The translations under genes and the position numbers were made by a program. Positions 1 through 64,000 of a stretch of DNA of 64,000 nt are shown in pieces. The stretch spans positions 62,001-126,000 of the forward strand of contig NZ_NPML01000019.1 of the NCBI RefSeq assembly GCF_002252565.1, given 5' to 3'. The notes under the pieces are model-generated. The model was not told the DNA's origin. It worked only from the letters and a program-made list of their open reading frames with translations, and did not search any database. This stretch comes from Petroclostridium xylanilyticum. GTDB lineage: Bacteria; Bacillota; Clostridia; SK-Y3. Each line of letters begins with the position of its first letter. The stretch's first letter is position 1.

Positions 1-1311
1 AGGTCTCCAGTAGTATTCACTTTCATGCTGTGCCACTCTTACATTTGTGTATTGTGAAACTGTATAATCAGTTGTAGTAACAACTATAACAGAATGATAC
101 CATGTCTGAGTATCGGGATTGTAAAATTGCAGAATATCACCCTGTTTCATAGGAGTGCTTAAATTTGTATATACTGAATTATTATTATATCCGTCAGCTT
201 TAGGACCGTTACCAGTATTTGAAGTGGCATAATTCCAAAGATTTGATACGCTACAAAAGTTTGTTATAGGGTCACCATATGGTGAATCATAATTTCTACC
301 ATACCATTGACTTGTTTGCCTATAATTATTAGCCACCCTTGCTCTTAACGCTTGCGCAGTTGAATTATTATAATAACTTGAATCATATCCAATGTCAGAA
401 ATATCATAACCACTGCAACCGCCATATCCGCTCCAAATACATTGTGAAGCAAAATTAGTGCAATCAAGGCTTGCTCTTTTAAATATGTAGTTCTCGTAAT
501 GATCTCCAAACCACCAACCATAATAACGGGAATCTGATGCTGTATAACTTACATTAACCAATGTTGTACTTAGAGAGGAACTGTTTACAACAACATTTCC
601 TAGATTCAAAGATGTGTTTAACTTGGCAGCATTATCAGCTTTTTGCTTTTCTTCCGGTAATTTTTCATTTCGCTTGCTATATAAATCATCAACAATCTTG
701 AGTTCTTCTAAATTACCATTGATGCTGTTATTGATACTGGACATTTTAGCTTTTATAGTATCTTTGACTATTTGGATGTCAATACTTGTAGTATCTATTC
801 CAATAACAGCAAAATCGTCGTTTCCTTTCCTTAATTTAACTTTATATAGAGCGCCCATTGAACTATTTTCATTTTTATTAAAAACATAAGATACATTAAC
901 ATAAACAATAACGTCAATATCATCAGTGTTTTCCTTAACTTCTTTAATAATAAATTGATCTACTGATATATTTTTAATGCCATTATGGAATATATTGTAC
1001 AGATTACTTTTATACTCTAAGTCTTTAAGAATTATATAAGTATTGATATCAGATGAAGATTGCTTGAAATTTGATATATCCCCAGTCTCCAATATCTTAT
1101 ACAGATTATTGAAGTAGTTATAGAGATAATCGCCAAATTCTTTATACTGACCAATATTATAAATCTTTTCTATATTTTTTGTTTTACTTATGTCTTGCTT
1201 TAGATCTTTTGCTCCTGTGTTTTCAATTGCGTAAGTTGCTGATGAAAGAAATGAAATCACCAAAAAGCTTACTAATAAAAGTAATGATGCTTTCTTAAAA
1301 ATATTTTTCAT
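1..1311 (-). CDS. Exported protein with C-terminal amidase-like domain (3' end cut by window)
   Basis: An open frame runs from ATG at 1311 to the window edge without a stop, about 437 codons. The first 28 residues form a signal peptide (Lys-rich start, hydrophobic LLLVSFLVISFLSS core). Residues up to about 200 are Lys/Asp-rich and without a clear family. The following part contains RASLDCTNFASQCIWSGYGG, the hallmark of the 'putative amidase domain' family (PF12671 type), with a Cys in the DCTNFASQ motif as the likely catalytic residue; it continues with QGDILQFYN and YHSVIV. The protein is probably secreted and acts on peptides or cell wall, but the substrate is unknown. It follows a small exported protein and is likely part of the same ECF sigma-linked locus. 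The family call rests on the Cys motif and its spacing. Confidence 0.8.
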   Translation of the reverse strand, partial: MKNIFKKASLLLLVSFLVISFLSSATYAIENTGAKDLKQDISKTKNIEKIYNIGQYKEFGDYLYNYFNNLYKILETGDISNFKQSSSDINTYIILKDLEYKSNLYNIFHNGIKNISVDQFIIKEVKENTDDIDVIVYVNVSYVFNKNENSSMGALYKVKLRKGNDDFAVIGIDTTSIDIQIVKDTIKAKMSSINNSINGNLEELKIVDDLYSKRNEKLPEEKQKADNAAKLNTSLNLGNVVVNSSSLSTTLVNVSYTASDSRYYGWWFGDHYENYIFKRASLDCTNFASQCIWSGYGGCSGYDISDIGYDSSYYNNSTAQALRARVANNYRQTSQWYGRNYDSPYGDPITNFCSVSNLWNYATSNTGNGPKADGYNNNSVYTNLSTPMKQGDILQFYNPDTQTWYHSVIVVTTTDYTVSQYTNVRVAQHESEYYWRP

Positions 1312-1379
1312 GGTAATATCTCCTCTCTAATTTTTATTTAAATAGATTTAAATTTTATCAACAAAACGATATCATTGTT

Positions 1380-1811
1380 CTAATAAGTTACAGTCTTGCT
1401 GTAAATCGTGCCCGACTCGTATCCGCCGTCGCCGGATACATAGTAATATGTCTCAACCCTGTAAGTCCCACTGCTTACTTGATATGTTTCCAGTATGGAT
1501 GCCGACGAAGATGTTGAAGATTTAGACCAGCTTTTCACGTTTGACCATGATCCGTTAGAATAACGCTGCAAAGTAGACGTGAGATAAATGTTTTTTCCGG
1601 CCGGTGTTTTTTGCACATACCCATATATAGTGGCCGTTCCGCTTGATGAAATAGTGAGTGAGGTGCTTGCCTGGTTGATGTAAACATACTGAATGGACAC
1701 TATTGACTCCGGTGCTACGTTTGCTTCTCCTGCGGCCAACACTGTCGGTGCTGACACGGTCAGAAGAAGTAGCATGCCCAATGCTGCGGATAAAAACTTT
1801 TTCTTTAACAT
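1380..1811 (-). CDS. Small secreted protein, DUF6147-like
   Basis: The 143-residue product has a classical signal peptide (KKK start, hydrophobic stretch, VLAAG cleavage region near residue 27). The mature part is Ser/Thr/Tyr-rich beta-type sequence with a motif SWSNVKSWSKSS followed by GTYRVETYYYV. This resembles the small exported DUF6147 family of Firmicutes, whose function is unknown. The start is well supported by AGAGGAGG eight bases upstream. The same ribosome site can pair with an upstream CCTCTTCT (see the regulatory element at 1816-1880). Its leader resembles that of the 343-residue secreted gene at 2763-3794, so the two are probably co-regulated. Family assignment is tentative. Confidence 0.7.
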   Translation of the reverse strand: MLKKKFLSAALGMLLLLTVSAPTVLAAGEANVAPESIVSIQYVYINQASTSLTISSSGTATIYGYVQKTPAGKNIYLTSTLQRYSNGSWSNVKSWSKSSTSSSASILETYQVSSGTYRVETYYYVSGDGGYESGTIYSKTVTY

Positions 1812-1815
1812 AGAG

Positions 1816-1880
1816 AAAACCTCCTCTGATTTTTGTTCTTACTAATAAAACAAATCAGAAGAGGTTTTTGTGACAGGAAA
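1816..1880 (-). promoter_or_regulatory. Repeated leader: putative ECF promoter and RBS-pairing inverted repeat
   Basis: On the minus strand CTGTCACAAAAACCTCTTCT is followed by TGATTTGTTTTATTA, and then by the AGAGGAGG ribosome site. The same arrangement is found at 3905-3950. TGTCAC followed about 16-18 bp later by a T/A-rich element would fit an ECF sigma promoter. The arms AAACCTCTTCTGATTTGTT and its near complement around the ribosome site could also form a hairpin that hides the ribosome site. Both readings are inference. Confidence 0.5.
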
Positions 1881-1912
1881 AAAATAAAATTTTTATGAAT
1901 TTTCTTGAATTC

Positions 1913-2086
1913 CTATGAGCTTATGTCCGTGCCCGTCATTTCAATGTTTTCGGCGTTCCTGAACACTGCGTCCCTGTCCAGCGTAGAGGATATCATATGC
2001 AGGTATTCGTCGTATCAGAGCAGGTTTTGAACGCCCTGATTGGAATAATACTTAGCCGTTAACCCTTTGAACTCAAGTTTTTCCTG
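1913..2086 (-). pseudogene. Fragment of the anti-sigma factor gene (3' end, nonsense mutation)
   Basis: Read on the minus strand, this stretch translates as EKLEFKGLTAKYYSNQGV, then QNLL, a TGA stop, YDEYLHMISSTLDRD and ENIEMTGTDISS with a terminal TAG. It aligns residue by residue with the C terminus of the intact protein at 3980-4675 (ELEFKGLPAKYYSNQGV, NLLWYDDKYMYMVSSTLDRD). The conserved Trp codon TGG is here TGA. There is no start codon. It is a dead partial duplicate. The DNA just after it also copies the region after the intact gene, so the duplication included the next promoter. Confidence 0.85.
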
Positions 2087-2186
2087 AAACCATCAAAAAA
2101 CTGCCAGAAGTTCTTATAGGCTACCCCAAACAGTTAATGATTCTGTAAATCAAGTGCTTGCTGTATCCTTGGTAGCCATTAAAGCT

Positions 2187-2747
2187 TTAAAAAGGAATAC
2201 ACTTGTTTTCCTTCAGCAAAGCTTCTATATTTATATTGCTTATCACATCCGGTTCAGAGAATGATATTAAGTGAATCCAGAATTTCTGTCCTGCCTGGCG
2301 TATATTCACCGTAACATTACACGGAATTTGCCCGGGAATAAACTCTATAAGCTTAGCTGCATTAGTTCCATAATAGACATAATGCCACTCATTTTCAAAT
2401 ATTGCATTCTCTGTATGGGTAAATCTTTTTGCTCCGGCACTCCTTATCCATGCAATACCAACAAGATTTGGCCTGACAGAAGTCGCTTCGCTGGTTTTTT
2501 TCACCTCCCAAAAGCCCATAGAATCTTTAGTAACCAGAGCAAGCACTATCTCATGCTTTTTTGAACTGGTTTTTATAACTTTAAATTCCTTCATGACACT
2601 GTCATAGCTGTGCTCAATATCCTCAACATCACCTATATTCAAACCAGCTCTGACAAGTGCTAGTGAAAAACTACAGGACTGAAGAACAAAAAAACCGATT
2701 ACTGCAAAAATTAGAACCAATAATAATATAATGTGTGATTTTTTCAT
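2187..2747 (-). CDS. Membrane-anchored or lipoprotein of unknown function
   Basis: 186 residues. Residues 5-24 are one strongly hydrophobic segment (IILLLVLIFAVIGFFVL) followed by QSC, which is a weak lipobox (Leu-Gln-Ser-Cys). The protein may therefore be a lipoprotein or single-pass membrane protein with its C-terminal domain outside. No family is recognised in the rest (motifs GIAWIRSAGAKRFTHTEN, EFIPGQIPCNV). It starts 16 bases after the end of the secreted 343-residue gene and is probably co-transcribed with it. The 3' neighbour is the dead anti-sigma fragment. Confidence 0.65.
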   Translation of the reverse strand: MKKSHIILLLVLIFAVIGFFVLQSCSFSLALVRAGLNIGDVEDIEHSYDSVMKEFKVIKTSSKKHEIVLALVTKDSMGFWEVKKTSEATSVRPNLVGIAWIRSAGAKRFTHTENAIFENEWHYVYYGTNAAKLIEFIPGQIPCNVTVNIRQAGQKFWIHLISFSEPDVISNINIEALLKENKCIPF

Positions 2748-2762
2748 AATAAATACCCTTCT

Positions 2763-3794
2763 CTACTCACAGTGTAGTGGAAATTGCGGATAGCATGGAT
2801 ATATAGTCTGGACTTTCTTGCTTTCCGGCCCTGAAATTGTGATTTCGCTTATTGCATCGTGATATGTGCCACTGACATTATTGTATGCCCAAAGAGCCCT
2901 CGATGTGCTATTATAATATGTGGGAGTATGGTATAAATATCTTGTATCGGCCTCCAAATCCGGATAAACAACCCATGAGCCTGTTCCATTTTGTCTCCAG
3001 CTGTCTACATCAACAATATATGCAACTTCCGTAACACATTTTGTTGATATGTGTGACAGCCACTGATAGTCATCACTCTGACTTTCCAGTCTTACATATG
3101 TAAAAACAGCCGTTGTTTGTGTTTCCCATCTATAGGTTACATCAGATGGGTCAATATCTGAAACCGTTTTAAGCCCATCCCAGACAGATGATAATGCATC
3201 ATAAACAGTAATAGGGGTAGTTGCTATTGAACCTGCTGCAGACAATACAATGGATTCAATTAAATTGGTTATGCCCGCTTTCCAGTTTAAGCTAAAATTC
3301 ACTGTCCTCTGTCCTTCTTCCCATAAGCCTGAGTCTTCCGAGATAGGCTGGGCAATTAGTTTCTGAACATTGTAGTATTTACCGTTGTAATACTGATTAG
3401 AATAGCGATAGGATGCCCATGTATTAACGTTTGAACTTGGCGTAACTACATTTGCAATAACATCTGTTCCTGCAGATGCCTTGTTTGCGGTTTCTCCTTT
3501 TAATGCCTTATCCTTTATCGCTTTTGCTTCTGGAAATTGTCTTTCAACTTCTTCAAGTGTCAGAAACTCAACTCCTAGAGAATTGAGTTTAATATCTATT
3601 TCATTAAGCTTTGAAATGTCAACCGGTTTATTAAAGAACAGTTTTTGTCGCTCATCAAACAGCTTCATTATGCTCGCCTCTTTCAAGGCATCTTTGTCCT
3701 TGATATCCGCATTACTGTTTGCTGCAAAGCACGGAACTACTGAAAATGAGGCTATAATTGCAATCGCTAGCACTATACAAATTATTTTTCTCAT
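2763..3794 (-). CDS. Secreted protein of unknown function
   Basis: An upstream in-frame ATG exists, but the start at 3794 is preferred: AAAGGAGG lies eight bases before it and the protein then begins with a normal signal peptide (MRKIICIVLAIAIIASFSV, cleavage after CFA). The mature protein is about 318 residues. It has a charged alpha-helical part to about residue 90 (KDALKEASIMKLFDERQKLF) and then an aromatic beta-rich part (WASYRYSNQYYNGKYYNV, FSLNWKAGITNLIES). The C-terminal tail carries two Cys (IYPCYPQFPLHCE) that could form a disulfide. No family is recognised. Its leader carries the same putative promoter block as the gene at 1380-1811, pointing to control by the ECF factor at 4665-5207. 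Confidence 0.7.
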   Translation of the reverse strand: MRKIICIVLAIAIIASFSVVPCFAANSNADIKDKDALKEASIMKLFDERQKLFFNKPVDISKLNEIDIKLNSLGVEFLTLEEVERQFPEAKAIKDKALKGETANKASAGTDVIANVVTPSSNVNTWASYRYSNQYYNGKYYNVQKLIAQPISEDSGLWEEGQRTVNFSLNWKAGITNLIESIVLSAAGSIATTPITVYDALSSVWDGLKTVSDIDPSDVTYRWETQTTAVFTYVRLESQSDDYQWLSHISTKCVTEVAYIVDVDSWRQNGTGSWVVYPDLEADTRYLYHTPTYYNSTSRALWAYNNVSGTYHDAISEITISGPESKKVQTIYPCYPQFPLHCE

Positions 3795-3904
3795 GGTAGA
3801 AACCTCCTTTTTGTTTTTTAACACTGTTTGGCAAAGAACAATTCAACTAATAAACGTATATCGCCTTAAATAGCTCAACGGAATCATCTCCCTCGTTTTT
3901 TGTT

Positions 3905-3950
3905 CCCATTAAATAAAACAAATCAAAGGAGGTTTTTGTGACAGGAAATA
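3905..3950 (-). promoter_or_regulatory. Putative ECF-type promoter block (second copy)
   Basis: Minus strand CTGTCACAAAAACCTCCTTT then GATTTGTTTTATTTAATG. This closely matches the block at 1838-1880, and in both cases it starts about 31 bases after the last codon of an anti-sigma sequence. A TGTCAC -35 with a T/A-rich -10 fits ECF promoters. The AAACCTCCTTT part is also exactly complementary to AAAGGAGGTTT, the ribosome site of the gene it precedes, some 140 bases downstream. Confidence 0.45.
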
Positions 3951-3979
3951 AAAAATTTTTCAGAGAAATTTTCTGTACT

Positions 3980-4675
3980 TTATGGACTTAACTCCCTGCC
4001 TGTAATTTCAACGCTTTCCGCAATCTTAAACACGATGTCTCTATCCAGTGTTGATGACACCATATACATATACTTATCATCGTACCAGAGCAGGTTTTGA
4101 ACGCCCTGATTGGAATAATACTTGGCCGGTAAACCTTTGAACTCAAGTTCTTCCAGTTTTACACCTTCTGTATTTATGTTGATTGAAACGTTTTCAAGGC
4201 ACTGTTGGCTGTAGGATATAAAATCATTTTCCTTTTCATATTCCAGCAGAACAAGGCCGTCGGTGTTTTTATTGACCAGTTTAAATCCTTCCGGTATATA
4301 GGCCGGTTCATATATGGCAAATCCATCGGCCGCATCCTGAGATGACCGGCTTTCATTAAAGAATATATGAGTGAATTTTTCGTACACCTCGGTTATGAAT
4401 TCAAATACCGCGGTACGTACAGCCGATACGCTCATTGCGGACGCAAACAGAATAATGATTGCAGCAACAAAAGCGACCGCACGCCTACGCAAAAAAGCCA
4501 TTGCTCCAACCGGGCTTCTTGTTTTGCTTTGGCGTATAAGCTTTTTCATCTTTCGTTTAAACTCATTTGAGAACTCATACTCTATTTCATCGTCTGTAGG
4601 CAGGGTTTCTATCTCATATATGTCCGCTTGAATAACGGCTTCTTTAAGCATGTCTTCCGTAAAACTAATTGACAT
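3980..4675 (-). CDS. Anti-sigma factor-like membrane protein (DUF4367-type)
   Basis: 231 residues from the ATG at 4675, which has GGGAGG ten bases upstream and overlaps the sigma factor stop by 11 bases. The N-terminal 70 residues are acidic then basic and cytoplasmic. One membrane helix follows (AVAFVAAIIILFASAMSVSAV). The C-terminal 130 residues lie outside and contain FAIYEPAYIPEGFKLV, YSQQCLENVSININ, LPAKYYSNQGVQNLLWYDD and a final EITGREL, typical of DUF4367 sensor domains paired with ECF factors. The tight overlap with the sigma gene indicates translational coupling and a sigma/anti-sigma pair. A broken copy of its 3' end is found at 1913-2086. Confidence 0.85.
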   Translation of the reverse strand: MSISFTEDMLKEAVIQADIYEIETLPTDDEIEYEFSNEFKRKMKKLIRQSKTRSPVGAMAFLRRRAVAFVAAIIILFASAMSVSAVRTAVFEFITEVYEKFTHIFFNESRSSQDAADGFAIYEPAYIPEGFKLVNKNTDGLVLLEYEKENDFISYSQQCLENVSININTEGVKLEELEFKGLPAKYYSNQGVQNLLWYDDKYMYMVSSTLDRDIVFKIAESVEITGRELSP

Positions 4676-5207
4676 CGGCGCTTTCCTCCCTTTCCAGAAT
4701 TTCCTCAAGCCTGCGTTTTGTGCGCTCAAGCCGCTTCCTAACCGTCGCCTCAGATATATCCAACATCTTTGCTATTTCTTCATTTGAAAACTCTTGAACA
4801 TATTTCAGTGTCAGCACATCTTTATATATAACAGGCAACTTCAATACCGCCCTTGCAAGATGATCTAAATCCTCCGTAACGCTTATTGGTTCGGTTGTTA
4901 TACAGTATTCCACATCCTCAAGGGGAATTGTTGTGCGCCTTTTTCTTTGGTTATATAAATTGATGGCGGTGTTTCTAACCATAGTAACAATGTAGCTCTT
5001 AGTTTTGTGACAGGAAATTTCCCCCACTTTATCGAAATTCTCAAGAATTTTCAAAAACGTCTGATGTACAGCGTCCTCCGCGAGCCGTTCATCATTTAGG
5101 ATGCGGTTGGCGACATAGAACATAAGCTTCCTGTATGTAACATAAAGCAATTCAAATTTATTTTTATCCTCTTCGCCGTCAAGCATCGCCAGATATATTG
5201 GAAGCAT
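4665..5207 (-). CDS. ECF-type RNA polymerase sigma factor
   Basis: 180 residues from ATG at 5207, preceded by GGGAGGTGAC; a longer upstream frame has no ribosome site. Region 2 spans about residues 20-90 (YRKLMFYVANRILNDERLAED, AVHQTFLKILENFD, then TKSYIVTMVRNTAINLYNQR). Region 4 spans about 115-170 with a helix-turn-helix (LPVIYKDVLTLKYVQEFSNE, then EIAKMLDISEATVRKRLERT). There is no sigma-3 region, as expected for group 4 factors. It is followed directly by its probable anti-sigma factor and then by exported proteins whose promoters share TGTCACAAAAACC, so these are the likely regulon. A small HTH protein is encoded 20 bases upstream. Confidence 0.92.
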   Translation of the reverse strand: MLPIYLAMLDGEEDKNKFELLYVTYRKLMFYVANRILNDERLAEDAVHQTFLKILENFDKVGEISCHKTKSYIVTMVRNTAINLYNQRKRRTTIPLEDVEYCITTEPISVTEDLDHLARAVLKLPVIYKDVLTLKYVQEFSNEEIAKMLDISEATVRKRLERTKRRLEEILEREESADVN

Positions 5208-5226
5208 TTTGTCACCTCCCGCATTT

Positions 5227-5427
5227 TCATGCTCTGTTTTGTTTCCTCTCTCTTTGTGACTTAAGTCTGCCATCAATGGGTTTTTGGGCGTCTCTTGGTA
5301 TTGCCCATACACGGCTAAAACGCACAGCACCATCTATTCTGTTTTCCGCACACAGCTTTTGTATGCGCCTGACGGAGATACCCCACTTTTTCGAAGCTTC
5401 ATTTACAGACATGTAATCAGTTACCAT
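5227..5427 (-). CDS. Small helix-turn-helix DNA-binding protein
   Basis: 66 residues; GGGTGG precedes the ATG. Residues 6-45 (YMSVNEASKKWGISVRRIQK, then LCAENRIDGAVRFSRVWAIP) form an excisionase/MerR-like winged helix-turn-helix of the kind found in small Firmicutes regulators. The tail is basic (KSQRERKQNRA). It sits 20 bases upstream of the ECF sigma factor gene and probably begins that operon. Its target is unknown. Confidence 0.75.
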   Translation of the reverse strand: MVTDYMSVNEASKKWGISVRRIQKLCAENRIDGAVRFSRVWAIPRDAQKPIDGRLKSQRERKQNRA

Positions 5428-5939
5428 AGTGTTCCACCCAAATTTGCAATTATTAACAATTAATATTGTATACGTTTAAGCGAATAATATCAAGCCAAAA
5501 ACGGTTAAATTGGTTTACATTTCTTTTTCTCTTTTTCAAGTCATTAAACTTTCTGATATGTTCCCTCGAACAATCAACCGCCGTCTTTTCCGTCTACACA
5601 ACCCCGCCCGCCGGAAGCCGCCCCGGAAGGCTGTGGATGTGTTTCCACGAACAATCACACACATAAAAATACAGGGTTTCCCGGTATCTCCGCCGCCAGA
5701 AAACACATTTTCGGCAGATGGCAAATCACCGGAAAACCCTGTATTCAAGCCGTTTTTCAGGCTCTTATTTATTTTTTACATTTTGCATCAATACCACGCA
5801 CTCCACGTGCTTTGAGCGGTGAAAAGCACTTAAAAGAAAACACATGGGATATGTTTATGTACTCACATTAATTCTTTACGCTGACCTATTACACAAAATT
5901 GGTCGATTAGAGGAGTTTTATACCAAAAGGTGACTTGAC
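5428..5939. other. Non-coding gap with imperfect hairpin and short direct repeats
   Basis: No convincing gene is present. The strongest structure is an inverted repeat, ATACAGGGTTTCCCGGT at 5669-5685 against ACCGGAAAACCCTGTAT at 5728-5744 (16 of 17 pairs). On the minus strand this is followed by TATTTTTATG, so it could end transcription from the gene at 5940-6998. An imperfect direct repeat, CGAACAATCA, is seen near 5567 and 5648. Short frames across the gap are low-complexity and lack ribosome sites. Confidence 0.5.
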
Positions 5940-6998
5940 CTATGTTAAAGTGGTCTGATGAAGATTGTTAATAAATTTATCAAAGCATTCCATTGCTCTT
6001 CTAACCAATTCTTTGCTAGAAAATATCGGTTCCTCCGGTGGGACTTCGGGTTGATTTAACATTCCAATAAAGGGAGAAACATGAATAATCCTATGGCGAA
6101 ATCGAATAATTTTTTGCAAAAAGGAAAGTTCTTCAGATGTTAAGCCGATTTCACCGAACTTAATATTATATGCTTTATTATATGCTTTTTTGTTCTCCTT
6201 ATAATTTTGGAAGTTTATCTTTTTCTCAGCAATTATCTCTAAAAATGTCTTATTCTCATTTGCCGCCTTATCCCTTAAGTTCTCCGGGAACTGTTTATCA
6301 AGTTCTTCTTTAGAAAAACAACTGGTCACTAAGGCTTCAATATTAGGCTTAATGCCTTCTTGTTCCAATTCAATAAATCTTGTTTTGCAATAAACCTCAA
6401 AGCCTGTCACTAAAGTCGCAATAGATAAATTGGACATAACGGTTTCAAAAATATATCCATCTTCCGACGAACCTTTCTGCAATATTTGTATTGCCATAAG
6501 TGTATTTTTCCACGCTTCAATTGCAGTAGGTTGAAGTATTGGCTTACCTCCAACAAAAAAACTATAATGACCTATCTCAATCCCAGAATCTCCAATTCGT
6601 ATGATATCACCATTTTTTGTAATTCTAATTTTAGTAGATGACATTTCACCGGTAACTTTTGTTAGTTCTCCACCTTCTATGTATGGACCTACATACGCAT
6701 TTATTTCTTTAGGACTCCAAGTAAAAGCTATATATACTTTTGGTGCTTGCTTTACTTTTTCCAAATCAATAGTAGCGACTCTTGTCTCTGTACCTGGTGA
6801 GAAATGATAAAATACCAAGCTCATGAACTTTTTTTCAATTTTAAAGTAATGGGCCCCTGCTGGTATTTCAAATATGACGCCTCCTGGATCGTTTGGATCA
6901 AATAAACTATCTGAAGAATATTTGAATTCTATAGTCCCTTCCGGCCTACAAATTGCATCCCGAAGCTGTTTCAAAATATCGGTCGATAAATTGAGCAT
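5940..6998 (-). CDS. Unknown protein with C-terminal HEPN-like region
   Basis: 352 residues. The N-terminal 170 residues look beta-rich (FKYSSDSLFDPNDPGGVIFE, VYIAFTWSPKEINAYVGPY, SGIEIGHYSFFVGGKPI), like a carbohydrate-binding or concanavalin-type sandwich. The C-terminal 170 are helical and include ATLVTGFEVYCKTRFIELEQ and, at residues 299-306, RFRHRIIH, which fits the R-x4-H active motif of HEPN ribonucleases. HEPN proteins are common in defence and toxin systems; activity here is inferred from one motif. The gene has its own extended -10 promoter and a palindrome just before it. It lies beside the serine recombinases at the edge of the prophage, a usual place for cargo genes. No named family is recognised. 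Confidence 0.6.
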   Translation of the reverse strand: MLNLSTDILKQLRDAICRPEGTIEFKYSSDSLFDPNDPGGVIFEIPAGAHYFKIEKKFMSLVFYHFSPGTETRVATIDLEKVKQAPKVYIAFTWSPKEINAYVGPYIEGGELTKVTGEMSSTKIRITKNGDIIRIGDSGIEIGHYSFFVGGKPILQPTAIEAWKNTLMAIQILQKGSSEDGYIFETVMSNLSIATLVTGFEVYCKTRFIELEQEGIKPNIEALVTSCFSKEELDKQFPENLRDKAANENKTFLEIIAEKKINFQNYKENKKAYNKAYNIKFGEIGLTSEELSFLQKIIRFRHRIIHVSPFIGMLNQPEVPPEEPIFSSKELVRRAMECFDKFINNLHQTTLT

Positions 6999-7046
6999 AT
7001 CCTCCCCCCTATCTCGCGCAAATTAACTTTCATAAAAACAGTGTAC

Positions 7047-7077
7047 TGGTTGTACAACCAAACACACCAATATTATA
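7047..7077 (-). promoter_or_regulatory. Extended -10 promoter with 14-bp palindromic operator
   Basis: On the minus strand TGGTATAAT (extended -10, TATAAT at 7077-7072) is followed 12 bases later by the perfect palindrome TGGTTGTACAACCA (7060-7047), some 50 bases before the ATG of the HEPN-like gene. A palindrome placed just after the start of transcription suits repressor binding. It could instead be part of a recombinase attachment site, since it lies next to the serine recombinase gene. Confidence 0.5.
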
Positions 7078-7103
7078 CCATAATTTTCATGCAATTTGGG
7101 TTA

Positions 7104-8495
7104 TTATAGTATCTCCCTTACCTCAACCCCCGCCTTCAACACAAACACCACCTCCACCAGTGACTTTACCCGTATTCTCTCCACCAGTGAAGTAAACAAA
7201 TCCTCATCAAACCCCTTCACAATTTCCTGTCCCCTAAGCATTTTTTCTATCTCCCTAACCCTTGCAAGGGTATCTTTCCGCTTAAACTCTGCCTGAGTAA
7301 AGGCCGAACGTTGCTGCCTTAGCTCCTCCATCTCTCCGGTTATCCTGGCATATTCCTCGCCGTAAATATCCGCGTCAAGATTGGCCTTAACATTGAGCTT
7401 CACAAGCCGCTCCATTTCTTCCCGGAGTTCATCCAGCCGCTTATCAATAGCAGTAACATCAACAGAATTGGCCCTCTCCGCAAAAACTTTTTCTATATTC
7501 TCAAGCATTCTTGAGATAAACCTTTCTGGATCCTTTATCTGCCGATTAACCATCCGGACAAAGGCTTGCTTAAGCTTTTCTTCATCCACCGCCTTCATGC
7601 TGCAGCCTTCCGGCCCCTTTTCATCCCGGTTTCTGCACACCCACACATACTTTTTATACTTCTCCCCCTGACCCCAGCGGACTCTCCGGAACCGCGAACC
7701 GCACTCGCCGCAAATAATCTTTCCTGAAAAGGCATATTTGTTGCTGTGCCTGCTGCGGTTTTCATCAGTAACACCTTTCAGTTTGCGCCTCCGCTCCATT
7801 TCCTGCTGCGCCCTTTCAAAGGTTTCCTTCGATATAATGGGTGGATGGCTGTTTTCCACATAGTACTGCTGAACATGCCCCTTGTTTATGATCCGCTTAT
7901 GGGTGAGAAAATCCACTGTGATAGTCTTCTGCAAAAGCGCATCCCCGGCATATTTTTCGTTTTGCAGCATCTTTTTAATGACCGATTCATGCCACTTCCT
8001 TCCACCTGTAGCTGTAAGGATGCCATCTGCTTCAAGGCCTTCTGCAATCTTATAGCAGCTTTTACCCTTCAGGTATTCTTCAAAAACCCGCCGGACAATT
8101 TCCGCTTCCTTCTCATTTATCACCAACTCTCCATTTTCATCCTTATCATAGCCCATGAATTTTTTGTGATTAACCCTGACCTTGCCCTGCTGGAACCTGC
8201 GCACAATTCCCCACCGGCTGTTTTCCGAAATCGACCTCGACTCATCTTGCGCCAACGATGAAAGAATGGTGAGCAAAACTTCTCCTTTAGCATCCAAGGT
8301 ATCAATGTTTTCCTTTTCAAAATATACCGCTATACCCTTCTCCTTTAAGAGCCGCACATATTTAAGGCAATCCAGAGTGTTTCTCGCAAACCTTGAAATT
8401 GACTTTGTAATAATCAGGTCAATCCTGCCGGCCATGCAGTCATCTATCATTCTTTTAAATTCCACTCTGTTTTTTGTGTTAGTCCCTGTAATTCC
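7104..8495 (-). CDS. Large serine recombinase, exon 2 (C-terminal part)
   Basis: Coding resumes at GITGTNTKNRVEFKRM, exactly where the first exon (10900-11109) stops after YADE. Splicing out 8496-10899 gives a continuous 533-residue protein. This exon holds the rest of the resolvase domain ([39 protein letters not shown]-type motifs), the recombinase domain with YKIAEGLEADGILTATG, a zinc ribbon (ICGECGSRFRR ... WVCRNRD) and a C-terminal coiled coil (VDVTAIDKRLDELREEMERL). Such enzymes integrate and excise phages. Without splicing, the catalytic serine is on a separate 74-residue peptide and no active enzyme can be made. Confidence 0.9.
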   Translation of the reverse strand, partial: GITGTNTKNRVEFKRMIDDCMAGRIDLIITKSISRFARNTLDCLKYVRLLKEKGIAVYFEKENIDTLDAKGEVLLTILSSLAQDESRSISENSRWGIVRRFQQGKVRVNHKKFMGYDKDENGELVINEKEAEIVRRVFEEYLKGKSCYKIAEGLEADGILTATGGRKWHESVIKKMLQNEKYAGDALLQKTITVDFLTHKRIINKGHVQQYYVENSHPPIISKETFERAQQEMERRRKLKGVTDENRSRHSNKYAFSGKIICGECGSRFRRVRWGQGEKYKKYVWVCRNRDEKGPEGCSMKAVDEEKLKQAFVRMVNRQIKDPERFISRMLENIEKVFAERANSVDVTAIDKRLDELREEMERLVKLNVKANLDADIYGEEYARITGEMEELRQQRSAFTQAEFKRKDTLARVREIEKMLRGQEIVKGFDEDLFTSLVERIRVKSLVEVVFVLKAGVEVREIL

Positions 8496-8560
8496 ATAGG
8501 CTAAGGGCACAAAATCCCTCGCCACCGAACCGTACGTACACCTCTCGACGTATACGGCTC
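8496..8560 (-). ncRNA. Group II intron domains V and VI
   Basis: Domain V occupies 8560-8527: 34 bases starting GAGCCGTATAC and ending GTACGTACGGTTC, with the AGC triad at positions 2-4 and a GAGA loop. Domain VI follows (GTGGCGAGGGATTTTGTGCC, then CTTAGCCTAT). AGGG pairs with CCCT and GGC with GCC, which leaves an A at 8502, seven bases from the 3' end, as the branch point. Confidence 0.88.
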
Positions 8561-8596
8561 TCCGTTAATAATTACCATATCATTTTAAAATTCAAA

Positions 8597-10372
8597 TTAA
8601 CTATGTATTGCCTTATGGCAATCCTCGCATACCACTAATGTTTTTCTATTTTTGATTTTCATTATCTGCTCCCAAAGCTTATTGCCTTCTAGTCCCTTTA
8701 CACTTGAAACATGGTGAACCTCATAATTAGACTTTCCCCTGCTACCGCAAAGCTCGCAAACTCCTGCTTGCAGTCTTGCTCTAATAGTAGCATTGGTATT
8801 TACAGAATAAATGTGTCTAACAATATTATCATCACAGAACCCTTTGCAATCTTGAAGTTTTACAATTCTCTTTTCTCGTGTTTTACCTTTTTCTGTTTTA
8901 TATTTTATTGCCCAACCTTTGCCGCTTTTATATTTGTCAATTACTTTACTTATTGAAGAATTATGCTTTCCTGCTAAAGTTGCAAGGCAGCTATATTCCA
9001 TCAAGTATTGAAAATAATTAAGTTTATTATAATTGTTGGCTAGGTGGTAATAATTGAGTATTCCACGAATTTCAGCATTGTATCTTTCCAAGATTTCTTG
9101 GTCTGGGAGATATAGCCATCCTTTTCTGTGTATCGGGTGAAACTTTTTAGCTTTGCTCTGTCTAATGATACCTTTATCAAACATAAACTTTTCTATCTTC
9201 TCTAAAGGAACTAATAATTCTACAGTGCCATTCAGCTGACGTTTCTTGTGTCCTAATGAATTAGTTGATATTTGTTGATTACGTCTAACTGAAATGTCAT
9301 ATCCTAAGAACCTAACTTTTTCACTACTGTGAGTAATCAAAGTCTTTTCATCACTTAAGGTAAGCTTTAATTCATCATTTAGAAATTCTCTTAATTGTTC
9401 TTTAATTTTAATGCAATCTTCTTTATTTCCTCTTACTGCTATTAAAAAGTCATCAGCATATCTTACAAAAGCTATATTTTTATCCGTTTGTGATTTATAG
9501 GGTAATTTCAAAAGTTTCTTACTATATTCATTAATTCTTGAAATCAGAACCGGTTTTTCTTCATCAGTAGCATTTTTAAGTTTCTGCTGTAACCAATATC
9601 TTTTCCCTCTAATCTCGTCGTATGTTGGATTTACACACCTTGTTGCCGGCTTATCGAAGTTTTGTTTAATCTCCATGATTTTATTATCCAATTCATTCAG
9701 ATAAATATTGGCAAGTATTGGGGATAAAATCCCTCCTTGAGGTGTTCCAGAATATGTTTGGTTATATCTGAAATCCTCTATATATCCTGCCTTTAGAAAA
9801 CTACGAATAATGTTTATAAACTTACTGTCTTTAATTTTTCTTTGTAATATTTCAATAAGCTTATCATGGTCAATATTATCAAAACAGCCTTTTATATCTC
9901 CTTCTATAAACCATCTTGCACCTTTGAAATATGGAAGTGTCTGCTTTAATGCAGTGTGACAACTTCTATTAGGTCTAAATCCATGTGAAAAATCACTAAA
10001 AATCGGTTCATAAATAGCTTCTAAAAATCTACGCATAACTTCTTGTAATAGCTTATCTCTAAATGACGGTATTCCTAAAGGTCGCATTTTCCCATTGGAT
10101 TTCTTGATATATTCTCTGCGTACCGGCTTGGGTTTATAAGTATTATTGCTTAATTCTTCTATTGAACTTTCTACATATTTCTTTCCAAATCCATCAGCAG
10201 TATCATTATCAATACCTTCAGTTGATGCTCCTTTATTGGAATATAATTTTTGGTATGCACTGTAATAAATATCTTCCCTTAAAAGATAACGGTATAAGCG
10301 AGTATATACTCCATCTTTGTGCTCATTTGAATTTTTATTGATACGCTCCAAAATTTCAGCTGTTGGTTTCAT
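8597..10372 (-). CDS. ltrA: Group II intron reverse transcriptase/maturase with HNH endonuclease
   Basis: 591 residues, full length for an LtrA-type protein, with GGCAGGAG before the ATG. The reverse transcriptase domain spans about residues 60-380. It includes RPLGIPSFRDKLLQEVMRR, HGFRPNRSCHTALKQ, GTPQGGILSPILANIYLNEL and the catalytic FVRYADDFLIAVRG (Tyr-Ala-Asp-Asp). The maturase X domain follows (YNAEIRGILNYYHLANNYNK). The last 60 residues form an HNH nuclease zinc unit (CELCG, YEVHHVSS, CEDCHKAIHS). The protein helps its intron fold, splice and invade DNA targets. No frame break is seen, so it is probably functional. Confidence 0.95.
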   Translation of the reverse strand: MKPTAEILERINKNSNEHKDGVYTRLYRYLLREDIYYSAYQKLYSNKGASTEGIDNDTADGFGKKYVESSIEELSNNTYKPKPVRREYIKKSNGKMRPLGIPSFRDKLLQEVMRRFLEAIYEPIFSDFSHGFRPNRSCHTALKQTLPYFKGARWFIEGDIKGCFDNIDHDKLIEILQRKIKDSKFINIIRSFLKAGYIEDFRYNQTYSGTPQGGILSPILANIYLNELDNKIMEIKQNFDKPATRCVNPTYDEIRGKRYWLQQKLKNATDEEKPVLISRINEYSKKLLKLPYKSQTDKNIAFVRYADDFLIAVRGNKEDCIKIKEQLREFLNDELKLTLSDEKTLITHSSEKVRFLGYDISVRRNQQISTNSLGHKKRQLNGTVELLVPLEKIEKFMFDKGIIRQSKAKKFHPIHRKGWLYLPDQEILERYNAEIRGILNYYHLANNYNKLNYFQYLMEYSCLATLAGKHNSSISKVIDKYKSGKGWAIKYKTEKGKTREKRIVKLQDCKGFCDDNIVRHIYSVNTNATIRARLQAGVCELCGSRGKSNYEVHHVSSVKGLEGNKLWEQIMKIKNRKTLVVCEDCHKAIHS

Positions 10373-10899
10373 TCAGGATTCTCCTGCCTTTCAACTTTCT
10401 AATTTTGAAATTTATTAACTGTTTCCCTTCGCCATGTAATGAGCCTTACTCATCTCGGACTACTATGGAAACTCTGTTACCATACAAGTGAAACTTGCTT
10501 AGGTAATCCCCAGTTTAGCTTTGTTTCTTGGAAATGTGGATTGTCGGATATGCTTTCAGTCTGTTATAACACGTTCTCGTGCCTGCTCTGTAATTTATTG
10601 ATAACTCTATATGCGACGAAGGTACATATAGATGTTACAGCTAAGGTATCAGGACATTTCCTTAGACCCTACGCAATGGCAGCTTAGACCTCACATTCGA
10701 TAAATACAATCTTATCCTCATATCCACTTGTCATTGCAACATAAGTCGTGGCTTTTGTCCTAAGCCAACTTGTCGCTTTCCTATCATGCTATGTTCCTGT
10801 ATCGGGTTTCCCCTTGCAGTAAGATAGGTTGACTACTGCGTTATCTTGCAGTGTAGTTCCATAAATTCTACTTTAAACAAAGCCCTAGTCTGGGCGCAC

Positions 10900-11109
10900 T
10901 TCATCGGCATATATCCCTGCAAACTCCCAATCCGGGCGCTTTTTGATGTAATCCTCGTAATAAGTAACCTGCGCCTCGTAGCTTGAAAGCTGTTCTTCCG
11001 TATCGGTACTTACGCGGCAATAGGCACAAACCCGCTTTTTCGCTTGAGCAGGCAGCCCCTTTATAACCTGCATGGGTTTTGCAGGAATCACCGAAACCAC
11101 CTTGCGCAT
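10900..11109 (-). CDS. Large serine recombinase, exon 1 (catalytic N terminus)
   Basis: The 70 residues before the intron start with [13 protein letters not shown] and contain [17 protein letters not shown]; Ser34 in YCRVST is the catalytic nucleophile of the resolvase fold. They end at FAGIYADE. If the intron is not removed, translation runs into it and stops four codons later (VRPD). The ATG lies 13 bases past the stop of the upstream recombinase gene, with AAGGGGGT in the gap, so the two recombinase genes are in one operon. Confidence 0.88.
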
Positions 11110-11122
11110 AACCTCGACCCCC

Positions 11123-12754
11123 TTACCTTAGACCATGAATTCCTTTTTTCTTAATAAACTTCTCTTCAAGCACAAGTCCATTCTTGAGTTCAAATTTAAG
11201 ATGGGTGGGAGATATAACCAAAATACGCTCCACCAATGCTTTAAAAACATCATCATCAAATTCCGTCAGTATATCCTCCATCCCCTGAAGATATTCATAA
11301 AGCTTTTCTGTCCGTTTCAGGAGCTCCTCGCACCTGTCATCCAGTGAGCCGTAGCTGTTTCTTTCTTCCCTTAATTTATCTAGCTCGGCTTTCAGTTTCC
11401 CGTACTCCCTCTGGAATACCTCAGGGGCAATATTCTCTTTAATTTGCAGGCGGATAAGCTGTTTCATCCGCCCTGTTATATACTCAATCCTTGCATCAAT
11501 AGCTTTTACAGGCTCGCTCTTTAGCTCATCAAGCAGCACCTTTTGCACATTCTCCATAAAGGGCTTTAAAATAGCCTCTTTATTTCTGTAAAGCCGGTTA
11601 AAAACCCGAAGGAATACCTTCTTCAGTGTAATGTCATCCAGCGCTTTCATGCCGCATTGATTTTTTCCTTCCTTTATATAAGTGCTGCACTGCCAGACGA
11701 TTTGTTTGGCTTTCGATTTACTGTTCCATGTCCGGCGCTTAAAAGTTGATCCGCAATTGCCACAAATAAGCCGGCCGCTGAAAACATACTGGCTAGCGTA
11801 TCTTTCCCGGTGCTCCGGCAGGTTTCCGTATTTGGCCGCCCGTTCAGCCATGAGCTTTTGCACCAGGTCAAATTCTTCTTTAGATATGATTGGCTCATGA
11901 TTGCCCTTCACATGGTACAGGGGCACCTCACCCCTGTTCTTTTTCTTTTTATGGGTCAAATAATCCACTGTGTAAGTTTTCTGAAGGATGGCATCGCCAT
12001 AATACTTTTCGTTTGTTAAAACACCCCTCAAGGTTGCCTCCGGCCACTTGTCAAGTCCTGTAACGGTCTTGATACCGTCACCTTCAAGGCCTCTTTTAAT
12101 CTCCCGGATACTTTTCCCGGCGATATATTCCCTGAAAATTCTTCTTACGATTTCAGCTTCAGCAGGATTTATCAATAATTCCCCGCTTTCACTGGTATCA
12201 TAGCCAAGAAAGCGTTTTGTAGTTACCGTAACTTTTCCCTGCCTGAACTTTTTCTTTAGCGACCAGCGGATGTTTTCCGATATGCTGCGGCTCTCCTCCT
12301 GTGCAATACTTGAAAGTACGCTTAATATAAGCTCGCTTTCGCTATCCTGCGTATTGATGTTTTCCCTTTCAAAAAACACTGCCACGCCAAGGCTTTTAAG
12401 AAAGCGCACCGCCTCCAAGCAGTCCGCCGTATTTCTGGCAAACCTGGAAATGGATTTAGTAACGATAAGGTCTATCTTGCCGTTTTGACAATCCTTTAGC
12501 ATCCTGTTAAACTCTGTGCGATGCTCTCTGCCTGTCCCGGAAATGCCGCCATCCGCATAAACATTTGCAAACTCCCACTCCGGCCTGCTATTAATGTACT
12601 TAGTGTAATAAGCCACCTGTGTTTCGAAGGATTCCATTTGCTCATTGGAATTGGAGCTGACCCTGCAGTAGGCGCAAACCCTAAGCCTTGCTTCTTGCGG
12701 CCTGCCTTGTATTTCTTCCCTCGTTTTGGCCGCTATTGTTGTAACCTTCTTCAT
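11123..12754 (-). CDS. Large serine recombinase (intact)
   Basis: 543 residues from the ATG at 12754, with GGAAGGGAGGG upstream. The domain order is resolvase ([15 protein letters not shown], catalytic Ser33; [20 protein letters not shown]), recombinase domain (IRRGL-like [21 protein letters not shown]), zinc ribbon ([31 protein letters not shown]) and C-terminal coiled coil. At the place where the neighbouring recombinase carries a group II intron, this gene reads [13 protein letters not shown] without interruption. Tandem serine recombinases at the end of a lysis module are common in clostridial phages, where they carry out integration and excision. Confidence 0.93.
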
Positions 12755-12850
12755 TTGCTTTTCCCTCCCTTCCAAGGTCAGTGTCACATGTTAACTCTTC
12801 GACTCTCTCAAAGCAAGTTAATCCCTTGCGGGAACATATTTTTAAGGACA

Positions 12851-12882
12851 AAAAATATGGCCTGGGTGTTCCCCCAAGCCAT
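12851..12882 (-). terminator. Probable intrinsic terminator after symE-like gene
   Basis: Minus strand ATGGCTTGGG, GGAACA and CCCAGGCCAT form a 10-bp stem with one G-U pair, followed by ATTTTTT. It overlaps the stop of the SymE-like gene and precedes the recombinase operon, separating the two transcription units. Confidence 0.6.
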
Positions 12883-13106
12883 TACGTTTCCTTTTTCTTG
12901 TTAATTTCGTCAAGCGCATATCTGGCAGTATCCTCGGCAACCTTTAATAATTCAATGACGAGCCGTCCTCCCTCTTCGCTAACGTCTATGCTGTCTCCGA
13001 CCTTAAACCCCAAGTTAAAAAGCCACCTCCCCTGCAGTCTGATGCATGGAATATTCCTTGCTGTGCAGCCCGGAGCCTCGTAAACCTTCAGCTTCCTTCT
13101 TTTCAA
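12882..13106 (-). CDS. SymE-like toxin-family protein
   Basis: 74 residues; the start is TTG with GGGAGG eight bases upstream. Residues 17-55 (IPCIRLQGRWLFNLGFKVGD, then SIDVSEEGGRLVIELLK) match the SymE family, an AbrB-fold protein first known as an SOS-induced toxin that affects RNA. The C-terminal helix (DTARYALDEINKKKET) is short and charged. Many phages and mobile elements of Firmicutes carry such genes next to the recombinase. Whether this one is a toxin or a DNA-binding regulator cannot be told from sequence. No antisense RNA promoter was identified. Confidence 0.75.
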   Translation of the reverse strand: MKRRKLKVYEAPGCTARNIPCIRLQGRWLFNLGFKVGDSIDVSEEGGRLVIELLKVAEDTARYALDEINKKKET

Positions 13107-13172
13107 TGCTTTGACCTCCCTTCAGGTCAGGCAGGTTAACTCTGTTTGAGCTGGAAGGCAAGCTTAAGATTA

Positions 13173-13304
13173 TCATTTGGCAAAAGTTTTTCTATTTTCA
13201 GCATCAATCTTGATGAATTCTTCTTCCGTAATAAACCCTTCTGCCAGCAGCTTTTTCAATAGCTCTTTGCTTAAAAGGTATTCAACGCTCTGGTTTACCG
13301 TCAT
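13173..13304 (-). CDS. Small SHOCT-like protein
   Basis: A 43-residue frame with GGGAGGCGG before the ATG: MTVNQSVEYLLSKELLKK, then LLAEGFITEEEFIKIDAEN and RKTFAK. The pattern of a short helix followed by 'L..G.ITEEEF..ID' is that of SHOCT domains, small oligomerising helical hairpins. Similar small genes often stand before serine recombinases in clostridial prophages. It lies 18 bases after the holin gene and is probably co-transcribed with it. Confidence 0.7.
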   Translation of the reverse strand: MTVNQSVEYLLSKELLKKLLAEGFITEEEFIKIDAENRKTFAK

Positions 13305-13321
13305 ATTCACCGCCTCCCGGC

Positions 13322-13519
13322 CTAAAAGCTGTCCCTGCTGGTAGGATTATTGAAAATCCCAAAGGAAGTCAAAGCCGCAAAAAGCAAAGTCGTCAGCTCC
13401 TTAAAGCTGTCCTCGGTGAGCCCAATGGGCGCTAAAAGCCCATAGGTTTTCAGTATGAATAACACCAAGGCCGCAAGCGCCGACCATGCCACCGGGCTTC
13501 TCCATCTTGACTGCTGCAT
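13322..13519 (-). CDS. Phage holin (phage_holin_1-like)
   Basis: 65 residues with one or two hydrophobic segments (WSALAALVLFILKTYGLLAP and LTTLLFAALTSFGIF) and the diagnostic FNNPTSRDSF ending of small Firmicutes holins (PF04531 type). Holins make pores that let the endolysin reach the wall. It directly follows the amidase gene, forming a lysis cassette. Confidence 0.9.
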   Translation of the reverse strand: MQQSRWRSPVAWSALAALVLFILKTYGLLAPIGLTEDSFKELTTLLFAALTSFGIFNNPTSRDSF

Positions 13520-13521
13520 AG

Positions 13522-14232
13522 TTAAATTCCTCCCTTCAATAATAAAGCCGCTACCCTTTGAATCAGGATGGCGGCGTATTCACCTGCTACTGTTCTTCCT
13601 TTTACTGCATTCTGCCTCCAGTACTCCGGCGACTCAAGGATGCCGAATTCCTGAAGCAGCTTTAGCTCTCTGTCCAAATTAGGACTGTCCTCCTTGTATG
13701 GTATATTGAAGTATTTCAGTATCCCTTTTGCCAAGGCGATACCAATTGCCTCGATGTGGGATATAATCCACTTGGCATCGTCAGGGTTGTCATGAAAGGC
13801 TATCTCGACAAGCGCTGCTGGTGCGAAAGTATACGCCAGTTCGTACATGTGCTTGCCAGGACCGTAAAAGTTATACCCCTCCTTGACACCTCTGTCTCCA
13901 ACAGGAGTCAAAGGCGATAATTCCTCATAAACTGCTCTTGCTAATTTTTCGCCGCCGCCTCCGAACCTGTGACAATAAACCTCACAGCCCCGGCCTCCCC
14001 CGGCATTGCTGTGAATCGCGAAATGAACATCCGGTCTCTTTGCATTGCTGTCAGCCACAACCTGGGCAAGCGACCAGTCCGGCTTGTTCCTATAAACCGT
14101 CACCCCATACCTCTCCAGCACCCTCTGGGTAACGTCCGCCACCTCGTTCATCCTTTGCTCTTCCGTCCCGTAATTGCCGTAACCTGCGTTATGCTCTTGG
14201 GTGGACGGACTCAAATACACCGATTTCTTCAT
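13522..14232 (-). CDS. N-acetylmuramoyl-L-alanine amidase (phage endolysin)
   Basis: 236 residues. Residues 1-175 are an Amidase_3 zinc hydrolase domain: VYLSPSTQEHN begins the fold with the first zinc His, HFAIHSNAGGGRGCEV contains the second His, and LVEIAFHDNPDDAKWI carries the catalytic Glu. A short C-terminal tail follows (LDRELKLLQEFGILESPEYW) that resembles a small wall- or holin-associated helix pair. There is no signal peptide, so export should depend on the holin encoded next. GGGAGG precedes the ATG. Confidence 0.93.
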   Translation of the reverse strand: MKKSVYLSPSTQEHNAGYGNYGTEEQRMNEVADVTQRVLERYGVTVYRNKPDWSLAQVVADSNAKRPDVHFAIHSNAGGGRGCEVYCHRFGGGGEKLARAVYEELSPLTPVGDRGVKEGYNFYGPGKHMYELAYTFAPAALVEIAFHDNPDDAKWIISHIEAIGIALAKGILKYFNIPYKEDSPNLDRELKLLQEFGILESPEYWRQNAVKGRTVAGEYAAILIQRVAALLLKGGI

Positions 14233-14251
14233 AATGTATATGCTCCTCCCT

Positions 14252-14518
14252 TCATTTGCCCATCAACTTGATGGCTCCAACGATTGCCCCTAAAATGGCA
14301 ATACAAAGGCCTGCCAGCTTGATGAGTTCAATCATCACAGTCTGCCAGGCCTTCATCGTTGTTTCGTTTTGCTTTTCCGGTGAACCACGTATTTCTTTTA
14401 TGGATGCTTTAATTTCATGGATATCCTCTTTAATCATCTTGACATATACCCGAGTTTCAGTCATCCCAGTCTCCAAATCCCGGATGCGTTGCTCCTGGAT
14501 ACATCCGTGCTGCTCCAT
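14252..14518 (-). CDS. XhlA-like lysis-associated membrane protein
   Basis: 88 residues from ATG at 14518 (AAAGGAGG upstream). The first 60 residues are a charged coiled coil (RIRDLETGMTETRVYVKMIK, EDIHEIKASIKEI). One C-terminal membrane helix follows (LIKLAGLCIAILGAIVGAI). This layout is that of hemolysin XhlA, a PBSX-type protein that works with holin and amidase in lysis. Confidence 0.82.
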   Translation of the reverse strand: MEQHGCIQEQRIRDLETGMTETRVYVKMIKEDIHEIKASIKEIRGSPEKQNETTMKAWQTVMIELIKLAGLCIAILGAIVGAIKLMGK

Positions 14519-14553
14519 CAGGCGCTCCTCCTTTCTGAAACCAGCCAATCTAT

Positions 14554-15882
14554 CTAAAATACTGGCAAGTTAACCTGGAAGGTATAAGTAATTTTCATGG
14601 TGTTGGTGTTGGTCTTGGTAACCGGCGCAGCAAGCAGGGTTTGTGCCCCGGGGTACCACATGGGCTGTAAGCAATATAATCGGTAATTACCGGAATATGA
14701 ATACCGGCTCCAGAAGAGGTTATGCTTCCGGTCATACATAAGAGGCCCATAAAGACTGCCAAAAGAGTATGCTGAAACAGTATGTTTTAAAGTATTTCCA
14801 TAAGAGTCCAACATAGCAACCCTTGAAAGGTTTGAGCTGTGAAATAGGATGCACTTTGCTTCCCCCACAATATAAGTGCTGCCCGGATCGGAAACTCCTG
14901 TAGCACCATAGAGGTTTAACTCACTCTCCAAGATGCCTTCATGATTGTAACGCCTAAAGGACCAGTTATTGTTCGCCTCATAGGTATAACTGAAAAACTT
15001 TCCGTTAAAGGTGGTAATATTCTGTCTCGTAGACCTGCTGTAAGCTGCCGGGGGCGCATCGAATTCGCATAGAACCGCAAAGCTTTCATCACACTTATAA
15101 TACCTGCCATTGGTATCTCCATACAGCCAAAAATACATTCCATCCCAGTGAATGGCCTGAATTTTTGTATCGATATAGCTTAAATCCAAAGTATCAGACG
15201 AAAGCGAACTACTGTAGTAGTCTGGGTAGCTCATGTCATTGTAAGACATCTTTCTTACCAGAATAACCCCTGTGTTTTGCGGAATATATATGGCAAAACC
15301 AGGTCCGATGCATGCTCTGTAGCTTGTTTGAATAGATCCGCTTACGCTGTAATCATATAGGCTATAAAAATCTATAGTTGGCATGTAGGAGTTATACTGT
15401 CCTGTCCACCAGATAGTCCTGAATGTCCCATTACCGGCATGGGTTGGCCAGTCAAATACAAACTTAAATTGCCCATAATCCCTTATAGACTCTGCAATGT
15501 TTATCGTTCCACGCTTTGTATCAGCTCCTACATAAGGCCCCTGCTTTCTTGCCCAACCAACTATATCCCCCGCCACATAGAAATTATCTGCACTTTCGGC
15601 CCCTGTGTAGTTGGTGAGTACAATATCCTGAAAATATGACCTTCGAGCGGAGCTTCCTAATGAGTCCCATCCAATGAGGCTGTCAAAAGTAGTCAAAAAC
15701 GCCTCTTTTGCCAGCACTGAATTAATGACGTTTTCTGTTTCAGCCTCGAGGGTTTTCTTTCCAGTAAGACTGTTGAACAGTTCAATCTTGGCATGGCCTT
15801 TGACAGGAATTATTTCAGGTTTTAACTTTTCCATTGTAACGGTTTGCTGTGTCTCAAAGTTTCTCACATAGTTCTTAAGCAC
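14554..15882 (-). CDS. Phage tail-end structural protein, unknown function
   Basis: 442 residues; GTG start with GGAGGTGA upstream. The N terminus (TVTMEKLKPEIIPVKGHAKI, ELFNSLTGKKTLEAETENVI) resembles the anchor of small tail-tip proteins. The remainder is Tyr/Ser/Trp-rich with repeated beta-type segments (FWLYGDTNGRYYKCDE, WSFRRYNHEGILESEL), suggesting a propeller- or fibre-like receptor-binding part. It is encoded between the tail proteins and the lysis cassette, the usual place for a tail fibre. No exact family is recognised. Confidence 0.7.
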   Translation of the reverse strand: MLKNYVRNFETQQTVTMEKLKPEIIPVKGHAKIELFNSLTGKKTLEAETENVINSVLAKEAFLTTFDSLIGWDSLGSSARRSYFQDIVLTNYTGAESADNFYVAGDIVGWARKQGPYVGADTKRGTINIAESIRDYGQFKFVFDWPTHAGNGTFRTIWWTGQYNSYMPTIDFYSLYDYSVSGSIQTSYRACIGPGFAIYIPQNTGVILVRKMSYNDMSYPDYYSSSLSSDTLDLSYIDTKIQAIHWDGMYFWLYGDTNGRYYKCDESFAVLCEFDAPPAAYSRSTRQNITTFNGKFFSYTYEANNNWSFRRYNHEGILESELNLYGATGVSDPGSTYIVGEAKCILFHSSNLSRVAMLDSYGNTLKHTVSAYSFGSLYGPLMYDRKHNLFWSRYSYSGNYRLYCLQPMWYPGAQTLLAAPVTKTNTNTMKITYTFQVNLPVF

Positions 15883-15900
15883 CGTATCACCTCCACAAAC

Positions 15901-17139
15901 CTATTTAAAATTCACTCGGATGGAATCCACTTCACAGGTATCTGCCGTAGCAGTTTGGCTTCTGAATATTCCAAACCGAATGGTTCCTCCCGGGCTGATA
16001 ATAGCATCCCATGCAGTCTCGGTAATTCCGTTTATAGTTTCCTTGGTCATCCCCATACTTTCCACTTCTGTGAGGCTTTCTGTATTGACCGCTAGCCATT
16101 GGGAACTATTCCAGGCTTTCCAGGTTACCCCGCCGTCGATACTTAAAATAAGCTTAAGGATCGCACTTCCCGCGGTATTGGCTACAACCTCTACACTCTT
16201 TGCCCCGGTAGGTAAGATATAGTCTGTGACCATCTTGAGAAGTTTGGGCTTTGGTACAACCTTTTCTATCAAAAACCTTGCCCTGCCGCTTAAATCGTCT
16301 GTCCAGCAATGAAGGACCGGATTTGTCATAATGAGTCCCGTCCGGGAAGCAGGAATTGTCTTCATGCCATGCTCTAGAAACATGGCCTTCGTTGGGGGTG
16401 CCTGGCCAACACTAATATAATGGGATAATCCCTCATCCCACCTTTTAACCTCCGTTCCATCAACGACGAGATACTTTATAATATTGTCTCTTTCAAAGCT
16501 CTGGATAATAAAATCCTGTACCGCCTGAACAGTTGTATATCCCCATTGAATAAACACAAGGCAACCATGAGTCATGGCTACCGTCGTGCCCGTTTCGTTA
16601 TCTCCACTCCTGCTGGAAGTGGCCGGTGGCACATCGGTAGCCGTCAACCCCGGGTCATAGGGCACTACGGTCCATGTAACCTGAGGGTCTCCCCCCGCCG
16701 CATCCTTGCCTCCATCGTTATTCCAGAAGGTAGTCAGGTAAACCTCCCCATATTGGGTTGTAACCCTACCATACTGAGAGGAACTATCACTCCCATAATT
16801 TCCGCTTAATTTGAACTTGAAGGGCTTATCTTCTCCGGTGATTTGCAAAACTTGCATAGCAAAGATACCGGGAACCACCCAGCCCTGCTTTAACTCCCAG
16901 GTTTCTCCGTCATGCTGAAACTCCTCCGTATATATCGTCCCATCTGGTCCATTGCGCTGTGTAAATGGCAGGTTCGTTACGACTGTGACTTCTGCATTTG
17001 TTATTTGAAAATATCCCCAGCTGTCAAAGGCATCGTTTCCACCATCGGAGAAATAGGCCGGAGTTCCTTGCATATCCTTATTGACTGTGTAATTGTTCTG
17101 AAAGGAAGGAAAGGTCTCTTTTAATATATATCCACTCAC
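15901..17139 (-). CDS. Phage tail/baseplate protein, unknown function
   Basis: 412 residues. The protein is beta-rich with many Trp/Gly (TVNKDMQGTPAYFSDGGNDA, YGRVTTQYGEVYLTTFWNND) and ends with ILKLILSIDGGVTWKAWNSS and IRVNFK. It overlaps the tail-tip gene upstream by four bases (ATGA) and precedes the probable fibre gene. This position implies a tail-tip accessory or fibre protein; no specific family is assigned. Confidence 0.7.
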   Translation of the reverse strand: MSGYILKETFPSFQNNYTVNKDMQGTPAYFSDGGNDAFDSWGYFQITNAEVTVVTNLPFTQRNGPDGTIYTEEFQHDGETWELKQGWVVPGIFAMQVLQITGEDKPFKFKLSGNYGSDSSSQYGRVTTQYGEVYLTTFWNNDGGKDAAGGDPQVTWTVVPYDPGLTATDVPPATSSRSGDNETGTTVAMTHGCLVFIQWGYTTVQAVQDFIIQSFERDNIIKYLVVDGTEVKRWDEGLSHYISVGQAPPTKAMFLEHGMKTIPASRTGLIMTNPVLHCWTDDLSGRARFLIEKVVPKPKLLKMVTDYILPTGAKSVEVVANTAGSAILKLILSIDGGVTWKAWNSSQWLAVNTESLTEVESMGMTKETINGITETAWDAIISPGGTIRFGIFRSQTATADTCEVDSIRVNFK

Positions 17140-18971
17140 AACCTGACCACCACGCTTTCAATAACTGGGAAATCATTGGTATCTGCCATGATCGCAGTGT
17201 ACAGTTTCCCACCCTCAAGGTCCTGTTGGTTCATTTCGGTCACCTTCTCATTGACAGGCTTCATCATCCCATCAAATATAGTGGTTACACTATCCTGCTC
17301 AAACAGCACTGCTTCTTCCGGTGTAAAATTGCACTGTACCGCTACCTGTGTAAGAGAAATATTGCAAACAGGGGTTATATCCCCGGCAGGCGGTTCTGTG
17401 CTTTCAACAGTTTCTACAACCTGAGAGCCAACATCCTCTGTTATAGTAACCAAATCAATAGTCAACACCCTGCCGCTGCCTACATCAAAGTAGGATAAGG
17501 GCTCAACCACATTGGCCTCTGGCGGGGCTGTTCCTATGCCTGCCATACCAACAGCTCGGATATACCCTTCATGGCCGCCCTCACCTACGCTTAATGTCCC
17601 GCTGCTAACACTGGCCAAAAGCTTTACCGAATGTCCTCCGGCCTTGACTGAGGCAATAATGGTAGACACCGAAAAGGTGTTGTAGCCCACTGCAAGGGTG
17701 TGTTTATAGGTTCTAAGTACGTTTCCGTTGTATTGAAGGTCTACTGTTAATTGCGAGGCCACATTGGCTGTCCCGGTTATGGTAAAAGCCAGATAAAGGT
17801 GGGTCATTTCTGAAACACTGGGGGATAAGTTTAAAGTAACCTGGGGTGTCGAGGTTATTGTCAAGGCTGAACTGCTGTAAACAAGGGCTCCTTCATTTCC
17901 TGAAGAACTTCTCTTGGCTGTTTTCACTTCCTTGATAATATTGTGAAAATAATCCACCCAGTTTTCCTTGCGCTTACTCGATTTTTCAAAATTCTTCTTA
18001 ACGGAGTCTATACTAAACTTGAAAGTCCCATTCCCCATGTCGGTAATGTCCAACTGTTCAATAAGATAACTACCTGAAGCCCCGAAGGACGGAAGATCCA
18101 CATGTAACCGCTGCCCCCCATCAAAGCCCCAGGTGAAGGTGGAAAAGGAGAGGGTAGCAGGGATATGCTGTCCATAGCGGCTTAGAAGTTCGTCGGCAAG
18201 GGCTAGTGCATCAGCATTGCTTTGGACAGTAGTGTTCTCCATTACCTCGCCGTATACACCAGTACCGCCTTCCACTGTCGCCCTTGCCTGAATTTCATTC
18301 TTGTTCTCAACAACCACCACCATGTCGCCGCTTTTAACAAACTGTTTGTTGCGGTAGCCTTCAAGGGTGTCGGTAACTTCCACCTCTCCAAAATCAGTGA
18401 ATGCCCCGCCTTCTATCAAAGAATATGGAGCCTCGATTACCTCCTCCTCACGGAGAAAGTGAAGGGCCTTATGGTCGTCTATATACCATTTAAAGCCGCA
18501 GGCTTCTGCAAGATCGTCTAAGATATCCCGGATGGGTTTACAATTGGCATCGTAGTTATACAGGGTGATGCCATCTTCGATAACCCCCTCGGTAATCCCT
18601 TCCTCTGAAAGCACATTTTCTATCATGTAGCGTACAGCCTGCCCTGCAGAAATGTTATCAGGATTATATTGGATGGTCCGGCGTCTAGGGATATGGTTAT
18701 AGCCCTGGCAGGAAACCTTAATACTCGAGTATATGACTCCCCGGCTGTTTAACCGCTTAAGCCGTCTCTCCTTGATAACCCCGCCAAAGCAAAGTCTATT
18801 ATCCAGGGTTACAATTACTTCTGCGCCAATAGGCGGGCTGTATGTTGCATATGGTGTTATCAGAGAAAAGCTGCATTCGTTCCGCCCTTCCGCACACCTT
18901 TTGATGTGAAGGGTCTTTGATTTTAAAATAGCCGTTTTATCCTCTCCGGCAATGGTCAAAATCAAGGACAT
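17136..18971 (-). CDS. Phage tail tip / hub protein
   Basis: 611 residues. Residues 1-330 match the hub fold of late-control/XkdQ-like proteins: LHIKRCAEGRNECSFSLITP, then GAEVIVTLDNRLCFGGVIKE, SCQGYNHIPRRRTIQYN, PIRDILDDLAEACGFKWYID and the domain end LIEQLDITDMGNGTFKFSID. A linker (residues 330-360) and a beta-sandwich C-terminal half follow. Such proteins cap the tail tube and anchor the tail tip. The gene starts with a one-base overlap with the tape measure stop. Confidence 0.82.
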   Translation of the reverse strand: MSLILTIAGEDKTAILKSKTLHIKRCAEGRNECSFSLITPYATYSPPIGAEVIVTLDNRLCFGGVIKERRLKRLNSRGVIYSSIKVSCQGYNHIPRRRTIQYNPDNISAGQAVRYMIENVLSEEGITEGVIEDGITLYNYDANCKPIRDILDDLAEACGFKWYIDDHKALHFLREEEVIEAPYSLIEGGAFTDFGEVEVTDTLEGYRNKQFVKSGDMVVVVENKNEIQARATVEGGTGVYGEVMENTTVQSNADALALADELLSRYGQHIPATLSFSTFTWGFDGGQRLHVDLPSFGASGSYLIEQLDITDMGNGTFKFSIDSVKKNFEKSSKRKENWVDYFHNIIKEVKTAKRSSSGNEGALVYSSSALTITSTPQVTLNLSPSVSEMTHLYLAFTITGTANVASQLTVDLQYNGNVLRTYKHTLAVGYNTFSVSTIIASVKAGGHSVKLLASVSSGTLSVGEGGHEGYIRAVGMAGIGTAPPEANVVEPLSYFDVGSGRVLTIDLVTITEDVGSQVVETVESTEPPAGDITPVCNISLTQVAVQCNFTPEEAVLFEQDSVTTIFDGMMKPVNEKVTEMNQQDLEGGKLYTAIMADTNDFPVIESVVVRL

Positions 18972-20974
18972 TATACATACACCCCCAAAAGGTTTAGTTT
19001 CCTTACCAATTGGGAAGCAATTCTCTCAATATCCACTTCATCCCGGATGTAATTACCGGTAATAGTGATATTGATAGGCCCACTCGCTCCACCACCACTA
19101 TTTACTGCGGGCGAAAGTGCCGGAGCTTCATAAACAGGGCTAAAGGCAGCACCAAGAACAGAATCCAGCTTGGGTAGTTTCGACTTAAGACTACTTAACA
19201 TCATCTCAATGAGGTTTGGCATCCACCTGTCTGCCTCAGCTCCGGGCCCTTCTTCTGTAGGGGAATGAAAGCCCAGGTAAGATGAGATCTTGGAGGCCAC
19301 GCTTTTGGCTGCTTCACCGGCTTTACTGATCATGGATTTGATCCCGTTTATCAGGTTACCTACAAGATTTGCACCCCAGTTGAAGGCTTCTCTGACCACA
19401 TTCATCACACTGTTTCGAATGTTGTTCATTATGACCGCCACGCTATTTCCGATATTTGTCCCCACACTGGTGATGGTGTAAAGCAGGTTATTCCAGACGG
19501 ACGTAACATTCCTCCATACCGTATTAAAGGCACTGGTAATGGTGTTCATGACCGAATTCATGATGTTTGCGATGGCATTCCATAGGTCAGTTACAGCATT
19601 CCTGAAACCTTCGTTAGTTTTCCAGAGGTAAATGACACTAGCAACTAAGGCAGCAATTACTGCAATGATTATCCCTATAGGATTAGTTAAGAAGGTAAAA
19701 GCTCCCGATAATGCTTTTAGTCCACTAACTATGGCACTGATGCCGCCGGTAAGCTTGGCAAAGGCGCCAACCAGGGCACTAATGCCGCTGGCTACACCGC
19801 CGATAATGAGAAATACCGGGCCAATAGCCGCAGCTAAAGCGGCTATGGTTACAATAGTCTTCTTCACTCCATCGTCCAGGCTTGAAAACCATTCTACAGC
19901 AGGTTGGATATACTTTGTGACAAAATCCCTAAGTATGGGGATGAGGATATTGCCGAATTGGATAGCGACCTCCTCTAAAGCCGACTTCAATAGCTTCATG
20001 CTGCCCTGAAAGGTATCAAGCTGCTTTTTGGCCATGGTAGCAGCGGCATTTGTCCCAGTGAGCTTGCTTTCCATGTCAAGGAGAGCGTTACTCCCCTGGG
20101 ATATTAAAGCCATCATACCTGGGCCAGCTTCCTGACCGAAGATGCTGATGGCTTGAGCAGTGGTGATAGAGTGATCGCCCAGCACCTTAACAATGTCTGC
20201 AATAGACCTTGTCGCCGGATTTACTTGCTCATAGGTAAGGCCCATCTCTTTAAGGGTGTCGGTTATCTCTTTTGTGGGCTTCATAAGCCTTGACAAAGCG
20301 CCTCGCAGGATAGTACCTGCCTGTTCTCCCTGAAAGCCCGCGTTATATAAAAGCCCCAGGGCTGCTGTGGTTTGTTCAATAGAATAGCCCAGGCTGTTGG
20401 CTACCGGGCCCACATAACGCATGGAATAGCTCAGTTTGTCCAAGGTCGCCTGGGAATTGCCAATGGCCGCCGCAAATACGTTTGTCACCCTACTTGCGTC
20501 CTGCGCGCCAAGCCCGAACTGGTTTAGGGTAGCGATAACCGTATCGGTGCTGAAGGCAAGGTCACTCTGGGTCGCAGCGGCAAGGTCAAGGATTGGTTTT
20601 ATGGACTGGGCCATCTGTTCGGCCTTATACCCGGCAGAGGCCATGTAGTACATGGCATCGGCAGCTTCACTGGCAGAAAACACCGTAGATTTGCCCATTT
20701 CCCGGGCGACTTCCTTCATTCTTTCGAATTCCTCTGCCGTCGCACCGGAAACGCTAGCTGCATTGGCCATGGATTGTTCAAAGTCGGCTGCTGTTTTTAG
20801 GGCAACCGCCCCTGCCCCTACAAGCGGAACTGTGACACCGGCAGTCAAGGTCTTACCAATATTGGTAAATTCCCTGGACACCTTTTGAAGCTGTCCCTGG
20901 GCATCCTGAAGGCCCTTTTGCAGAGCTGAAATATCTGCTGCGATCTTAACTACAATATTCCGGATAACCGCCAA
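18971..20974 (-). CDS. Phage tail tape measure protein (TP901 family)
   Basis: 667 residues. Residues 50-330 are the conserved TP901 core (TAADFEQSMANAASVSGATA, EFERMKEVAREMGKSTVFSA, SEAADAMYYMASAGYKAEQM and AALGLLYNAGFQGEQAGTIL). Membrane-like hydrophobic helices follow (about 370-450), then an amphipathic region (NTITSAFNTVWRNVTSVWNN) and a conserved SYLGFHSPTEEGPG motif. The protein sets tail length; 667 residues predicts a short to medium non-contractile tail. It is preceded by the frameshifted chaperone genes, as usual. Confidence 0.95.
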   Translation of the reverse strand: MAVIRNIVVKIAADISALQKGLQDAQGQLQKVSREFTNIGKTLTAGVTVPLVGAGAVALKTAADFEQSMANAASVSGATAEEFERMKEVAREMGKSTVFSASEAADAMYYMASAGYKAEQMAQSIKPILDLAAATQSDLAFSTDTVIATLNQFGLGAQDASRVTNVFAAAIGNSQATLDKLSYSMRYVGPVANSLGYSIEQTTAALGLLYNAGFQGEQAGTILRGALSRLMKPTKEITDTLKEMGLTYEQVNPATRSIADIVKVLGDHSITTAQAISIFGQEAGPGMMALISQGSNALLDMESKLTGTNAAATMAKKQLDTFQGSMKLLKSALEEVAIQFGNILIPILRDFVTKYIQPAVEWFSSLDDGVKKTIVTIAALAAAIGPVFLIIGGVASGISALVGAFAKLTGGISAIVSGLKALSGAFTFLTNPIGIIIAVIAALVASVIYLWKTNEGFRNAVTDLWNAIANIMNSVMNTITSAFNTVWRNVTSVWNNLLYTITSVGTNIGNSVAVIMNNIRNSVMNVVREAFNWGANLVGNLINGIKSMISKAGEAAKSVASKISSYLGFHSPTEEGPGAEADRWMPNLIEMMLSSLKSKLPKLDSVLGAAFSPVYEAPALSPAVNSGGGASGPINITITGNYIRDEVDIERIASQLVRKLNLLGVYV

Positions 20975-21019
20975 GCTTAAGCCACCTCCTTCCCCAAAAG
21001 CACATAAAAAAAGCCTCGG

Positions 21020-21358
21020 TTACCTATCCCAAGGCCCTTTGAGTCCTTTCCTTTTAGCTGTCTGTATGAGTTCATCCATATCCGTTTCACGTTTTTTTAT
21101 CTGTTTTGCCCTTGTTTTTAATATAACTTCAAGCTTTGGCAGCTTCTTCTGCCGGGCAAAGGCCTCCACATGCCAGGAAATATACAGCATATCCTGCACC
21201 TGCTGCTGTCGTTTCCTTAAATATCCTTCTGTCATTAACATGATTTCGTGGGGCGTAAGCTCCCAGACTTCCTTTGGCTTTAAACCTAAAAGGCCGGTTG
21301 CGGTAACAAGAAGTTCCTCATAGTCTACTCCCTGTTTACCGCCTCCGGCCCTGATCCC
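21020..21358 (-). CDS. Tail assembly chaperone extension (gpT-like, made by -1 frameshift)
   Basis: This frame is entered by a -1 slip at GGGAAAG (21364-21358) in the upstream chaperone gene. The predicted fusion is 208 residues: 96 from the first frame and 112 from this one. The second part reads GGGKQGVDYEELLVTATGLL, then GLKPKEVWELTPHEI and MTEGYLRKRQQQVQ, typical of the T part of lambda-like tail chaperones in Firmicutes. A start at the internal ATG (21241) is possible but would lose the conserved WELTPHEI part. The fusion binds the tape measure protein during tail assembly. Confidence 0.85.
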   Translation of the reverse strand, partial: GIRAGGGKQGVDYEELLVTATGLLGLKPKEVWELTPHEIMLMTEGYLRKRQQQVQDMLYISWHVEAFARQKKLPKLEVILKTRAKQIKKRETDMDELIQTAKRKGLKGPWDR

Positions 21359-21645
21359 TTTCCCTTGCCAAAGGCTGCTGTCATCGCCTCGCCCAGTTTC
21401 TTCGCCACATTTTCCATATCCCCATGCTCATCGATGAGCTCCCCTACCTTTTCCGGGGTAAGTTCCTTATCCTCATGCACCAGCCCTGCGTAGATGATAG
21501 CGCGTAAATCCTTTATGCTTACCGCATTGAGGTCAAGCTTGCTGATAGGCTTGCCAGTCAATTCCTCAATGGTAACAAGAGCGTTCATTCCGTAGCGCAG
21601 CCTTCTTGGCCTGTCCAGTTCAAGAATTATATATGGTTTGCTCAT
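21325..21645 (-). CDS. Tail assembly chaperone (gpG-like)
   Basis: 106 residues: LRYGMNALVTIEELTGKPIS, then LRAIIYAGLVHEDKELTPEK and IDEHGDMENVAKKLGEAMTA. This matches the helical chaperone that precedes tape measure genes. It ends FGKGKGSGPEAVNRE. Within that tail the codons AAG GGA AAG contain the slippery heptamer, so a fraction of ribosomes should continue in the -1 frame. Confidence 0.88.
   Translation of the reverse strand: MSKPYIILELDRPRRLRYGMNALVTIEELTGKPISKLDLNAVSIKDLRAIIYAGLVHEDKELTPEKVGELIDEHGDMENVAKKLGEAMTAAFGKGKGSGPEAVNRE
21358..21364 (-). promoter_or_regulatory. Programmed -1 ribosomal frameshift site
   Basis: The minus strand reads G GGA AAG in the chaperone frame, the same heptamer as the lambda G-T slippery site. 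After a slip the -1 frame stays open to 21020. Confidence 0.85.
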
Positions 21646-21648
21646 TGC

Positions 21649-22266
21649 TTATCCCTCCCTGTAATACAGCGGGCCTGTGCCCTGAATTTCAATAGATTCA
21701 TTGATTACTTCCTCTACTGCTGTTTCAATGCCGTCAGAAGATATGATGCCATACCCCTCATACCTTCGCTGTGAAGTGCTCGAATCAACATACAAAGCGA
21801 CAATAATCTCCTGCCCGAGTCTTGAGAAAAATTCCGCATCTCCCCAGTATTTTTCCGCGCTGGCTGAAAAACCCTTAATAGTCGGTAAATTTTCCTTCCA
21901 GCCACCACTCTGAAAGGTAGTCACATCGGATGTGTCCATTTCCAGGTCAGCTGACCAGTTGAAAAAGCCTCCATGCTGCCCGACAAGAAGGCTCATGCCG
22001 CTGACGGTCACCACATCCTCCTGGCTGCGGGGTGTCTGAAACACTACAACACCGCCACAGTATTCAACGGAAAAGCCTTGTGTTATTGGACTGCCGTTGA
22101 CTTTTACGAGCACCTCTGAATTTTTAGCCCAGTATCTCAGTATTTCATTAGCAATGGTGTAGCTTGTATAACTCTCATTTGCAACAGTAGGTTCATCCTC
22201 AAAAGAAATGGGAGCATCTTCTGTTTGAATAAAGACCGCTCCCACGCTACCTGAAAGTGCCATCAT
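21649..22266 (-). CDS. Second tail tube-like protein
   Basis: 205 residues. The C-terminal 120 residues share the layout of the tail tube protein encoded next to it (NWSADLEMDTSDVTTFQSGG, WKENLPTIKGFSASAEKYWG and a final IEIQGTGPLYYR, compared with FEFQGTGVLAYT). The N-terminal 85 residues are an added beta domain (ITQGFSVEYCGGVVVFQTPR). The protein is probably a decorated or minor tail tube subunit produced by gene duplication. Confidence 0.75.
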   Translation of the reverse strand: MMALSGSVGAVFIQTEDAPISFEDEPTVANESYTSYTIANEILRYWAKNSEVLVKVNGSPITQGFSVEYCGGVVVFQTPRSQEDVVTVSGMSLLVGQHGGFFNWSADLEMDTSDVTTFQSGGWKENLPTIKGFSASAEKYWGDAEFFSRLGQEIIVALYVDSSTSQRRYEGYGIISSDGIETAVEEVINESIEIQGTGPLYYREG

Positions 22267-22277
22267 TTATCACCGCC

Positions 22278-22661
22278 TTAAGTATATGCCAGTACACCGG
22301 TACCTTGGAATTCAAAGGATACATTCACGGTATCATCCACCGGATCTTCAATCCCCAATGAGGAAATATATGCATCACCTGAATAGTAGTGCGTGGCATC
22401 TACATAAAGTTTGAGACTTACTAGACTACCACTTAAATACGCATCTTGGATTGCCTTCTGACCCATCGTGTCTACTGCAATGTTCCAGCTTCCCTCTGCG
22501 CTGGCCGACCATTCCTTAAGACCTGAAATAAAGGTCTTCCACTCATCACCAAGAGCAGTGGTATCAATGGTATCCAAGCCAAGATCTAAAGACCAGTTCT
22601 TTATCTCTGTCACTGTATTTGTCCCTATAACCAACTTCCCGCTCTTTCCTGATATGGCCAT
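22278..22661 (-). CDS. Phage major tail tube protein
   Basis: 127 residues: KSGKLVIGTNTVTEIKNWSL, DTTALGDEWKTFISGLKEWS, GSWNIAVDTMGQKAIQDAYL and VSFEFQGTGVLAYT. The 'W..D....D.T.....W.....GL..W..S..G' pattern is that of tail tube proteins of siphoviruses, which stack as rings. It lies between head-tail connectors and the tail chaperones, as expected. Confidence 0.85.
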   Translation of the reverse strand: MAISGKSGKLVIGTNTVTEIKNWSLDLGLDTIDTTALGDEWKTFISGLKEWSASAEGSWNIAVDTMGQKAIQDAYLSGSLVSLKLYVDATHYYSGDAYISSLGIEDPVDDTVNVSFEFQGTGVLAYT

Positions 22662-22710
22662 TGTCTTTTCTCTCCTTTCTTAAAACCTAATCTCCTCAAT
22701 TTTGAGAAGA

Positions 22711-23115
22711 TTAAATCGGCTCAATATATTGGAATTCGAAGTCAAAATGCGCGTAATATATTTTTGTATCTGGGTCAAAGCCTTCCATCTCGCCTTGGAG
22801 AAGTATCGCGTTAACCTCTACACCTCCGTTACCACCCATAAGCCCAGAAAAATTTTGCAAGGCAAACCGTACCTGCTCACTCACAGCCTTTAACTGGGCG
22901 TAATTTTGCGCCCAGCAGGAAATCTGAAACACAGGCGTGGTAAAGCCGGTATCTCTCTGCAGGCAGTGCTGCCGGCTGCCTGATACTTTCTGGTAAGTGA
23001 TTGCTGGAAGTTTGCAATTCTGGGGCATAACAAGGGGATATATCCTATCCTCGACAAGGCTTTTAAGATCAGGATAATTTTTTAGATGCACATACAAACC
23101 TTCCTCAAGCTTCAT
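22711..23115 (-). CDS. Tail completion protein (DUF3168 family)
   Basis: 134 residues: LYVHLKNYPDLKSLVEDRIY, PLVMPQNCKLPAITYQKVSG and FQISCWAQNYAQLKAVSEQV. This is the DUF3168/gp17-like family of tail terminators that close the tail tube at the head. It is placed between HK97 gp10-like and tail tube genes, matching that role. Confidence 0.88.
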   Translation of the reverse strand: MKLEEGLYVHLKNYPDLKSLVEDRIYPLVMPQNCKLPAITYQKVSGSRQHCLQRDTGFTTPVFQISCWAQNYAQLKAVSEQVRFALQNFSGLMGGNGGVEVNAILLQGEMEGFDPDTKIYYAHFDFEFQYIEPI

Positions 23116-23526
23116 TTACCGAATCCTCCCTAATGCCCTGGATACTTCCTTTGTCACCGCTTCAGAAATCCTCTCTTTGTTCTCATCTACAGCAGGGCGC
23201 ATAAAGGGGCGTGCAGGCATCCGCTTTGTTCCAAGTTCCACGAAGGTTCCATAATACTCCTTTTTCCCTGGCTGTATTTTTACATCCGCTTTTATTTCAG
23301 TCTTTTTCCCGTTTTGTAAGTGCAGGCTCTCTTTAAGGCGGCCTGTCCTAACCGGGCACCGCCTTTTCGTTTCAAGAAGGGCTAACCTTCCGCCTGCATC
23401 CGCCGCCTGCTCTAGAACTTCCTCCGCAGCCTTGCCCATGTCCTTTAACATCTGTATAACCTCCTCGGCACCTTCAACACTGGCGGATATTTTCTTTGCC
23501 TTTGCCGAATAGGCCCTCGCCATCAC
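23116..23526 (-). CDS. HK97 gp10-like head-tail protein
   Basis: 136 residues. Contains VEGAEEVIQMLKDMGKAAEE, RLALLETKRRCPVRTGRLKE and YYGTFVELGTKRMPARPFMR, the RTG and GT..MPARPFMRPA motifs that define the HK97 gp10 family. It overlaps the head closure gene by four bases and abuts the next gene, showing translational coupling. Confidence 0.93.
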   Translation of the reverse strand: MMARAYSAKAKKISASVEGAEEVIQMLKDMGKAAEEVLEQAADAGGRLALLETKRRCPVRTGRLKESLHLQNGKKTEIKADVKIQPGKKEYYGTFVELGTKRMPARPFMRPAVDENKERISEAVTKEVSRALGRIR

Positions 23527-23840
23527 ACCACCTCCCTACACATCAGCTGCAGTTCCTTTTTCTTTTCCTGAAAGTGTATCACCGCTAGAATTTCAAAGGT
23601 ACGTTCTCCATATGTCACTCGCATTTTCGATTCTACTCCGGTACGATAACGTATGATGATTTTTGTCGAAATTTCTGCATTAACCTGTTGTGCGGCAAAA
23701 TATTCCCGGCCGGAGATAGGGTAAATGGCTGCCCATACAGTGGCAACATCCACCCATTCCGGGTCCTCCGCACCAAAACTGTCCCTTGAAGGGTTTAATT
23801 TTTGCAGTGTAATCCTGTGCCGTAATTCACCAATCCTCAT
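23523..23840 (-). CDS. Phage head closure protein (SPP1 gp16-like)
   Basis: 105 residues from ATG at 23840, where AAGGTGGTG precedes it; this fits the family start MRIGELRHRITLQK. Also seen are WVDVATVWAAIYPISGREYF and FEILAVIHFQEKKKELQLMC. The family closes the portal after packaging and connects to the tail. Confidence 0.9.
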   Translation of the reverse strand: MRIGELRHRITLQKLNPSRDSFGAEDPEWVDVATVWAAIYPISGREYFAAQQVNAEISTKIIIRYRTGVESKMRVTYGERTFEILAVIHFQEKKKELQLMCREVV

Positions 23841-23845
23841 CCAGA

Positions 23846-24439
23846 TCACCACCTTGGTACCCAAAAGGGTCGAAGCAGTGAGGATACCGCAAGCGGAAGC
23901 TCCTTTATTTCGCCGCCTCCGACCGTACCACCGCCTATGTTGACCGCTTCCCTGTGCTCATAAAAATGGCCGATTAAAAGCAGCATGGCCTGTTTTATGC
24001 TTTTGGGCACCTCGCTATAGCCTGCCTTAAAGCGTATTTTAACTGCGTCCGGCCGTAGTGCACAGTCCAGCGGCCAGCCTGTGGCAGGTATAGGGCATAA
24101 AACAGCGGGCTCAAGGCTTTTGACTGCATAGAACCCGCTGTCTTCTATCAGCATTATCTCTTCTCCATTTGCATTGAGGTACTTGAAGGAAACCAGTTCA
24201 ATGAGTGGCGGCATTGGCAGCTTGATAATACCGCAGTTTGAAAAAAAGGGCCCGGAAACATATTCAAAGGTCTGCAGTGCAAAGCTTCTGCCGGTAAAGC
24301 TCTCACAAAATTCCCGGGCGGTGGAAATGAGGGCGGAAATGAGTGCATCCTCCTCTGTCCCATCCACCCTCAAGTGCAACTTAGCTTCCTCTAAGGATAC
24401 AGGCTCAAGCTCAGGCCCTTCTATCAATATTAAATTCAT
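23846..24439 (-). CDS. Head-tail connector (gp6/YqbG-like)
   Basis: 197 residues: LEPVSLEEAKLHLRVDGTEE, DALISALISTAREFCESFTG and then AVKIRFKAGYSEVPKSIKQA, MLLLIGHFYEHREAVN. The 'L.LEEAK.HLR.....ED..I..LI..AR' motif defines this adaptor family, whose ring sits below the portal. The C-terminal helix is used for binding the head closure protein. Confidence 0.93.
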   Translation of the reverse strand: MNLILIEGPELEPVSLEEAKLHLRVDGTEEDALISALISTAREFCESFTGRSFALQTFEYVSGPFFSNCGIIKLPMPPLIELVSFKYLNANGEEIMLIEDSGFYAVKSLEPAVLCPIPATGWPLDCALRPDAVKIRFKAGYSEVPKSIKQAMLLLIGHFYEHREAVNIGGGTVGGGEIKELPLAVSSLLRPFWVPRW

Positions 24440-24457
24440 TTGCCTTCACCGCCTGTA

Positions 24458-24919
24458 TTAAACTAAAACCGAGTCGCTGACCTCCTGCACATACCTTCCT
24501 CCGGTGAGGATGGCAATAACGCCACCGACTACCGGATCATCGGTAACCTCCACCGATTTCAGGCGCACATAGCTGTAACCTGATTTTGCAAGAGCCTGGG
24601 CATCCACCTCGATTTTGTACACCTTATTCGCCGCTGCAGCAGTGGTAAAACCAGATGCTTCTGCCTGTCTCACTTCGCTGAAGGTATCTCCAAAAATACA
24701 TTCATGATATGTGAAGGGAATTGCTTCTGTGTTGGTAGGTGTCGTATCGTCGCAGGCCTCCACAGTAATGGTAGAGGTTCCAACCGCGCCTGCGCCGCAT
24801 TGTATCAAGAAACTCACATGCTCCCAATTTTTGAGGTTTATAACGTCGGTAAAAACCGTACCGGCAAAAACATCTGCCGCCGGTGGCAGTGCATTGACTA
24901 CATGATAGGGTTTATACAT
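24458..24919 (-). CDS. Probable capsid accessory protein, unknown family
   Basis: 153 residues, beta-rich and Thr/Ala-rich (FTDVINLKNWEHVSFLIQCG, AGAVGTSTITVEACDDTTPT, YVRLKSVEVTDDPVVGGVIA). The 'NLKNWEHVSFLI..GA..GT.TVT' pattern is often seen in small phage proteins encoded just after the major capsid gene, which may decorate the head. AGGAGG precedes the ATG. Its function is inferred from position. Confidence 0.65.
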   Translation of the reverse strand: MYKPYHVVNALPPAADVFAGTVFTDVINLKNWEHVSFLIQCGAGAVGTSTITVEACDDTTPTNTEAIPFTYHECIFGDTFSEVRQAEASGFTTAAAANKVYKIEVDAQALAKSGYSYVRLKSVEVTDDPVVGGVIAILTGGRYVQEVSDSVLV

Positions 24920-24941
24920 TGAAATCTCCTCCTTTGCTTAT

Positions 24942-24978
24942 GAGAAATCCGCTTATCAATGTGACAAGCGGATTTCTC
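24942..24978 (-). other. Hairpin after major capsid gene
   Basis: GAGAAATCCGCTT and AAGCGGATTTCTC form a perfect 13-bp stem with an 11-base loop, between the capsid stop and the next ribosome site. No U-run follows on the minus strand, so it is more likely an mRNA stability or partial attenuation element that keeps capsid output high than a full terminator. Confidence 0.6.
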
Positions 24979-24990
24979 TACTCACTACTA

Positions 24991-26277
24991 TTATTTTCTG
25001 CTGGCAAGCGCCACAAAGGGTGATACTGACGCGCTGCCCTTATATGGCTGCAAGGGCTTATTCCAGATGGGCTGCCCGTCTACCCTGTAAATGAACCTGT
25101 AAACGTTCTCGTCATACAGGAACCTTACATGGATGGAGGAAGCCGCATTGATACCGCCCTTGTCGATTAAAAGGTACTGAGACATATCCGCCAGGATGAT
25201 GTCTCCCACCTCCCCTGCTGCCGAGCACTGTTCAAGAGGTACTACCGGTCTTCCGAAAAGTGTCGCATAAGGTGCTTCCGAAAGTCCACCTGCCGGGATA
25301 TATACCGGCACATCACCGATTTTCATGGTAAATAAGAGCGGCTCAATCTCCTGATTGATATACCACACAGCATTTGTCCTACTTCTACCCCAGAGTCTTG
25401 ACCACATGTTGAAGAGGTTTTCCACCCTGATCAGCTCGGTCTGGCCGTTTTCCTTAGACACCTTCACCAAGGCATCGCTATTCAGAATGCCAAGGGGCTG
25501 CCCGGTACCGGTACCTGTCAGGATGGCATCATCTATCTTAAAGCCGAATTCCTCGGCAAAGCCCTGACGGAGTACACTCTCCAAGGCTGCCGCATCCTGC
25601 AGGAGCTCGTCGGTTGCGTAGCAAAGGCCGGTCAATTTCTTCAGGGACAAATCCATCACTCTGAATTTGGGCTTGGAGGCGATAAGCTGGTCAGCCTCGT
25701 TCTCCCAGTAGGTCTGAATGCCACCCCAGCGTGCGCCGTTGGCGCGGCTTGTCTCGTCTACGCCGTTGATTTTCAGCCCGTTGGCGTTGGTGGACAAGGG
25801 AATCTTACTGACCCTTGAAGCGAGAACCCCTGTCTCATAGGTGCGCTTTAAAAGGTCTGTGACAAAGTCCTGCTGGACCAGAAAACCGCCGTCAGAGGGT
25901 ACGCTCTCGGAAAGACCGCTGGCGGCTCTTGTGGTAAGCCTCGGGTCAATACGGCCATCCGGCGCCGCCGCCCGGTACACAGCCAACATCTGCTCGCCGA
26001 AGCTGGCAAAGCGTTGCTCTCCTAAAGCTACCGTCGCCTTGGGATTGGGCCTTGCAGGCTCCATGTCCCTTTCCTCCGGCTGCTCCTCTTCCTCCATCAG
26101 CGCCCTGGTGCGGGCAATTGTGTCGTCCCATCTTTTCATTTCCTCCTCAAGCTGCTTGACCAACTTTTCCTCTTCCTCAGTCAGAAATCGGCCTTCAGCC
26201 TGAGCCTTCTCAAGAATGGCAAGGGCCCTAAGCCTTGCATCCTTTTTACGTGCTTCCATTTCCTTGATTTTGTTCAT
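24991..26277 (-). CDS. HK97-type major capsid protein
   Basis: 428 residues from ATG at 26277 (AGGAGG upstream). Residues 1-75 are the coiled-coil scaffolding delta domain (EMEARKKDARLRALAILEKA, LTEEEEKLVKQLEEEMKRWD). Then comes the HK97 fold with ASGLSESVPSDGGFLVQQDF, WENEADQLIASKPKFRVMDL, DAILTGTGTGQPLGILNSDA and the C-terminal VRFLYDENVYRFIYRVDGQP. The delta domain is removed by the protease encoded upstream. Confidence 0.95.
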   Translation of the reverse strand: MNKIKEMEARKKDARLRALAILEKAQAEGRFLTEEEEKLVKQLEEEMKRWDDTIARTRALMEEEEQPEERDMEPARPNPKATVALGEQRFASFGEQMLAVYRAAAPDGRIDPRLTTRAASGLSESVPSDGGFLVQQDFVTDLLKRTYETGVLASRVSKIPLSTNANGLKINGVDETSRANGARWGGIQTYWENEADQLIASKPKFRVMDLSLKKLTGLCYATDELLQDAAALESVLRQGFAEEFGFKIDDAILTGTGTGQPLGILNSDALVKVSKENGQTELIRVENLFNMWSRLWGRSRTNAVWYINQEIEPLLFTMKIGDVPVYIPAGGLSEAPYATLFGRPVVPLEQCSAAGEVGDIILADMSQYLLIDKGGINAASSIHVRFLYDENVYRFIYRVDGQPIWNKPLQPYKGSASVSPFVALASRK

Positions 26278-26294
26278 AGCACTTTTACCTCCTG

Positions 26295-26939
26295 TCAAAA
26301 TAGTTGTATTTTCCGTTTTATCAGTTCCAACCGCTGCCTTGCGCGAGACTCCTCCGCCTCGGACACTTCCTTTAAATGCCTCTCATAGCTTAAAAGGGCG
26401 CCTCTTACGCCGACATCAGTCTGGGGGTATGCCGGAAAGGTTACCGGAGAAACGTCAAAAAGCTTTACCTTATGAAGCTCCCTGATATCACCGCCGTCCT
26501 CGGTGCCCCAACGGTCCTCAATAACTAAAAAACCGAAGGACATTTGCGAAATGTCTCCTCGGTCTATGCTGACTAACAAATCTTTTGCCCATTGCGTTTC
26601 CGGAGGTGTTATCCTTACCAAAAGCCCCTTTTGCGTTTCCTTAAGTTCAAGAGTGCCTGAACGGTTCCTGCCCAGCACATAGTTTGGATCATGGTTAAAC
26701 AGCGCCCGTATGTCATCCACCTGAATGGTCTCCTTGAAGGCGCCCGGCATTACCTTTTCCCGGAAGGAAAACATGCCGCCAAGCTCCTCCGACCACTGGT
26801 TGAAAACAGCGGCATGGCCCTCAATGATGGGCTTTGTCGCTTCTTCATCACCCTCGCTAAGTACCCTGAGCTCCGTCATGGATACCGTTCTTCTCTCCAG
26901 CTGCGCTGGCTCAGCCTGTCTTCTTTTCTGTTTGTCCAT
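26295..26939 (-). CDS. HK97 family prohead protease
   Basis: 214 residues with IIEGHAAVFNQWSEELGGMF, the catalytic His in ALFNHDPNYVLGRNRSGTLE, Ser in DISQMSFGFLV and an ending of FDVSPVTFPAYPQTDVGVRG. These are the standard U35 protease motifs. It overlaps the portal gene by 29 bases. Role: maturation of the procapsid. Confidence 0.95.
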   Translation of the reverse strand: MDKQKRRQAEPAQLERRTVSMTELRVLSEGDEEATKPIIEGHAAVFNQWSEELGGMFSFREKVMPGAFKETIQVDDIRALFNHDPNYVLGRNRSGTLELKETQKGLLVRITPPETQWAKDLLVSIDRGDISQMSFGFLVIEDRWGTEDGGDIRELHKVKLFDVSPVTFPAYPQTDVGVRGALLSYERHLKEVSEAEESRARQRLELIKRKIQLF

Positions 26940-28197
26940 TTAAGTTTTCACCTCCCTCTGTTTTACTGCCCACCAGAGAGACTGGCAGCATGTTGCCGTT
27001 CACAAGGTAAAGGTCGCCGCCTGCTTCCTCAGGGATCGGGTTCATATCCTCCAGTTCGCGGATGTCGTTGGCGCTGTACCAGCCGTTCTGGCGGCCAATG
27101 GCATAGCCTTCCATCCTTGTTTTGAAGTCGCCTCTTAAAAGTCCGTCAACGTTGAATTTAGGGAAATACAGCTTCCTTTCCTCGGGCAGCAGCAAATCTT
27201 TTATAATAGCCTGCTCCCAGCGCACCAGCCATGGCCTGATGGTATGCACCACAAAGTCGATGCTCTGATGCTCGATATTTGAGAAAGTAGCCCTCTCCAA
27301 GTCTCCTACAAGGTGGGGTGGTACCCTAAAGATACGGCAAATTTCGTTAAGCTGGAATTTGCGGGTTTCAAGAAACTGTGCATCCTCCGGCGGTATGCCG
27401 ATTTCATGGTACTTCATGCCCTCCTCAAGAACTGCTATCTTGTGGGAGTTCTGAAGCCCTTTATATACCTCCTCCCAGGATTTTCTCAGCTTCTCCGGGT
27501 CCTTTACCACCCCTGGATGCTCAAGGATTCCTCCCGGGCGCGCCCCGTTGCCGAAAAACCTCGCGCCGAATTCTTCGGTCGCCAGCGCAAGCCCGATGGC
27601 TTCTCTCGCCATGGCAATTGGAGATAAACCTTTCACCCCGTCAAAGCCTAAACCCGGAATATGGAATATTTGTTCAGGCTTGTACTCAGTGGTTTTCATA
27701 CCTTCTGTATGCCTGTAAACCAGCTGCTTGGTTTTCTCATCCCGGATGATCTCCATGCCTGCGGGCGAAAGCGGCCATAGTTCCAGCACCTGTCCGCCCT
27801 TTCCCCGTACTATCTGCGCATAAGCGTTTCCCCACAATAAAAGCTGGGTCATTAGCACCTCCCGGAAGGTAAAGCTGGTCATCTCCGGATTGGGCATATC
27901 GTGAAGTATTGAATATAAAGGATGGGTAGTAACCTTTTCCTTGCCCCGGTCAAGCCTCCTGTACAAGGGCAGGGGCAGGCTGGCCACCGTCTCGGCAATC
28001 ACTCGGACACAGGCATAAACGCCAGTTACGCGCATTGCGGTTTCCTCATTTACCCTGACACCTGCAGTAGAAGCCATACCTGTACCGATATCCTCTCCCA
28101 GCAGGAATGCCTTCAGCCTGTCGCTTATAGGATTGTCCCGCCTGTCGTTAGGACCTGCTCTTGGTTGAAAAAATCTTGATAATATCGATAGTTTCAT
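26911..28197 (-). CDS. Phage portal protein
   Basis: 428 residues from ATG at 28197 with CAGGAGG upstream; a longer upstream frame lacks a site. Contains VTGVYACVRVIAETVASLPL, LYRRLDRGKEKVTTHPLYSI, LLLWGNAYAQIVRGKGGQVL, IFHIPGLGFDGVKGLSPIAM and FRVPPHLVGDLERATFSNIE, the full signature of HK97-type portals. It forms the dodecameric ring through which DNA is packaged. Confidence 0.96.
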   Translation of the reverse strand: MKLSILSRFFQPRAGPNDRRDNPISDRLKAFLLGEDIGTGMASTAGVRVNEETAMRVTGVYACVRVIAETVASLPLPLYRRLDRGKEKVTTHPLYSILHDMPNPEMTSFTFREVLMTQLLLWGNAYAQIVRGKGGQVLELWPLSPAGMEIIRDEKTKQLVYRHTEGMKTTEYKPEQIFHIPGLGFDGVKGLSPIAMAREAIGLALATEEFGARFFGNGARPGGILEHPGVVKDPEKLRKSWEEVYKGLQNSHKIAVLEEGMKYHEIGIPPEDAQFLETRKFQLNEICRIFRVPPHLVGDLERATFSNIEHQSIDFVVHTIRPWLVRWEQAIIKDLLLPEERKLYFPKFNVDGLLRGDFKTRMEGYAIGRQNGWYSANDIRELEDMNPIPEEAGGDLYLVNGNMLPVSLVGSKTEGGENLNGQTEKKTG

Positions 28198-28222
28198 GCT
28201 CGTTCCTCCTGAAAAATAGGCA

Positions 28223-28249
28223 TAAAAAAAGCACCGTCTAAGCGATGCT
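28223..28249 (-). terminator. Intrinsic terminator after the toxin-antitoxin pair
   Basis: Minus strand AGCATCG, CTTAGA loop, CGGTGCT and then seven T. All seven pairs form (one is G-U). It lies between the ParE-like gene and the portal start, so the toxin-antitoxin pair is a separate unit inside the late operon. Confidence 0.7.
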
Positions 28250-28279
28250 CTTACCAATCAAAAATCTTATATTTGATAA

Positions 28280-28612
28280 TCAGTTGTCTTCTTCCTCTGC
28301 AACATCCCCAAAGAGGATTCGCATAAAATCTCGTCTGCCATATAGCACTCTGTCCACATATACAGTATCATTTTCATAACGGTAAAAAGCTGTATATTGC
28401 CCACACACAAGGTAATGATAGCTTGTTTCAATTTTAATAACAGAGGACAAGGGCGCTCCAATCAACGGGAATTCCATAAGATCTCTGAATCGTTTGGTGA
28501 TTTTGGCCAGCACATTCGTTGCTGCTGTAGGATTACCTAATTCCTCGGAGATATATTCTTTTATCTCCAGCATATCCTTTTGCGCTTTGGGCGAGATTTT
28601 AAGATTAACCAT
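28280..28612 (-). CDS. ParE/RelE-type toxin
   Basis: 110 residues: LKISPKAQKDMLEIKEYISE, ELGNPTAATNVLAKITKRFR, DLMEFPLIGAPLSS and YHYLVCGQYTAFYRYENDTV, YVDRVLYGRRDFMRIL. This is the ParE branch of the RelE/ParE fold (Y..F.Y....I.V..I...R.D). The gene overlaps the antitoxin gene by eight bases. The substrate is either gyrase (ParE) or mRNA on the ribosome (RelE); sequence alone cannot decide. Confidence 0.9.
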   Translation of the reverse strand: MVNLKISPKAQKDMLEIKEYISEELGNPTAATNVLAKITKRFRDLMEFPLIGAPLSSVIKIETSYHYLVCGQYTAFYRYENDTVYVDRVLYGRRDFMRILFGDVAEEEDN

Positions 28613-28859
28613 TCGTTACCCCCAGGGATGCTTCTAGTTCATCAATGGTTAGCCATCCATTTTCCTGCCCCGCCTTTTCACCTTTAGCAAGTTCAGTAAG
28701 CAATTTTAATTTTGCCTGCATTTTTTCATATTCCTGCATATCCATAACCACATAGCGGCCACGGCCATTTTTTGTTAAAAAGACCGGTGAACCCTCCTCT
28801 ATGCTGCGCAACACTTCATTGTAATTCCTTAAATCGGAAATCGGCTTAATGTTAGGCAT
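28605..28859 (-). CDS. Phd/YefM-type antitoxin
   Basis: 84 residues from ATG at 28859, with AAAGGAGA upstream. PNIKPISDLRNYNEVLRSIE, then GSPVFLTKNGRGRYVVMDMQ and EYEKMQAKLKLL are the Phd/YefM signature: DNA-binding N terminus and toxin-covering helix. The pair sits between terminase and portal genes and is probably a stabilising cargo. Confidence 0.92.
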   Translation of the reverse strand: MPNIKPISDLRNYNEVLRSIEEGSPVFLTKNGRGRYVVMDMQEYEKMQAKLKLLTELAKGEKAGQENGWLTIDELEASLGVTNG

Positions 28860-29003
28860 AATAAATCTCCTTTCCCTTTTTGCTGTTATTATTATAGCAA
28901 TATTCTTCGTAAGATACAACAGCAACGATGAAGGGACTTAGAATATTTATACCTGAAGCCCTCAAATCTTCAATAAAAAATAAATTAAAGTTTTTCTATA
29001 GTG

Positions 29004-29045
29004 TTGACATTTATTTTTACATATGTGATAATACATATGTAAAAA
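29004..29045 (+). promoter_or_regulatory. Sigma-A promoter inside a perfect 13-bp inverted repeat
   Basis: TTGACA (29004-29009), 17-bp spacer and GATAAT (29027-29032) form a near-consensus promoter for the plus-strand gene at 29068. TTTTTACATATGT (29014-29026) and ACATATGTAAAAA (29033-29045) are exact inverse copies placed symmetrically on each side of the -10 hexamer. A dimeric repressor bound here would block RNA polymerase fully. Confidence 0.85.
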
Positions 29046-29067
29046 TCTTTTTTAGGAGGGATAACCT

Positions 29068-29481
29068 ATGAAAGCATCATTTAGGGATTTTATTGCCCAA
29101 AACCCAAACTGTAAAAAATATGACGGCAATCCGGAAGCAATCCATATTTTTGAAAACATCCTGTCAAAGGACGATAACATTATCGCAATGATAGACGCAA
29201 CCGAAGCAGACAAACCAGCTTTATCTGCCTGCATTCAAGAAGTAGAAAATTATTATAAAAATCTCCCATCACCTACTTTTGATTTAACTGATAATTTCAC
29301 AAAACAGGCACTGGGACGGATGGTAAAAACTATCTTAGAACCTTTTGGCTATCAGCCCGATACGCAAAAAGACATGCCAAAATCCTGCTCTGCTGAATTT
29401 GTAACATCAGCCACTGTTTACAAATATGTTGGAAATGCTACCATGAGGGTTGTTCGAAAAATAGAGGAAATTAACAAATAA
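29068..29481 (+). CDS. Unknown 137-residue protein under its own repressed promoter
   Basis: 137 residues; AGGAGGGA precedes the ATG. The sequence is soluble and mixed alpha/beta: MKASFRDFIAQNPNCKKYDG, NPEAIHIFENILSKDDNIIA, LGRMVKTILEPFGYQPDTQK and a C-terminal SATVYKYVGNATMRVVRKIE. No family is recognised, although the C-terminal half reads like a short beta-hairpin domain seen in other Firmicutes hypothetical proteins. It is the only plus-strand gene in the late prophage region and ends five bases from the convergent terminase gene. Its strong promoter sits in a perfect operator. This suggests a lysogenically expressed or inducible cargo gene. Confidence 0.75.
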   Translation: MKASFRDFIAQNPNCKKYDGNPEAIHIFENILSKDDNIIAMIDATEADKPALSACIQEVENYYKNLPSPTFDLTDNFTKQALGRMVKTILEPFGYQPDTQKDMPKSCSAEFVTSATVYKYVGNATMRVVRKIEEINK

Positions 29482-29486
29482 AAATT

Positions 29487-31031
29487 CTATAGCACAAGAA
29501 TCCCTCTGTTGTCATACACAGACCCTCTTTTCTGATGCCTAACTGCTCTATCGAGAGCCATTATAAGCGCAACAGCACCGTCAATACGCTCGGTGCTTTT
29601 TTCTTTGTCCGGCTTGATATTGCCTGCCGGGTCGGTTTTAACATAGATATTGTCCATCATCCAGCGCAGCACCGGGTGTCCGCCATGGGCGATTTTCCCT
29701 TCCAGTACCAGCTTCATAAGTTCCTTGGTGGGCGGTGACATATCCTTATACCCTTGCCCGAAGGGCACTACCGTAAAGCCCATGCCCTCAAGGTTTTGCA
29801 CCATCTGGACCGCCCCCCAGCGGTCAAAGGCAATTTCTTTGATGTTATATTTGGTGCCCAGTTCTTCAATAAAGGCTTCAATGAAGCCATAGTGCACAAC
29901 ATTTCCCTCAGTGGTTTTAAGATACCCTTGTCTTTCCCACACATCATAGGGCACATGGTCACGCCGCACCCGAATCTGAAGGTTCTCCTCCGGAATCCAG
30001 AAAAAGGGTAGCACCTGATACTTGTCCTCCTCCGCCTCCGGTGGAAATACCAGCACGAAGGCAGTTATGTCTGTCGTAGAGGATAAGTCTAAGCCTCCAT
30101 AGCAAATTCGCCCTCGGAGTTCCTCCGCATTAACGGGAAAGGTGCAGGCATCCCATTTGTCCATCTGCATCCACCTGACCGACTGCTTCACCCATTGGTT
30201 TAACCTAAGCTGCCGGAATAGGTTTTCCTCAGCTGGATTATCTTTAGCGCTGTTAAAGGCATCCCGCAGCTTTTCAATATCCACCGTTACGCCAAGTGAA
30301 GGGTTAGCCTTGTACCAGTTTCTTTCATCTGTCCAGTCGTCATTATCATCAATGCCGTAGATGACAGGATAAAAGGTAGGGTCAATTTTCCGCCCCTTTA
30401 AAATATCCTCCGCCTTTTGGTGGATCTCCCAGCAGATGCTGTTACGGTCAGTCCCTGCGGTAGTTATGAGGAAAAACAATGGCTGCATCCGGGCATCACC
30501 GGAACCTTTGGTCATAACATCGTACAGTTCCCTTGTTGGTTGGGCATGCAGCTCATCGAATACCACACCATGGACGTTTAGTCCATGCTTGGTATAGGCT
30601 TCAGCCGAGAGTACCTGATAAAAGCTGTTGAGCGGTGTATATACTAGCCGTTTCTGAGAGAGCACCGGTTTGATTCTCTTTTTCAGGGCCGGACACTGCT
30701 CCACCATATCCACCGCAACATCAAAAACAATGGAGGCCTGCTGCCTGTCAGAAGCACAACCGTAAACTTCCGCACCCCATTCACCATCAGCGCAGGTGAG
30801 GTAGAGAGCCACCGCTGCAGCCAGCTCACTTTTACCTTGCTTTTTCGGTATTTCCACATACGCGGTGTTATACTGCCTGTACCCGTTTTCCTTGACCGTT
30901 CCAAAAATATCCCGGATGATTTTGTCCTGCCAGGGGAGGAGTTCAAAGGGCACCCCATACCAGATGCCCTTGGTGTGCTTCAGATTTTGGATAAAGTCCA
31001 CCGCATGCTGCGCTTTCCTATCGTCATACAT
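29487..31031 (-). CDS. Terminase large subunit
   Basis: 514 residues. Walker A-like IPKKQGKSEL at 61-70, Walker B VVFDE at 156-160, coupling motif LITTAGTDRNSICWE, and a nuclease domain starting GGLDLSSTTDITAFVLVF with a later DRWGAVQMVQNLEGMGF and DNIYVKTDPAGNIKPDKEKS. It is a Terminase_1 family ATPase-nuclease that cuts and packages phage DNA. It is full length. Its start abuts the small subunit stop (one base overlap). Confidence 0.96.
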   Translation of the reverse strand: MYDDRKAQHAVDFIQNLKHTKGIWYGVPFELLPWQDKIIRDIFGTVKENGYRQYNTAYVEIPKKQGKSELAAAVALYLTCADGEWGAEVYGCASDRQQASIVFDVAVDMVEQCPALKKRIKPVLSQKRLVYTPLNSFYQVLSAEAYTKHGLNVHGVVFDELHAQPTRELYDVMTKGSGDARMQPLFFLITTAGTDRNSICWEIHQKAEDILKGRKIDPTFYPVIYGIDDNDDWTDERNWYKANPSLGVTVDIEKLRDAFNSAKDNPAEENLFRQLRLNQWVKQSVRWMQMDKWDACTFPVNAEELRGRICYGGLDLSSTTDITAFVLVFPPEAEEDKYQVLPFFWIPEENLQIRVRRDHVPYDVWERQGYLKTTEGNVVHYGFIEAFIEELGTKYNIKEIAFDRWGAVQMVQNLEGMGFTVVPFGQGYKDMSPPTKELMKLVLEGKIAHGGHPVLRWMMDNIYVKTDPAGNIKPDKEKSTERIDGAVALIMALDRAVRHQKRGSVYDNRGILVL

Positions 31032-31510
31032 TACCCGTTATGCCTCCTCATAAGCAGCTTTTCCATGGGGTCGGCGCTGTCTTTCATGGCATTATCAACG
31101 GCAATTCTGGAGCGGCTGGAAGGCGTAAGTCCAAATTCGGAACAGAAATCCCTCATTATCTTAAGGTAGGTCTGGGCGATGGATACCTGCGGCACCTGCT
31201 GGATATATCCCGACGGTGTCTTAAAAATGGTACCGTGCTTGGAGAGAAATTCCTCCGCCTCCTTCCAGCGTGCATAGGCCTGGCAATAGCCTGCAAAGGC
31301 TGCGGCATCCACCTGTGTCAGCACCCCCAGTTCCTCAAGCTGCTTGGACATTCTGCGCCACTCCTTCTTTGCCTCCGGCTCAAGCCAGGAAGGGCACTTC
31401 GGAGCCTTTTTCTCCGGTTTTGGCTCATTCATGTTAAGTGGACGCTTACCGGGATTTCCCTCGAGTACCTTAAGGGCTGTTGGCTTTGGTTTTCTTCCTC
31501 TGGTCGCCAT
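31031..31510 (-). CDS. Terminase small subunit (P27 family)
   Basis: 159 residues: GRKPKPTALKVLEGNPGKRP, LNMNEPKPEKKAPKCPSWLE, PEAKKEWRRMSKQLEELGVL, VDAAAFAGYCQAYARWKEAE and EFGLTPSSRSRIAV. These are standard P27/phage terminase small subunit motifs. It recognises the packaging site. Its upstream neighbour on the same strand has been lost, leaving only a terminator and a small gene scrap. Confidence 0.95.
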   Translation of the reverse strand: MATRGRKPKPTALKVLEGNPGKRPLNMNEPKPEKKAPKCPSWLEPEAKKEWRRMSKQLEELGVLTQVDAAAFAGYCQAYARWKEAEEFLSKHGTIFKTPSGYIQQVPQVSIAQTYLKIMRDFCSEFGLTPSSRSRIAVDNAMKDSADPMEKLLMRRHNG

Positions 31511-31544
31511 CGTCTTTCACCTCCCTCTTCATAAAAACAACATG

Positions 31545-31572
31545 AAAAAAGGAAGCCTTTACTTGGGCTTCC
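31545..31572 (-). terminator. Intrinsic terminator upstream of terS
   Basis: Minus strand GGAAGCCC, short loop, GGCTTCC, then TTTTTT. It lies just after the remnant at 31589-31672, consistent with the end of the lost early/middle operon before the terminase genes. Confidence 0.75.
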
Positions 31573-31588
31573 CTCGATTTTTTTCTCT

Positions 31589-31672
31589 TTAATATTTACG
31601 TGTTATTTTGCCCACTCGTAACCGGACTTCTCTAAAACCGCTGCATCGGGTGCATAAATTATATATGACCCA
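31589..31672 (-). pseudogene. Scrap of a small zinc-ribbon protein gene
   Basis: Minus strand reads YNLCTRCSGFREVRLRVGKI, TRKY and a stop; an in-frame TAA stands just before it and there is no start codon. CxxC followed by a basic strand resembles the small zinc-binding proteins often encoded before phage terminases. It is short, so chance cannot be excluded. Its own terminator follows at 31545-31572. Confidence 0.35.
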
Positions 31673-31704
31673 TTATCTGAAAAATTACCGTCTAGTTTAC
31701 AGTA

Positions 31705-31737
31705 GAAGATACTTTTTCACATATGTGATAAATCTTC
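31705..31737. promoter_or_regulatory. Palindromic site related to the operator at 29014-29045
   Basis: CACATATGTG (31718-31727) is a perfect palindrome, flanked by GAAGAT and ATCTTC. Thirteen bases, ACATATGTGATAA (31719-31731), are identical to 29019-29031 in the promoter operator of the plus-strand gene. It may be the remaining operator of a lost phage regulator gene. Confidence 0.4.
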
Positions 31738-31801
31738 CAGTAAAAATGGGTATAGTTACCCGATTGTTATATACATTTTTTTACATGGATATTATTTCAT
31801 A

Positions 31802-33163
31802 CTATTCGTTCACTACTTTTACAACGTCATCCCATTTGTGACTTTCATACTTTGCACGTAATGCAGCTATATACTGTCCACCATTGATACTCCAACGCAT
31901 TCCCGCCTGTTTCATCCTTTGTCCAATCACCATTTTGTTACCACTTTCTATCGCTCCGCTGCCTATATAATAGCCTTTTTCTTTAAAAGTTTTATAGCGT
32001 ATTCGCTCTCGGTTGTTTTCCATATATGTTGGAAGATTTACTACATTGTCTGGTAACTTTTTAATCTTAACCTTGTTTACAATTTTAATTGCTTCTTCAA
32101 TTTCATCATTGTTTACTCTATCCATTACTTCTTTTACCCACCTTTTACGGTTTATCTCATCTTCAGGATATAGTATTTTTGCATACTGATGAACATTCTC
32201 ACTTAAGTGATAGTAGTCAAGTATCCTTACTGCATCCGGAAATAATTCGTCGCACATGTTCCATATCCACTGTGCTCCATCTCCTATGACAACTACTTCT
32301 TTTAGTTTACCGTAACCTGCTCTGGCGGCTGCTGCAAATATTGCCTTTTTAAATTCTGTGACGCTTCCAAAATATGATACATATTCCTTTTTTACAATTT
32401 TGATATTATCTTCTCCGCGCTTAATTACATCCTTATCAGTAAACACCAACCCTAACTTCATTTCACGCCAAGTCGTACCGTTTTGCTCTATCCTTGTATT
32501 TAACTGCATTCCATCGGTAAATATATATAGCTTCCCGTCTTTTCGCTTAGCCGGTGGTAGTTCTGGTGCTGCTATTTCCGGTTTTTCATAAGCTTGTTGT
32601 GCTTTTTCCATCTCTTTTTCAAATACTTTTTTACCAATTTCTTCAGATACAATCTGTATTTGGGTTGGACTTACCTCTACTTTTAATAGCTTTTTCAAAA
32701 CTTCCGATGCTCTTTCAAAAGATGGAAGCAGTTGTGCTACATAGGTTATCACTTCTACCATTGCCTTTGTAATCCGATGCTTATCATCAATTTCAATAAG
32801 TTTATCAATAACACCATAGCCCTTATGACATCTCCTGCAATGAACAATATCTCGTGTAACTGGGATGTGCCCAAACATTGATAATATATTGGTTTGTGAA
32901 TTTTTCTTTACTGTGATCAGTTTCTTTCCGCAGCTGCAATATTCATCAACTTTAGTTACTACAATATTGGTAAGTAACGCCCCTGCCATACATAGTATCA
33001 ATTGCGTTACTGCTTTAATTGTTGCGCCTACCATCTTCTCAATACTATTGATGGTTAGCTGTCCTTCGTGCTCTTTTTTTATTGCTTCCTCAACAAAATT
33101 CCTTAAAATACCTTCGACTTTTATGAGATTTTGTGTTAAAATCTCATTGGTATTTTTGATCAT
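31802..33163 (-). CDS. ISLre2-like (UPF0236) transposase
   Basis: 453 residues. A zinc ribbon (DEYCSCGKKLITVKKN, DIVHCRRCHKGYGVID) is followed by a helical region (ITKAMVEVITYVAQLLPSFE, RASEVLKKLLKVEVSPTQIQ) and an RNase H-type core with KLYIFTDGMQLN, VVVIGDGAQWIWNMCDELFP, RILDYYHLSENVHQYAK and GYYIGSGAIESGNKMVIGQR MKQAGMRWS. These are the motifs of the ISLre2/UPF0236 transposase family, probably DDE type. The frame is intact. The insertion lies where phage early genes should be, so it may have taken part in their loss. Terminal inverted repeats were not resolved. Confidence 0.9.
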   Translation of the reverse strand: MIKNTNEILTQNLIKVEGILRNFVEEAIKKEHEGQLTINSIEKMVGATIKAVTQLILCMAGALLTNIVVTKVDEYCSCGKKLITVKKNSQTNILSMFGHIPVTRDIVHCRRCHKGYGVIDKLIEIDDKHRITKAMVEVITYVAQLLPSFERASEVLKKLLKVEVSPTQIQIVSEEIGKKVFEKEMEKAQQAYEKPEIAAPELPPAKRKDGKLYIFTDGMQLNTRIEQNGTTWREMKLGLVFTDKDVIKRGEDNIKIVKKEYVSYFGSVTEFKKAIFAAAARAGYGKLKEVVVIGDGAQWIWNMCDELFPDAVRILDYYHLSENVHQYAKILYPEDEINRKRWVKEVMDRVNNDEIEEAIKIVNKVKIKKLPDNVVNLPTYMENNRERIRYKTFKEKGYYIGSGAIESGNKMVIGQRMKQAGMRWSINGGQYIAALRAKYESHKWDDVVKVVNE

Positions 33164-33215
33164 AGTCTAAGACACCCCTTTTTAAAATTTAATTTACATG
33201 GGTATCTTAGACTAT
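33162..33215 (-). promoter_or_regulatory. Hairpin covering the transposase start codon and ribosome site
   Basis: GGGTATCTTAGACTAT (33200-33215) and ATAGTCTAAGACACCCC (33162-33178) are inverse copies (15 of 16). In the transposase mRNA this stem would bury AAGGGGTG and most of the AUG. Such hairpins limit transposase translation from outside transcripts in several IS families. Confidence 0.7.
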
Positions 33216-33300
33216 TTTTTTGTCTCTTTTCAAATGAAATTCTTTCCTTGGAATATTATTCATCAACTAGATTAAATGCACCCAAAGGTGGTTTTTACTT

Positions 33301-34506
33301 ATGCAAGGTGGAGTAAGGAAACGTGGTAACAACTGGTATTACTATTTTGATTTAGGTAAAGTTAATGGGAAGAGAAAGAAGATTGAAAGAAAAGGTGGAA
33401 AAACGAAAAAGGAAGCTGAAGCAGCTTTAAGGAAAGCACTTCAGGAATATGAAAATGCCGGTTTATTCTTTGAACCAAGTGAAATATCTGTTGCTGATTA
33501 TATGGATTATTGGCTTAAAAACTATGTTGAAATGAACTGCAAGTATAACACTATTGATGGATATAAAAGAATTATTGAGAACCACATTAAACCAGCCCTT
33601 GGTTCATATAAACTAAAGTCTATTACTCCTGCTGTTCTTCAGCAATTTGTGAATGAAAAGTCCAATATGGGTTTTACAAGGCATTACCTGGTTAATATTA
33701 TGTCAGTGCTTTCAGGTTCATTTAAAGCAGCAGTTTTCCCTTATAAATTTATCAGGGAAAACCCAATGCAGTATGTAAAGCTTCCAAAGAATGAAAATAT
33801 CAAGGCTGAAACTGATAGGAAGGTAATCACCCAGGATGAATTTAAAAGGATTATTGAAAGATTCCCCCAGGGAAGTTCTTTCTATATTCCATTACAAATT
33901 GCATACCATACTGGAACAAGGGTTGGTGAATGCTGTGCTTTAACTTGGGATGATATTGACTTGGATAATAAAGATATTGATATTAATAAAATCCTGATTA
34001 AAAAAGGAAAGCAATGGTATTTTGGAACAACAAAAACTGTTTCATCAGTTCGCAAAATACCAATTGGTGATACTTTGGTTAATGTCCTGAAACAGCATAA
34101 AAAATGGCAAGCTGAAAACCGCTTAAAATGCGGTCAATTTTATAATTATTACTATAAAGACAAGAATGACAGGATTTATTCGGTTGATGGTACAAAAGAT
34201 TATAAAACCACTGATTCACAAATTCATTTTGTTTGCACCAAGGAAGATGGAACTTTGGTCACACCCGAAACCATTAAATATTGCAGCAGGGTAATAAATT
34301 ATGAATTGATGATTCAATTCAACTTCCATGCTTTGCGGCATACTCATGCCACCCTGTTAATTGAAAATGGTGCAAACATGAAGGATGTTCAGAAAAGGCT
34401 TGGTCATTCCAGGCTTGCAACTACAATGGACACCTACACACACGCAACAGAAAAAATGTCAAAGAATACGGTTGATATATTCGAAAAAATTTGCCACCCA
34501 CAATAA
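33301..34506 (+). CDS. Tyrosine recombinase / phage-type integrase
   Basis: 401 residues; AAAGGTGG precedes the ATG. Residues 1-55 form an AP2-like arm-binding domain (VRKRGNNWYYYFDLGKVNGK, KTKKEAEAALRKALQEYENA), 60-165 the core-binding domain (VADYMDYWLKNYVEMNCKYN) and 175-390 the catalytic domain. Catalytic residues are Arg207 (TGTRVGE), His343 and Arg346 (HALRHTHATLL), His369 (LGHSR) and Tyr379. It points out of the prophage toward rlmD and is followed by a terminator only. The prophage also has serine recombinases, so this enzyme may belong to a second, older element. Confidence 0.93.
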   Translation: MQGGVRKRGNNWYYYFDLGKVNGKRKKIERKGGKTKKEAEAALRKALQEYENAGLFFEPSEISVADYMDYWLKNYVEMNCKYNTIDGYKRIIENHIKPALGSYKLKSITPAVLQQFVNEKSNMGFTRHYLVNIMSVLSGSFKAAVFPYKFIRENPMQYVKLPKNENIKAETDRKVITQDEFKRIIERFPQGSSFYIPLQIAYHTGTRVGECCALTWDDIDLDNKDIDINKILIKKGKQWYFGTTKTVSSVRKIPIGDTLVNVLKQHKKWQAENRLKCGQFYNYYYKDKNDRIYSVDGTKDYKTTDSQIHFVCTKEDGTLVTPETIKYCSRVINYELMIQFNFHALRHTHATLLIENGANMKDVQKRLGHSRLATTMDTYTHATEKMSKNTVDIFEKICHPQ

Positions 34507-34522
34507 AATTAGGGTGGAAAGA

Positions 34523-34546
34523 GGGTGGAAAAACCACCCCTTTTTT
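34523..34546 (+). terminator. Intrinsic terminator between integrase and rlmD
   Basis: GGGTGG, AAAAA loop, CCACCC and TTTTTT. It ends the plus-strand integrase transcript and lies next to the 3' end of the convergent rlmD. Confidence 0.8.
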
Positions 34547-34549
34547 ATT

Positions 34550-35947
34550 TTATAAATCCCTAAAACCCTTGTCATTCCTCACTATTAGACAAACACATTC
34601 TGTATGGCTCGTATGAGGAAACATGTCCACCGGCTGCACTTCTATTGCCTTATATCCTCTATCTTCGAGAAATCTTAAATCTCTTGCTAAAGTACTGGGA
34701 TTACAGGATACATATACGATTTTTTCTACCTGCATTTTAGCAATGGCATCCAGCAAAACTTCATCACAGCCTTTGCGGGGAGGATCTACCACTACCACAT
34801 CCGCTTTGTATCCCTGCTTATATAATCTGGGAATTATTTCTTCTGCTGCCCCTACATAAAATTCTACATTATCAATATTATTTATTTTGGCATTTTGCTT
34901 TGCGTCTTCAATGGCCTCAGGGACAATTTCCACACCTACTACTTTTTTTGCCTTTTTGGCAAGAAATAGTGATATTGTGCCAATACCACAGTATAAGTCA
35001 AACACCGTCTCAGTCCCTTTCAGGCCAGCATATTCCAGCGCCTTATTATATAGAACTTCAGTCTGTACGGGGTTAACCTGGTAAAAAGACATGGGGGAAA
35101 TATTAAACTTTACGTCCCCAATATAATCTATGATGCTATCCGAGCCCCACAGTACCCTATTTTCCTGTCCGAGGATTACATTAGTAGCTTTAGTATTAAT
35201 GTTCTGAATAATACTCTTCACATCAGCACTAGTACTTCTAATCATGTCAATAAACTGTTCTTTGTTCGGTATATGAGTCCCGTTTGTCACCAGTACTACC
35301 ATGATTTCTCCCGTCTTGAACCCCACACGGGTAAAAATATGCCGTACCAGCCCTTTTCCTGTATTTTCATCATAAGAGGCAACATTGTTATTTTTCATCC
35401 ACAGCTTTAACTGCGTGATGATTTTATCATTTATTTTATGCTGTATATAGCAGGTATCCGTCTCTATAATCCTGTGGCTTTTTGGAGCATAGAAGCCCAC
35501 CTGGATCTGTTTCGTTGCTTCATCCGTACCCACCGGAAACTGAGCCTTGTTCCTGTATCTTTCCGGTCGGCTCATTCCTATGGCATCATGCACAACAATG
35601 TTCTCAAGCTTGCCTATACGCTCAAGGTTATCGATTACCTTTTGCTTTTTTAATTTTAATTGTTCCGGATATGCAAGGTGCTGCAGCTGACATCCTCCGC
35701 ATTTTACATGCATAGGGCACATAGGATTAACCCTGTTTTCTGACGGACTGATAATATCTATTAACTTGCCATAGGCATAGCTGCTCTTTACTTTTACAAT
35801 TTTTACTTTAATCCTGTCTCCAGGCAATGCATGGGGTACAAATACCGTAAAATTTTCTATCCTCCCTACTCCTTCACCTTCATGTCCCATGCTATGTATA
35901 TCCATTTCATAATATTCGTTCTTTTTCACTGGAATGTTTTTTGTCAT
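34550..35947 (-). CDS. rlmD: 23S rRNA (uracil-5-)-methyltransferase RlmD
   Basis: 465 residues from ATG at 35947 with GGAGCG before it; a TTG further upstream is less likely. A TRAM domain (YEMDIHSMGHEGEGVGRIEN) is followed by an iron-sulfur Cys cluster (MCPMHVKCGGCQLQHLAYPE), the SAM-binding fold (VFDLYCGIGTISLFLAKKAK) and the catalytic Cys loop (KIVYVSCNPSTLARDL). The family makes m5U in 23S rRNA. The convergent integrase ends 44 bases away, so the 3' end of rlmD is a candidate integration target. Confidence 0.93.
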   Translation of the reverse strand: MTKNIPVKKNEYYEMDIHSMGHEGEGVGRIENFTVFVPHALPGDRIKVKIVKVKSSYAYGKLIDIISPSENRVNPMCPMHVKCGGCQLQHLAYPEQLKLKKQKVIDNLERIGKLENIVVHDAIGMSRPERYRNKAQFPVGTDEATKQIQVGFYAPKSHRIIETDTCYIQHKINDKIITQLKLWMKNNNVASYDENTGKGLVRHIFTRVGFKTGEIMVVLVTNGTHIPNKEQFIDMIRSTSADVKSIIQNINTKATNVILGQENRVLWGSDSIIDYIGDVKFNISPMSFYQVNPVQTEVLYNKALEYAGLKGTETVFDLYCGIGTISLFLAKKAKKVVGVEIVPEAIEDAKQNAKINNIDNVEFYVGAAEEIIPRLYKQGYKADVVVVDPPRKGCDEVLLDAIAKMQVEKIVYVSCNPSTLARDLRFLEDRGYKAIEVQPVDMFPHTSHTECVCLIVRNDKGFRDL

Positions 35948-36172
35948 AAGTTCACGCTCCAAAATAATAGTTCGGAGTTCGGAGCTCGGAGTCCGGAGAA
36001 TAACACCTGATAATCTAACCCCGAACTGAAAATATGTTACTTATAGTATATGTTGTATTTCTTTATTCGTAAAGTAATATTTTGCTCTTGTTCCCGACTA
36101 ATAATTATTATTCTACATAAACTATGATTGTACTCAGAATATTTCAGAATATTAATGAAGGGTGGTGTATAA
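35948..36172. repeat. Intergenic gap with tandem 'TTCGGAG' repeats
   Basis: Near 35970-35999 the plus strand has GTTCGGAGTTCGGAGCTCGG followed by AGTCCGGAG, four degenerate copies of a 9-base unit. A related string (GGAGTTTGGAATTCGGAG) is found near 43610-43628, also between genes. The remainder of this gap is A/T-rich with no gene. Confidence 0.6.
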
Positions 36173-37258
36173 ATGCGTACAGCCATTATGGGCGCGGGTT
36201 TGTCCGGCTTATGCTGCGCATATATTTTAGAGAAATACGGATATAACTTTGACATATATGAAAATAGGAGTTGCGTTGGAGACCGGTTTGTTAATGGTGA
36301 AATCATCATGGAAATACTTGACCGCCCCGTTCAAGATATTTTTTCATTATTGGCAAAAGAGTACGGCTTGTACCTTAAAGCAGCGAATGTGATTAATAAA
36401 ATAATCATTAAGTCTCCAAAAGAAACTGCAACAATTCAAGACTTTATCGGTTACATCACCATACGGGGAAGGCATGAGCAATCTTTAGAAAAGCAAATTG
36501 CTGCTAACATAAAAAAGAGAATTATTTTTAATAGTGATAGAACGGTGGAAGACCTCCTTAAAAACTATGATAAGGTAGTATTAGCTACAGGAGATGGAAG
36601 TTATTCCGAGAAATTTAACAATTATACTGCTCACGTTCCTGTCAACCTTAAAGGCGCTACAATCGAAGGAGATTTTGATCCTAACACTGTAATCGCATGG
36701 TTAAACAATAATTTTGCCCCACAGGGATATGCGTATTTAATCCCATTTAACCAGAAGGAAGCAAATGTAGTAATTGCTTACCCTAATTATGAGCATAATA
36801 AAAAGTATTATATAGACCGGCTGTGGGACAATTTGTTAAACAGCTTTAACTTTAGATTTCGAATAACCGACCAGTTCCAGATTACGGACTACCAGCTAGG
36901 TATCGCTAAGAAGTGTAAGATAGACAATATCTTTTTTGTGGGTAACTGTTTTGGTACCACTATGCCATTTCTGGGATTCGGACAGACAGGAACCATACTG
37001 AGCGGGATATATGCCGGTATGGATATATGCGGTAAAAGTAAATATGAAAGGGAAATTAAAAAGCTAAGGAATAGTTACTTTGACTCTCTGGCACTGAGGC
37101 GCGAAATGGAAAAATTCAATAATAATGACTATGACAGGCTGGTGAAGCTTTTCAATACAAAATTAGGAAAAAAAGTATTTATTAATAAGAAGGTTAACTT
37201 TCTTAAATATGCTGTCAAGGCATCTAAGGTCCTTACAAGTCCTCATATGTCAAAATAG
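36173..37258 (+). CDS. FAD-dependent oxidoreductase, geranylgeranyl reductase-like
   Basis: 361 residues; GAAGGGTGG precedes the ATG. The N terminus is an FAD-binding Rossmann motif (AIMGAGLSGLCCAYILEKYG, then FDIYENR). A second conserved segment is KVVLATGDGSYSEK and a third NIFFVGNCFGTTMPFLGFGQ, TGTILSGIYAGMDIC, where the FAD ribityl-binding Gly cluster lies. The layout is that of the NAD(P)/FAD proteins related to geranylgeranyl reductases; the substrate is unknown. It is a single-gene unit followed by a terminator shared with spoVR. Confidence 0.78.
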   Translation: MRTAIMGAGLSGLCCAYILEKYGYNFDIYENRSCVGDRFVNGEIIMEILDRPVQDIFSLLAKEYGLYLKAANVINKIIIKSPKETATIQDFIGYITIRGRHEQSLEKQIAANIKKRIIFNSDRTVEDLLKNYDKVVLATGDGSYSEKFNNYTAHVPVNLKGATIEGDFDPNTVIAWLNNNFAPQGYAYLIPFNQKEANVVIAYPNYEHNKKYYIDRLWDNLLNSFNFRFRITDQFQITDYQLGIAKKCKIDNIFFVGNCFGTTMPFLGFGQTGTILSGIYAGMDICGKSKYEREIKKLRNSYFDSLALRREMEKFNNNDYDRLVKLFNTKLGKKVFINKKVNFLKYAVKASKVLTSPHMSK

Positions 37259-37287
37259 TCATATCTAATCTAAAGATATGACTATTT
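37253..37287. terminator. Bidirectional intrinsic terminator
   Basis: AAATAGTCATATCT and AGATATGACTATTT form a perfect 14-bp stem with a seven-base loop and a T-run on the plus strand; the A-run on the other side serves the minus strand. It separates the convergent flavoprotein and spoVR genes. Confidence 0.88.
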
Positions 37288-37293
37288 TTTACT

Positions 37294-38670
37294 TCATGCT
37301 CCATTCATCGATATCCTCTTATTCTCATCACATACAATGAGCTTTCTCACCCGGTCAATAACAGTCCTCAACATTACCTTTCCGCCCCAGAGTATAGAGA
37401 GATATTTTAGTGTTTCATAAGCATATGTCAGCTCCAGTTCTCTCCCCTCATATTCATGGACCAATAGTAAAGAACGGTCTTTGGGCGACATTTCAACTAC
37501 TTTAATACATGGAATTGTTGCCATGCCTATATTCTTTACGATAGTATCTCTTATTTTCTTCCACCCCTCCTCATCGGATACTTCCTCGATTACATAATTG
37601 CTTCCTTTCTTGGCATATTCAAATAAATTCATCTCACTGCAAAGTTCTTGCGTAAGATACCTTCTGATAAATGATTCATCCCTCTCCAAGTGGCGGACCT
37701 CAAATATTTTATCTTTTCCGAAACGTTTTTCAATATCTTCAAAAATCTTAAACCCCAGATAATAAGGATTAAGGGCACCTAAAAAGGGTCTGATGACCTG
37801 ATTGTGCCGGCTCAAAAACTCCATATGAAGGTCCTGTGGTAATTCCAACTTGTTTAAAATCCTGTAGTGCCAGTAGCTGGCCCAGCCCTCATTCATAATC
37901 TTTGTCTCAATCTGAGGAATGAAATATTTTGTTTCTTCTACCACAATCCTTAAGATATCTTTTTCCCATTCCTCTAGATTACTATACTGTATTATAAATT
38001 CCATAATATCTTCGGTAGGTTCTAAAGGAATCTTGGTCAGATTTGGAAAAGGTACATCCTTTCTTTTGTCTAATAGACCATTCACTTTTATTTCCTCATA
38101 ATATTTATCAAGAAGTTTTTTCTTTTTTTCTTCTTCAGATAACTTTTTATTCCCTATCACTCTGGTCGTCTGAAATCGTAATGCATGTGCCGCATCCAGT
38201 ATACGTTCTACCTTCTCGTAGCCAATGCTGGGGTCCTGGATGTAATTTCTTACTCTACCGGCATGGTTTTTGAACATTTCAACCGTGGACTCTGCCAAAG
38301 TGCCTTCTACAAATAACCGGTTATTTTTGAAAAAATCATTATGTCCGTAGACGTGGGCAATGGTAAGAATCTGCAGGAGTAAGGTATTATCTCTCATAAG
38401 GTATGCAATACACGGATTTGAATTAATCACCATTTCATAAGGTAAGCCTTCTAAATTATACGTATAGAGTGTCTTTTTCTTTTCATAGGCCTTGCCGTAG
38501 CTCCAGTGCGGGTAATGGGATGGCATCCCCACATAAGCCTCATAACAAAGCATATCCTCATAACTGCAAATTTCAAACTCCTGCGGATAACAATCTAAAC
38601 CCTCATCTTTTACAACTTCTTCAATTTTATTATTCCAATCTTCCAACTGCTTAATAGTATACTCCATCAT
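37294..38670 (-). CDS. SpoVR family protein
   Basis: 458 residues from ATG at 38670. The conserved N terminus is EDWNNKIEEVVKDEGLDCYP, followed by MPSHYPHWSYGKAYEKKKTL, NPCIAYLMRDNTLLLQILTI, AHVYGHNDFFKNNRLF and a central NEGWASYWHYRILNKLELPQ. SpoVR of Bacillus is needed for the spore cortex, and its homologue YcgB in enterobacteria belongs to a stress regulon with PrkA (YeaG) and YeaH. Biochemical activity is unknown. Here it is the last gene of prkA-yhbH-spoVR, starting ten bases after the yhbH stop. Confidence 0.95.
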   Translation of the reverse strand: MMEYTIKQLEDWNNKIEEVVKDEGLDCYPQEFEICSYEDMLCYEAYVGMPSHYPHWSYGKAYEKKKTLYTYNLEGLPYEMVINSNPCIAYLMRDNTLLLQILTIAHVYGHNDFFKNNRLFVEGTLAESTVEMFKNHAGRVRNYIQDPSIGYEKVERILDAAHALRFQTTRVIGNKKLSEEEKKKKLLDKYYEEIKVNGLLDKRKDVPFPNLTKIPLEPTEDIMEFIIQYSNLEEWEKDILRIVVEETKYFIPQIETKIMNEGWASYWHYRILNKLELPQDLHMEFLSRHNQVIRPFLGALNPYYLGFKIFEDIEKRFGKDKIFEVRHLERDESFIRRYLTQELCSEMNLFEYAKKGSNYVIEEVSDEEGWKKIRDTIVKNIGMATIPCIKVVEMSPKDRSLLLVHEYEGRELELTYAYETLKYLSILWGGKVMLRTVIDRVRKLIVCDENKRISMNGA

Positions 38671-38680
38671 AAGCAAATTG

Positions 38681-39868
38681 TTATTCCTTGAATGCCTTTT
38701 CTTTATCTAATAATTTTCTAAGAGCAGGAATAACATCCTCCTTCTTTGACATGGTAACAATTGAAAAATTCGGATATTTTACCTTTGAGGCAAATTCTTC
38801 CCTAATGGTACTAATTGGCGTATAGTAACCAAGCATAATCTCTCCGTATCCAAACAGGTTGCACGTTTCGCACAGTTTTTTGGCAAGTTCTACAGCTTTT
38901 GGATTATCTTCTGCCCAGTTATCACCATCGCTGCAATGAAATGCGTATATATTCCATATTGCAGGATCGTACCTTTTTTCAATAATTTCAAGGGCTTTCT
39001 GGTAACCACTGCTGATGTATGTGCCTCCCGATTCGCCCCTATGGAAGAATTCATCTTCCGTCACTTCCTTGGCAACTGTCGAATGGGCTACAAACACGAT
39101 TTCTACATTTACATACTTTAACCTTATAAACTGGTATAAAAGGAAATAAAAGCTTCTTGCAAGATATTTCTTTGTAATATCCATTGACCCGGAGGTATCC
39201 ATAATGCAAATTACTACTGCATTCGATTCCCGTTTTACATCCTGCCGTAAGCGATAATACCTTAAATCATCTTCTTTAAAAGGAAATCTTTCTCTCTCTT
39301 CCTGTTGTTCATATAATTCAGGGTTTTCTTTTTTTCCTCTCTTGTATGCTTTTTCCCTTTTAATTTTTTCAACAACAGATCTTTTTTTAGCTAGACGTGG
39401 CCGAATCCCCTTACGTTGATAGCCTAACTTTTTAAAGATTTTTTCAGATTCTATCTCATTAAATTTCTTCCGTTCCATAAAAGGCAGATTCAAATCTTCA
39501 AATAAATAGTTAATCAATTCTTCTATAGTTATCTCAGTTTCATAGATATCCTCACCTTCATTGCTTCCTGCCTGCCCCTGTCCTTGTCCCTTTTGCATAT
39601 CATCGCTGCTTATTTTATCTCCCCGTTTTTCGCTGCCATCTCCTGAACCCACTCCCGGTTTATTCTTTCCATAAATGAATTGATATTCCTTGAGTCCCCT
39701 AATAGGGATTTTTACTTTTTTATCTTTACTTTGTCCAATAATACTCTCTTCTGCAATAATATTACCTATATTTCTCTTAATGGAATCCTCCACCAACTCT
39801 CTATGTCTTCTCCTATCCTCTGCCGACCGGTCCCGTCCCCTGCTATCGAATTCCCGAAATATAGCCAT
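38681..39868 (-). CDS. yhbH: YhbH/YeaH family protein (DUF444)
   Basis: 395 residues. [20 protein letters not shown], a basic Gln/Gly linker, a region [20 protein letters not shown], and a von Willebrand A-type domain with a metal-site motif CIMDTSGSM and [15 protein letters not shown]. The family acts with the PrkA kinase; in Bacillus yhbH is sporulation-controlled. It lies between prkA and spoVR as part of one operon. Confidence 0.95.
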
Positions 39869-39886
39869 ATACTCACTCCATTCACA

Positions 39887-41809
39887 TCAGTCTTTCCACA
39901 AATTATTCGCAGCATATTTGAGAATTACATTACAGCAGTGGTCGCAGTATCCGTTTCTTTTCATTTCTTCCACCATTGCATTATATTTCTCATTCTGTTC
40001 TTTATCTCTAACCTTCGTACGGGTAATTATTCTACTCAACTCTTTTACAGAAGCCGTCAACTTCTTTTCTATCGCTTCCCTTAAAGGTTCATAGCAGGAA
40101 TAATCTACCTTGCCACCGCTCCTCATTACAAAGAACATATAAGCCGTGACATCCTGCCGGAATCCGCGCGCTGCAGTTTCGGTAATACCTATCTGTTCTT
40201 CAATGGACCTTAAGAATTTTTCATCCGGTTCTAACTCTTCACCGGTACTTCTATCTTTAATCTTTGTTTTGTTTACATATGCTTCTGCATGGTCCAGGTA
40301 ATTGTTGAACAAATCTTCTGCCTGTTCCCTATAACCATGTATAAATGCTTTTGTGACTTCTTTTTCAAGTATTTTATGATATTCCTTCTTTATTGAATCC
40401 TGCAGGAAGTTCAGATACTTTTTCTTGTCGTCATCACTAATTGCCAGCTCTTTCACAGACTTCACCAGCGTCTCAAGAACGATAATCGGATTAATGCAAT
40501 TATGTTCCGACTCTGCGAGTGCAGTATCCAATGCCTTCATGATAAATCTTGTAGATATTCCTGTCATTCCTTCCCGGGGTGCTTCTTCCCTGAGTTCCAG
40601 TATATCTACTTTCTTTGTAGTACCCTTTTCAACAATCTCCTCACCATTATATATTTTAAGCTTGGTCATAGGATCTACCTTAGGTGATGGTGTCAGTCGT
40701 GTCAAAATCGCAAACATGGAAGCCACTTCTATGGTATGAGGCGCAATATGGGCATTAAATTTACTCTTGTTTAAAATCTTGTTATAAATCTTTATTTCTT
40801 CATTTAATTCAAGACAATAAGGAATCTCAATCTTTACTATTCTGTCCAGGATTGCTTCATTGGTATGGTCTGCTTTAAATTTATTCCATTCAGCCTCATT
40901 GGAATGGGCCAAAATAATACCGTCAAAGTATATCATGGCACCTTTGCCGGGAGAAGGAATACTTTTTTCCTGTGTTGCCGTTATCATGGTATGGAGGTAT
41001 TCCACCTCATTTTTAAAAACCTCGATAAATTCTACGATTCCTCTATTGCCAACATTGAAAGCCCCATTCAAAGACAATACCCTCGGGTCGTCTTCAGAGT
41101 ACAAGTCCAGCTTGGATATATCTACTGAACCAATAAGCACAGAAGTATCCTGGTTATTAGGGTCAACAGGCGGAACGACTCCTATCCCTTTTCTTGACCG
41201 GATGCTAAAGTCTACCGTTTCCACAGGGAATCTTTCAAATTCTCCATTATATTCCTCTTTCAGCCTGTACCGGCAAATAGGACATAGTTCTCCTTCTATC
41301 TGTACCCCCAGTAGATCCTCAAACTGCTTTCTCAGGTGTTTCGGAATAAGATGAAGCGGCTCCTCTCTCATAGGGCAACCTTTAATTGCATATATTGGAG
41401 GGCTCATTTCCAGAGCTTTCTTTAATACCTCCATGATAGATGATTTTCCTGCCCCTACCGGCCCTACGAGGTAAAGCACCTGGCGTGATTCCTCCCCTTT
41501 CATGGCTGCTGCATGAAAATATCTCACAATTTTCATTAAAGTCTTATCAATACCAAAGAAGTCATCTTTGAAGAAATTATACTTCTTGATGACATCATTG
41601 CCATAAATCCTCCTTAACCTCGGATTCTCCTCCGTATTAATTATTTCAACTCCCTTACTTACAATTGTCTCATACATTCTTTGATGTGCCAGCATACATA
41701 GAGAAGGATTTTCTTTTAATACCTCAAGATAATCTAAAAATGTTCCTTCAAAATGCTGCTTTCTTCTCTCTTCCCTATCTTTCTTAATGAGGTCTGCAAA
41801 TTTTGTCAT
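39887..41809 (-). CDS. prkA: Serine protein kinase PrkA
   Basis: 640 residues from ATG at 41809, with AAAAGGAGG upstream. An AAA-type domain has YLVGPVGAGKSSIMEVLKKA (Walker A) and IYFDGIILAHSNEAEWNKFK. A long helical C-terminal PrkA domain follows (TRFIMKALDTALAESEHNCI, ... KVDYSCYEPLREAIEK). The Cys-rich segments CPICRYRL and NGYCDHCCNVILKYA could bind metal. PrkA homologues are kinase- or protease-type AAA proteins induced in sporulation and stress. It is first in the three-gene unit. Confidence 0.95.
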   Translation of the reverse strand: MTKFADLIKKDREERRKQHFEGTFLDYLEVLKENPSLCMLAHQRMYETIVSKGVEIINTEENPRLRRIYGNDVIKKYNFFKDDFFGIDKTLMKIVRYFHAAAMKGEESRQVLYLVGPVGAGKSSIMEVLKKALEMSPPIYAIKGCPMREEPLHLIPKHLRKQFEDLLGVQIEGELCPICRYRLKEEYNGEFERFPVETVDFSIRSRKGIGVVPPVDPNNQDTSVLIGSVDISKLDLYSEDDPRVLSLNGAFNVGNRGIVEFIEVFKNEVEYLHTMITATQEKSIPSPGKGAMIYFDGIILAHSNEAEWNKFKADHTNEAILDRIVKIEIPYCLELNEEIKIYNKILNKSKFNAHIAPHTIEVASMFAILTRLTPSPKVDPMTKLKIYNGEEIVEKGTTKKVDILELREEAPREGMTGISTRFIMKALDTALAESEHNCINPIIVLETLVKSVKELAISDDDKKKYLNFLQDSIKKEYHKILEKEVTKAFIHGYREQAEDLFNNYLDHAEAYVNKTKIKDRSTGEELEPDEKFLRSIEEQIGITETAARGFRQDVTAYMFFVMRSGGKVDYSCYEPLREAIEKKLTASVKELSRIITRTKVRDKEQNEKYNAMVEEMKRNGYCDHCCNVILKYAANNLWKD

Positions 41810-41914
41810 TGTGTTTAATAACCTCCTTTTCCTGCAGAGCAAGCTATTAGTTTGTTGCAATTCCTATTAGGTTTCTTATTCATTTTTTAAGATATAAAAT
41901 ATTATATAATTGAT

Positions 41915-42002
41915 GTTTATAGTTTACGGTTAACCGTTTTTGGTACTATCGCAAGAATGTTATTCAAACAATTCTGTAAACTGTTAACCGTGAACTATAA
42001 AC
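41915..42002. repeat. Intergenic inverted repeat (20-bp arms)
   Basis: GTTTATAGTTTACGGTTAAC (41915-41934) and GTTAACCGTGAACTATAAAC (41983-42002) are inverse copies with one mismatch, separated by 48 bases. The sequence type (strings of AGTTCACGGTTAAC) recurs at 63562-63631. It lies in the divergent gap before the prkA and DUF6648 genes and is probably a member of a dispersed palindromic repeat family. Confidence 0.75.
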
Positions 42003-42137
42003 TTATGTATTATAATACATATGTATGTTGGCAGTTGTCATTTTAACACCTTAATATTTGTACATAAGGTAATAAATATTTTTAAATAAAAATATGTTAT
42101 AATAATGGTACGGGTTGAAAGGAACTGGAGTGATAGC

Positions 42138-42668
42138 ATGTCTAGAAACATATTTGATGAATTTTTTGCAAACCGTCAAAGCTTAATCGACCAGTACAAG
42201 AAAGGAGATCTTACAAAAGAAGAGTTTATAGAAAGCAATTACTATTATATCCAATCCATGAACACAAAACCTTTTCAAAGGGTGGATAATATCAAAAAGG
42301 GACTGTTCAACTATCAGTATTATAATGTTCTGGCGAAATACTGCCAGAAACGTGCACACGAATCGCCTAACGGAAGCCTTCAGAAAGAGGATTTCCTGGA
42401 GAAAGCCAACTACTATTATTCAAAAAAAGACAATGTAACAATGAAGATTTTAGAAATTCTTGATTATACAGGTGTGGATGCGTATTATGTGAAAGTAAAT
42501 TCACCCAACCTGAAAAACAAGTTATTTGAAATTGTTCTAAAAGACTATGAAAATGTTATTTTGCATTCGAAAAATGAAAAAATTAAAGATCGACTGGTAG
42601 AAGAAGGAGTATTTAGAGATGAAAAAATTAAGTCGGTGATAGATAGTTATATTAATCAGAAATATTAA
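42138..42668 (+). CDS. DUF6648-like protein
   Basis: 176 residues from ATG at 42138, which has ACTGGAGTG upstream; an earlier in-frame ATG at 42105 lacks a site. Seen: RNIFDEFFANRQSLIDQYKK, GDLTKEEFIESNYYYIQSMN and KIKDRLVEEGVFRDEKIKSV. It is soluble and helical. The sequence resembles a conserved clostridial family (DUF6648) of unknown function. It is transcribed alone, divergent from prkA. Confidence 0.7.
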   Translation: MSRNIFDEFFANRQSLIDQYKKGDLTKEEFIESNYYYIQSMNTKPFQRVDNIKKGLFNYQYYNVLAKYCQKRAHESPNGSLQKEDFLEKANYYYSKKDNVTMKILEILDYTGVDAYYVKVNSPNLKNKLFEIVLKDYENVILHSKNEKIKDRLVEEGVFRDEKIKSVIDSYINQKY

Positions 42669-42934
42669 TTGAGATTGAGGCTAATATGAAAATAGTGGGA
42701 AGTGGATAGTGGACAGTGGGGAGTAAAACCGAAACCACAAAAAAGTCCGGTTTAGCAGGAAGAAGGGATGCGACTTGGGGACGGTTCGTCTGTCGAATGC
42801 GCTTTTCATGCGACTGAGGAACCGTCCCCATGTCGAAGCCCTGAGCAATCAAGCATATTTTCATCATTATTTGTGCCGAGCTTGCCCGGAAAATCACCCC
42901 ATGGAGGGTGATTTTAGGCTTATAAAATCTATTT
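42669..42934. repeat. Intergenic repeat cluster with GGGGACGGTTC inverted repeat
   Basis: GGGGACGGTTC at 42777-42787 is repeated inversely as GAACCGTCCCC at 42819-42829, with the surrounding GTCTGTCGAATGCG and GCGACTGAG also roughly inverse. This 'ggggacggttc' palindrome is a well-known dispersed repeat of Clostridia. Before it, near 42696-42726, are degenerate direct repeats (GTGGGAAGTGGATAGTGGAC, then AGTGGGGAG). No gene is seen. Confidence 0.75.
42891..42915 (-). terminator. Hairpin downstream of the sirtuin gene
   Basis: AAATCACCC and GGGTGATTT pair across a short CATGGA loop; on the minus strand a TTTT run follows. It lies 20 bases after the sirtuin stop. Confidence 0.6.
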
Positions 42935-43588
42935 TTATTGTTTTTTTGTTCCGGAATCTAAAAGTTTTTTAAACAAACTCTCACTATCCTCATTTATAAT
43001 TACCACTTTTGCTCCATTTCTTTGGGCTATACCGGGAAGCAGGTTGGCCGGAGCTACCTGGAGGCTTGTGCCTATGACAAGCATTAAATCACATTTTTGT
43101 GCCTGTTCTACAGCCTGTTCCCAGTCATGTATCTGGTCGCCAAACAATACTACATCCGGTCTTAACATACTGCCGCATGTGCAGTGGGGAATCTTCTCTT
43201 CCAAGGCTTTACCCGATGGATATATTCTTCTACATTTTTCACAAATTAAATCTCTTAAATTGCCGTGAAGCTCCAGCACATTTTTACTGCCTGCTTTTTG
43301 ATGGAGCCCGTCAATATTCTGCGTAATAATTGCCACACTGTACTTTGCCAATGCTCTGTGTGCAGAGTTAGGCTGCACGTCATTCCATCTGAGTATTTCT
43401 CTATATAGATCGTAAAATATGTTCGGTTGATTTAAAAAAAATTCCCTCGTCAATATGTCCCTTACCGGTATATCATTCCATGAAATATCAAAAGTGGGCA
43501 GTCCGCTGGCCACACTTATCCCTGCGCCTGTCAACGCTAACGGATGTTTTGAATTTGAAAGTTCATTTTTCAATGTTGTTGGATCCAT
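42935..43588 (-). CDS. Sir2 family NAD-dependent protein deacylase
   Basis: 217 residues. All sirtuin motifs are present: LALTGAGISVASGLPTF (NAD), IITQNIDGLHQKAGS, catalytic His in VLELHGNLRDLICEKC, zinc Cys pairs CEKC and CTC, RPDVVLFGDQ and LMLVIGTSLQVAPANLLPG. It is somewhat shorter than average but complete. It likely removes acyl groups from lysines. A repeat-rich gap with a hairpin follows. Confidence 0.93.
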   Translation of the reverse strand: MDPTTLKNELSNSKHPLALTGAGISVASGLPTFDISWNDIPVRDILTREFFLNQPNIFYDLYREILRWNDVQPNSAHRALAKYSVAIITQNIDGLHQKAGSKNVLELHGNLRDLICEKCRRIYPSGKALEEKIPHCTCGSMLRPDVVLFGDQIHDWEQAVEQAQKCDLMLVIGTSLQVAPANLLPGIAQRNGAKVVIINEDSESLFKKLLDSGTKKQ

Positions 43589-43676
43589 TTTTGCCTCCCT
43601 ACTTCAGCCTGGAGTTTGGAATTCGGAGAATTTTTCTTAAGTTTTATTCTTATTATTGAACTCTAAGTTCCAAATC

Positions 43677-44102
43677 CTAGCTTTCTTCATCCACCGAATA
43701 TTCTACATCCGAAATTATTTTACCATCTTCATTTACAACACCCGATCTTTTACTATCAATATAGTTTTCAAGCTCTTCCTTGAGTAAATTCCATCCATAA
43801 AGAACCGCTACCGTGTCATCTATAAATCCAATTCCCGGGAGCAAATCAGGCATTACATCGGCAGGATTTATGAAATATAGTAAAATTGCCCCAATAATTA
43901 ACTTTTTATAAATTGATACTTCCGGGTCAAAAAAATAGTTGTACATTATTTTTAACTTATCAATAATACCTTCTATTCCCTTGGAAGATTTCAATTTATC
44001 ATTAAACTTAAACCGTATTTCTTTTCTGCCTGCTTCTGTTCTTGCTTTTCTCATCAAACCCCTTAATATCCTGGCAATGCTTCTCATATTGATCCTTCTC
44101 AT
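43677..44102 (-). CDS. YkvA/DUF1232 membrane protein
   Basis: 141 residues. The conserved DUF1232 core is KKLIIGAILLYFINPADVMP, DLLPGIGFIDDTVAVLYGWN. One membrane segment lies inside that core. The N terminus is basic and the C terminus acidic. Function is unknown in this family. A second ATG six codons in has a comparable ribosome site, so the start is uncertain. Confidence 0.85.
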   Translation of the reverse strand: MRRINMRSIARILRGLMRKARTEAGRKEIRFKFNDKLKSSKGIEGIIDKLKIMYNYFFDPEVSIYKKLIIGAILLYFINPADVMPDLLPGIGFIDDTVAVLYGWNLLKEELENYIDSKRSGVVNEDGKIISDVEYSVDEES

Positions 44103-44247
44103 ACCATCACCGTCCCAAAATATATTATATCATATTAATATGTATTTGCTAACTCATATCGAATTAAAAATGGACAGCACCCTAGCTGCTGCTGCCCACT
44201 TTGAACCTGACAGTTCTGAACTTTTCTATTTGTAATTCTGCATTTAA

Positions 44248-44679
44248 TTAAACCCTGTACGGGTGAGACGGAGTGGAAATCTCACTTAATGCTTCTGAAG
44301 CTTCCGTATCAAAGCTTGGATTAACAGCTAAGTCCCCTAAAGCAACCATTCCAACCAGCATGTTATTTTCTACGACAGGAAGTCTTCTAATCTGTTTTTG
44401 TGCCATCATTCTTGATGCCTCTCTTACGTCCATTGTAGGAGAAGCAGTAGTTACCTGGGAAGTCATTACATCACTGGCTTTTAAAGTCTTAGGGTCGGTA
44501 CCATGAGCGACATTTCTTACAACAATATCCCTATCTGTTACAATTCCTTTGATACCACTTGCGTCACAAACCGGTATAGAACCTACGTTATGCTTTTGCA
44601 TTAACTGGGCAACCTGTTCTACAGGTGTATCAGGACTTACATATACAACTTTACTGGTCATTATATCTTTAAGTTGCAA
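44248..44679 (-). CDS. CBS domain pair protein
   Basis: 143 residues from a TTG at 44679 that has AAAGGA eight bases upstream and gives the family-typical start LQLKDIMTSKVVYVSPDTPV; ATG codons at 44688 and 44697 are alternatives. Two CBS repeats: the first ends IPVCDASGIKGIVTDRDIVV, the second IRRLPVVENNMLVGMVALGD. CBS pairs bind adenine nucleotides and act as energy sensors. Nothing nearby indicates the partner. Confidence 0.88.
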   Translation of the reverse strand: MQLKDIMTSKVVYVSPDTPVEQVAQLMQKHNVGSIPVCDASGIKGIVTDRDIVVRNVAHGTDPKTLKASDVMTSQVTTASPTMDVREASRMMAQKQIRRLPVVENNMLVGMVALGDLAVNPSFDTEASEALSEISTPSHPYRV

Positions 44680-44688
44680 AGTGATCAT

Positions 44689-45054
44689 CCTTTCCATTTT
44701 ATTCTAGAATCATCTATGAAAATAGACTTCATATATTATGTTATCCTCTTTAAATAAAATAATTCCCGCCATTTTTTTGAATTATTTTTAAAGAATTTTT
44801 AATATTCTATTTCATGTAAATTTTTACCTAGCAATATAACTAAAGCTTCCTCATTACATCTCTATCAGTTTTATTAAATAACAGCGCAAAAATCTTCAAG
44901 CTTTTACTTCCTGATTTAGTATGTATCCTGTTTATACCTTATATTCACTTTAAAAATGCCATTTTCTAGGCCGATAACTGTCTATACATATTGAGACATT
45001 ATTACTGATATGTTAAAATAAACTAAATACGATGTTGAAGGAGCGGATTGTAAT
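44689..45054 (+). promoter_or_regulatory. A/T-rich gap with promoter for the TIM-barrel gene
   Basis: No gene is seen in this stretch. TTGAGA (44991-44996), a 17-bp spacer and TAAAAT (45014-45019) make a sigma-A promoter 36 bases before the plus-strand ATG at 45055. The rest is A/T-rich without notable repeats. Confidence 0.7.
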
Positions 45055-45723
45055 ATGGATGAAAAATTTGTTCCAAATGTGACAGGTATCCTTAGAAGAC
45101 ATATGATTCATATCCCTCAAGTCATTGAAAATGCCAGTGGAATTAAAATTAATGGAAAGAAAATTCGTTCCCTCGTTTTTACAACTGATGTTGCCATTAT
45201 TAAAAATATTAATACCGATGCTATTATTGCTGTTTATCCCTTTACACCTCAACCGGTGATCACACAAGCCATTATGACTGCAGCTGATGTTCCGGTCATT
45301 TGTGGTGTAGGAGGGGGAATTACTACCGGTAAAAGAGCTATCAATCTTGCACTTCATGCAGAATTTCAAGGAGCAATAGGTGTCGTTGTAAATGCCCCTA
45401 CTTCTAATGAAGTAATTAGGGAAATGGCGGATTCCATTGATATTCCTATTGTCGTTACCGTAGTCTCTGAAAAAGCAGACTTGGAAGGTAGGTTAAAAGC
45501 GGGAGCAAGCATTTTTAACGTATCTGGGGCAGCAAATACAGCCAATATTGTAAGGACTATCCGACGGCAGTATCCTCAGGTTCCTATCATTGCAACGGGT
45601 GGACCAACTGATGAGTCAATAATGGAAACCATTGAAGCCGGTGCCAATGCCATCACTTATACTCCTCCAACTCCCGGAGAACTGTTTAGTGAAATCATGA
45701 ATAAATATAGAGCCGAACTTTAA
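45055..45723 (+). CDS. TIM-barrel protein of unknown function
   Basis: 222 residues; GAAGGAGCGG precedes the ATG. Alternating strand-helix pattern: SLVFTTDVAIIKNINTDAII, VPVICGVGGGITTGKRAINL, AIGVVVNAPTSNEVIREMAD, IPIVVTVVSEKADLEGRLKA, GASIFNVSGAANTANIVRTI and a C-terminal phosphate-type loop PIIATGGPTDESIMETIEAG. This is a (beta/alpha)8 barrel like ThiG, NanE or KDPG aldolases. Its substrate cannot be told from sequence. It precedes a beta-galactosidase with its own ribosome site. Confidence 0.75.
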   Translation: MDEKFVPNVTGILRRHMIHIPQVIENASGIKINGKKIRSLVFTTDVAIIKNINTDAIIAVYPFTPQPVITQAIMTAADVPVICGVGGGITTGKRAINLALHAEFQGAIGVVVNAPTSNEVIREMADSIDIPIVVTVVSEKADLEGRLKAGASIFNVSGAANTANIVRTIRRQYPQVPIIATGGPTDESIMETIEAGANAITYTPPTPGELFSEIMNKYRAEL

Positions 45724-45834
45724 TATTTTCATATTCCTCTTAAAATCCTTTTATTGTCTGGTATATTTATATGCTTTATAATATGAATATAATTACAACT
45801 TACAATAAATTTTGATGATCAAGGGGGAATATTG

Positions 45835-47856
45835 GTGATTAGCAAAAAGCTCCCACATATTTTTTACGGTGGAGATTATAATCCTGAACAATGGTCTGAA
45901 GAAATATGGCTGGATGATATGAGGTTGATGCAAAAGGCTGGAGTAAATCTGGTAAGCATTGGAATATTCAGCTGGGCATCACTGCAGCCAAACGAAGATA
46001 CCTATAACTTTGAATGGTTGGATAAGCTGATGGACTTGCTTGCCCAGAATGGTATATATGCAGATTTAGCGACTGCTACAGCTGCACAGCCGGCATGGCT
46101 TTCACAAAAATATAGCGATGTATTGCCTGTTGATATCAAAGGAAATAGATTAAGCTATGGTTCCCGTCAGTCCTACTGTCCTAATAGCATATCTTATAGA
46201 AGATTAGGGCAAAAATTAGTACGGATGCTGGCGGAAAGATATAAAGGCCACCCGGCACTTGCTCTATGGCATGTTAACAACGAATACGCATGTCACACTC
46301 CCTCATGCTATTGTGATAATTGTGCTGCAACATTTAGAAAGTGGCTGAAAAAAAAGTATGGGTCAATTGAAAATGTAAACAAAGCCTGGGGTACAAATTT
46401 CTGGAGCCAGCACTACTATGACTGGGATGAAATTCTCCCTCCAAGGGCAACTACCGCTCAAAATAATCCCGGCCAGGTGCTGGACTACCGGAGATTTATG
46501 TCGGATAGTATCTTAGAATTGTACATGGGTGAGAAGGAAATACTCCGGGAAGTTACTCCGGATATCCCTATTACTACTAATTTTATGTCTGACTTTAAAC
46601 CCCTGGACTACTTCAAATGGGCTGAAAACATAGACGTAATATCATGGGACAGCTATCCCAACCCCGAACCAGGCTATCATCCAGGGTGGGCTGCGCTTAA
46701 TCATGATATCATGAGAGGGCTAAAAAATGGAAAGCCTTTTATTTTAATGGAACAGGCTCCCAGTCAGGTAAACTGGCGTCCGGTCAATACCAATAAACGT
46801 CCCGGTGTTATGAGATTATGGAGTTACCAGGCAATGGCTCATGGCGCAGACGCCATCATGTTTTTCCAGTGGAGACAATCGCTCAAAGGTGCAGAAAAAT
46901 TTCACAGTGCAATGGTCACCCATACAGGAAATGAAAATTCCAGGGTGTATAGAGAAGTTGAAAAACTGGGAAATGAGTTAAAAGGTTTAAGTGAAATTCT
47001 TGACTCAACAGTTTCTGCAAAAACAGCTATTCTTTTCGACTATGAAAACTGGTGGGCTGTCGAATATACACCCGGACCAAGTGAAAATTTGAAATATATG
47101 GAGCAGATAAGAAATTATTATAATGCCCTTTTTGATTTGAACATTCCTGTAGATATTGTACCTGTCAATGGCGACTTGAGCAAATACAGCCTTGTAATTG
47201 CTCCTCTTATGCATATGGTTAAACCGGGTGTTAAAGAAAACATTGAAAGTTTTGTTTCCAAAGGCGGTACTTTTATTACCACCTTCTTTAGCGGCATCGT
47301 AGATGAAAACGACGGAGTATTTCCCGGCGGCTATCCAGGACCTTTGAAAGATGTTCTGGGTATAAAAGTAGAAGAATTCGATGCGCTGGAGCCCCATATG
47401 AATAATAAATTTAAAGTTACTCAATATTTGGGAAAAGCCAGCGGAGAATATAATTGCAATCTATGGTGTGATGTAGTCCATACTGACACGGCAAGAATAC
47501 TGGCTGTATTTACTGAGGATTATTATGCCGGATATCCTTGCATAACTGAAAATAGCTTTGGCAAAGGGAAGGCATATTATATCGCTACCCAGCCGGAACA
47601 GGATTTTATTAAAGAATTTCTAAAGTACATCTGCCGGATTGATAATATAGTTCCACCCCTGGATGTACCGGAAGGCGTAGAGGTTATGCCGCGTGTAAAA
47701 GATGGAAAAGAATATTTATTTATTCTAAATCATAACAACAGTGAGATAAATATTATACTTCCCCCTGGTGAGTATATAGACTTGGTCAGCAATAAAATTA
47801 TAAACAACACTTTAAAGCTGCCGCCAAAAGAAGTTATGATTCTGAATCAGAAATAG
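45835..47856 (+). CDS. Beta-galactosidase, glycoside hydrolase family 42
   Basis: 673 residues; GTG start with AAGGGGG upstream (a TTG one codon earlier is possible). Family motifs: FYGGDYNPEQWSEEIWLDDM, GVNLVSIGIFSWASLQPNED, LWHVNNEYACHTPSCYCDNC with acid/base Glu150, and FILMEQAPSQVNWRP with nucleophile Glu306. The structural zinc site is kept (Cys115, Cys158, Cys160, Cys163). Domains B (trimerisation, about 395-600) and C follow. No signal peptide, so it acts on imported galactosides. A strong terminator follows. Confidence 0.95.
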   Translation: MISKKLPHIFYGGDYNPEQWSEEIWLDDMRLMQKAGVNLVSIGIFSWASLQPNEDTYNFEWLDKLMDLLAQNGIYADLATATAAQPAWLSQKYSDVLPVDIKGNRLSYGSRQSYCPNSISYRRLGQKLVRMLAERYKGHPALALWHVNNEYACHTPSCYCDNCAATFRKWLKKKYGSIENVNKAWGTNFWSQHYYDWDEILPPRATTAQNNPGQVLDYRRFMSDSILELYMGEKEILREVTPDIPITTNFMSDFKPLDYFKWAENIDVISWDSYPNPEPGYHPGWAALNHDIMRGLKNGKPFILMEQAPSQVNWRPVNTNKRPGVMRLWSYQAMAHGADAIMFFQWRQSLKGAEKFHSAMVTHTGNENSRVYREVEKLGNELKGLSEILDSTVSAKTAILFDYENWWAVEYTPGPSENLKYMEQIRNYYNALFDLNIPVDIVPVNGDLSKYSLVIAPLMHMVKPGVKENIESFVSKGGTFITTFFSGIVDENDGVFPGGYPGPLKDVLGIKVEEFDALEPHMNNKFKVTQYLGKASGEYNCNLWCDVVHTDTARILAVFTEDYYAGYPCITENSFGKGKAYYIATQPEQDFIKEFLKYICRIDNIVPPLDVPEGVEVMPRVKDGKEYLFILNHNNSEINIILPPGEYIDLVSNKIINNTLKLPPKEVMILNQK

Positions 47857-47878
47857 TTGGAAATACGGTATAAAATTA

Positions 47879-47915
47879 GGAGTAAAGAATAAGATAATAT
47901 TCTTTACTCCTTTTT
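47879..47915 (+). terminator. Intrinsic terminator after beta-galactosidase gene
   Basis: GGAGTAAAGAATA, a six-base loop and TATTCTTTACTCC, then TTTTT: a perfect 13-bp stem. Confidence 0.93.
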
Positions 47916-47932
47916 AGATTATAACTAATACC

Positions 47933-48055
47933 CTATATATTTTCCATAGGTTTTTTGGTCATCATGTGCATCTCATGCGGTGGAACAAGTTGTTGTGCAG
48001 GCGGGCATTGAATTCCCGGTATCGGCGGCACAGGTCTGCCGGTGCTTAATTTTAT
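47933..48055 (-). pseudogene. Possible remnant of a proline-rich small protein
   Basis: Minus strand frame reads LSTGRPVPPIPGIQCPPAQQ, LVPPHEMHMMTKKPMENI and a stop. The Pro and Met pattern looks coding, but there is no start codon in the frame and an in-frame TGA stands shortly before it. It may be the end of a broken spore- or coat-type gene. The rest of the gap up to 48180 is A/T-rich and empty. Confidence 0.3.
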
Positions 48056-48200
48056 TGTACTTTTTCATGATTTTTCATACTATTTTTATATGTTTAATCA
48101 ACTTTATGATATATTGCAAAAAATATATAAATTTTACAAGAGCAAATTTTAAAACCGTATTAAAATCAAGCCATAAAGTTCAAAAAAGGAGTGAGGAAAA

Positions 48201-49586
48201 ATGTCAAATAAAAAATTTAATGATCTGGTTTATAAAAATGTAGATGAGCTTGTTTATGGCTCTTCAAAAAATCCGGTAACCTGTAAAAACGGAATGGTAA
48301 TAGGTGGTGGACAAATTCTTCCGGAGGTTAATTTTACGTTGCCTCCAATGAGCGTAACAAAACAAACAATGCCTGAGGTTTTAAGACAGTATAAAGGCAT
48401 CATCGAAGACATATGTAAGCGTGCAAAAGAATTACACGTGCCGGGATTTGTGGCGGAAATTGAACTGCTTCCTCCGATGACCTTCAACCCTGCATGGGGA
48501 ATAGAAATTACCAAGACTGTCAGGGATGTAATGTATGAATATGAAGCTAAACATGGCTTAAAAAGCGCCTTAAGAATCACTCCAAATGATATAAGGGAAG
48601 GCAAGGAAGTAACACACATGTGGCACGGGGAACACTGGGAAAACATGTTGAAGACCTTTGAAGGTTGTGCAAACGCAGGTGCGGATTTCCTTTCTATTGA
48701 ATCAATCGGCGGTAAGGAAATTCATGATGATGCAATCATGTTCTGTGACATTTCAAAATCCTTATTTGCACTTAGCATTTTAGGAACAAAAGATATGTCC
48801 AAGCTGTGGCAAGCTATTGTCGATATCGCTGATAAGACCGGTACCATTGCAGCGGGCGATACGGCATGTGGATTTGGTAATACGGCAATGGTACTGGCTG
48901 ACCGTGGATATGTGCCTAGAGTATTCGCAGCAGTAGTTAGGGTAATGACTGCCGTAAGAAGCCTTGTAGCCTTTGAAGAAGGTGCTGTAGGACCTCACAA
49001 GGATTGCGGATATGAAGGAGTATATATTAAGGCAATTACCGGCTCCCCAATTTCTATGGAAGGTAAGTCCAGCGCCTGTGCTCATTTAAGTCCGGTTGGT
49101 AATATCGCTGCTGCTCTGGCTGACCTCTGGAGTAATGAATCTGTACAGAACATCAAACTTTTAGGCGGTATGGCGCCTACCGTTTCATTGGAACAACTGG
49201 CCTATGACTGTAGATTGATGAATACTGCTACGGCAAAAGGTAGTAAATATTCAATACTCATACGTGACCTATTAAGTGACTCAGACAGCAAACTGGACCC
49301 TCAGGCATATATATTGCGTCCTGATGTTGTTGTAAAAATTGCCGGGGAAATGATTAAGGAAAATGGTCATTTCAATAGGACTAAAAGGGCTGCTCAGGTA
49401 ACTATAGATGAATTAAGAAAAGCTATCGCCGACAAAAAAGTGTTTGTTGAAGAAAAAGATTCAATGTGGCTGGATACCATTGAAAGTCAACTGGAATTAA
49501 TACCTGCTGATGAAGAAACCTTTATCCAACAAATGCTGGAAGAGAATGAATCAGATAAATTTGAGCCTAAAAAGTATGATATGTAA
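48201..49586 (+). CDS. mtaB: Methanol:corrinoid methyltransferase MtaB
   Basis: 461 residues; AAAGGAGTGAGG precedes the ATG. The protein is the length of archaeal MtaB, and the three zinc ligands of that enzyme are all present: Glu167 (FLSIESIGGKE), Cys223 (GDTACGFGNT) and Cys269 (HKDCGYEGVY). Other conserved parts are CKNGMVIGGGQILPEVNFTL and LRITPNDIREGKEVTHMWHG. It moves the methyl group of methanol onto the cobalt of the corrinoid protein encoded next. In bacteria such pairs feed methanol carbon into the Wood-Ljungdahl pathway or a similar route. The matching MtaA or MtvA-type methyltransferase is not in this window. Confidence 0.95.
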   Translation: MSNKKFNDLVYKNVDELVYGSSKNPVTCKNGMVIGGGQILPEVNFTLPPMSVTKQTMPEVLRQYKGIIEDICKRAKELHVPGFVAEIELLPPMTFNPAWGIEITKTVRDVMYEYEAKHGLKSALRITPNDIREGKEVTHMWHGEHWENMLKTFEGCANAGADFLSIESIGGKEIHDDAIMFCDISKSLFALSILGTKDMSKLWQAIVDIADKTGTIAAGDTACGFGNTAMVLADRGYVPRVFAAVVRVMTAVRSLVAFEEGAVGPHKDCGYEGVYIKAITGSPISMEGKSSACAHLSPVGNIAAALADLWSNESVQNIKLLGGMAPTVSLEQLAYDCRLMNTATAKGSKYSILIRDLLSDSDSKLDPQAYILRPDVVVKIAGEMIKENGHFNRTKRAAQVTIDELRKAIADKKVFVEEKDSMWLDTIESQLELIPADEETFIQQMLEENESDKFEPKKYDM

Positions 49587-49601
49587 ATGGAGGATATGAA
49601 G

Positions 49602-50237
49602 ATGGGAATTTTGTTAGAAATATCTGAAGCTTTACAAAAAGGTAGTGCTAAAGTAGTGGGTGCTAAAACCCAGGAAGCGTTAAATCAAGGAATTGCGCCT
49701 GCGGCAATACTGAATGATGGACTTCTGGCAGGAATGGGAATTATTGGATCAAAATTTAAAAACAATGAAGTGTATGTACCTGAAGTGCTTATAGCTGCCC
49801 GTGCTATGCACGCAGGTTTGAATATACTTAAACCTAAGTTAGTTGAAACCGGTGTAAAACCTATTGGTAAGGTTGTATTGGGGACTGTAAAGGGTGACCT
49901 TCATGATATCGGAAAAAATCTTGTTGGAATGATGATGGTTGGGGCCGGTTTGGAAGTAATTGACCTGGGTATAGATGTTCCTAAAGAAAAATTTGTTGAA
50001 GCTGTAAAGGAACATCAACCAAAAATTGTAGCACTTTCCGCTCTTTTAACCACTACAATGTCTGAACAAAGGGTGGTAATAGAGGCATTAAAAGAAGCCG
50101 GATTAAGAGACCAGGTCAAAGTAATGGTGGGTGGTGCCCCTGTCACCGAAACCTTTGCAAGAGAAATAGGAGCTGATGCCTATACACCTGATGCTGCCTC
50201 AGCAGCTGAAGTTGCAAAGCAGTTTGCATTGGCGTAA
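49602..50237 (+). CDS. mtaC: Methanol-specific corrinoid protein MtaC
   Basis: 211 residues from the third ATG (49602), which has GGAGG eight bases upstream. An N-terminal helical cap (EISEALQKGSAKVVGAKTQE, FKNNEVYVPEVLIAARAMHA) is followed by a Rossmann cobalamin domain. The base-off motif D-x-H-x-x-G is GDLHDIGKNL, with His101 as the lower cobalt ligand. Further motifs are ALSALLTTTMSEQRVVIEAL and MVGGAPVTETFAREIGADAY. It begins 15 bases after mtaB and is clearly co-expressed. Confidence 0.93.
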   Translation: MGILLEISEALQKGSAKVVGAKTQEALNQGIAPAAILNDGLLAGMGIIGSKFKNNEVYVPEVLIAARAMHAGLNILKPKLVETGVKPIGKVVLGTVKGDLHDIGKNLVGMMMVGAGLEVIDLGIDVPKEKFVEAVKEHQPKIVALSALLTTTMSEQRVVIEALKEAGLRDQVKVMVGGAPVTETFAREIGADAYTPDAASAAEVAKQFALA

Positions 50238-50248
50238 AAATATGATTA

Positions 50249-50303
50249 TTAGAAAATATTAAAGGAATAGTTCAAAGTGAACTATTCCTTTAATATTTTC
50301 TAA
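50249..50303. terminator. Perfect 26-bp hairpin, bidirectional terminator
   Basis: The arms at 50249-50274 and 50278-50303 are exactly inverse (26 bp) around an AAG loop. It ends both mtaBC and the convergent DUF1540 gene. The T-rich arm serves in both directions. Confidence 0.85.
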
Positions 50304-50304
50304 T

Positions 50305-50478
50305 TTACCTGGGCATAAAAGTTGCGCAGTCGGTTTCCTGTGAATTATGTGCATTTCGTGGCTGAATTTCAATTTTTGCGGCGTTGCAGTAATCTCCTTC
50401 AGCATAGTAGTGGCAAGTATTTACCACGCATTTTACACCGGAAAGGTGTTGATTCTTTTTCTCTACCCTACCTTGCAT
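50305..50478 (-). CDS. Small Cys-rich DUF1540 protein
   Basis: 57 residues; CAGGAGG lies before the ATG. The sequence KCVVNTCHYYAEGDYCNAAK, then IEIQPRNAHNSQETDCATF has the four conserved Cys and the TDCATF ending of DUF1540. These are small, probably metal-binding proteins common in spore formers. Function is unknown. Confidence 0.88.
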   Translation of the reverse strand: MQGRVEKKNQHLSGVKCVVNTCHYYAEGDYCNAAKIEIQPRNAHNSQETDCATFMPR

Positions 50479-50610
50479 AAAAGTATACCTCCTGTAATTG
50501 AAATAGAATTCTTATTTATTATCATCTTTTTAAAAACATTCTATTCAAATATTTAAAATAGTAACTTAAGGTATACTTTGTATAACAAAAATACATATCA
50601 TTGTTAACAG

Positions 50611-52362
50611 TTAAATATAGTACATGTTAGCTGAATTGCTATTAGATTTTTTATACTCCCGCACTAAATCCTCTAATGCAATGGCGCCAACGATAGCATT
50701 AATACTTTCATTAATCTTTTCCCATACATTCACCGCTAAACTATTTTCCACGCCGTTTTTTATATTGGCTTCTGTAATACTTTCATCAATAATGGATAAG
50801 CTTTCTTCAAACGTCTGCAACACCTCACCTACTGTTATGCTTAAAGCACGCTCTCCTAAAACATACCTTTTCCGTGTGCCCTCTATACTTTTCACTAACC
50901 CCGCTTTTATAAGTGCAGGAAGAATCTGCTCTAAATAAGTATCGGGTATATTCTGCCTTTTCGCTATATCCTCCAGTGTTACCTCATGGTCTGTAGAATT
51001 AATTGCAATATCTACTACCGTTCTCAAACCATATCTTCCCTTTTTAGAAATATCCATTTTTAAGCATCCCATAAAAATTCTGATATGGTCTTCCAATTGT
51101 GTAATATTTCCGGCATCCTCAACAGGTGCTACAATAATTCCTCCACCGCTTACATCAAACCCATCTACAATAACAAATCTACCGGTGTTTTGATTATCTT
51201 TAAATTTATCAAAGCAAACAGCTTGTTTTGTTTTTATGGTCACTTTCGCCACATCATTTATTTTTACTTCACTTGCATTTTCAATGGTTTCAAGGGTTGA
51301 AGCGTCTACCACTTTATCAATAGAAAAAATTTCACATTCCACTTCCTGGGTGGTTAACTTAAGTTTATATTTTTTATTTTTTACCAAATCCTGTTTACCC
51401 AGCCAGAACAGATTTGCTTTGAAAAGCTCTCCAATAAAAGGTACATCCTCTTTGTGGGAAATGAGCTCTCCTCTTTTGTTGAAGAATTCATCTTCCACGG
51501 TAATGCCCACAGACATTCCCGCCTGTACACTATCTCTTTTGTCTTTTTCTACCCAGTACTCTATGGTCTTTACGCGGGTCACCTTATTACCTGGGGAAAT
51601 AAGTATTTCATCACCCACCTTTAATTGTCCGGTTTCTATTCTCCCGGCAATGATTCTCCTGTCATCAAATTTATATACATCCTGGATGGGAAACCTTAAA
51701 GGTTTATCGCTAAGTTCCTTGTCTTTTTCAAAAAGGTCTATGGCTTTAAGGATAGGTTCTCCATCATACCATGGCATTTTTTCAGATGGAACGGTCATAT
51801 TTTCCCCTAAAAATGCAGATACCGGAATATACTTCTGGGGATATACACCCAGATTATTTAAAAACTCATTCATTTCATTACGGATTTGATTGAATCTTTC
51901 CTCCGAATAATCTACCAGGTCCATTTTATTTACGATAACATATACTTTTTGGATTCCAAGAAGAGAAAGGATGTAGCCATGCCTTTTGGACTGTTCCTGG
52001 ACACCTTCATAGGCATCTACCAGCAAAAGTGCCGCCTCTGCACTGGCTGCCCCCGATACCATATTCTTTAGAAATTCTTTATGTCCCGGTGCGTCTATGA
52101 TTACATAGTCTCTTCTTTCGGTATGAAACTGCAGCTGGGTTGTGTCTATTGTAATTCCCTGCCGCTGTTCTTCTTCAAAGGCATCTAAAAGATATGCATA
52201 CTCAAAAGGCTTCCCTTTTTCTTTGGAAATTCTTTTGACTCTCTCAATAGCACCTTCAGGCAATGATTTTGTATCATAAAGGAGTCTTCCAATCAATGTC
52301 GATTTCCCATGGTCTACATGACCTACTACAACAATTTTTAACGTTTCTCTTATACCGGACAT
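50611..52362 (-). CDS. cysN: CysN-type ATP sulfurylase GTPase fused to a CymR-like Rrf2 regulator
   Basis: 583 residues in one frame. Residues 1-425 are a CysN GTPase: GHVDHGKST (14-22), DAPGH (90-94) and NKMD (145-148), then the EF-Tu-like beta barrels. With CysD, it drives APS formation from ATP and sulfate. Residues 436-570 form an Rrf2 protein very like Cym[61 protein letters not shown] and [13 protein letters not shown]. No Cys for an iron-sulfur cluster is present, as in CymR. The wing motif GxxGGY is changed to GTRKRY. An internal ATG at 51057 starts the Rrf2 part and has a weak GGGA upstream, so a separate regulator may also be made. It is the last gene of the sulfur cluster. Confidence 0.93.
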
Positions 52363-52377
52363 AATATGCCTCCCTCC

Positions 52378-53178
52378 TCACATATACCCATCTTTTCGAA
52401 GCTTTTGCATTGCGTGTGCATCTTCCTGGTCCTGTGCTCTTCCTGCACGCTCGCTCACCTTTGTGTGTTTTAATTCTTCTATAATTTCATCAATAGTGGT
52501 TGCCGTTGATTCTATCTGCCCTGTACAAGGTGCGCAGCCAAGACTCCTGTATCTTCTTCCATCTTTAGCAAAATAAAGGTCAACCAGCGGAATATTCTCT
52601 CTCTTTATATATGCCCAGATATCAATCTCGTTCCAATGTAAAATTGGATGCACACGGATGTGATTACCTTTTGGAAAATCTGTTTTAAACTGGTCCCATA
52701 ATTCGGGAGGCTGATTGGTGTAATCCCATTCCGAATCCCTATTTCTTTCACTAAATACCCTTTCCTTTGAACGGGAACCTTCCTCATCTCTTCTGATCCC
52801 TAAAATCAATCCTTCAAATTCATATTTTTTTACTACCTGCTGGAGGGCATCGGTTTTGAGTGCCTTGCAGCACACCAGCCTCCCCTGTTCCGGTCCCATT
52901 CCGGCTTTAAGCGCCTCTTCATTTTTGTGTACAATAAGGTCCAGATTATATTCTTTAGCAATTCTGTCTCTGTAGGCTATCATTTCGGGAATTTTGTAAG
53001 TAGTATCTACATGAATGAAGGGAAACGGACAATGCCCGAAAAATGCTTTTTTAGCCAGCCATAACAATACGGTTGAATCCTTTCCGATGGACCACAACAT
53101 GCCCAATTTGCCAAACTTTTTATATGCCTCTCTTAATATATAAATACTCTGTGCTTCTAACCGGTCTAAATGTTCCAT
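52378..53178 (-). CDS. cysD: Sulfate adenylyltransferase subunit 2 CysD
   Basis: 266 residues. The PP-loop is [20 protein letters not shown]. Other typical parts are [77 protein letters not shown] and [20 protein letters not shown]. It adenylylates sulfate to APS with the CysN GTPase encoded 15 bases downstream. Confidence 0.96.
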
Positions 53179-53191
53179 AGGTTCTACCTCC

Positions 53192-53506
53192 TCAATACTT
53201 ATTGGATTCCTTTTGGTTAATGATTATCATTTGTTCTTCTCCACTGGCTTTAACAATAAACCAATGTAAAAAGTCCTTTTCTTTTTTTGTATATAAAAAT
53301 GCCCCTTTTCCGCCTATGTCCGCTCCAAGATAGTACTTTATGGCACCTGCCGGGCATTCTTTAAGGCAGGCTGTACACCCCCAGCATTCCTTTGGGTATT
53401 TTATAAAAGCCTTGTTCAAATTATCCCTGTACAAAAGATTTCCCGGACAGACGTTAAGGCATTTCCCGCAGGCCATGCATTTTTCTTTGTCTATTCTAAT
53501 GCTCAT
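53192..53506 (-). CDS. aprB: Adenylylsulfate reductase beta subunit (ferredoxin-like) AprB
   Basis: 104 residues from ATG at 53506, overlapping the aprA stop. Two [4Fe-4S] motifs: [16 protein letters not shown] and [17 protein letters not shown]. The C-terminal tail ([20 protein letters not shown]) is shorter than in dissimilatory AprB. It passes electrons to the FAD subunit for reduction of APS to sulfite. Gene order aprA-aprB-cysD-cysN makes the role clear. Confidence 0.9.
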
Positions 53507-55178
53507 AGATTTCATCTCTTCCTATCAAATCTCTGAATACAATTTCTAATTTTCCGTCCTCGTAACGTGAATTCACATATTTTCGCCAATGCTCATCATC
53601 TTTTTCGGGATAATCCGCATTTTCCTGATAACAGGGCCACCTTGTTTCCTTCCTTGCCTCCAGATGGCAAATAAGTACTTTGCAGATATCCAGGCGGTCT
53701 ATGATTTCATGAATAAATAAGAGCTGATGCAAATCTTTTGCTTTTAAGTTTTTGCTTATTTCTATCAGTTCTTCAATACGCTGTCCGGCTATTTTTAATT
53801 TATTGGCATTTACGACGTAACCTGCAGAAATCCCTCCGGCGTATTCATCCATTACCTTTTGCATAGCTTCTTCAACCTCTTCTATGCTGTACAAGCTTTC
53901 TCCTTCTTCCAGGAACCGGTTTACGCTTTGAAGTTTTTCCTCTATTTTTGAAGTATCAAGTCTTTCTATACTTTTGCCGGTTATATATTCAAGGGCTGAC
54001 ATAGCAGCAATTTCACCTTCTGCAAAACACCCGGTAACATATTTTTTAGGACTTCCTCCGGCTACATCCCCTGCAGCATACAGTCCCTCAAGGGTGGTGG
54101 CCCTTCTGGTGTCCACCCAATACCCGCTTGCAGTATGTCCTCCTACAATATAAGGCTCTGTCCCCTCTATCTCCACGTCCTCATCCCTGGGACCCCTGCC
54201 GGCTTCTACCCATTTTAGCGTTTGGGCAGGTGCCATGTTGAGATATGCCTTGTATAATTCTTCCTGCTGCTCTCTTGTAATTCCCCGGGTCTGTAAATAG
54301 CAAGGGCCTTTACCGCTCTTATTTTCTGATACAGTGGCATACAGACGCATTGAGGTGGAAGGGTTACCATATTTCTTCACATAGTCTTCTCCCCGGCTGT
54401 TTATCTGCTTTGCCCTGATTCCCTGAGCAATGGTCCCGGTGGGTGCGATTGTATCTTTGCACCTTAAAGCAATAAACCGCATCTCAAAGGTTGTCATTTC
54501 TGCACCGGCCCTGATTCCCATTGCATATCCCGCTCCTGTATTAAAAGGACTATACCACATCTTATGTCTTGAAAATCCGGGATTATTAGGTTTGTATAGT
54601 CCCGACGCTCCCCCGGTGGTACAAATCACTGCTTTGGCATAAATCACATAGAAGATGTTTTCCTCAAGAGAGAATCCGTAAGCCCCTATGACTCTCTTAC
54701 CCTTTACGATATAGTCAATTATGTTTACTCTGTTTAAAACCTGTATATTTTCCTTTTGCCGTACCGCTTCTGCAAGAATAGGTTTAATGTTTTCACCGTT
54801 AATCTTAATGCTTCTTTTGCCTCTGGAGACGTAGTTGCCTGCTTCATCTTTCAATATGGTAAGGCCCAGACTTTCAATTTTTTCAGTCACTTTGTTAAGT
54901 CTTTTTGCAATGGTATATACTAAATCTTCCCTGACCACTCCTTCGGAATCCTTTCTTACATAGTCCACATAGGATTCGGGCGTTTCTCCTTCGGTAATAT
55001 AAGCATTAAGTGCATTTACTCCTGCTGCAAGACAGCCGCTTCGCTTAATATTGGCCTTATCTGCTATAATCACCTTTGCCTTTGACTGTTCTGCAATGGT
55101 GATGGCACTATAGCAGCCTGCCGCTCCTCCACCGATAATCAGAATATCACTTTCAAGGGTTTTCAATTCTAAAGTCAT
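53496..55178 (-). CDS. aprA: Adenylylsulfate reductase alpha subunit AprA
   Basis: 560 residues; GGGGGAT precedes the ATG. FAD-binding start DILIIGGGAAGCYSAITIAE, then NIKRSGCLAAGVNALNAYIT, AVICTTGGASGLYKPNNPGF, and a conserved EMRFIALRCKDTIAPTGTIA. Near the end TLEGLYAAGDVAGGSPKKYV, TGCFAEGEIAAMSALEYITG matches the fumarate reductase-type fold. It reduces APS to sulfite and AMP. Dissimilatory sulfate reducers use AprAB for respiration; here, without dsrAB or qmo genes, an assimilatory role is more likely. Confidence 0.92.
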   Translation of the reverse strand: MTLELKTLESDILIIGGGAAGCYSAITIAEQSKAKVIIADKANIKRSGCLAAGVNALNAYITEGETPESYVDYVRKDSEGVVREDLVYTIAKRLNKVTEKIESLGLTILKDEAGNYVSRGKRSIKINGENIKPILAEAVRQKENIQVLNRVNIIDYIVKGKRVIGAYGFSLEENIFYVIYAKAVICTTGGASGLYKPNNPGFSRHKMWYSPFNTGAGYAMGIRAGAEMTTFEMRFIALRCKDTIAPTGTIAQGIRAKQINSRGEDYVKKYGNPSTSMRLYATVSENKSGKGPCYLQTRGITREQQEELYKAYLNMAPAQTLKWVEAGRGPRDEDVEIEGTEPYIVGGHTASGYWVDTRRATTLEGLYAAGDVAGGSPKKYVTGCFAEGEIAAMSALEYITGKSIERLDTSKIEEKLQSVNRFLEEGESLYSIEEVEEAMQKVMDEYAGGISAGYVVNANKLKIAGQRIEELIEISKNLKAKDLHQLLFIHEIIDRLDICKVLICHLEARKETRWPCYQENADYPEKDDEHWRKYVNSRYEDGKLEIVFRDLIGRDEIYEH

Positions 55179-55193
55179 ATAATCCCCCTCGTA

Positions 55194-55790
55194 TTAAGAT
55201 TCAATCCCTAAATACCTTATAATTCTATCTACACATTCTTCAATGGTCTGTTTATCTGTACTAATCGTAATTTCAGGGTTTTCAGGTTTTTCATAGGGTG
55301 AACTGATACCGGTAAATTCCTTTATTTCTCCTCTTCTTGCTTTTCTATATAAGTTTTTTGGGTCCCGGGATTCACATACTTCCAGAGAGCAGTCTACAAA
55401 AATCTCTATAAAATTTTCTTTGAGAAGCTCTCTGACCTTTTGGCGGTCTTCTTTTAAAGGAGAAATAAAAGTAGCAAGGGTGATGATTCCGGCATCCACA
55501 AAAAGTTTGCCTACTTCTCCTATTCTTCTTATATTTTCCTTCCGGTCCTCCACACTAAACCCTAAGTCTCTGTTTAACCCGTGTCTTATATTGTCTCCAT
55601 CCAGCAGGTAGGTCAGCTTTCCCATTTCAAAAAGCCTTTTTTCCAGCGCATTGGCTATTGTGGATTTCCCTGCTCCCGATAAACCTGTAAACCAGAGCAG
55701 CAATCCCTTTTGCTTTAATAGCCTTTCCCTGTCTTCTTTTGTAACACTTGCATGATGCCACATTACATTACTTGACCGTTGATTTTCCAT
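55194..55790 (-). CDS. cysC: Adenylylsulfate kinase CysC
   Basis: 198 residues: [20 protein letters not shown] (Walker A), [54 protein letters not shown] and [20 protein letters not shown]. Complete APS kinase that makes PAPS. Its presence is not needed for the AprAB route, so PAPS may serve sulfotransferases or balance APS levels. It lies between the sulfite reductase and aprA. Confidence 0.95.
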
Positions 55791-55826
55791 GGCTCCCCCT
55801 TCTTTTCACAATTGCCTTCTGCCTGC

Positions 55827-58127
55827 TTATACTTTTTTCTTTACAGTTAAAAGGTTGTATCCATCATAACCTGCATCAATGGATACTATTTCATGCCCTT
55901 CTGCTTCAACACTTTTAGGGACATTTTGTATAGGTTCTCCGTCGTCTAAATAAAAACCAATGGTTTCTCCCGGGGCGATTTTGGATAGTTCAATTTTTAC
56001 TTTTACAAAGTTGATTGGACATTTTACTCCTCTAAAATCTACAACTTTTCCTTTTAAATTTTCTTTTTCTTTATGTGAATCGGATATATTTTGCTCTTGT
56101 ACATCTTCTTTAGGTAGTGTAATTTCCAGTTGTGAATTTAAAGAAGAATATAATGCCTTTACTCTTGAAACCAGATATTCAACTTCGCTGTAGTATTCTG
56201 AAAGACTTTCCAAATCTCCCAATTTAAAATCTATAAAATTATCTATTAATTTCTGTATACTTCTTTTCACATAGCCTGTTTCTATAAAGTGCTTGTTAAA
56301 TTCTTCAAATATCTCTCTTTCTTTATTGGTATCAATTCCTTTCAGGATCAAAAGTGCCCTTGCAGCAGAAAGTCCCGCCTGATATAACTTTAATGACTGT
56401 GCATCAGCTTTAAATTCTTCTATATACCTATCTGCATTGGATAAGTCAAGCTGGATGACATCCAACACCCCTGCACTGCATTCCCCCGGCCCTCTTCCTT
56501 TTAGAGAAAATTCCTCCTCAGCTCCAAAATCAAAATATAAGTCAGAATTTTTTTCTATTGATTCAACATCACCATATTCTTTTATGAGCTGCGCTATCGT
56601 TTCTTTTTCTTTTTCTAAAAATTCTTCGAAAGAAGAATTTCCGGATTTTTGTTTTAAATTTGCCAGGGTATAAAGAAACTCAGGAATTCTTTTAGCCGGA
56701 AGATCTCCCTGGGGAGTTCCAAGCACTGCTTTATCTGCTCCTACATTTCCTCCAAAATAAACTGTATACATGGGAATCAGGCCATGTTCTGTCCTTTGCG
56801 CCTTTCCGGAAAAACCAATTCTTCCTTTTTGATGTTGCCCGCAGGAATTTGGACATCCTGAAATAAAGATTTTGGGAAGAGCCTCTTTTACTTCATCCTC
56901 TGCATTTTTAAACCGCTCTTTTATTGCAGATAAAAGATTTTGCGATAAGCATAAACCTAACTGGCATGTGGCAGCTCCTGCACAGGCTACGGAATTGTCA
57001 ATATCAAAAGGAGAAATGAATTCCGAAATGATATCAAGCAATCTGTCTGCATCTTCTCCATTTAAATCCCTTACGAAGAATCCCTGGGTACTGGTTAACC
57101 GGATGGAAATCGCATATCCTAAATTATTTAGAAACGAAAGAATTTTGTTTAAATTATTTGTACTTAAGTTTCCATTTTCAGGATGAATATATACCGAATA
57201 AAGCCCTTTTTCTTTTTGCTCAAATAGAAGATTGCTTCTGGACTGTGCCGTCTTCCCAACTGTTTTTTGCGTATTTTCCTCCGGTACTTCAAGCTCTAAT
57301 TTTCTTTCGCTTTTTACTTTTTCCACCTGTTGCCTGTACATTTTTCTGAATTCTTCTTCGCCTATCCTATGCACAATGTGCCGTATTCTCGCTTTATGTT
57401 TGTTGCTCCGGTCCCCTTCCTTTTCAAATAACTCTTTCATTGCCTGCACATGATAAAGTACTTCCTCCGCCGGAATTGTCTCTTCCAATTTTAAAGACAC
57501 CCTGGAGTTTCCACCCAGGCCTCCGCCGCCATAAACTTCAAAAGCCTTTTTTCCTGCCTGTATTTTAGCGATAAACCCTAAATCAGCAATGGTTGCATTG
57601 GCTGTGTCTTCCCGACTATTGGAATAGGCAATTTTAAATTTTCTGGGAAGATTATAAACCGTTGGATCCTGCAAAAGATAATTAGTAGTCTCAACTGCAT
57701 AAGGTGTAACATCAAATACCTCGTCCACAGCTACCCCGGAAAGAGGAGAGCAAGCTACATTTCTAGGGGTGTTTCCTCCTGTCCCTCTTGTAACCATGCC
57801 TACTTCCAAAAGTTCTTCCATAATATTTACCGTATCTTCAATGGTTACCCCGTGAAGCTGGACATCCTGCCTTGTGGTGAAATGAACTTTTCCATGGGCG
57901 TACCGGTCTGCCACTTCACTGATTTTTTGAAGCTGCTGTAGGCTGATAACTCCGCCTGCCACCCTCACCCGGGTCATGTAGGTTTCTTTTTTCCTTTGTT
58001 CATATACTCCCATGGGGACTCTAAAGGTTTTAAACCGGATTGCCTCTATGCTTCCCTTTTTATACCCATTGACCCTATTCTTATATTCTTTTATATCCTG
58101 CCTTATCTGTTCCGGTATCCTTAACAC
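55827..58127 (-). CDS. Sulfite reductase fused to a helical HEPN-like region and a TusA domain
   Basis: 766 residues. Residues 30-270 and 305-490 are the two nitrite/sulfite reductase halves. Siroheme and [4Fe-4S] ligands are Cys382, Cys388 (CAGAATC) and Cys425, Cys429 (CPNSC). Substrate-side basic residues appear in HFTTRQDVQLHG and VTRGTGGNTPRNVACSP. Residues 545-665 are a helical HEPN-like region (YQAGLSAARALLILKGIDTN). Residues 692-766 are a TusA/SirA-like domain (GKVVDFRGVKCPINFVKVKI) whose sulfur-carrying Cys is Cys703. The likely job is six-electron reduction of sulfite with sulfide handed directly to a persulfide carrier. It is neighbour to the ThiS/JAMM genes. Confidence 0.9.
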   Translation of the reverse strand: MLRIPEQIRQDIKEYKNRVNGYKKGSIEAIRFKTFRVPMGVYEQRKKETYMTRVRVAGGVISLQQLQKISEVADRYAHGKVHFTTRQDVQLHGVTIEDTVNIMEELLEVGMVTRGTGGNTPRNVACSPLSGVAVDEVFDVTPYAVETTNYLLQDPTVYNLPRKFKIAYSNSREDTANATIADLGFIAKIQAGKKAFEVYGGGGLGGNSRVSLKLEETIPAEEVLYHVQAMKELFEKEGDRSNKHKARIRHIVHRIGEEEFRKMYRQQVEKVKSERKLELEVPEENTQKTVGKTAQSRSNLLFEQKEKGLYSVYIHPENGNLSTNNLNKILSFLNNLGYAISIRLTSTQGFFVRDLNGEDADRLLDIISEFISPFDIDNSVACAGAATCQLGLCLSQNLLSAIKERFKNAEDEVKEALPKIFISGCPNSCGQHQKGRIGFSGKAQRTEHGLIPMYTVYFGGNVGADKAVLGTPQGDLPAKRIPEFLYTLANLKQKSGNSSFEEFLEKEKETIAQLIKEYGDVESIEKNSDLYFDFGAEEEFSLKGRGPGECSAGVLDVIQLDLSNADRYIEEFKADAQSLKLYQAGLSAARALLILKGIDTNKEREIFEEFNKHFIETGYVKRSIQKLIDNFIDFKLGDLESLSEYYSEVEYLVSRVKALYSSLNSQLEITLPKEDVQEQNISDSHKEKENLKGKVVDFRGVKCPINFVKVKIELSKIAPGETIGFYLDDGEPIQNVPKSVEAEGHEIVSIDAGYDGYNLLTVKKKV

Positions 58128-58142
58128 AATACCCCTCCCCTA

Positions 58143-58556
58143 TTACACAATTTCCACTTCGAGTTTTTCTACATTTTTGTTTTTATCAATTTTGAATATA
58201 TTAAAAACTGGTTCTTCTTTTTCTAAGGACAATATTCCGTAAACCGCCTCAGCATCAAAGGCTAATCTCTTATCTTCTTCCGAAGGCCTTGAAGGAGTAT
58301 AAGGATGAGAATGATAATTTCCCAGAAGTTCCAGACCTTCTTTTCTCATTTGTTTTACTACTGCAAACTGTTCTTTTGGGTCCATAGAAAAATGCTCGCT
58401 GCTTTGATCTACATTTTTCACTGCATAAATCTCCCGGATTAAAATTAAGCCCTCTTTCTTTTTGCCTCCCAGCAGTCCGCAGCACTCATAAGGAAATTCT
58501 TTTTTTGCATGAGAGATAATCTTTTCATAATTTTCCTTTGATAAAACAACAACCAT
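58143..58556 (-). CDS. JAMM/M67 metalloprotease for a sulfur carrier protein (Mec-like)
   Basis: 137 residues. The JAMM zinc motif is intact: Glu24 (FPYECCGLLGG), His82 and His84 (NYHSHPYTPS), Ser92 and Asp95 (RPSEED). Bacterial M67 enzymes cut after the Gly-Gly of ThiS-like carriers, either to unmask the end (QbsD, HcyD) or to free cysteine from the CysO adduct (Mec+). The two functions can be combined. It starts 4 bases after the activating enzyme gene. Confidence 0.93.
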   Translation of the reverse strand: MVVVLSKENYEKIISHAKKEFPYECCGLLGGKKKEGLILIREIYAVKNVDQSSEHFSMDPKEQFAVVKQMRKEGLELLGNYHSHPYTPSRPSEEDKRLAFDAEAVYGILSLEKEEPVFNIFKIDKNKNVEKLEVEIV

Positions 58557-58560
58557 TCAA

Positions 58561-59391
58561 TCACCCCTTTAAGGTGCCACTTTTCAGATCACAAACCGGC
58601 CTGCTGTAATCAATTAAATTTTTAATGATTGGTTCCTTTCCGCAAACCCCGCAATCCGGATTATGTCTTACTTTTATTTTTCTAAATTCCATTCGCAGTG
58701 CATCATAGGTCAGAAGATACCCTGAGAGGGATTCTCCCAGTCCCAGTATATACTTAATGGCTTCCGTCGCCTGCAATGTTCCGACTACCCCTCCCATAAC
58801 ACCTAATACCCCCGCTTCGCGGCAGGTAGGCACCAGCCCTTCTGGTGGCGGCTCTTTAAAGATACACCGGTAACACGGGGCATTTTCTCCTGGAACGTAG
58901 GTGGTCAGCTGCCCATGAAAACGGATAATTCCTGCGTGGGAAAAGGGTTTTTGTGCAAGAACACAGGCATCATTGATTAAGAATTTAGCCGCAAAATTGT
59001 CGGTCCCATCAATAATAAAGTCATAATCCTGGTCTTTTATAATATCTAAAATATTTGAAGAATCTACAAAGGTGTTGTAGGTAATAACATTGACATCGGG
59101 ATTCATTTCATTGATGGTTTCTTTTCCTGACTGTACTTTTAATTTTCCGATATCTTTTGTTTGATGAATAATTTGCCTCTGTAAATTGGATAAATCCACT
59201 ACGTCCCCATCCACCAGACCAATGGTTCCTATCCCTGCTGCTGCCAAAAACATCGCTGCCGGCGCTCCCAAGCCACCAGTCCCAATAACAAGGACTTTAG
59301 ATTGCAGTAATTTCTCCTGTCCTTCTACGCCAACTTCCTGTAAGATAATGTGGCGTGAATATCTTTCAATTTGTTGTTCATTAAAATCCAA
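58561..59391 (-). CDS. ThiF/MoeB-like sulfur carrier activating enzyme
   Basis: 276 residues from a TTG at 59391 that has GGGGGGTGG five bases upstream and gives the family start DFNEQQIERYSRHIILQEVG. ATP-binding loop VLVIGTGGLGAPAAMFLAAA, then DGDVVDLSNLQRQIIHQTKD; zinc Cys CYRC and CGVC; catalytic Cys loop LVPTCREAGVLGVMGG. It adenylylates the C-terminal Gly of the carrier for thiocarboxylation. It overlaps the carrier gene by 11 bases. No rhodanese domain is attached, so sulfur must come from another donor such as the TusA domain. Confidence 0.92.
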   Translation of the reverse strand: MDFNEQQIERYSRHIILQEVGVEGQEKLLQSKVLVIGTGGLGAPAAMFLAAAGIGTIGLVDGDVVDLSNLQRQIIHQTKDIGKLKVQSGKETINEMNPDVNVITYNTFVDSSNILDIIKDQDYDFIIDGTDNFAAKFLINDACVLAQKPFSHAGIIRFHGQLTTYVPGENAPCYRCIFKEPPPEGLVPTCREAGVLGVMGGVVGTLQATEAIKYILGLGESLSGYLLTYDALRMEFRKIKVRHNPDCGVCGKEPIIKNLIDYSRPVCDLKSGTLKG

Positions 59392-59596
59392 TGCTTCCAC
59401 CCCCCATGAAATAAAGCATCTCCAGTTCATCATTTTCCTTGATAATGGTTTTTTCATATTCTTCTTTAGAAAGGATTTGTTCGTTTAACTGTACTGTTAC
59501 CATATCCGGCATTTCAATTTTCTGGATTACTAAAAATTCTGCTATGTTCACCCCTTCTTGCACTTCTATCCAATTACCGTTTAATTTTACCTTCAT
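59381..59596 (-). CDS. ThiS-like sulfur carrier protein with masked Gly-Gly end
   Basis: 71 residues, a beta-grasp ubiquitin-like protein: MKVKLNGNWIEVQEGVNIAE, VTVQLNEQILSKEEYEKTII, KENDELEMLYFMGGG. The usual ThiS/MoaD/CysO ends at Gly-Gly. Here Gly65-Gly66-Gly67 is followed by Ser-Ile-Gly-Phe. That tail should block adenylylation until removed by the JAMM protease encoded nearby, as known for QbsE (GGCF) and HcyS. ATG with GGAGGATGGG upstream. It is not a thiamine gene by context: no other thi genes are here. Confidence 0.92.
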   Translation of the reverse strand: MKVKLNGNWIEVQEGVNIAEFLVIQKIEMPDMVTVQLNEQILSKEEYEKTIIKENDELEMLYFMGGGSIGF

Positions 59597-59630
59597 TGTC
59601 CCATCCTCCTATTTTTGTATTTTCTTATTT

Positions 59631-60425
59631 TCATATTCTATCCAATCCCCATCTGTATCTTATGTTAGATTCAATTCTGCCAAAGAAAAGTTTATCTACT
59701 ATTAATCCAAGTATTATAATTACAATCATGACAGCCATAACCTGGCTTATGTCTGCAAGTTCTCTTCCCATCATCAGCACCTGTCCTAATCCTATTGAGG
59801 CTGACATCATCTCGCCTGCCATTAATGCCCTCCAGGCAAATGACCATCCCTGTTTCATTCCTGAAATAATACTCGGTAGTGCAGCAGGAATAATAATGTT
59901 CCAATATGTTTTTATTCCCCTTGCTCCCATCGTTTTAGCAGCCCTGATATATAGCGGATTTACATTTTTAATTCCAGACTCAATGGCTATCGTAATGGCA
60001 AAAGTTGAGCCGATGGCTATCACAAATATAATTGCACTTTCATTAAGTCCATACCAGAGAATGGCAAAGGGTAACCAGCAAATGTTGGGAAGTGTTTGAA
60101 GTCCTACAATTAATGAGCTAAGATTTTCATCTATATATTTAAATCTTACAATCATAAGCCCCAGTATTACTCCTATTACCAATGAAATGAGATACCCAGC
60201 TGCAATTCTCTTTAAACTTGCCAGGATAGCGATTCCAAGCGTATTATCCATTATTAATCCGGCTAAGGTTTTCAATACGTCAATTGGAGAAGGAAAGATA
60301 TACGGCTTCCAAATACCTAAAAACTCTACACCCACTCTATAAACCAATTCCCATATAATTATCAGTATTAGATAGAACAGTGTCCTTTTGAATATTCCAA
60401 TCGCTATCGTACTCGGATTTTGCAA
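59631..60425 (-). CDS. ssuC: ABC transporter permease, SsuC-like
   Basis: 264 residues; TTG start with GGAGGTGG before it. Six membrane segments are visible (LFYLILIIIWELVYRV, YLISLVIGVILGLMIV, AIIFVIAIGSTFAITIAI and others). The EAA loop is AAKTMGARGIKTYWNIIIPA ALPSIISGMKQG. The gene overlaps the ATPase gene by 89 bases. Nitrate/sulfonate/taurine family. The substrate here is probably sulfate or a sulfonate. Confidence 0.9.
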   Translation of the reverse strand: MQNPSTIAIGIFKRTLFYLILIIIWELVYRVGVEFLGIWKPYIFPSPIDVLKTLAGLIMDNTLGIAILASLKRIAAGYLISLVIGVILGLMIVRFKYIDENLSSLIVGLQTLPNICWLPFAILWYGLNESAIIFVIAIGSTFAITIAIESGIKNVNPLYIRAAKTMGARGIKTYWNIIIPAALPSIISGMKQGWSFAWRALMAGEMMSASIGLGQVLMMGRELADISQVMAVMIVIIILGLIVDKLFFGRIESNIRYRWGLDRI

Positions 60426-61176
60426 CCTTTTCCACCTCCTCCTTCAATGCTCCCATGATATCGGCAACCATGTATGTCAAATCCAGACTTTCTAATTGTC
60501 TTGGCCGGGCAAGCTGTATATTAAATTCTTTTTTTACTCTCCCCGGGTTAGCAGCCATCACTATCACCCTGTCGGCCAACAGTACAGCTTCTTCTACATC
60601 ATGGGTGACAAATATGATTGTTTTCTTGGTCTCCCACCAAATTCGCTGCAGTTCCAACCGTAAGATGCTCTTTGTCTGGCTGTCCAATGCGGCAAAAGGC
60701 TCATCCATAAGCAAGACTTCCGAATCAAGGGTTAAAGCCCTGGCAAGTGCCACCCTTTGCCTCATACCACCCGACAATTCATGGATAAAGGAGTTTTGAA
60801 ACTTTGTTAGATGAACTAATTTAAGGTATTTTAGCGCTTTTTCCCTTCGCTGATTTTTTGGTATTCCGGCCATCTTCATTCCAAACTCTACATTTTCTAT
60901 GACGCTAAGCCACGGAAATAATGCTGATTCTTGGAACATTACTGCCCTATCGGGACCGGCTTCCTTTACCTCTTTACCATTTAATATGACAGTACCTTCC
61001 GATGCTTTTTCCAGTCCAGCTATAATATTTAATAGTGTTGACTTACCACATCCTGAAGGGCCCACAAGACATACAAATTCTCCTTGTTTAAATTCAAGGG
61101 TTACTTTATCCAGGGTATAGGTTTTCTTATGTCTGGTTATAAACTGTTTGCTCACACCATTAACAATTAAACTCAA
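60337..61176 (-). CDS. ssuB: ABC transporter ATPase, SsuB-like
   Basis: 279 residues from TTG at 61176, with GAGGTG six bases before it; a GTG three codons upstream is an alternative. Walker A VGPSGCGKSTLLNIIAGLEK, signature LSGGMRQRVALARAL, Walker B VLLMDEPFAALDSQ, H-loop IFVTHDVEEAVLLADRVIVM. The C-terminal tail is extended and overlaps the permease gene. Confidence 0.94.
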   Translation of the reverse strand: MSLIVNGVSKQFITRHKKTYTLDKVTLEFKQGEFVCLVGPSGCGKSTLLNIIAGLEKASEGTVILNGKEVKEAGPDRAVMFQESALFPWLSVIENVEFGMKMAGIPKNQRREKALKYLKLVHLTKFQNSFIHELSGGMRQRVALARALTLDSEVLLMDEPFAALDSQTKSILRLELQRIWWETKKTIIFVTHDVEEAVLLADRVIVMAANPGRVKKEFNIQLARPRQLESLDLTYMVADIMGALKEEVEKVAKSEYDSDWNIQKDTVLSNTDNYMGIGL

Positions 61177-61214
61177 AATCAACACCTCACAGAATCACCG
61201 TCTTTATCCATCTA

Positions 61215-62255
61215 TTACTTTACCTCTTGTACTCCTTTTTCTTTTAAGACCCTGTTGAGAATCTCAAGATTCAACAAATTTTCTGCATCTGGAGCTTGTT
61301 TTAAATTTCTTATATTCATAGAAAGCGTTATAAATTCTTTTATTGAATCTATTTCCGGATTGGTTGTGATCACTAATCTTTTGAATGATTCATCTAGGAC
61401 ATCTTTTGACAATGATTTTTTAGTCAATTCATTGATTTGTGCATTTACGGTTTCTTTGGCTTTATCCACATTTTCATTGACGTACTCTGTCAACTCAACA
61501 TGAGTCCTCAAAAATTTCTCTACAATATCAGGATATTCCTTTAAAAACTTTGTCCTTACAATGACTACAGCCGCAGCGTATTTTCCGTCTCTCCATACCT
61601 GGTCATAATCCAATACGATGTTCGCATTTACTTCTTTTACTAATCTAGATCCCCATGGTTCGGGAACTAACGCTGCATCTATATCCCCTTTATCAAGGAG
61701 TATCTTTATATCAGAGTTTGCTGCCTGCCGTATTTCAACAGTACCACCTTTCGTAGTACATTTAAGTCCATACTGCTGTAAAAGATATCTAAGAATTAAA
61801 TCCTGCGTATTGCCAAACTGTGGGACAGCAATTCTCTTACCGCTTAAATCTTTAATATCTTTAATTGCCGTATCTTTTCTTGAAACTAGTATTGCTCCTG
61901 CATTTGTCGCCCCAGATATTATCTGAAGTTCACCTTTTGATTTTACATATCCATTAATTGCCGGCCCGGGACCTATGTATCCTATATCTATTTCACCTGC
62001 CAGCAGTGCTTCTATTTCCGATGACCCTGCATTAAACTGTTTCCACTCTATCTTAATGTTATCACCTAAAGCTTTTTGAAATTGACCTTCTGCCTTACCT
62101 ATAAGCGCTTGCGAATGTGTTATATTTGGGAAATAAGCAATTCTTACAGTTAGATTTCCATCTTCTTTTTTAGCAGAACAAGCAGTAAAGGTCCCTACTA
62201 AAAAAATGAGTACAAAAAATACCATTATAACCTTAGTGATTCTATTGATATTCAT
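61215..62255 (-). CDS. ssuA: ABC transporter substrate-binding lipoprotein, SsuA-like
   Basis: 346 residues. Lipoprotein signal with lipobox ending at Cys26 (LVGTFTAC). Periplasmic-binding type II fold: VRIAYFPNITHSQALIGKAE, FNAGSSEIEALLAGEIDIGY, GPGPAINGYVKSKGELQIIS, RIAVPQFGNTQDLILRYLLQ and DIDAALVPEPWGSRLVKEV. Related to aliphatic sulfonate and taurine binders. No sulfonate monooxygenase is nearby, as expected for an anaerobe. Uptake of sulfate itself is possible because cysDN-aprAB follow. Confidence 0.92.
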   Translation of the reverse strand: MNINRITKVIMVFFVLIFLVGTFTACSAKKEDGNLTVRIAYFPNITHSQALIGKAEGQFQKALGDNIKIEWKQFNAGSSEIEALLAGEIDIGYIGPGPAINGYVKSKGELQIISGATNAGAILVSRKDTAIKDIKDLSGKRIAVPQFGNTQDLILRYLLQQYGLKCTTKGGTVEIRQAANSDIKILLDKGDIDAALVPEPWGSRLVKEVNANIVLDYDQVWRDGKYAAAVVIVRTKFLKEYPDIVEKFLRTHVELTEYVNENVDKAKETVNAQINELTKKSLSKDVLDESFKRLVITTNPEIDSIKEFITLSMNIRNLKQAPDAENLLNLEILNRVLKEKGVQEVK

Positions 62256-62275
62256 CTGAGTTCTCCTAAAATAAT

Positions 62276-62297
62276 ATATTCATATCTGTTTACTATG
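62276..62297 (-). promoter_or_regulatory. Candidate operator before ssuA (copy of the cysK site)
   Basis: Minus strand CATAGTAAACAGATATGAAT plus AT matches the cysK leader site (63350-63371) at 18 of 22 positions. It lies about 20 bases before the ssuA start. A shared regulator, perhaps the Rrf2 part of the CysN fusion, is inferred. Confidence 0.6.
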
Positions 62298-62313
62298 TTT
62301 TTTGTTTATTTTT

Positions 62314-62356
62314 AACCCTCACCAGATTTCGTGGAAAAAAATTTATGGTGAGGGTT
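62314..62356. terminator. Inverted repeat between cysK and ssuA
   Basis: AACCCTCACC and GGTGAGGGTT form a perfect 10-bp stem with a 23-base loop. A T-run follows only on the plus strand; on the minus strand it may only reduce readthrough from cysK to ssuA. Confidence 0.55.
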
Positions 62357-62381
62357 TTTATTTAACTTTAACTGAGCAAGT

Positions 62382-63320
62382 TCACTGTTCTTCCTGGAAA
62401 AGAACTGTAGACAGATATCTTTCACCGGTATCCGGCAATAAAACAACAATTGTCTTACCTTGATTTTCCGGCCGTTTTGCAATTTGAGTAGCCGCAAAGG
62501 CTGCTGCCCCGGAGGATATGCCAACTAATAATCCTTCAGCTTTAGCAAGCTTTCTGGCTGTTTCAAACGCTTCCTCATTTTTCACTTTAAAAATTTCATC
62601 AATAACTTCCTTATTTAAAATATCTGGAACAAAACCTGCACCTATCCCTTGAATTTTATGAGGTCCAGGATTTCCTCCTGATAAAACCGGGGAGTCATTT
62701 GGTTCTACAGCGATTATCTTAATGTTTGGGTTCTTTTGTTTTAGCACTTCTCCAACACCTGTGATTGTTCCACCAGTCCCTACACCGCCAACGAATATAT
62801 CAACCTGGCCTTCTGTGTCTCTCCATATCTCTTCAGCAGTTGTTTTTCTATGGATTTCAGGATTGGCAGGGTTTTTAAACTGTTGGGGAATAAAGGAATT
62901 TGGCGTCTTGGAAGCCAGCTCCTCCGCTTTTTTTATTGCACCTTTCATTCCTTCCACACCGGGAGTTAAAACCAATTCAGCCCCAAGAGCTTTTAAGAGA
63001 CTTCTTCTTTCTATACTCATTGTTTCAGGCATTACAAGTATAAGCTTATAACCTCTTGCTGCTGCCGTAAAAGCTAATGCAATACCTGTGTTCCCGCTTG
63101 TAGGCTCGATGATTACTGAATCTTTATTAATTAATCCTTTTTCTTCCGCATCTTTAATCATTGCATAACCAATTCTATCCTTCACACTTCCTAGAGGATT
63201 AAAATACTCCAGCTTAGCAATCACTTTTGCATGCAGATTATTATTTTTGTTATAATTCGATAGTTCCAGCAACGGAGTGTTACCAATTAAATCAGTTAGA
63301 TTTTTTGCAATCTTGGACAT
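62382..63320 (-). CDS. cysK: Cysteine synthase CysK
   Basis: 312 residues; GGAGGTAA before the ATG. PLP Lys47 lies in [14 protein letters not shown]; the substrate loop is [12 protein letters not shown] (75-79); phosphate loop [13 protein letters not shown]-terminal [10 protein letters not shown]. It joins sulfide, or a protein thiocarboxylate, to O-acetylserine or O-phosphoserine. It is the first gene of the sulfur cluster. In Bacillus CysK also controls CymR, which is notable since a CymR-like domain ends the same cluster. Confidence 0.95.
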
Positions 63321-63349
63321 AATATTACCTCCATTTATTTTTATTTTTA

Positions 63350-63371
63350 CTATTCCGATTTGTTTACTATG
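63350..63371 (-). promoter_or_regulatory. Candidate operator before cysK
   Basis: Minus strand CATAGTAAACAAATCGGAAT plus AG starts seven bases past the -10 hexamer, so it covers the transcription start. ATCGGAAT recalls the ATTGGAATT half of known CymR boxes, but the other half does not match well. It is repeated before ssuA. Confidence 0.6.
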
Positions 63372-63377
63372 CTTTGT

Positions 63378-63406
63378 ATTATACCACCGGTAATAATAAT
63401 TGTCAA
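63378..63406 (-). promoter_or_regulatory. Consensus sigma-A promoter of cysK
   Basis: Minus strand TTGACA (63406-63401), exactly 17 bases, then TATAAT (63383-63378). Both hexamers are perfect. It probably drives cysK and much of the downstream cluster and would need repression, which suits the site just downstream. Confidence 0.92.
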
Positions 63407-63424
63407 CTACTTTATTAATCTAAT

Positions 63425-63476
63425 TTAACCTGTTGTGCTACTCTAAAAACTTTTACCGAGCAGCACAACAGGTTAA
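63425..63476. terminator. 15-bp inverted repeat upstream of the cysK promoter
   Basis: TTAACCTGTTGTGCT (63425-63439) and AGCACAACAGGTTAA (63462-63476) are exact inverse copies around 22 bases. It probably stops transcription arriving from the distal side. T-runs are weak. Confidence 0.55.
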
Positions 63477-63561
63477 TTTAAATTTAATAATAAGTTTTTG
63501 AGGGAATACGCATAAAGTATCTATTACTGATAATGATTTTACATGGCAGATAAAGTCAATA

Positions 63562-63631
63562 AGTTCACAGTTCACGGTTCACAGTAAAAGCTATTAAATC
63601 GTTTGCTACTGTGAACTGAGAACTGTTAACT
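63562..63631. repeat. Intergenic palindromic repeat of the AGTTCAC type
   Basis: AGTTCACAGTTCACGGTTCA (from 63562) faces TACTGTGAACTGAGAACTGT (from 63607) as an imperfect inverse copy. The string type also occurs at 41915-42002. The rest of 63477-63645 is A/T-rich with no gene. Confidence 0.7.
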
Positions 63632-63645
63632 ATATTAATTAATTC

Positions 63646-63810
63646 ATGGAGGATTTTTTAATTTATCGTAAAGGCTTGCCCATAAAATTTGCAATCCAGG
63701 AATTAGAACGCGTAAAAGATACGCAATTAAATGGGAAAATTGTAGATATTTTTATTAAAATTTTAAAAGAAGAAAATGAATATTTTGAACATGAATTAAC
63801 AGAAACTTAA
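63646..63810 (+). CDS. Small protein resembling the C-terminal end of an HD-GYP domain
   Basis: 54 residues: MEDFLIYRKGLPIKFAIQEL, ERVKDTQLNGKIVDIFIKIL and KEENEYFEHELTET. The 'AIQELERVKDTQLNGKIVDIF' pattern is like the last helix pair of HD-GYP phosphodiesterases (AI.EL....GTQFDP.IV..F). The HD and GYP residues are absent. It may be a gene remnant or a small independent protein; GGAGGA lies inside the first codons rather than before them, which weakens the case for translation. A strong terminator follows. Confidence 0.4.
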   Translation: MEDFLIYRKGLPIKFAIQELERVKDTQLNGKIVDIFIKILKEENEYFEHELTET

Positions 63811-63811
63811 A

Positions 63812-63841
63812 AGAGAAACAATCCCGGAGGATTGTTTCTCT
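63812..63841 (+). terminator. Intrinsic terminator
   Basis: AGAGAAACAATCC, a four-base loop and GGATTGTTTCTCT form a perfect 13-bp stem followed by TTTT. The A-run before it lets it also act on the minus-strand gene that begins beyond the window end. Confidence 0.9.
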
Positions 63842-63872
63842 TTTTGTCAGTTAACCCTTTATTTTATTATTC

Positions 63873-64000
63873 TCATGCATCAGTAGCCGCTTTTCTTGCA
63901 TAGCCGTAGCCATATCCGCCAAAGCCCCAGAACAGCAATAAGAATAAAATAATGAACCAAAGTATTTCATCGTTATCAAATAAATTACCCAAGAAACTCA
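63873..64000 (-). CDS. Small glycine-rich membrane protein (5' end at window edge)
   Basis: Minus strand frame: SFLGNLFDNDEILWFIILFL, LLFWGFGGYGYGYARKAATD and A before the stop at 63873. One hydrophobic helix and a Gly/Tyr tail resemble the small YjcZ-type and related spore proteins of Firmicutes. The last window bases read TG, so the ATG is probably one base outside. Confidence 0.65.
   Translation of the reverse strand, partial: SFLGNLFDNDEILWFIILFLLLFWGFGGYGYGYARKAATDA

Follow-up and report, generated by a model that had tools for sequence, protein, structure and literature searches.

Sulfate activation costs the cell both ATP and GTP. In C. acetobutylicum, the cysC-cysD-cysN operon is predicted to be regulated by CymR (PMC3828012). 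Rrf2 proteins, including CymR, share a conserved motif, Lx3Gx6Gx2GGx2L, whose glycine residues contact DNA together with Arg59 of IscR, and Rrf2–DNA structures stress the minor-groove Arg59/60 in addition to this motif (PMC9338935). CysK, CysE, CysD, and CysN are stated to be able to form complexes (PMC6829319), CysE, CdiA, and CymR carry C-terminal Ile motifs that have been tied to CysK binding (PMC12895370), and the C-terminal Ile of CysE and CdiA inserts into the CysK active site (PMC12895370; PMC4961446). We analyzed a stretch of 64,000 nt from Petroclostridium xylanilyticum (contig NZ_NPML01000019.1, positions 62,001–126,000 of the forward strand), hereafter the window, in which CysN and an Rrf2 domain form one polypeptide. 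We found no description of a CysN–Rrf2 fusion in the literature searched, in agreement with the initial annotation of this DNA, which knew of none.

A complete Rrf2 domain is joined in frame to CysN

The initial annotation had read the frame as open from the CysN GTPase into a full Rrf2 domain, and this reading was borne out. The frame runs without an internal stop from 52362 down to 50611, and the plus strand is closed there. The P-loop (GHVDHGKST, residues 14–22) and the NKMD motif (residues 145–148) lie where they had been placed, as do the gene's coordinates. Three domain profiles score above their cut-offs: TIGR02034 (CysN) with 358.5 bits over residues 8–402 (cut-off 336.1), PF02082 (Rrf2) with 95.5 bits over residues 438–568 (cut-off 30), and TIGR00738 with 97.8 bits over residues 436–568 (cut-off 73.3). 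The same fusion is present in a second, independent genome, that of Candidatus Petromonas tenebris (hereafter Petromonas), so chance or a sequencing or assembly error is excluded. The Rrf2 domain joined in frame to CysN is complete and of CymR-like descent. The gene and its parts are:

50611–52362, minus strand: cysN-Rrf2 fusion gene, 583 aa (ORF call and domain profiles)
51130–52362, minus strand: CysN GTPase core, residues 1–411 (TIGR02034; 86% identical to the Petromonas fusion)
51058–51129, minus strand: linker, residues 412–435 (residues in common with Petromonas; low model confidence)
50611–51057, minus strand: Rrf2/CymR-like domain, residues 436–583 (PF02082/TIGR00738; model pLDDT 82.7; PDB matches IscR and CymR)
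50854–50886, minus strand: wing region, residues 493–503 (wing GG and basic residue lost; motif as in PMC9338935)
50614–50625, minus strand: C-terminal tail MYYI, candidate CysK-docking motif (sequence comparison; PMC12895370)

Two other identities were rejected. The protein is not a bifunctional CysNC, since a domain profile search found no APS kinase domain in it and its score for CysNC (PRK05506) is 396.2 against a cut-off of 715. Nor is it an Fe–S regulator, since residues 436–583 hold no Cys, as the annotation had noted together with the wing sequence GTRKRY; the score for the IscR equivalog is 86.3 bits against a cut-off of 207.55.

The annotation had also proposed that an internal ATG at 51057 could give a free regulator. 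This codon (Met436) exists, is kept in both fusions, and marks the position of the old start codon. However, Shine-Dalgarno pairing there is weak in the window (−4.0 kcal/mol) and absent in Petromonas (+1.5 kcal/mol), against −12.0 and −8.2 kcal/mol, respectively, at the two CysN starts. A separate regulator from Met436 is therefore unlikely. With the Rrf2 part in frame with CysN and its internal start weak, the gene does not encode CymR as a separate repressor protein.

The fusion lies in a sulfur operon, with the partner gene cysD directly adjacent to cysN:

52378–53178, minus strand: cysD, sulfate adenylyltransferase small subunit, directly upstream of the cysN fusion (PF01507)
53192–53515, minus strand: aprB-like ferredoxin subunit
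53496–55178, minus strand: aprA, adenylylsulfate reductase alpha (NF005331, 973.5 bits)
55194–55790, minus strand: cysC, APS kinase (PF01583)
55827–58127, minus strand: sulfite/nitrite-reductase-like protein with a C-terminal TusA domain (PF01077, PF03460, PF01206)
58143–58556, minus strand: JAMM-type protease (PF14464)
58561–59457, minus strand: MoeB/ThiF-type E1 enzyme
59381–59596, minus strand: ThiS-like sulfur carrier ending GGGSIGF (PF02597)
59631–62255, minus strand: ssuC, ssuB, and ssuA-like ABC transporter (SsuA family TIGR01728; ssuB and ssuC named from translation)
62382–63320, minus strand: cysK, first gene of the operon, TSGNTG substrate loop kept
63378–63406, minus strand: promoter-like TTGACA-17-TATAAT upstream of cysK (sequence)

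An inverted-repeat search upstream of cysK found no clear CymR-type palindrome; possible GGAATA-like half-sites follow the −10 box. Several other features of the window were recorded. The reductase-like protein fused to the TusA sulfur carrier (55827–58127) occurs in Petromonas too, and the ThiS-like carrier, MoeB-type E1, and JAMM protease (58143–59596) resemble a CysO-Mec type cysteine route. A prophage-like region (7104–34506), read from translations only, holds portal, terminase, capsid, integrase, and recombinase genes, together with ORFs that resemble a group II intron reverse transcriptase (8597–10372) and a transposase (31802–33163).

The fusion is rare and its two known cases suggest one origin

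A scan for close relatives (one genome per species; 28 loci returned) gave the second case, in Petromonas (L021, 8001–9746), again beside cysD and in the gene order of the window, cysC-aprA-aprB-cysD-cysN-Rrf2. The window protein is thus not a sole exception among homologues encoded separately, which the annotation had named as a ground for doubt. Junction-profile searches found no further fusion in 391 genomes of the class, 398 of the phylum, and 60 relatives of Petromonas, and viral contigs yielded no relatives. With no additional case in these genome samples, the CysN–Rrf2 fusion is real but rare.

The two fusions are 75% identical overall, 86% in the CysN part and 50% in the Rrf2 part, and the linker residues QLED....F..C are common to both. 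In phylogenetic trees, their CysN halves form one clade (support 100/99), as do their Rrf2 halves (support 100/99), the latter on a long stem (0.78). Given that each half falls in a single clade, the simplest reading is one origin, by which a CymR-type Rrf2 would have been joined to the CysN C-terminus once.

Other CysNs of the clade differ from about residue 412 onward. They have there either a kinase-like domain or an unrelated domain, here called domain X and complete in 19 cases; more distant CysNs carry an intact or degenerate APS kinase as their extension. Domain X (CysN C-termini of L022–L043) is beta-rich and not related to Rrf2, and has no Pfam match and no significant PDB match, though it models well. 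The captured Rrf2 most likely replaced the domain X present at this position in most close homologues. Two genomes with domain X, those of Clostridia bacterium SKW182 and Anaerobacterium chartisolvens, encode a free CymR-like Rrf2 as the first gene of the same sulfur operon, which there ends in cysN-X. The fusion and a free isc-linked protein account for both Rrf2 domains of the window's genome; the free protein is full-length, and the Petromonas genome likewise has one full-length free isc-linked Rrf2.

DNA-contact residues are lost and the predicted fold is retained

The Rrf2 parts of the two fusions were compared with 42 free relatives, and equivalences to E. coli IscR were taken from our own alignment. 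Both fusions are changed at several positions on or close to the DNA. Residue 473, which opens the recognition helix, is Ser in all 42 free relatives and Pro in both fusions. Position 485 is Ile/Val in the fusions and Arg/Lys in 42/42 free relatives, position 494, the equivalent of IscR Arg59, is Glu/Asp rather than Lys/Arg (42/42), and the wing residue Gly498, invariant in the free relatives (42/42), is Lys in both fusions. The second wing Gly is changed in the window fusion only, so that the GG of the wing is replaced by KR in the window fusion and by KG in that of Petromonas. As a result, the two fusions alone fail the Lx3Gx6Gx2GGx2L motif, which all 42 free relatives have. Of 29 conserved winged helix-turn-helix (wHTH) columns, the two fusions keep 22 and 17 (free minimum, 26); of eight conserved C-terminal columns, they keep 5 and 6 (free minimum, 5). 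Between the fusions, a single pair, identity is 56% in the wHTH and 62% in the dimer helix, against 67% and 46% for pairs of free proteins; the dimer helix is the more alike of the two in only 0.9% of 861 free pairs, and to the fusions' extent in 0.2%. An AF2 model of the Rrf2 part of the window fusion is closest to IscR and CymR, with TM-scores of 0.74–0.83 when normalized by the target, and shows a disordered tail; the Rrf2 fold is thus predicted to be intact. The captured copy has decayed at its DNA-contact positions, from which we infer that DNA binding itself was lost.

"CymR-like" holds for descent and fold, but the domain misses the cut-off of the CymR equivalog NF047409 (97.1 vs 195 bits), and the proposal that it still functions as CymR to repress its own genes finds no support, given the loss in both fusions of the wing GG, the wing basic residue, Ser473, and Arg/Lys485. 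In a modified form of that proposal, the protein would act as a trigger enzyme: it would still bind DNA, through an altered wing and with a changed sequence preference, and repress the sulfur operon in the manner of CymR, tied to the state or abundance of CysN. The intact fold in the model, the CymR control predicted for the C. acetobutylicum operon, and the free CymR-like Rrf2 that heads the same operon in related genomes would fit this, as would its absence from the window's genome, where the isc-linked protein is the only other Rrf2. The window fusion also keeps Tyr476, Glu478, and Gln479 of the recognition-helix Tyr-Leu-Glu-Gln and has gained a basic RKR in its wing, so that altered DNA binding by this protein is possible. 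The contact residues lost in both fusions, including the Arg59 equivalent, argue against a trigger enzyme, as do the missed equivalog cut-off and two further changes in Petromonas (Tyr476 to His, Gln479 to Glu); moreover, the isc-linked Rrf2 could be the controller of the operon instead. We consider this explanation unlikely.

The isc-linked Rrf2 could also be the target of the fusion. A fused domain that had lost its DNA contacts and retained dimer-helix similarity might heterodimerize with this protein, of which both genomes have one full-length copy, and remove it from DNA, whereby CysN abundance would relieve repression. The heterodimer is putative, however, and the fused and free domains sit on separate branches; such a dominant-negative role seems highly improbable to us.

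The Rrf2 part has diverged far more than CysN, and its dN/dS between the fusions (about 0.46) is relaxed compared with that of CysN (about 0.06). Separately, the dimer-helix region (50650–50760, 38 codons) shows low synonymous divergence between the fusions (pS 0.37 vs 0.64 in CysN). The greater divergence and relaxed dN/dS, with the loss of the tail in Petromonas (see below), would be expected of a decaying passenger, joined to the C-terminus by chance and tolerated there with little or no function. However, dN/dS is still below 1, the frame is open in two genomes, and the shared derived residues, conserved dimer helix, and good fold model also speak against this reading; we consider a passenger very unlikely.

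An Ile tail recurs at the C-termini of CysN and CysA proteins

The window fusion ends in MYYI, as do 31 of the 42 free relatives, and Ile is the last residue in 41 of them. The Petromonas fusion ends in QLIC, without the tail, despite a CysK-family gene in that genome. Among domain-X CysNs of the clade, all 16 distinct sequences end in [DE][YFW]x[IL] after a hypervariable stretch, with 0.3–0.9 bits at three positions against 2.6–3.3 in the preceding eight residues; the loci examined contain 339 ORF ends, and of the remaining ones only those of one degenerate-kinase CysN and two Sporomusa CysA proteins (EDYVI) have this ending. In a class-wide sample of CysNs, an aromatic-x-Ile end is present in none of the seven with an intact kinase P-loop and in 8 of the 22 others, and these eight span domain-X, degenerate-kinase, and Rrf2 extensions.

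Similar ends were noted elsewhere. CysNs with a degenerate APS-kinase-like extension (L202–L204, L044) also end in EYYI, DYYI, or EYYL, which suggests that the tail was gained repeatedly. Seven CysA proteins score above the family cut-off, and every one of them has a C-terminal Ile and an aromatic residue at −2 or −3, a tail that resembles a CysK-docking motif (EDYVI, EDYCI, DDYII, VYI, VFI, or YYI; L152–L157, L171, and L030 4006–5079); such a tail is absent from all 16 paralogues below the cut-off that were read. The CysE of the window's genome ends in ESET, without Ile, and most CysE proteins of the genomes examined likewise have no C-terminal Ile.

We also considered whether the tail occurs only where CysK is present. 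One genome (G053) has neither, but the divergent domain-X CysNs of G248 and G168 have no tail although CysK is present, so co-occurrence of tail and CysK is not a strict rule.

A proposed role for the fused Rrf2 domain

The fusion, its conservation, the single clades that point to one origin, the residue losses, the intact predicted fold, and the tail are shown by the data and are the starting points of our proposal. CysK docking or dimerization would suit the retained features better than a working repressor would. We therefore favor over an operon repressor, and give close to an even chance to, a reading in which the fused Rrf2 domain is a CysK-docking and dimer module that tunes sulfate activation after translation; we infer dimerization, CysK docking, and an effect on CysDN. 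A captured CymR copy would have lost the residues that grip DNA and kept its fold and dimerization helix, and the window copy would also have kept its flexible MYYI tail. The fused domain would dimerize CysN (CysDN), and the Ile tail would let CysK dock by its active site. When cysteine is plentiful, O-acetylserine (OAS) would be low and CysK free to dock on the tail, whereas high OAS would displace the tail from CysK, and sulfate activation would then track cysteine demand. The tail is absent from the Petromonas fusion, so docking cannot be the single function common to both proteins and is put forward as a hypothesis. The relaxed dN/dS of the fused Rrf2, the possibility of altered DNA binding by the window fusion, and the tailless domain-X CysNs in genomes with CysK weigh against the proposal as well.

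A broader version, which we regard as somewhat doubtful, would make CysK a hub that docks the C-terminal Ile tails of CymR, CysN, and the importer ATPase CysA, with OAS gating both sulfate uptake and activation. Domain X, the degenerate kinase, and the decayed CymR would be interchangeable tail carriers, and the fusion would be a CymR captured for that purpose.

If docking is correct, fusion would have turned a transcription factor into a regulatory subunit of an enzyme, with its DNA contacts lost and its dimer and docking parts kept. It would provide a direct post-translational link from CysK, the last step of cysteine synthesis, to CysDN, the first committed and energy-costly step, perhaps extending to sulfate import through CysA, in anaerobes whose CysE mostly has no classic docking tail.

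Comparison with known systems

CymR of B. subtilis and S. aureus, an Rrf2 regulator that binds CysK, resembles the fused domain in its fold, dimer helix, lack of cluster Cys, and sulfur-operon context, and that of the window, but not of Petromonas, also in its C-terminal Ile tail; unlike CymR, the window protein is fused to CysN, has lost the wing motif and DNA-contact residues, and falls below the CymR equivalog cut-off. The Fe–S regulators IscR and NsrR share the Rrf2 fold, whereas the window protein has neither the cluster Cys nor an intact wing. CysE and CdiA-CT likewise carry a C-terminal Ile tail, which in their case enters the CysK active site; such docking is only proposed for the window fusion and is not a known property of CysN. 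CysNs with domain X (Pelosinus, Sporomusa, Clostridium) have a core 70–84% identical over the matched part, the same operon type, and a C-terminal Tyr-x-Ile tail, but their extension is beta-rich and without Pfam or PDB match where the fusion has Rrf2. CysNC/NodQ, in which CysN is followed by an APS kinase, has an extra C-terminal domain in the same position; there the addition is a kinase, whereas here it is a wHTH derived from a regulator, and cysC is a separate gene.
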